A stretch of 14,670 nt of DNA from an uncultured bacterium (GTDB lineage: Bacteria; Patescibacteriota; Minisyncoccia; Phycocordibacterales; CAIJYI01): assembly GCA_937871115.1 (NCBI GenBank), contig CALMXW010000076.1, positions 1 to 14,670 of the forward strand. The letters run 5' to 3'. Positions 1-14,670 of this stretch are shown one piece after another. Below the pieces are notes generated by a model. The model saw nothing but the letters and a program-made list of their open reading frames with translations. It searched no databases and was not told the DNA's origin. The position numbers and the translations under genes were made by a program. Positions within the stretch are counted from its first letter, which is position 1, and each line of letters opens with the position of its first letter.

Positions 1-1
1 T

Positions 2-55
2 CCTCGCTTCGCTCGGCCAGACATTGAAAATTTTACATGCCTCACGGCTCAGGCC
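2..55. repeat. Imperfect GC-rich direct repeat around an AT core
   Basis: Two similar GC-rich blocks lie at 2-18 (CCTCGCTTCGCTCGGCC) and 40-55 (CCTCACGGCTCAGGCC). They are separated by an AT-rich stretch containing AAAATTTT at 27-34, and both blocks end in GGCC followed by A. The pattern lies downstream of the dehydrogenase gene on the minus strand and is cut by the window edge, so more copies could continue to the left. It may be an intergenic repeat family of this genome. No coding function is apparent. Confidence 0.35.
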
Positions 56-86
56 ATATTCTAGCAAAAGCCGCGGGAAAATCCAG

Positions 87-1097
87 CTACTTTTTCACGA
101 CAATATTTTGCGCCGTACCCGCTTCGAAGCTCTTGATGTTGGAGAGAGAAGTGTCGAGGATCCTCTGTATGGCCTCGCGAGTATTGAAGGCATTGTGCGG
201 TGTGATGATGACACGCGGATGTTCGATCAAGTAGTGATTTTCGAGCACGGTCTTGAGTGCGTCGGCATTGGGGTGGTCTTGGAAAAAGAGGAGTGATTCG
301 TCATCCATATAATTTTCTTCTTCGAGCACATCGAGCCCGGCGCCGAGGAGTATGCCGTCTTTGAGCGCGTGTACGAGAGCATCGGTCTCCACCACTGCGC
401 CGCGAGCCGTGTTGATGAGTACCGCACCACGTTTTATTTTTCCCACATTCCCCATGTTGATCATATGATGTGTCTCTTTCATGTATGGCACATGCACCGT
501 AATAATATCTGACTGCACGAGAAGGTCTTCGAAAGACACATAGGTGAAGCCGAGCTCGGTGGCTAGCTCCGGCTTGGCGAAAGCATCGTACGCGATGACG
601 TTCATCTCGAAACCTTTTGCTATTTTTATTGCATGCGCGCCGATGTGCCCCGTGCCGAGGACGCCGATTGTTTTCCCCTTGAGGTCGAAGCCGGTGAGTC
701 CCGCTTTGCCGAAATTGCCATCCTGCTCTATTTGCTTATACGAATCGTAAATTTTTCGAGAAAGGGTGAGGAGAAGTGCGAAGGCTTGTTCTGCCACGGT
801 GTTTTCGCCATAGGTGGGGACGTTGGAGACGACGATACCGCGAGCCGTGGCTTCTGCGATGTCGATATGGTCGAAGCCGGTAGAGCGTGCCGCGATGAAT
901 TTGAGTTTCGGGAAACGATCCATCTCTTCCTTTCCTACGTGAGAATTCACGAAGATGGCAATAGCTTCCGCATCGTCATTTCGGTATTCGGGATGATCCT
1001 GTATACAGCCGAGGAGAAAGGTGACATTCTCATCGACGAGCTTTTCTGTAACATATTGCTTCTCCCATTCTTCATTATAGAAATAGACGATGTTCAT
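87..1097 (-). CDS. D-isomer specific 2-hydroxyacid dehydrogenase (D-lactate dehydrogenase-like)
   Basis: Cytoplasmic NAD-dependent oxidoreductase of the D-2-hydroxyacid dehydrogenase family. The most likely reaction is reduction of pyruvate to D-lactate, which would reoxidise NADH in a fermentative cell. The 336-residue length fits the family. Visible motifs are STGFDHID (72-79), NVPTYGENTVAEQA (92-105), and the Rossmann GxGxxG loop GTGHIG (148-153) with Asp171 after the second strand, which suggests NAD rather than NADP. The catalytic triad is present: Arg232 in NTARGAVVETDAL, a Glu in LDVLEEE (about 259) and His301 in ITPHNAF. I chose the ATG at 1097; a TTG four codons upstream (1109) is possible. 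Shine-Dalgarno support is weak. The gene stands alone, diverging from tRNA-Ile. D-lactate specificity is inferred; glycerate or another 2-hydroxyacid is the alternative. Confidence 0.9.
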   Translation of the reverse strand: MNIVYFYNEEWEKQYVTEKLVDENVTFLLGCIQDHPEYRNDDAEAIAIFVNSHVGKEEMDRFPKLKFIAARSTGFDHIDIAEATARGIVVSNVPTYGENTVAEQAFALLLTLSRKIYDSYKQIEQDGNFGKAGLTGFDLKGKTIGVLGTGHIGAHAIKIAKGFEMNVIAYDAFAKPELATELGFTYVSFEDLLVQSDIITVHVPYMKETHHMINMGNVGKIKRGAVLINTARGAVVETDALVHALKDGILLGAGLDVLEEENYMDDESLLFFQDHPNADALKTVLENHYLIEHPRVIITPHNAFNTREAIQRILDTSLSNIKSFEAGTAQNIVVKK

Positions 1098-1165
1098 AAT
1101 TTTGCACAAATTCTTTCGGCTGATAAAACACTCCCGATTATTTTATTGTACTGAAAAACACTCAT

Positions 1166-1194
1166 TTGCGATAGAGCCAGCTTTTTGGTATAGT
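1166..1194 (+). promoter_or_regulatory. Promoter for tRNA-Ile
   Basis: TTGCGA at 1166-1171, a 17-nt spacer, and TATAGT at 1189-1194. The predicted transcription start falls near 1201, a few bases before the mature tRNA 5' end at 1208. Confidence 0.6.
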
Positions 1195-1207
1195 TTTTTC
1201 GTAGAGA

Positions 1208-1282
1208 GCGCGTATAGTTCAGTGGTAGAACGCTGTCCTGATAAGACAGAGGTCCTTGGTCCGATTCCAAGTACGCGCACCA
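1208..1282 (+). tRNA. tRNA-Ile (GAT), CCA encoded
   Basis: Complete cloverleaf. Acceptor arms GCGCGTA (1208-1214) and TACGCGC (1272-1278) pair fully. The D stem is GTTC/GAAC with G18-G19 in the loop. The anticodon stem CTGTC/GACAG encloses loop CTGATAA, giving anticodon GAT at 1240-1242 for isoleucine. The variable loop is AGGTC. The T stem CTTGG/CCAAG encloses TCCGATT. Discriminator A1279 is followed by a genome-encoded CCA (1280-1282). The T loop reads TCC where nearly all elongator tRNAs have TTC, so position 55 is C instead of the U normally converted to pseudouridine. Confidence 0.96.
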
Positions 1283-1314
1283 AAAGCTCACTTTCTAAAA
1301 ACTTGCCGAAGCAT

Positions 1315-1343
1315 TTGACATAGAAAGATAAACGCGGTATTTT
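1315..1343 (+). promoter_or_regulatory. Sigma-70-type promoter for the lipoprotein gene
   Basis: A consensus -35 box TTGACA (1315-1320), a 17-nt spacer and TATTTT (1338-1343) precede the lipoprotein gene. The predicted start near 1350 leaves a leader of about 57 nt that contains the GGAG ribosome site at 1396-1399. Confidence 0.65.
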
Positions 1344-1406
1344 ACTCATTGAAATCTGGGCGTTACGTCTAGACGAAAATTGGCACTTTGATTTTGGAGA
1401 AAAAAG

Positions 1407-1838
1407 ATGGAGAAAAGAGTAGTGTTGACACTCATCATGCTGGCCACGCTGATCGGATGCAACGAGTATCCAACCAGCGATGTTTTCTCGTTGAATAGGA
1501 GTGTGGGGGAGAAAGACACGTCTTCGCTCCTCATCACGAGCAACAAGGCATACCCTGCTGAAAGAGAACGCGAGGTGAGTGAGGGGCTCTCCCAGGCGGT
1601 CAACAGCGGACAGTACAACATAACAAGTATTGTAACCACGCATACAGACTATCTGATGTCTGCAGAAATCCGATATCAAGAGGGCACTGGCGCAGGAAAC
1701 AAACTCCGGCTGTCTGTCTTTCACGGAGGAAGTAGCTCCACGCACCAGCTCCCTTTTCCCCAGGATGACACATGCACGAGAGAATTACGTACGAAATCAG
1801 GAAAGATTGTTGCGATCTTATCTTACTCTCTGAAATAA
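1407..1838 (+). CDS. Small predicted lipoprotein, function unknown
   Basis: A 143-residue protein with a lipoprotein signal peptide: basic start MEKR, hydrophobic VVLTLIMLATL, and lipobox LIGC with Cys18 as the predicted lipidated residue. The mature part is small and hydrophilic, rich in Ser and Thr, and has no motif I recognise. A second Cys lies near the C-terminus in the DDTCTREL segment. Start choice is well supported by GGAG at 1396-1399, 7 nt before the ATG. It has its own promoter (1315-1343) and terminator (1854-1891), so it is a single-gene transcript. It probably sits on the outer face of the cytoplasmic membrane. That it is expressed as a lipoprotein is likely; its role cannot be named. 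Confidence 0.75.
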   Translation: MEKRVVLTLIMLATLIGCNEYPTSDVFSLNRSVGEKDTSSLLITSNKAYPAEREREVSEGLSQAVNSGQYNITSIVTTHTDYLMSAEIRYQEGTGAGNKLRLSVFHGGSSSTHQLPFPQDDTCTRELRTKSGKIVAILSYSLK

Positions 1839-1853
1839 AACATACCCGCAGTC

Positions 1854-1891
1854 GGCGCACGGCATTCACATGCACGGCGCCTTTTTCTTTT
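1854..1891 (+). terminator. Rho-independent terminator after the lipoprotein gene
   Basis: Hairpin with outer stem GGCGC/GCGCC (1854-1858 with 1877-1881), a 3x3 internal loop (ACG/ACG), inner stem GCAT/ATGC and loop TCAC, followed by TTTTTCTTTT. Confidence 0.7.
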
Positions 1892-1907
1892 GCACCTTAC
1901 TCGACCC

Positions 1908-1938
1908 TTGTGTAAAAAATAACGTTTTGTGCTATCAT
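1908..1938 (+). promoter_or_regulatory. Extended -10 promoter, leaderless-type, for the 1947 gene
   Basis: TATCAT at 1933-1938 is preceded by TGC (extended -10). A weak -35 TTGTGT lies at 1908-1913 with a long 19-nt spacer. Only 8 nt separate the -10 box from the ATG at 1947, so transcription would start at or next to the start codon. No Shine-Dalgarno site is present. Confidence 0.6.
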
Positions 1939-1946
1939 AAAAGTAT

Positions 1947-2528
1947 ATGAATTGGAAAAATAACATACCTCTTATAGTAGGTCTCGCACTTCCGGTGCTT
2001 ATGATCGTTTTCGTCGCAGTGAGTATTTACCTCCCGCAAATGGGGGGCGGAGCCGTACCGCAATACGACTTCCTTTATATGACACAGGGTGGGGGAGTAA
2101 ACACGCCCCCAGGAGTGGAGAAATATTACTACGGTGTGGAGGGCGACAAGCTCACTCGCCAAGAAGTCGCCACCACGATGCAAAATCCGAAAGACCCGAC
2201 GGCGCCTACTGTGGTGCCAGCAGGAAAGCCTATCGAGACCGCGAAGTTTTATATCTACGACACAAAACAAAATACCAGCCGTGAGGTAACTTTTGCTGAT
2301 GCCGAAAAACTCGTCCTCGACTCGCGCATGGTTTCTCAAGACAGCTTCGAAATTACACAAGGAAACAACAACGGCAGTATCTTTACCGAAATCTTCGGCG
2401 GCAATCGCGATTATGGATCATGGTACATTTCCGGACATGGCAAAGCGACGAAGCTTATCCTCGTGAGTCAGCCTGGCTCATACGGATATTTCGACTTTCG
2501 GTTTCTTGGCTGGATAACACAGAAATAA
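1947..2528 (+). CDS. Membrane-anchored hypothetical protein
   Basis: A 193-residue protein with one N-terminal membrane helix (about residues 8-30, IPLIVGLALPVLMIVFVAVS) and a roughly 160-residue domain predicted to be extracytoplasmic. That domain is rich in Tyr, Gly and Thr and has no catalytic motif I recognise. Later segments include VPAGKPIETAKFYIYDTK and a C-terminal SWYISGHGKATKLILVSQ. It starts directly downstream of an extended -10 box. The next gene starts 3 nt after its stop, so the two are almost certainly co-transcribed and translationally coupled, which suggests a shared envelope role. No function is proposed. Confidence 0.75.
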   Translation: MNWKNNIPLIVGLALPVLMIVFVAVSIYLPQMGGGAVPQYDFLYMTQGGGVNTPPGVEKYYYGVEGDKLTRQEVATTMQNPKDPTAPTVVPAGKPIETAKFYIYDTKQNTSREVTFADAEKLVLDSRMVSQDSFEITQGNNNGSIFTEIFGGNRDYGSWYISGHGKATKLILVSQPGSYGYFDFRFLGWITQK

Positions 2529-2531
2529 TTT

Positions 2532-3518
2532 ATGGAAAAACAGGAACTGCTCAAAAATATACGCGCCTCTCTTGAGCGAGGTATCATCACGCGCCAAGAC
2601 TTGGTAGAAATGTCCGATGTCACCGAAGTGGCACCCGAAAGCTCTGTCGCAAAACGCCATCTCGATATTTCGGAAATACTTTACTATCTCGGTGGTATCA
2701 TCGTCTTTATCGGTATTGCTATTTTTGTCGGAGAAAAGTGGGACACACTCGGCCCTGCCACAAAAGTCCTCGCCACGCTCGGTGTCGGCATCGCTGCCTA
2801 TGTTTCCGGAGTACTTCTCTCGACGTATAAAAATCTCGAGCGCATGGCCATCGGCTTTCACGTCATCGGAGCACTCCTTATTCCGGGCGGTATTTTCGTC
2901 GCTCTCGATGTCGCAGCGATCGACATAACTCTCGGGCTCTCTACGAGCATTTTCAGCGCACTCTTTGCTTTCTACGTTGTTTCCTATCTCGTGTACAAAA
3001 GAAATCTTTTTCTTTTCCTCTCGGTTCTCTTCGGCACGATTTCCTATTTCCTTTTTACCGATTATCTTACCCAAGATACCCAAACAATTTTCGGAGATGA
3101 TTTTTCTCTCTACCGCATACTTGTCTTGGGTCTCGCCTACATGCTCCTTGGATATTCTTTCCGCGCATGGGAGAGAGCTCCTTCACTCGTCGGTATCATG
3201 AATTCTGTCGGCATCATAAGCTTCCTCGGCGCGAGCTTTGCCCTCGGTGGCACATCACCCGATCAAAACATTTTCTGGGAAATAATTTTTCCGGGACTTG
3301 CTCTCGGAATCATCTTTCTCTCCACTCAGGTAAAGAGCCGATCCTACCTCATCCTTGGGACAATCTTCCTCATGGGATACATCTTCAAGATTACCGCAGA
3401 ATACTTTTCTGAAAGCATCGGATGGCCACTCGCTCTCGTCCTCGTCGGCTTCGCTTTTATCGGCATCGGATATGGCGCTGTCGCCCTCAACAAAAAATAT
3501 TTGAAGAGCGTGAAATAA
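2532..3518 (+). CDS. Polytopic membrane protein, DUF2157-like
   Basis: A 328-residue integral membrane protein. The first 45 residues are soluble, with MEKQELLKNIRASLERGIITRQDLVEM forming helices, like the cytoplasmic N-terminus of DUF2157-type predicted membrane proteins. About nine to ten hydrophobic helices follow, beginning with ISEILYYLGGIIVFIGIAIF and ending with WPLALVLVGFAFIGIGYGAVAL before a short basic tail. No active-site residues or transporter signature are evident. It starts 3 nt after the upstream stop without a Shine-Dalgarno site, consistent with translational coupling. A strong hairpin follows at 3543-3572. The family assignment rests on overall architecture and is tentative. 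Confidence 0.7.
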   Translation: MEKQELLKNIRASLERGIITRQDLVEMSDVTEVAPESSVAKRHLDISEILYYLGGIIVFIGIAIFVGEKWDTLGPATKVLATLGVGIAAYVSGVLLSTYKNLERMAIGFHVIGALLIPGGIFVALDVAAIDITLGLSTSIFSALFAFYVVSYLVYKRNLFLFLSVLFGTISYFLFTDYLTQDTQTIFGDDFSLYRILVLGLAYMLLGYSFRAWERAPSLVGIMNSVGIISFLGASFALGGTSPDQNIFWEIIFPGLALGIIFLSTQVKSRSYLILGTIFLMGYIFKITAEYFSESIGWPLALVLVGFAFIGIGYGAVALNKKYLKSVK

Positions 3519-3542
3519 CATTCCTCTTCAATTCTTACTTTC

Positions 3543-3574
3543 ACAAAACCTCTTTCCATAAAGGGGTTTTGTGC
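3543..3574 (+). terminator. Terminator hairpin after the membrane-protein pair
   Basis: A 13-bp stem with one G-T wobble pairs 3543-3555 (ACAAAACCTCTTT) with 3560-3572 (AAAGGGGTTTTGT) around the loop CCAT. The T-run lies in the 3' arm opposite an A-run, as in many intrinsic terminators. The tail overlaps the promoter of the next gene. Confidence 0.65.
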
Positions 3575-3580
3575 TATTGT
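3572..3580 (+). promoter_or_regulatory. Extended -10 promoter for the IDO-family gene
   Basis: TGC followed by TATTGT at 3575-3580 forms an extended -10 element; no good -35 box is visible. The predicted start near 3587 gives a leader of about 45 nt, with the ribosome site GGGAG at 3619-3623. The 11-mer TTTTGTGCTAT at 3567-3577 also occurs at 1925-1935, in front of the 1947 gene. Confidence 0.5.
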
Positions 3581-3631
3581 GACAGAAGAAGCTGTTTGCT
3601 TTTTGATTTTAGCTTTCTGGGAGATATTCTT

Positions 3632-4732
3632 ATGTCGCACCTCCTCAATCTTTTTCACAACCAGCGATGGCTTGTCGCTCGCGGGTTTTTACCAGAGTCT
3701 GATCCCACCACCCGGTTTCATTCCCACATGGATATTTCAGCGCTCGACGAAATTGGGCGTGATCTTCCGAGCCTGCTCGAAAACGGCGTCCTTCGACAAC
3801 GAGTGGAGAAAATGGAGATACCTCCTTGCCCGGAATACGACCGGCGGATACATCTCGACCTTATGCGTTTGTACTATATCCGGCTTGCTTTCTTGGCTTC
3901 CGGCTACATCCATCAGCTTGGCGCGGAGCCAGTAAAAGTTCTGCCAAAAAAGATAGCAATACCACTCGTAAATATCTGCCGTCGGCTCAATCGCCCGCCC
4001 ATACTCTCGTACGACGGCTACGCGCTGTACAACTGGAAACGCATCAACCCTCTGCGCCCGGTAGCTCTCGGCAACATCGAGACGATTCAAAACTTCGTCT
4101 TCGCGTACGACGAACACTGGTTCATCCTCGTCCATATCGAGATCGAAGCCATCGGCGCACGAATATTGCGGGCGATAAAACAATTCCTCGAAAAGAAGGA
4201 AGACCTGGTGGCAAATTTGAAAGAGATCGCAGATGCTGTTTTAGACATGAAGCGCGTACTCGAACGCATTCCCGAAAAGATGAGCTCAGCAACCTACGAC
4301 CGAACGTTTCGTCAGTACATCAAGCCATTTGATGGTATCGTCTACGAAGGGTGCTTCGACGACCAGCCTCAAACTTTTCGCGGAGAAACAGGGGCGCAAT
4401 CGACGATCATGCCCCTACTTGATGCGTTCATGAAAATTCCTCACGCCGAAACGGGACTCACTCAACATCTCTTGGACATGCACAATTACATGCCCTCGAA
4501 GCACCGAGAGATTCTTGCCGCGGCAGAAGCTTTGCCTAACTTTCGAGCATCAGCCCCGAGAGACGCCTACAACCCTGTCTTGGAAGCCATGGCACAATTT
4601 CGCGAAGTGCATTACACCTGGGCAAAGGAATATATCGCCGCGCATACCACTGATCCTCGAGGTACCGGGGGCACGCCGTACATGCTGTGGCTCAAGCAAC
4701 TCATCGACGAGACCCGTAGCGCAGTGCTCTAG
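3632..4732 (+). CDS. Indoleamine 2,3-dioxygenase (IDO) family heme protein
   Basis: A 366-residue cytosolic protein whose whole length aligns by eye with the IDO family (human IDO1 is 403 residues). IDO uses heme and O2 to open the indole ring of tryptophan to N-formylkynurenine. Conserved blocks run in order: LPKKIAIPL (104-112), RPPILSY (121-127) followed by NW (134-135), GIVYEG (235-240), MPSKHR (287-292) and RGTGGT (343-348). His327 in REVHYTW matches the proximal heme ligand His346 of human IDO1. Arg227 matches the carboxylate-binding Arg231, Asp264 matches Asp274 and Phe164 matches Phe163. His168 replaces Ser167, Tyr222 replaces Phe226 and Asp223 replaces Phe227. The ATG at 3632 has GGGAG 8 nt upstream and its own promoter, and terminators flank the gene. 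The open frame extends upstream to 3422, but that part overlaps the previous gene and is not IDO-like. Family membership is firm; tryptophan as the substrate is inference. Confidence 0.9.
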   Translation: MSHLLNLFHNQRWLVARGFLPESDPTTRFHSHMDISALDEIGRDLPSLLENGVLRQRVEKMEIPPCPEYDRRIHLDLMRLYYIRLAFLASGYIHQLGAEPVKVLPKKIAIPLVNICRRLNRPPILSYDGYALYNWKRINPLRPVALGNIETIQNFVFAYDEHWFILVHIEIEAIGARILRAIKQFLEKKEDLVANLKEIADAVLDMKRVLERIPEKMSSATYDRTFRQYIKPFDGIVYEGCFDDQPQTFRGETGAQSTIMPLLDAFMKIPHAETGLTQHLLDMHNYMPSKHREILAAAEALPNFRASAPRDAYNPVLEAMAQFREVHYTWAKEYIAAHTTDPRGTGGTPYMLWLKQLIDETRSAVL

Positions 4733-4745
4733 GGTCTCTCCTTAA

Positions 4746-4786
4746 AAACCCTGTGCTCATGGATGGCGCAGGGTTTCTCTTTTTTG
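4746..4786 (+). terminator. Terminator after the IDO-family gene
   Basis: An 11-bp stem with one G-T wobble pairs AAACCCTGTGC (4746-4756) with GCGCAGGGTTT (4766-4776) around a 9-nt loop, followed by CTCTTTTTT. Confidence 0.85.
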
Positions 4787-4792
4787 TACAAT
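4787..4792 (+). promoter_or_regulatory. -10 box of mutY, leaderless-type
   Basis: TACAAT at 4787-4792 sits directly after the terminator T-tract and 8 nt before the ATG at 4801. No convincing -35 box or Shine-Dalgarno site is visible. Confidence 0.5.
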
Positions 4793-4800
4793 AAAACCCC

Positions 4801-5697
4801 ATGCGAAACAAAAATATTTTTCTCACCGAAATTCTCCCTTGGTACGAAGAAAACAAGCGCAGACTTCCGTGGCGGAAAGCACGCATTTCTGCATACGAAG
4901 TTTGGGTTTCAGAAGTAATGCTCCAGCAGACGCAAGTAGCGCGGGTTATAGGATTTTATAAAAACTTTCTCAAAAGATTTCCAGACATTCAGACACTCGC
5001 CGAGACAAGCTGGGAAGAATTTTTGCCCTACTACGAAGGACTCGGCTACTATGCTCGTGGGCGCAACATGCTGGCCACCGCAAAAATAATTACAGAGAAA
5101 TATGGTGGCAAATTCCCGCGAGAGAAAAAGTCGCTCATGGCACTCCCGGGAGTGGGGGAGTACACTGCCTCTGCTCTTTTCTCTTTCGCATATGGCGAGC
5201 CAGAAATTGCCTTTGATACGAATTTCAAAAAAGTTTTCGGCACGAGAGAGAAAGCGGAGCAAGTATTCAAAGAGAGCGGTGTGCCAAGTGGTGTATTCAA
5301 TAGTGCCGTGATGGACTGGGGGAGCAAAGAACTACTTAAAAAGCAGAGTGGGAAGTTTGCCTCCCTCGCGGCTTTACCCGCAAGCGGGCTCCGACACCGA
5401 CTCGGTATACAAACTTCCCGCTCTGCTTCTCCAACACGCACCCATCTCACTCTCCATGAAAATCATAAAAAATATTTTTCTCTCAATCCGAAAAAATATG
5501 AGCCATTCATCCTGCCAGTAAATATTTCTACCAGAGAACAAATTAAAAAATATTTTCTCGACACCTACGGACTAAAAATTTCTGTTCGCCCACCGCACAA
5601 AAAAGAGAAGCTTGGGGGAAAACTTTTTCAGCACGTAAATGCGCAGATACTTCTCGGACACCACAAATTTTTTGCTTTTCCGTCGAGCAAGAAGTAG
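4801..5697 (+). CDS. mutY: A/G-specific adenine DNA glycosylase, without Fe-S cysteines and with a palindromic insertion
   Basis: DNA-repair glycosylase that removes adenine mispaired with 8-oxoguanine. The helix-hairpin-helix GPD fold is clear: LPWR (22-25), YEVWVSEVMLQQTQV (32-46) with catalytic Glu38, YYEGLGYYARGRNM (77-90), hairpin LPGVGEYTA (115-123) and catalytic Asp139 in AFDTNFKKV. NSAVMDWGS (167-175) matches the usual NQALMDLGA block. The four cysteines that normally follow and hold a [4Fe-4S] cluster are missing, and the protein has no cysteine at all. Residues 181-209 are encoded by a palindromic element (5341-5428), so this stretch is probably inserted sequence. The segment after Asp139 is shorter than in E. 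coli MutY. The C-terminal part (about 225-298) is a shortened domain at the place of the NUDIX-like 8-oxoG recognition domain. Activity is plausible because the catalytic residues remain, but it is unproven. Confidence 0.85.
   Translation: MRNKNIFLTEILPWYEENKRRLPWRKARISAYEVWVSEVMLQQTQVARVIGFYKNFLKRFPDIQTLAETSWEEFLPYYEGLGYYARGRNMLATAKIITEKYGGKFPREKKSLMALPGVGEYTASALFSFAYGEPEIAFDTNFKKVFGTREKAEQVFKESGVPSGVFNSAVMDWGSKELLKKQSGKFASLAALPASGLRHRLGIQTSRSASPTRTHLTLHENHKKYFSLNPKKYEPFILPVNISTREQIKKYFLDTYGLKISVRPPHKKEKLGGKLFQHVNAQILLGHHKFFAFPSSKK
5341..5428. repeat. 88-bp palindromic element inserted in frame in mutY
   Basis: The 19-nt left arm AAGCAGAGTGGGAAGTTTG (5341-5359) pairs with the right arm CAAACTTCCCGCTCTGCTT (5410-5428) with a single T-G wobble. 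The 50-nt interior is GC-rich and holds two smaller hairpins: CCCG/CGGG at 5377-5388 and CCGA/TCGG at 5391-5405. The element reads through in the mutY frame as about 29 residues, ASLAALPASGLRHRLGIQTS being the central part. This peptide is unlike MutY and lies exactly where the Fe-S loop would be. The structure resembles small palindromic or MITE-like elements. No clear target-site duplication is seen. Confidence 0.75.
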
Positions 5698-5700
5698 AAT
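5672..5700 (+). promoter_or_regulatory. Promoter for tRNA-Val inside the 3' end of mutY
   Basis: TTGCTT (5672-5677), a 17-nt spacer and TAGAAT (5695-5700), whose first three bases are the mutY stop codon. The predicted start near 5707 is about 13 nt before the tRNA. Confidence 0.5.
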
Positions 5701-5719
5701 CAAAAAATAAAAAGATATC

Positions 5720-5793
5720 GCACTCTTAGCTCAGTTGGTTAGAGCGCTCCCTTCACACGGGAGAGGTCAGAGGTTCGAATCCTCTAGAGTGCA
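5720..5793 (+). tRNA. tRNA-Val (CAC), CCA not encoded
   Basis: Complete cloverleaf: acceptor GCACTCT/AGAGTGC (5720-5726 with 5786-5792), D stem GCTC/GAGC, and anticodon stem CTCCC/GGGAG with loop TTCACAC and anticodon CAC at 5754-5756. The variable loop is AGGTC. The T stem AGAGG/CCTCT has a normal TTCGAAT loop, and the discriminator is A5793. The following bases are CCG, so the CCA tail must be finished by CCA-adding enzyme, unlike in the tRNA-Ile of this window. Confidence 0.97.
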
Positions 5794-5806
5794 CCGCAAA
5801 ACATTA

Positions 5807-5834
5807 TTGACAAATGGTGTATATATGATATGAT
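5807..5834 (+). promoter_or_regulatory. Strong promoter for the 5910 gene
   Basis: Perfect -35 TTGACA (5807-5812), a 16-nt spacer and TATGAT (5829-5834). The predicted start near 5841 gives a 69-nt leader that opens with a hairpin. Confidence 0.7.
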
Positions 5835-5843
5835 GAAACGAAT

Positions 5844-5868
5844 CAGACGCACACAACTTGTGTGTCTG
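5844..5868 (+). promoter_or_regulatory. 5'-leader hairpin of the 5910 gene
   Basis: CAGAC/GTCTG and ACAC/GTGT form a 9-bp stem with a 2-nt bulge (5849-5850) and loop AACTT. It would lie almost at the 5' end of the transcript, where such hairpins often protect mRNA. A regulatory role is inference. Confidence 0.4.
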
Positions 5869-5909
5869 GAAAGGGGCTCTTTCACACACCACAAATCAAT
5901 GGAGATGTC

Positions 5910-6524
5910 ATGGACACAGTCACCGCTCCGCAGTTTCGTCGCCCTCGCAACGCACGCCGGACCATTTCGGGCTCTGTCGCAAGACTGAACGCACCAAATG
6001 TTACAACGGAGACACAGAAAACTGGGTCTTCGGAAACAACGCGAGTCAAACTCCGTCCCACCGGACGGAAATTCCAAGATCGCGACGTTATTACCTTCGT
6101 GGACTTTCCCGGCCGGCCGGGCTGGAATGGGAAGGAGGGATTCTGGAACGGAAAGGCATATGTCTTGGTCCCAACTTCAACAACCCCAACAAAAAAGCGC
6201 GCACCAAAATGCGCACCACGTCGGACCGTTCTCCCAGCAGAAGAGTGCGCAGATATCCTCCTCTTCGCACAGCAGCACACTGGGGAAAAGATTCGCCGCT
6301 TCATACTTGAGCGCAACATCTATGCCTGGCAGGTGCCTGGCTTGCAGGAAAGGCTCAACGAGCTTTTGGCGAAGGAGCAGCAGGAAGGTTTCGAGCGCAA
6401 CCGAGTTGAGTGGAAACGCCTCACTAAAGAAAGAGCGGCCCTTCGCAAGGGTTGGAGCCCGGAAGTCGCCGCCGTGATGGAAAACCTTTCGGGTCCCATG
6501 ATGGCGGGCCAGCAGAGACGATAA
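5910..6524 (+). CDS. Small basic protein, function unknown
   Basis: A 204-residue soluble protein rich in Arg, Lys and Thr, with no signal peptide or membrane helix. The first 60 residues look disordered and basic (APQFRRPRNARRTISGS). A Trp/Gly-rich segment, VDFPGRPGWNGKEGFW, follows at about residues 64-80. The C-terminal half looks helical and charged (RFILERNIYAWQVPGLQERL, then ERNRVEWKRLTKERAAL). No family is recognised; the basic tail and charged helices would suit a nucleic-acid or ribosome-associated protein, but that is only a guess. The ATG at 5910 is supported by GGAG at 5901-5904, 5 nt away. A GTG at 5862 in the same frame is less likely because it lies in the leader hairpin. The gene has its own consensus promoter and terminator. 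Confidence 0.7.
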   Translation: MDTVTAPQFRRPRNARRTISGSVARLNAPNVTTETQKTGSSETTRVKLRPTGRKFQDRDVITFVDFPGRPGWNGKEGFWNGKAYVLVPTSTTPTKKRAPKCAPRRTVLPAEECADILLFAQQHTGEKIRRFILERNIYAWQVPGLQERLNELLAKEQQEGFERNRVEWKRLTKERAALRKGWSPEVAAVMENLSGPMMAGQQRR

Positions 6525-6549
6525 CATCGATCTAGTCGAAGTCACCACC

Positions 6550-6584
6550 CCCACGGTAGCAATACCGTGGGTTTTTTCTTTTTT
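6550..6584 (+). terminator. Terminator after the 5910 gene
   Basis: A perfect 9-bp stem CCCACGGTA/TACCGTGGG (6550-6558 with 6563-6571), GCAA tetraloop, then TTTTTTCTTTTTT. The -35 box of mreB begins in the last Ts. Confidence 0.92.
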
Positions 6585-6611
6585 GACTCACCACCCCCTT
6601 TCCGATACTAT
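6583..6611 (+). promoter_or_regulatory. mreB promoter, leaderless-type
   Basis: TTGACT (6583-6588), a 17-nt spacer and TACTAT (6606-6611). The ATG at 6619 is 7 nt after the -10 box, where transcription should begin. No Shine-Dalgarno site is possible in so short a leader. Confidence 0.75.
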
Positions 6612-6618
6612 ACCCAGT

Positions 6619-7677
6619 ATGTTTGGACTCAGTAAATTTCAAAAAATGTTCTCCAATGAGCTCGGGATTGATCTCGGCACAGCAAACACTCTCGTATACG
6701 CACGCGGACATGGCATCGTCTTAAACGAGCCATCCGTCGTCGCAGTGAATCAGAAAACCGGACAAGTCGTCGCAGTAGGCGCATCAGCAAAAGAAATGAC
6801 CGGGCGCACACCTTCTTATATCCAGGTCATCCGGCCACTCGTTGATGGGGTCATTTCCGACTTCGAGGTGACAGAAGAAATGCTCGCGTACTTCATCAAC
6901 AAAGCAAATAAAATTTCAAAAAAAGTCGGGCGGCCGAGAGTGGTCATTGGGGTTCCGTCTGGGATCACCAATGTCGAGACGCGTGCCGTGCGCGACGCGG
7001 CGACTTCTGCTGGCGCCGGACAAGTTTTCATTATAGAAGAGCCCATGGCGGCGGCTATCGGCATCCGCCTTCCAGTAAATGATCCGGTGGGAAGCATGAT
7101 CATCGACATCGGCGGGGGGACGACCGACATCGCTGTCATCTCTCTCGGTGGTATCGTGAAGTCAAAAAATCTTCGCATCGCGGGCGACAAGCTCAACGCC
7201 GACATCATCGCGTACATTCGAAATGAATTTAAAATTCTCACTGGAGAAAAAACGGCAGAGCAACTCAAGGTAGCTCTCGGTTCTGCAATAAAAAGTGAAG
7301 TCCCACTCGAAGCGGCTCTCCGCGGACGCGACTTGGTCACCGGCCTTCCGCGCGAGGTTATTATTACGGACGCAGACATACGCGAGGCCATCAGTCCTTC
7401 CATCGCCATGCTTGCCGAGTCTGCAAAAGAGGTATTGGAAGACACGCCACCCGAAGTACTCGGCGACATCATGCATCGCGGTGTTGTACTCGTGGGCGGG
7501 GGCGCACTCCTTCGAGGAATCGACGCTTTGCTCGCATCTGAACTCAAGATACCGATCCATATTGCCGATGATCCGCTCACGGCCGTAGCACGCGGGGCTG
7601 GTGTCGTACTCGAACGCCTTGATCTCTATAAAGAAGCATTAATCTACGATGAGGATGAACCGCCACCAAAAATTTAA
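6619..7677 (+). CDS. mreB: Rod shape-determining actin homolog MreB
   Basis: A bacterial actin that polymerises under the cytoplasmic membrane and directs peptidoglycan synthesis along the cell side wall. The 352-residue length is normal. The ATPase motifs are complete: phosphate 1 GIDLGTANTLVY (16-27), phosphate 2 IIDIGGGTTDIAVISLGG (161-178) and adenosine motif VVLVGGGALLRGID (289-302). VIGVPSGITNVETRAVRDAA and IIEEPMAAAIGI are also typical of MreB. The N-terminal MFGLSKFQKMF is amphipathic and could bind the membrane. The start at 6619 fits the family; an upstream in-frame TTG at 6583 lies in the promoter. mreC follows with a 29-nt overlap, so this is an mre operon. Confidence 0.97.
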   Translation: MFGLSKFQKMFSNELGIDLGTANTLVYARGHGIVLNEPSVVAVNQKTGQVVAVGASAKEMTGRTPSYIQVIRPLVDGVISDFEVTEEMLAYFINKANKISKKVGRPRVVIGVPSGITNVETRAVRDAATSAGAGQVFIIEEPMAAAIGIRLPVNDPVGSMIIDIGGGTTDIAVISLGGIVKSKNLRIAGDKLNADIIAYIRNEFKILTGEKTAEQLKVALGSAIKSEVPLEAALRGRDLVTGLPREVIITDADIREAISPSIAMLAESAKEVLEDTPPEVLGDIMHRGVVLVGGGALLRGIDALLASELKIPIHIADDPLTAVARGAGVVLERLDLYKEALIYDEDEPPPKI

Positions 7678-8500
7678 CAAACGCCCCGGAAACTCTCGCA
7701 AAAAATTTATTATCTCGGGTGGAGTACTTCTCGTACTTCTTCTTGTTCTTTGGAGCACCCTGGGAGCTCGCATACTTTCGGGAGGGGTCGCTGGTACTGC
7801 CGCTCCATTTTGGAAAACGGGAAATTTCTTTCAAGAGCAAGCGAGTGGGCTTTCTCTCATATTCACTTCAAAACAAACTCTTGAGAGTGAGAACAAAAAC
7901 TTGAAGTCACAAGTGGCAACATTGAAAGAAAATCTTTCCGGGTTTGACTCCCTCGTGCAAGAAAATCTTGAGCTGAAAAAAATTCTCGGGCGGAGTACAG
8001 AGGCAGAAGGTGAGAAAATTCTCCTCGCTGGAGTGCTCGCTCACGCTCGCAACCTTCCCTACGACACACTCAACATTGATGCGGGGACAAAACTTGGAGT
8101 GAAGACAGGAGACTTTGTTTTCGAGAGACTCGCTATCGATGCCCGAGACGGAGAAATCCCTGTCATCATTGGCACCGTACAGGAGACATACAACGCTTCT
8201 TCGAAGGTAAAACTTTTTTCTACAGCGGGAGAAAAAACTGATGTCTTCCTCGGCCCGCAAAATATTCCCACAATACTCGAAGGGATGGGTGGCGGAACTT
8301 TTCAAGCAGAACTTCCAAAAGAAGCGGACGTGCAAAAAGGGGATGTCGCCACTTTCCCGGGAGTAGGCGGGTACCTCGTAGCTGTGGTGGAAGAAGTGGG
8401 CAACGACCCCACTCAGGCTTTCCTCAAAGTCCGCCTGCGAACATTTTTTAATCCATTTGAACTCCATTATGTTGGGATACGTAACAACCCCGCAAACTAA
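7649..8500 (+). CDS. mreC: Rod shape-determining protein MreC
   Basis: The elongasome scaffold that links MreB to cell-wall synthases. The 283-residue protein has a basic cytoplasmic N-terminus, one membrane helix (about residues 19-38, FIISGGVLLVLLLVLWS), a coiled coil (about 66-115, TLESENKNLKSQVATLKENL) and then the extracytoplasmic beta-barrel MreC domain (ILLAGVLAHARNLPYDTLNI, GAKTGD-like turns, and PTILEGMGGGTFQAELPKEA). The start overlaps the mreB end by 29 nt. A second ATG at 7655 is equally possible, and neither has a clear ribosome site, so translation is probably coupled to mreB. Confidence 0.93.
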   Translation: MRMNRHQKFNKRPGNSRKKFIISGGVLLVLLLVLWSTLGARILSGGVAGTAAPFWKTGNFFQEQASGLSLIFTSKQTLESENKNLKSQVATLKENLSGFDSLVQENLELKKILGRSTEAEGEKILLAGVLAHARNLPYDTLNIDAGTKLGVKTGDFVFERLAIDARDGEIPVIIGTVQETYNASSKVKLFSTAGEKTDVFLGPQNIPTILEGMGGGTFQAELPKEADVQKGDVATFPGVGGYLVAVVEEVGNDPTQAFLKVRLRTFFNPFELHYVGIRNNPAN

Positions 8501-8762
8501 AAGCACCTGGCAGCGGCCACTTTTCGTCGCGTTCCTCGTCGCTTTTGTCTTCTTCTTCCCGTGGTGGATGTTTGTTTTACTCGCACTCTTCGGAATTTTT
8601 TATTTCAAATATTTCTTTGAAGCGCCACTCGCGGGACTTTTGTTTGACCTACTCTATGCTATCCCCGCGCCAAACTTTTTTTCGTTTCAATATTTCTTTT
8701 TTGCCGGCCTCCTCGCCGCGATGCTCTTCGGAGAGGGTTTGAAGAAAAAGGTGCGAGTGTGA
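8469..8762 (+). CDS. Short membrane protein in the mreD position
   Basis: A 97-residue hydrophobic protein overlapping the mreC end by 32 nt. It has two or three membrane helices (WQRPLFVAFLVAFVFFFPWW, MFVLLALFGIFYFKYFF, and FQYFFFAGLLAAMLFGEG) and ends in a basic KKKVRV. Its place after mreC and its hydrophobicity suggest a reduced MreD, but MreD is usually about 160 residues with five or six helices, so roughly half is absent. The ATG at 8469 is preferred; an in-frame TTG at 8457 would add four residues. The TGA stop (8760-8762) shows TGA is not recoded. Identity as MreD is positional inference. Confidence 0.6.
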   Translation: MLGYVTTPQTKSTWQRPLFVAFLVAFVFFFPWWMFVLLALFGIFYFKYFFEAPLAGLLFDLLYAIPAPNFFSFQYFFFAGLLAAMLFGEGLKKKVRV

Positions 8763-8768
8763 TACAGT
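8739..8768 (+). promoter_or_regulatory. leuS promoter, leaderless-type
   Basis: TTGAAG (8739-8744), an 18-nt spacer and TACAGT (8763-8768), overlapping the 3' end of the upstream gene. The ATG at 8778 is 9 nt after the -10 box. Confidence 0.5.
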
Positions 8769-8777
8769 GTAATCACC

Positions 8778-11255
8778 ATGCAAGCATACGACCCAAAAAA
8801 GATAGAGGGAAAATGGCAGAAGAAATGGCAAGAAAAAAAAGCCGCGGAGAAACTTTCACGCGCGCAAGATACATCAAAAAAAGAGAAATACTACACCCTC
8901 GTCGAGTTTCCATTTCCTTCTGGCGACGGACTCCATGTCGGCCACGTGCGAAGCTATGTCGCTCTCGACATCCTCTCGCGCAAACGACGTATGGAGGGAT
9001 ACAACGTCCTCTACCCGATAGGTTGGGACGCTTTCGGCTTACCCACAGAAAATTATGCGCTCAAGACCGGGATCCACCCCGCGAAAGTGACGAAACAAAA
9101 TACCGACAACTTCCGCAAACAGCTTAAGGCACTCGGGCTTTCTTTTGACTGGTCGCGTGAAATAAACACCACCGATCCGGAATATTACAAATGGACACAG
9201 TGGATCTTCCTCAAGCTGTATGAAAAAGGACTCGCGTATAAAACAAAAACAGAAATTAGCTGGTGTCCTTCCTGCAAAATCGGACTCGCGAACGAAGAAG
9301 TGATAGACGGAAAATGCGAACGCTGTGGAACAGCAGTGGAGAAGCGCGAGAAAGAGCAGTGGATGCTCGCCATCACAAAGTATGCCGACCGACTGCTGAG
9401 CGATTTGGACACGGTGGACTATTTGGAGAAAATAAAAATACAGCAAAGAAATTGGATAGGGAAGAGCGAGGGTGCAGAGATAGATTTTAAACTTTCGGGA
9501 ATCTCCGGGCAAGAAGACGGCAAGCACTCCGTAAAAGTTTTTACCACCCGGCCAGACACGATCTTTGGCGCAACATTTCTCGCCATCTCGCCCGAGCTGG
9601 CGCAGGAGTGGCTTAATGTCGGCTGGGAAGCAAACGGGGATGTAAAAAAATATGTTGTGAGCGAGCTGAAAGAAAGAAAAGCTCGAGACTTTCAGGAAAA
9701 AGAGAAAACTGGAGTAAACACAGAAATTACTGCCATCAATCCAGCAAATGGGGAGAAAATTCCTGTGTGGGTGGTGAATTATGTTTTGGGTGGTGTTGGC
9801 ACCGGCGCAATCATGGCGGTGCCTGCGCATGATGAGCGAGACTTTGAGTTTGCAAAGAAGTTTGAGCTAGAAATAAAGTTTGTAATCACCCCTGTCGTCT
9901 CTGGCGATGGCGGAACAACCCTAAAAATTCTTCACGATATTTGGGATAAAAAAGAATTCTTTCGTGGCGTTCAAGACATGCCGGGTATACTGACGGCGTC
10001 TGGAAAATTTTCCGGCATGGATTCTGAAGAAGCGAAGAGAAAGATTACCGACTTTGTGGGCGGGAAGTGGACGGCTACTTATAAACTTCGCGACTGGGTC
10101 TTCTCACGCCAGAGATATTGGGGCGAGCCGATACCGATGATCTTTTGCGAGAAGTGCTACTGGGTGCCGGTGCCGGAAAAAGATTTGCCGGTGAAGTTGC
10201 CGAATGTAAAAAATTACCAGCCGACGGATACCGGCGAATCGCCACTTGCCAGCATTTCAAAATGGGTAAATGTAAAATGCCCGAAGTGCAAGTCTCCGGC
10301 CAAGCGCGAGACAGATGTCATGCCAAACTGGGCGGGCTCTTCGTGGTATTTCTTGCGCTACATTGATCCGAAAAATAAAAAAGCGTTAGCAGATCCGGAA
10401 AAATTAAAACACTGGATGGGAGTAGACTGGTACAACGGCGGGATGGAGCACACGACGCTTCACCTCCTGTACTCAAGATTCTGGAATAAATTTTTGTTCG
10501 ACATCGGTGTCGTGCCGGTGAGCGAGCCATATAAAAAGCGAACCTCACATGGCCTCATCCTTGCCGAAGGGGGAGTGAAGATGAGCAAGTCGAAAGGCAA
10601 CGTGGTCAATCCAAACGCTATCGTCGCCGAGTACGGAGCGGACACTTTGCGCGTGTATGAAATGTTTATGGGGCCGTTTGACCAAGCCATCGCGTGGGAC
10701 GAAAAGAGTATCATTGGCTCGCGAAGATTCTTGGAAAGAGTGTGGAAACTCACTCTAAAAATTGAAGATAAAAAAAGAAAAGCGCCCGAGTCAAAAAATC
10801 TGGAGCGGACACTTCATCAGACGATCAAAAAAATATCTGAAGACATTGAGAACATGCGCTACAACACGGCCATCTCGACCATGATGGTTTTCCTCAACGA
10901 AGCGGAAAAAGAAGAAATACTTTCGCAAGAAATCTATGAAACATTCTTGATACTCCTCGCGCCGTTTGCTCCACACATGACGGAAGAACTTTGGTCTGTC
11001 TTGGGAAATAAAAAATCTGTTCATCTCGAAGCCTGGCCGAAATGGGACGAATCAAAGCTCATCTCCACCACTATGACCATCGCCCTCCAGGTCAACGGCA
11101 AGCTCCGTGGCACCCTCGAAGTGCCCGCCGGTACGAACGAAGGGGAAGTGCGCTCATTGGCCCTCGAAAACGAGTCTGTGCAGAAGTGGCTCGAGAGCAA
11201 AGAGCCCCAAAAGGTGATTTATATCCCCGGAAAACTCGTCAGTATCGTGGTATAA
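8778..11255 (+). CDS. leuS: Leucyl-tRNA synthetase
   Basis: A class I aminoacyl-tRNA synthetase charging tRNA-Leu with leucine. Its 825 residues suit a bacterial LeuRS. The signature HIGH appears as HVGH (53-56) after FPFPSGDGL, and KMSKS is at 601-605. The CP1 editing domain that clears mischarged tRNA is present, with TTRPDT (256-261) and GTGAIMAVPAHDERD. Two Cys4 zinc knuckles are visible: Cys163/166/180/183 (CPSC...CERC) and Cys457/460/501/504 (CEKC...CPKC). The anticodon-binding helical domain and the small C-terminal domain (LQVNGKLRGTLEVPAG) complete it. It starts 15 nt after the mreD-like gene, probably both by read-through and from its own promoter, and ends at a UUCG-loop terminator. 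Confidence 0.98.
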   Translation: MQAYDPKKIEGKWQKKWQEKKAAEKLSRAQDTSKKEKYYTLVEFPFPSGDGLHVGHVRSYVALDILSRKRRMEGYNVLYPIGWDAFGLPTENYALKTGIHPAKVTKQNTDNFRKQLKALGLSFDWSREINTTDPEYYKWTQWIFLKLYEKGLAYKTKTEISWCPSCKIGLANEEVIDGKCERCGTAVEKREKEQWMLAITKYADRLLSDLDTVDYLEKIKIQQRNWIGKSEGAEIDFKLSGISGQEDGKHSVKVFTTRPDTIFGATFLAISPELAQEWLNVGWEANGDVKKYVVSELKERKARDFQEKEKTGVNTEITAINPANGEKIPVWVVNYVLGGVGTGAIMAVPAHDERDFEFAKKFELEIKFVITPVVSGDGGTTLKILHDIWDKKEFFRGVQDMPGILTASGKFSGMDSEEAKRKITDFVGGKWTATYKLRDWVFSRQRYWGEPIPMIFCEKCYWVPVPEKDLPVKLPNVKNYQPTDTGESPLASISKWVNVKCPKCKSPAKRETDVMPNWAGSSWYFLRYIDPKNKKALADPEKLKHWMGVDWYNGGMEHTTLHLLYSRFWNKFLFDIGVVPVSEPYKKRTSHGLILAEGGVKMSKSKGNVVNPNAIVAEYGADTLRVYEMFMGPFDQAIAWDEKSIIGSRRFLERVWKLTLKIEDKKRKAPESKNLERTLHQTIKKISEDIENMRYNTAISTMMVFLNEAEKEEILSQEIYETFLILLAPFAPHMTEELWSVLGNKKSVHLEAWPKWDESKLISTTMTIALQVNGKLRGTLEVPAGTNEGEVRSLALENESVQKWLESKEPQKVIYIPGKLVSIVV

Positions 11256-11258
11256 AAT

Positions 11259-11280
11259 AGGCCCTTCGGGGCTTCTTTTA
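11259..11280 (+). terminator. Terminator after leuS
   Basis: Stem AGGCCC/GGGCTT (11259-11264 with 11269-11274, one G-T wobble) closed by the stable TTCG tetraloop in a C-G context, followed by CTTTTA. Confidence 0.7.
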
Positions 11281-11308
11281 TAGAATGACCCCACCCCCTT
11301 GCGCGAAT

Positions 11309-11357
11309 TTGACATATATGCTACAAAGGTGGTAAGAGTAATACAACACTCTATAAT
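11309..11357 (+). promoter_or_regulatory. Candidate promoters of the sigma4/HARE-HTH gene
   Basis: Two overlapping options. TTGACA at 11309-11314 pairs with TAAGAG at 11333-11338 (18-nt spacer). Alternatively, a perfect TATAAT at 11352-11357 stands 14 nt before the ATG at 11372 but lacks a good -35 box. No Shine-Dalgarno site precedes the ATG. Which option is used cannot be decided from sequence. Confidence 0.45.
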
Positions 11358-11371
11358 ATTAATCAATATAT

Positions 11372-12406
11372 ATGTCTGGAAGCAACATCACATTTAAGCC
11401 GAAGCAGATTACGAAATCGCTCCTTTCCCCACTCGCACCGCGAGCACGGGAAGTTATTGTTGGGCGATTCGGACTCGGACCAGTACCTGAGCGGAAGACC
11501 CTCGACGCCATCGGAAAGAACTACGGCATCACCCGCGAACGCGTACGCCAGATCGAAAATTTCGCAATTTCGGCTATCAAGAAATCAGATGCCTTCAAGA
11601 CAGCACAGCCGGTTTTTGAAGAGCTTCACAAGCATGTTGTTTCTCTCGGAAGCATTGTTTCCGAAGAAGATCTCCTCGCCTATTTTGCAAAAGATCGCGC
11701 TACTCAAAATCACATCCATCTCTACCTCGTACTCGGCGATGCCTTCAACAAGCATAAAGAAGACGATCACTTCCGACATCGCTGGAGTGTTGACCACAAG
11801 ATGGCCGCTCGCGTACACGACGCACTCCTTTCACTCCACGAAGAAGTCGACATGAACGATCTCGTGCCTGAGTCAGAGATGATCGAACGTTTTGTAAAGA
11901 AACTCGAAGTACCAGGAAATCAGAAGAAGGAAGAGACGGTACGCCGCTGGCTTGAGATCTCAAAGATGCTCGGGCGGAACAAGCTCGGCGATTGGGGTCG
12001 CGTAGAATCTCCAAATATTAGCGCTCGCGGTATCCGTGACTATGCTTTCCTCATCATCCGCCGCCACGGCTCACCAATGCACTTCACTGAAGTCGCCAAG
12101 ACCATCAGCGAAGTATTTGGGAAGAAAGCTCACGTTGCTACCTGCCACAACGAGCTCATCAAGGACTCACGCTTTATCCTCGTCGGTCGCGGACTCTATG
12201 TCCTCTCCGAGTGGGGCTACATGGGCGGCGTCGTACGCGATGTCATCTCTGAGCTCTTAAAGCGCGAAGGCCCGATGACAAAACAAGAAATCGTAGACCG
12301 GGTCATGAAAGAACGATACGTAAAAGAAAACACCATCGTCGTCAATCTTCAGAACACCAAACACTTTAAGAAAGACGAACGCGGACGATACTCTGTCGTC
12401 GGATAA
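11372..12406 (+). CDS. Sigma-70 region 4 / HARE-HTH fusion, transcription factor
   Basis: A 344-residue DNA-binding protein. Residues 20-72 form a sigma-70 region 4 helix-turn-helix: LAPRAREVIVGRFGLG, then LDAIGKNYGITRERVRQIE, which is the usual -35-recognition signature. Residues 73-215 are a helical linker of unknown type. Residues 220-282 match the HARE-HTH domain of the RNA polymerase delta subunit RpoE (FTEVAKTISEVFG, then FILVGRGLYVLSEWG). Residues 285-343 form a second winged-helix-like unit (GPMTKQEIVDRVM, then FKKDERGRYSVV). Sigma regions 2 and 3 are absent, so it cannot melt a promoter as a normal sigma factor. It more likely modulates RNA polymerase or binds promoters as an accessory factor. 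It is a single gene between its own promoter region and a hairpin. Confidence 0.85.
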   Translation: MSGSNITFKPKQITKSLLSPLAPRAREVIVGRFGLGPVPERKTLDAIGKNYGITRERVRQIENFAISAIKKSDAFKTAQPVFEELHKHVVSLGSIVSEEDLLAYFAKDRATQNHIHLYLVLGDAFNKHKEDDHFRHRWSVDHKMAARVHDALLSLHEEVDMNDLVPESEMIERFVKKLEVPGNQKKEETVRRWLEISKMLGRNKLGDWGRVESPNISARGIRDYAFLIIRRHGSPMHFTEVAKTISEVFGKKAHVATCHNELIKDSRFILVGRGLYVLSEWGYMGGVVRDVISELLKREGPMTKQEIVDRVMKERYVKENTIVVNLQNTKHFKKDERGRYSVVG

Positions 12407-12420
12407 ACAAAAGGCTCCCA

Positions 12421-12443
12421 GGGCTCTCAGTACGAGAGCCCTT
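12421..12443 (+). terminator. GC-rich hairpin after the sigma4/HARE-HTH gene
   Basis: A perfect 8-bp stem GGGCTCTC/GAGAGCCC (12421-12428 with 12434-12441) with loop AGTAC. The following bases, TTGCCTG, are a poor T-tract, so it is a weak or factor-assisted terminator, or an mRNA 3'-end stabiliser. Confidence 0.5.
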
Positions 12444-12461
12444 GCCTGTGGGTAGCGACGG

Positions 12462-12490
12462 TTGTTGCCGAGGAGCTTTCTCGATACAAT
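12462..12490 (+). promoter_or_regulatory. Promoter of the 12497 gene, leaderless-type
   Basis: TTGTTG (12462-12467), a 17-nt spacer and TACAAT (12485-12490). The ATG at 12497 follows after only 6 nt. Confidence 0.65.
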
Positions 12491-12496
12491 ACAATC

Positions 12497-13750
12497 ATGC
12501 CGGATATTTCCTCCTTCGAAAATATTTCGTCTCTCGACGCGGTGCTCTTTGCAGTCCGCCTTCTTCTCGACATCTTGCCGTACGTCCTTCCTTTCTTTCT
12601 GGGCTTCGCACTCTGGTCACTCTGGAAGAATTACATCCAGATTCTCTTTATGTCGAAGATGCAGTGGGTGGTGCTCGAGATAACCCCACCGCCCGAAGCA
12701 AAGAAGACTCCGCTCTCTATGGAGATCGTCCTCTCCGCCCTTCATCAACCAAACCCGGGGAATTTTTGGGAGAGGATTTGGCTCGGGCAAATAGTGCGCT
12801 GGTCTTCACTCGAAATAATTTCTATCGGAGGTGAAGTACGTTTCCTTGTCCGCACCGAAACACGGCATAAAAACTTTCTTGAAGCGCAAATTTACTCTCA
12901 GTATCCTTCGGTAGAAATTCGCGAGATACCAGACTACGTGTACGACGTAGAATATCACGGAGACAACGAGGAGTGGAAACTCTGGGCCACTGAGTATAAT
13001 CTTTCAAAGCCTGACGCATATCCCATTAAAACTTACGTCGACTACGAACTCGACAAAATAGCACAGCGCGAAGACCAAGAGGAGCTTAAGACTGATCCGC
13101 TCACCACTATTATCGAAATCTTTGGCTCTATTGGCCCCCAAGAGCAACTCTGGATGCAGATGATTATTCGTGCTTCAAGTAAAACGTATCGAAACAAAGA
13201 TGTCTGGTTTGGAGACTGGTTTGGTCGACGCGACTGGAAAGGTGAGGCGAAAGTTATCCTGAAAAAATTGAAAGAAAAAGTCGGGGAAGGAAAGGCTTCA
13301 AAAGAAGAGCAAGAAACGATGGCGGCTATCGAGAAAAAAATTTCGAAGCTTGGATACGATACTGGCATTCGAGTTATCTATATTGCAAAGCCCGATGCTT
13401 TCAAAAATCCCGTCACCACCGGATTACGAGGAATGATGAAAGGGTACAGCACTCAGCACCTCAACGGATTTAAGAATCAAGATGCTACGAGCGGAGAGTA
13501 TCCTTTTGAAAAGTGGGACTATGATCTTTCTACTTTCAAATTTAAAAACGTGGCAAAAAACCAGCGCGAGATGTTTGATGCTTATCGCCAAAGATCATAT
13601 TTTTATATTCCATACAAAAGAAAATATTTTGTCTTAAACACCGAAGAGCTTGCCACATTATTCCATATCCCAAGCAAAGCCGCACAGACACCGGGCCTTC
13701 TCCGCATCGGCTCTCATAAGGGCACGCCCCCGACCAATCTGCCAATTTAA
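12497..13750 (+). CDS. Membrane-anchored protein resembling the N-terminal partner of VirB4-type ATPases
   Basis: A 417-residue protein with one N-terminal membrane region (about 15-50, AVLFAVRLLLDILPYVLPFF) and a large, charged soluble part. It has no Walker A or B motif, so it is not itself the ATPase. The C-terminal block YFVLNTEELATLFHIPS (about 377-393), followed by GTPPTNLP at the very end, resembles, from memory, the segment that precedes the ATPase domain in VirB4/TraC-like and DUF87 proteins of CPR genomes. A charged coiled-coil-like stretch (KVILKKLKEKVGEGKASKEE) lies near residues 252-271. It could belong to a type IV secretion or pilus-like machine. No other component is visible here. 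mltG starts 8 nt downstream, so the two are probably co-transcribed; a lytic transglycosylase beside an envelope-spanning machine would make sense. Confidence 0.6.
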   Translation: MPDISSFENISSLDAVLFAVRLLLDILPYVLPFFLGFALWSLWKNYIQILFMSKMQWVVLEITPPPEAKKTPLSMEIVLSALHQPNPGNFWERIWLGQIVRWSSLEIISIGGEVRFLVRTETRHKNFLEAQIYSQYPSVEIREIPDYVYDVEYHGDNEEWKLWATEYNLSKPDAYPIKTYVDYELDKIAQREDQEELKTDPLTTIIEIFGSIGPQEQLWMQMIIRASSKTYRNKDVWFGDWFGRRDWKGEAKVILKKLKEKVGEGKASKEEQETMAAIEKKISKLGYDTGIRVIYIAKPDAFKNPVTTGLRGMMKGYSTQHLNGFKNQDATSGEYPFEKWDYDLSTFKFKNVAKNQREMFDAYRQRSYFYIPYKRKYFVLNTEELATLFHIPSKAAQTPGLLRIGSHKGTPPTNLPI

Positions 13751-13758
13751 ACCCCCAT

Positions 13759-14670
13759 ATGTCTTACCGTCACTACATTATTATCTTTGCGCTTTTTCTC
13801 CTGGGCACGATAGACTTTTTCTTTATCTCTCCGCCATCTTCATTCCCACTCGGAAGCACCATAAAAATCCCTGCTGGAGTCACCCTTCGAGAGACGGCAG
13901 ATTTTTTGCACGAAAAAGGCTTTGTGCGTTCGCCTATTTCTTTTGAAATTGCGTCACGAGTCTTTCATCGTGGAGAAGTGGTGGCGGGGCAGTATTCTTT
14001 TACCAAGCCACAGAATATTTTTTCCCTTTCTCAAAGAGTTGCCGCGGGAGACTTCGAAATCAACGCAATAAAAGTAACCGTCCCCGAAGGCTCCACGAGA
14101 GGAGATATAGGAAAAATTCTCGCCGCCAATATTCCTGGGTTCAACGAAGGAGAGTTTCTCAGTGTTTCCGCAAGTAAAGAGGGCTACCTTTTTCCGGATA
14201 CATATTTTTTCCCGCCACTCATTACGCCCGAGGAGGTCATCTCTCAGATGACAAAAAATTTCGAGGTCCAGACAAAAGACCTTGCCACACTCATTTCAAA
14301 AAGTGGACATTCCTGGAACGAAGCAGTTATTATGGGATCAATCCTCGAAGAAGAGGGGAGCACCCCCGAATCTCGAAGGATGATAGCAGGAATACTCTGG
14401 AAGCGAATCGAAAAAAATATTCCCCTCCAAGTGGATGCCACATTCTTGGTGATAAATGGAAAATCCACATTTGATCTCACTCAAGACGATCTCTTCCTTA
14501 AATCTCCGTACAACACGTATCGCAACAAGGGTCTTCCCCCTGCGCCGATTTCAAATCCTGGTCTCGACTCTATCCGTGCCGCTCTTGAGCCCACCGATTC
14601 TCCGTATCTCTATTATCTTTCCGACAATCAGGGTAATATGCACTACGCCGCAGACTTTGAGGGACACAAA
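13759..14670 (+). CDS. mltG: Endolytic murein transglycosylase MltG (YceG-like), 3' end outside the window
   Basis: A membrane-bound lytic transglycosylase that cuts nascent glycan strands and so sets chain length. The visible 304 residues begin with a membrane helix (about 6-24, YIIIFALFLLGTIDFFFI). A LysM-like part follows, with IPAGVTLRETADFL (37-50) and VPEGSTRGDIGKIL (108-121), then the catalytic YceG domain. Motifs are EGYLFPDTYFF (141-151), GSILEEE (193-199) with the likely catalytic Glu197, LQVDATFLV (223-231), SPYNTYRNKGLPPAPISNP (249-267) and YLYYLSDNQGNMHYA (283-297). Only a few C-terminal residues should be missing. No Shine-Dalgarno site precedes the ATG, which lies 8 nt after the upstream stop. 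Confidence 0.93.
   Translation, partial: MSYRHYIIIFALFLLGTIDFFFISPPSSFPLGSTIKIPAGVTLRETADFLHEKGFVRSPISFEIASRVFHRGEVVAGQYSFTKPQNIFSLSQRVAAGDFEINAIKVTVPEGSTRGDIGKILAANIPGFNEGEFLSVSASKEGYLFPDTYFFPPLITPEEVISQMTKNFEVQTKDLATLISKSGHSWNEAVIMGSILEEEGSTPESRRMIAGILWKRIEKNIPLQVDATFLVINGKSTFDLTQDDLFLKSPYNTYRNKGLPPAPISNPGLDSIRAALEPTDSPYLYYLSDNQGNMHYAADFEGHK

Follow-up and report, generated by a model that had tools for sequence, protein, structure and literature searches.

An intact, apparently horizontally acquired indoleamine 2,3-dioxygenase-family gene in a small-genomed bacterium of the Phycocordibacterales

A genuine and intact gene belonging to the indoleamine 2,3-dioxygenase (IDO) family was identified on contig CALMXW010000076.1 of an uncultured member of the Patescibacteriota (order Phycocordibacterales); the whole stretch analysed, 14,670 nucleotides, is referred to hereafter as the window. 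Judged from its sequence, and with moderate confidence, we assign the gene to a bacterial IDO subfamily, regard it as intact and gained by horizontal transfer, and take its product to be, most likely, a working heme-dependent dioxygenase. The family is known, but such a host for it was not expected; the case is moderately surprising, and the recurrence of IDO genes in the order lifts it above a curiosity.

3632..4732, + strand: IDO-family protein of 366 amino acids, ATG at 3632, stop codon ending at 4732 (PF01231, translation)

The earlier note on this DNA had assigned the whole protein to the IDO family and had proposed a profile search and a structure prediction as checks. The curated profile search gave 209.1 bits against PF01231, far over the cut-off of 26, and the predicted structure has the IDO fold, so that the assignment stands. 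None of the NCBIfam models matched the protein at 1e-3. The mechanical list of open reading frames offers an upstream in-frame ATG at 3422 as an alternative start, which lies inside an overlap with the preceding gene.

Residues were mapped onto human IDO1 and compared across 397 rows (279 of type A and 118 of type B). His327 corresponds to the proximal heme ligand H346, Arg227 to the substrate-site arginine R231 and Asp264 to D274, in agreement with the earlier assignments, and the motifs GIVYEG, MPSKHR and GTGGT (the last at residues 344-348) are all present in the translated protein in the order first described. On this alignment Asp264 is no mark of the subfamily of the window protein: its place holds Val in 240 of the type A rows and Asp in all 118 type B rows. 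The distal place, held in human IDO1 by Ser167, is His168 in the window protein and invariant in 397/397 rows. Human IDO1 has Gly262-Ser263-Ala264 where the window protein has Glu-Thr-Gly. Three strongly kept positions depart. At the place of IDO1 Phe227 stands the non-aromatic Asp223, a position that is Tyr in 206, Phe in 53, His in 18 and Asp in one (P0033) of the 279 type A rows, with one other residue in the last, and Tyr (93) or Phe (25) in type B. Gln228 replaces a Pro found in 277/279 type A and 118/118 type B rows, and Phe157 a His found in 262/279 type A rows (Gly or Ala in type B). Phe226, Phe227 and Arg231 are important for the activity of human IDO1. From the alignment, Asp223, Gln228 and Phe157 could reflect changed specificity or a new substrate, relaxed constraint, or lost function.

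The following signals flank the gene:

3542..3573, + strand: hairpin of 14 base pairs in the gap separating the DUF2157 and IDO genes, within a fold of z -3.9 that no shuffle equalled in stability
3619..3623, + strand: Shine-Dalgarno-like GGGAG, 8 bases 5' of the ATG, read by eye
4746..4776, + strand: intrinsic-terminator-like hairpin with a T-rich tail, 3' of the IDO gene (z -3.9)

The gene had been described as having its own promoter and ribosome site and as bounded by terminators. The ribosome site is plausible, but a promoter scan of 3300-5000 returned no sites (shuffles averaged 1.5), which leaves the promoter claim unsupported. The downstream terminator is well supported; upstream, the strong hairpin has no T-run on its 3' side. 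Terminator-like sites numbered two against a shuffle mean of 1.9, showing no excess.

The genome that carries the window comprises 753,628 bases in 142 contigs and is 95.7% complete with 1.16% contamination; its relatives in the order range from 0.4 to 1.2 Mb. It contained no match to the profiles for ferrochelatase (8/14 control genomes match), TrpA (14/14), COX1 (8/14) or CydA (10/14), nor to kynureninase, for which ten of the controls matched but only two over the cut-off. As far as the absence of markers goes, with one profile per function in a genome 95.7% complete, the host appears to lack synthesis of both heme and tryptophan, and the picture of an IDO in a very small genome without markers for heme, a terminal oxidase or tryptophan synthase was borne out. 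The COX1, TrpA, CydA and kynureninase searches covered this genome and its relatives, among which the six other IDO carriers of the order (see below) do not figure; weak matches below cut-off were seen for COX1 in G015, TrpA in G027 and kynureninase in G001 and G028. The ferrochelatase profile had no match in any of the seven carriers. According to a passage of PMC7507113, oxygen reductases occur in 3 of 492 Patescibacteria single-cell genomes. O2-using enzymes have been reported in CPR MAGs, with kynurenine 3-monooxygenase, HPPD and catechol 2,3-dioxygenase in Paceibacteria, and heme biosynthesis genes in CPR are mentioned in the same article (PMC12577380, 2025); O2 use and heme synthesis are therefore both claimed there for some CPR. 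The main text of that article never uses the word indoleamine. Our literature search, conducted partly by title and with thin coverage of subscription journals, found no report of an IDO in Patescibacteria, Parcubacteria or the candidate phyla radiation.

In smaller samples the gene looked unique, with the genome of the window the sole carrier both among 60 relatives and among 379 genomes of the phylum. This singleton reading was rejected by a wider survey, also suggested earlier, in which PF01231 matched 7/397 genomes of the order, spread over four family codes and five genus codes; 0/14 control genomes matched, so that this search had no positive control. Six of the seven exceeded the cut-off, and the seventh, G508, scored 24.4 bits with a reading frame open to the contig end. 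IDO is thus rare yet recurrent in the order. No copy was found in G001-G003, which belong to the same family as the window genome, and no match in G312, which shares its genus code with the IDO-bearing G728. G486 and G594, of one genus code, share an IDO neighbourhood with triosephosphate isomerase, phosphoglycerate kinase and ArgRS, while G546 and G508 have an upstream gene in common (53% identical). Nine neighbours of IDO genes in order-mates were compared with Pfam and included no heme or tryptophan partner; they were thymidylate synthase, HIT, deaminase, AAA, glycosyltransferase, PfkB kinase, tRNA-synthetase-like and HTH proteins and one without a match. The IDO genes of L101 (8087-9349) and L103 (9063-10343), from two species sharing a genus code, lie in a conserved stretch, the L101 copy directly 3' of the gene for ribosomal protein L11.

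The origin of the gene was addressed by database scans and by a phylogeny, the latter also proposed in the earlier note. Among the matches listed, 119 other relatives were 54-59% identical to the window protein. A contig scan that used only the window protein as query returned no loci; with alignment A1 instead, it gave 69, all titled to other groups and none to Patescibacteria. No partner gene was widely shared in the neighbourhoods of these loci, and the commonest shared neighbours, which include ValRS and an M17 aminopeptidase, recur in 8-10 loci of Oceanospirillales. As a separate observation, 4/69 loci (L013, L054, L057 and L063; Pfam was run on the L057 copy) have an HPPD-like gene no more than about 4 kb from IDO, a possible link between this IDO subfamily and aromatic amino-acid breakdown.

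The tree placed the window protein in a clade of 40 rows with support of 100, comprising rows from Pseudomonadota, Planctomycetota, Binatota and Myxococcota and including the IDO of Neptuniibacter caesariensis, an aerobic marine gammaproteobacterium. The tree leaves the exact sister of the window protein open, as it does the place of P0016, whose candidacy as sister on the basis of shared motifs was not upheld. The copies of G728, G486, G594, G546 and G449 fell outside this clade and grouped with a second bacterial subfamily; they share with the window protein the heme ligand, the Arg and the distal His at 29-37% identity, and their genomes, like that of the window, lack a ferrochelatase match. 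No other order genome searched has the subfamily of the window protein. A common origin of the full-length order copies was rejected: a single clade of eight order-type rows (six order copies plus P0216 and P0217, which are 74% and 69% identical to the G546 copy) gave a p-AU of 2e-8. The corresponding clade of seven rows without the window protein was not rejected (p 0.78), the constrained tree scoring above the free one; the results support a minimum of two origins and no larger number. Because the relatives belong to other groups and the order copies do not form one clade, the window gene appears, on sequence grounds, to have been acquired horizontally from other bacteria. Several rows are long-branched and the tree was a quick one, so that detailed places in it are unsure, and it leaves out a third branch known from the literature (Gemmatimonas and Streptomyces IDOs). 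The contigs L072 and L074, both short and titled as MAGs of Gammaproteobacteria and Deltaproteobacteria, carry IDOs of the second subfamily, which were the best matches of all five other order copies among the rows then compared.

If the protein works as we favour, heme scavenged from a neighbouring or host cell would be loaded onto it and O2 would serve to cleave the ring of an indole-type substrate. The main alternative is a classical tryptophan dioxygenase, converting L-tryptophan to N-formylkynurenine and serving, for example, host depletion or signalling, or O2 removal; we consider this unlikely. Besides family and predicted fold, the window protein shares with human IDO1 the equivalents of Tyr127, Phe164, Arg227, His327 and GTGGT (window numbering), and the human S167H mutant, the chain compared here and likewise with His at the distal place, was crystallised with tryptophan and cyanide according to the title of entry 6cxu. 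The absence of a TrpA match would mean that tryptophan comes from outside, which cuts both ways, for an auxotroph would be breaking down what it must import. No kynureninase match was found in its own genome, and Asp223 replaces IDO1 Phe227. The activity reported for a relative in its clade also argues against it: section 9 of a review (PMC4217691, citing Yuasa et al. 2011) describes recombinant IDOs of N. caesariensis and Erythrobacter litoralis as very slow on tryptophan. The N. caesariensis enzyme (L067, type A) has the same heme ligand, distal His, Arg and Tyr127 as the window protein, but Phe instead of Asp at 223 and Gly instead of Lys at 231. Since the two share a clade, the window protein too probably turns over L-tryptophan poorly, an argument that draws on this review passage and on an enzyme about 50% identical to the window protein. 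The earlier label of a tryptophan-destroying dioxygenase therefore keeps its family assignment, whereas destruction of tryptophan is doubtful and no safe default. Turnover of another indole compound, consumption of O2, or both would seem more likely than classical kynurenine-pathway catabolism.

Somewhat less probable again is a decaying or non-catalytic protein, that is, a recent acquisition without useful cofactor supply, open but drifting, or one that only binds heme or O2. The departures at positions 157, 223 and 228, the lack of detected heme synthesis (ferrochelatase profile, own genome) and the family-mates without a copy would all fit such a history. The frame is nonetheless intact across 366 codons, the heme ligand and the residues of the loop are conserved, and a plausible ribosome site and a terminator are present. 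Selection could be estimated for the G486/G594 pair only, as no sister of the window gene turned up in the genomes searched. These two IDOs are 75% identical with a dN of 0.18 and a dS of 1.9 (LWL85; NG86 was saturated), which indicates that they are kept by purifying selection, and their dN is similar to that of tpiA (0.19) and argS (0.16).

A functional dioxygenase, which remains the reading we prefer, would imply heme import and some exposure to O2. The observation itself is that several reduced genomes of a single order, none with a detected ferrochelatase, contain an enzyme family dependent on heme and O2. It adds carriers to an IDO branch, and the small size of their genomes could help to delimit what IDO does. 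A wider idea, which we regard as a long shot, is that small-genomed bacteria apparently without heme synthesis have recruited IDO-type heme dioxygenases more than one time and supply them with heme from the host, altering an indole compound (tryptophan or other) or the O2 level at the point of host contact. If true, cells regarded as purely fermentative would possess an interaction enzyme that depends on O2.

The contig itself is apparently native, as judged from these genes:

2532..3518, + strand: DUF2157 membrane protein (PF09925), upstream neighbour, not one unit with IDO
4801..5697, + strand: MutY-like adenine glycosylase, downstream neighbour (PF00730; TIGR01084 181 bits, below the cut-off of 286.5, residues 8-147)
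8778..11255, + strand: leucine--tRNA ligase (TIGR00396, 999 bits), used as the test of a native contig

The leucine--tRNA ligase had matches in 21/21 genomes searched (its own included), full-length and in a single piece at 56-62% identity in six relatives and at 54% over 116-825 in a seventh, and a sigma-70 region 4/HARE-HTH gene adjoins it in 5/7 of the relative stretches fetched. The DUF2157 protein matched in 6/30 relatives at 30-35% identity. A search for the empty site did not find the upstream genes of the window near the ligase gene in the stretches of seven relatives. An assembly or binning artefact, with the gene derived from an aerobic contaminant of the sample, is very improbable: the relatives listed belong to other groups, the assembly is in 142 contigs and no other order genome searched has this subfamily, but the gene sits inside a 14.7 kb contig between genes that match order relatives, its GC (0.45-0.53 in windows) falls inside the contig range (0.41-0.56), a chimera would need two junctions, and six other order genomes hold IDO with neighbours common to two pairs. 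In the MutY-like protein (298 residues) the MutY profiles cover only residues 6-147, leaving the second half unmatched, and the NCBIfam scores are below cut-offs. Three small reading frames (143, 193 and 220 amino acids; 1407-2528 and 5862-6524) have no Pfam match at 0.01, nor has a 417-residue protein at 12497-13750. The contig further encodes MreB, MreC, the sigma-70 region 4/HARE-HTH protein and two tRNAs.
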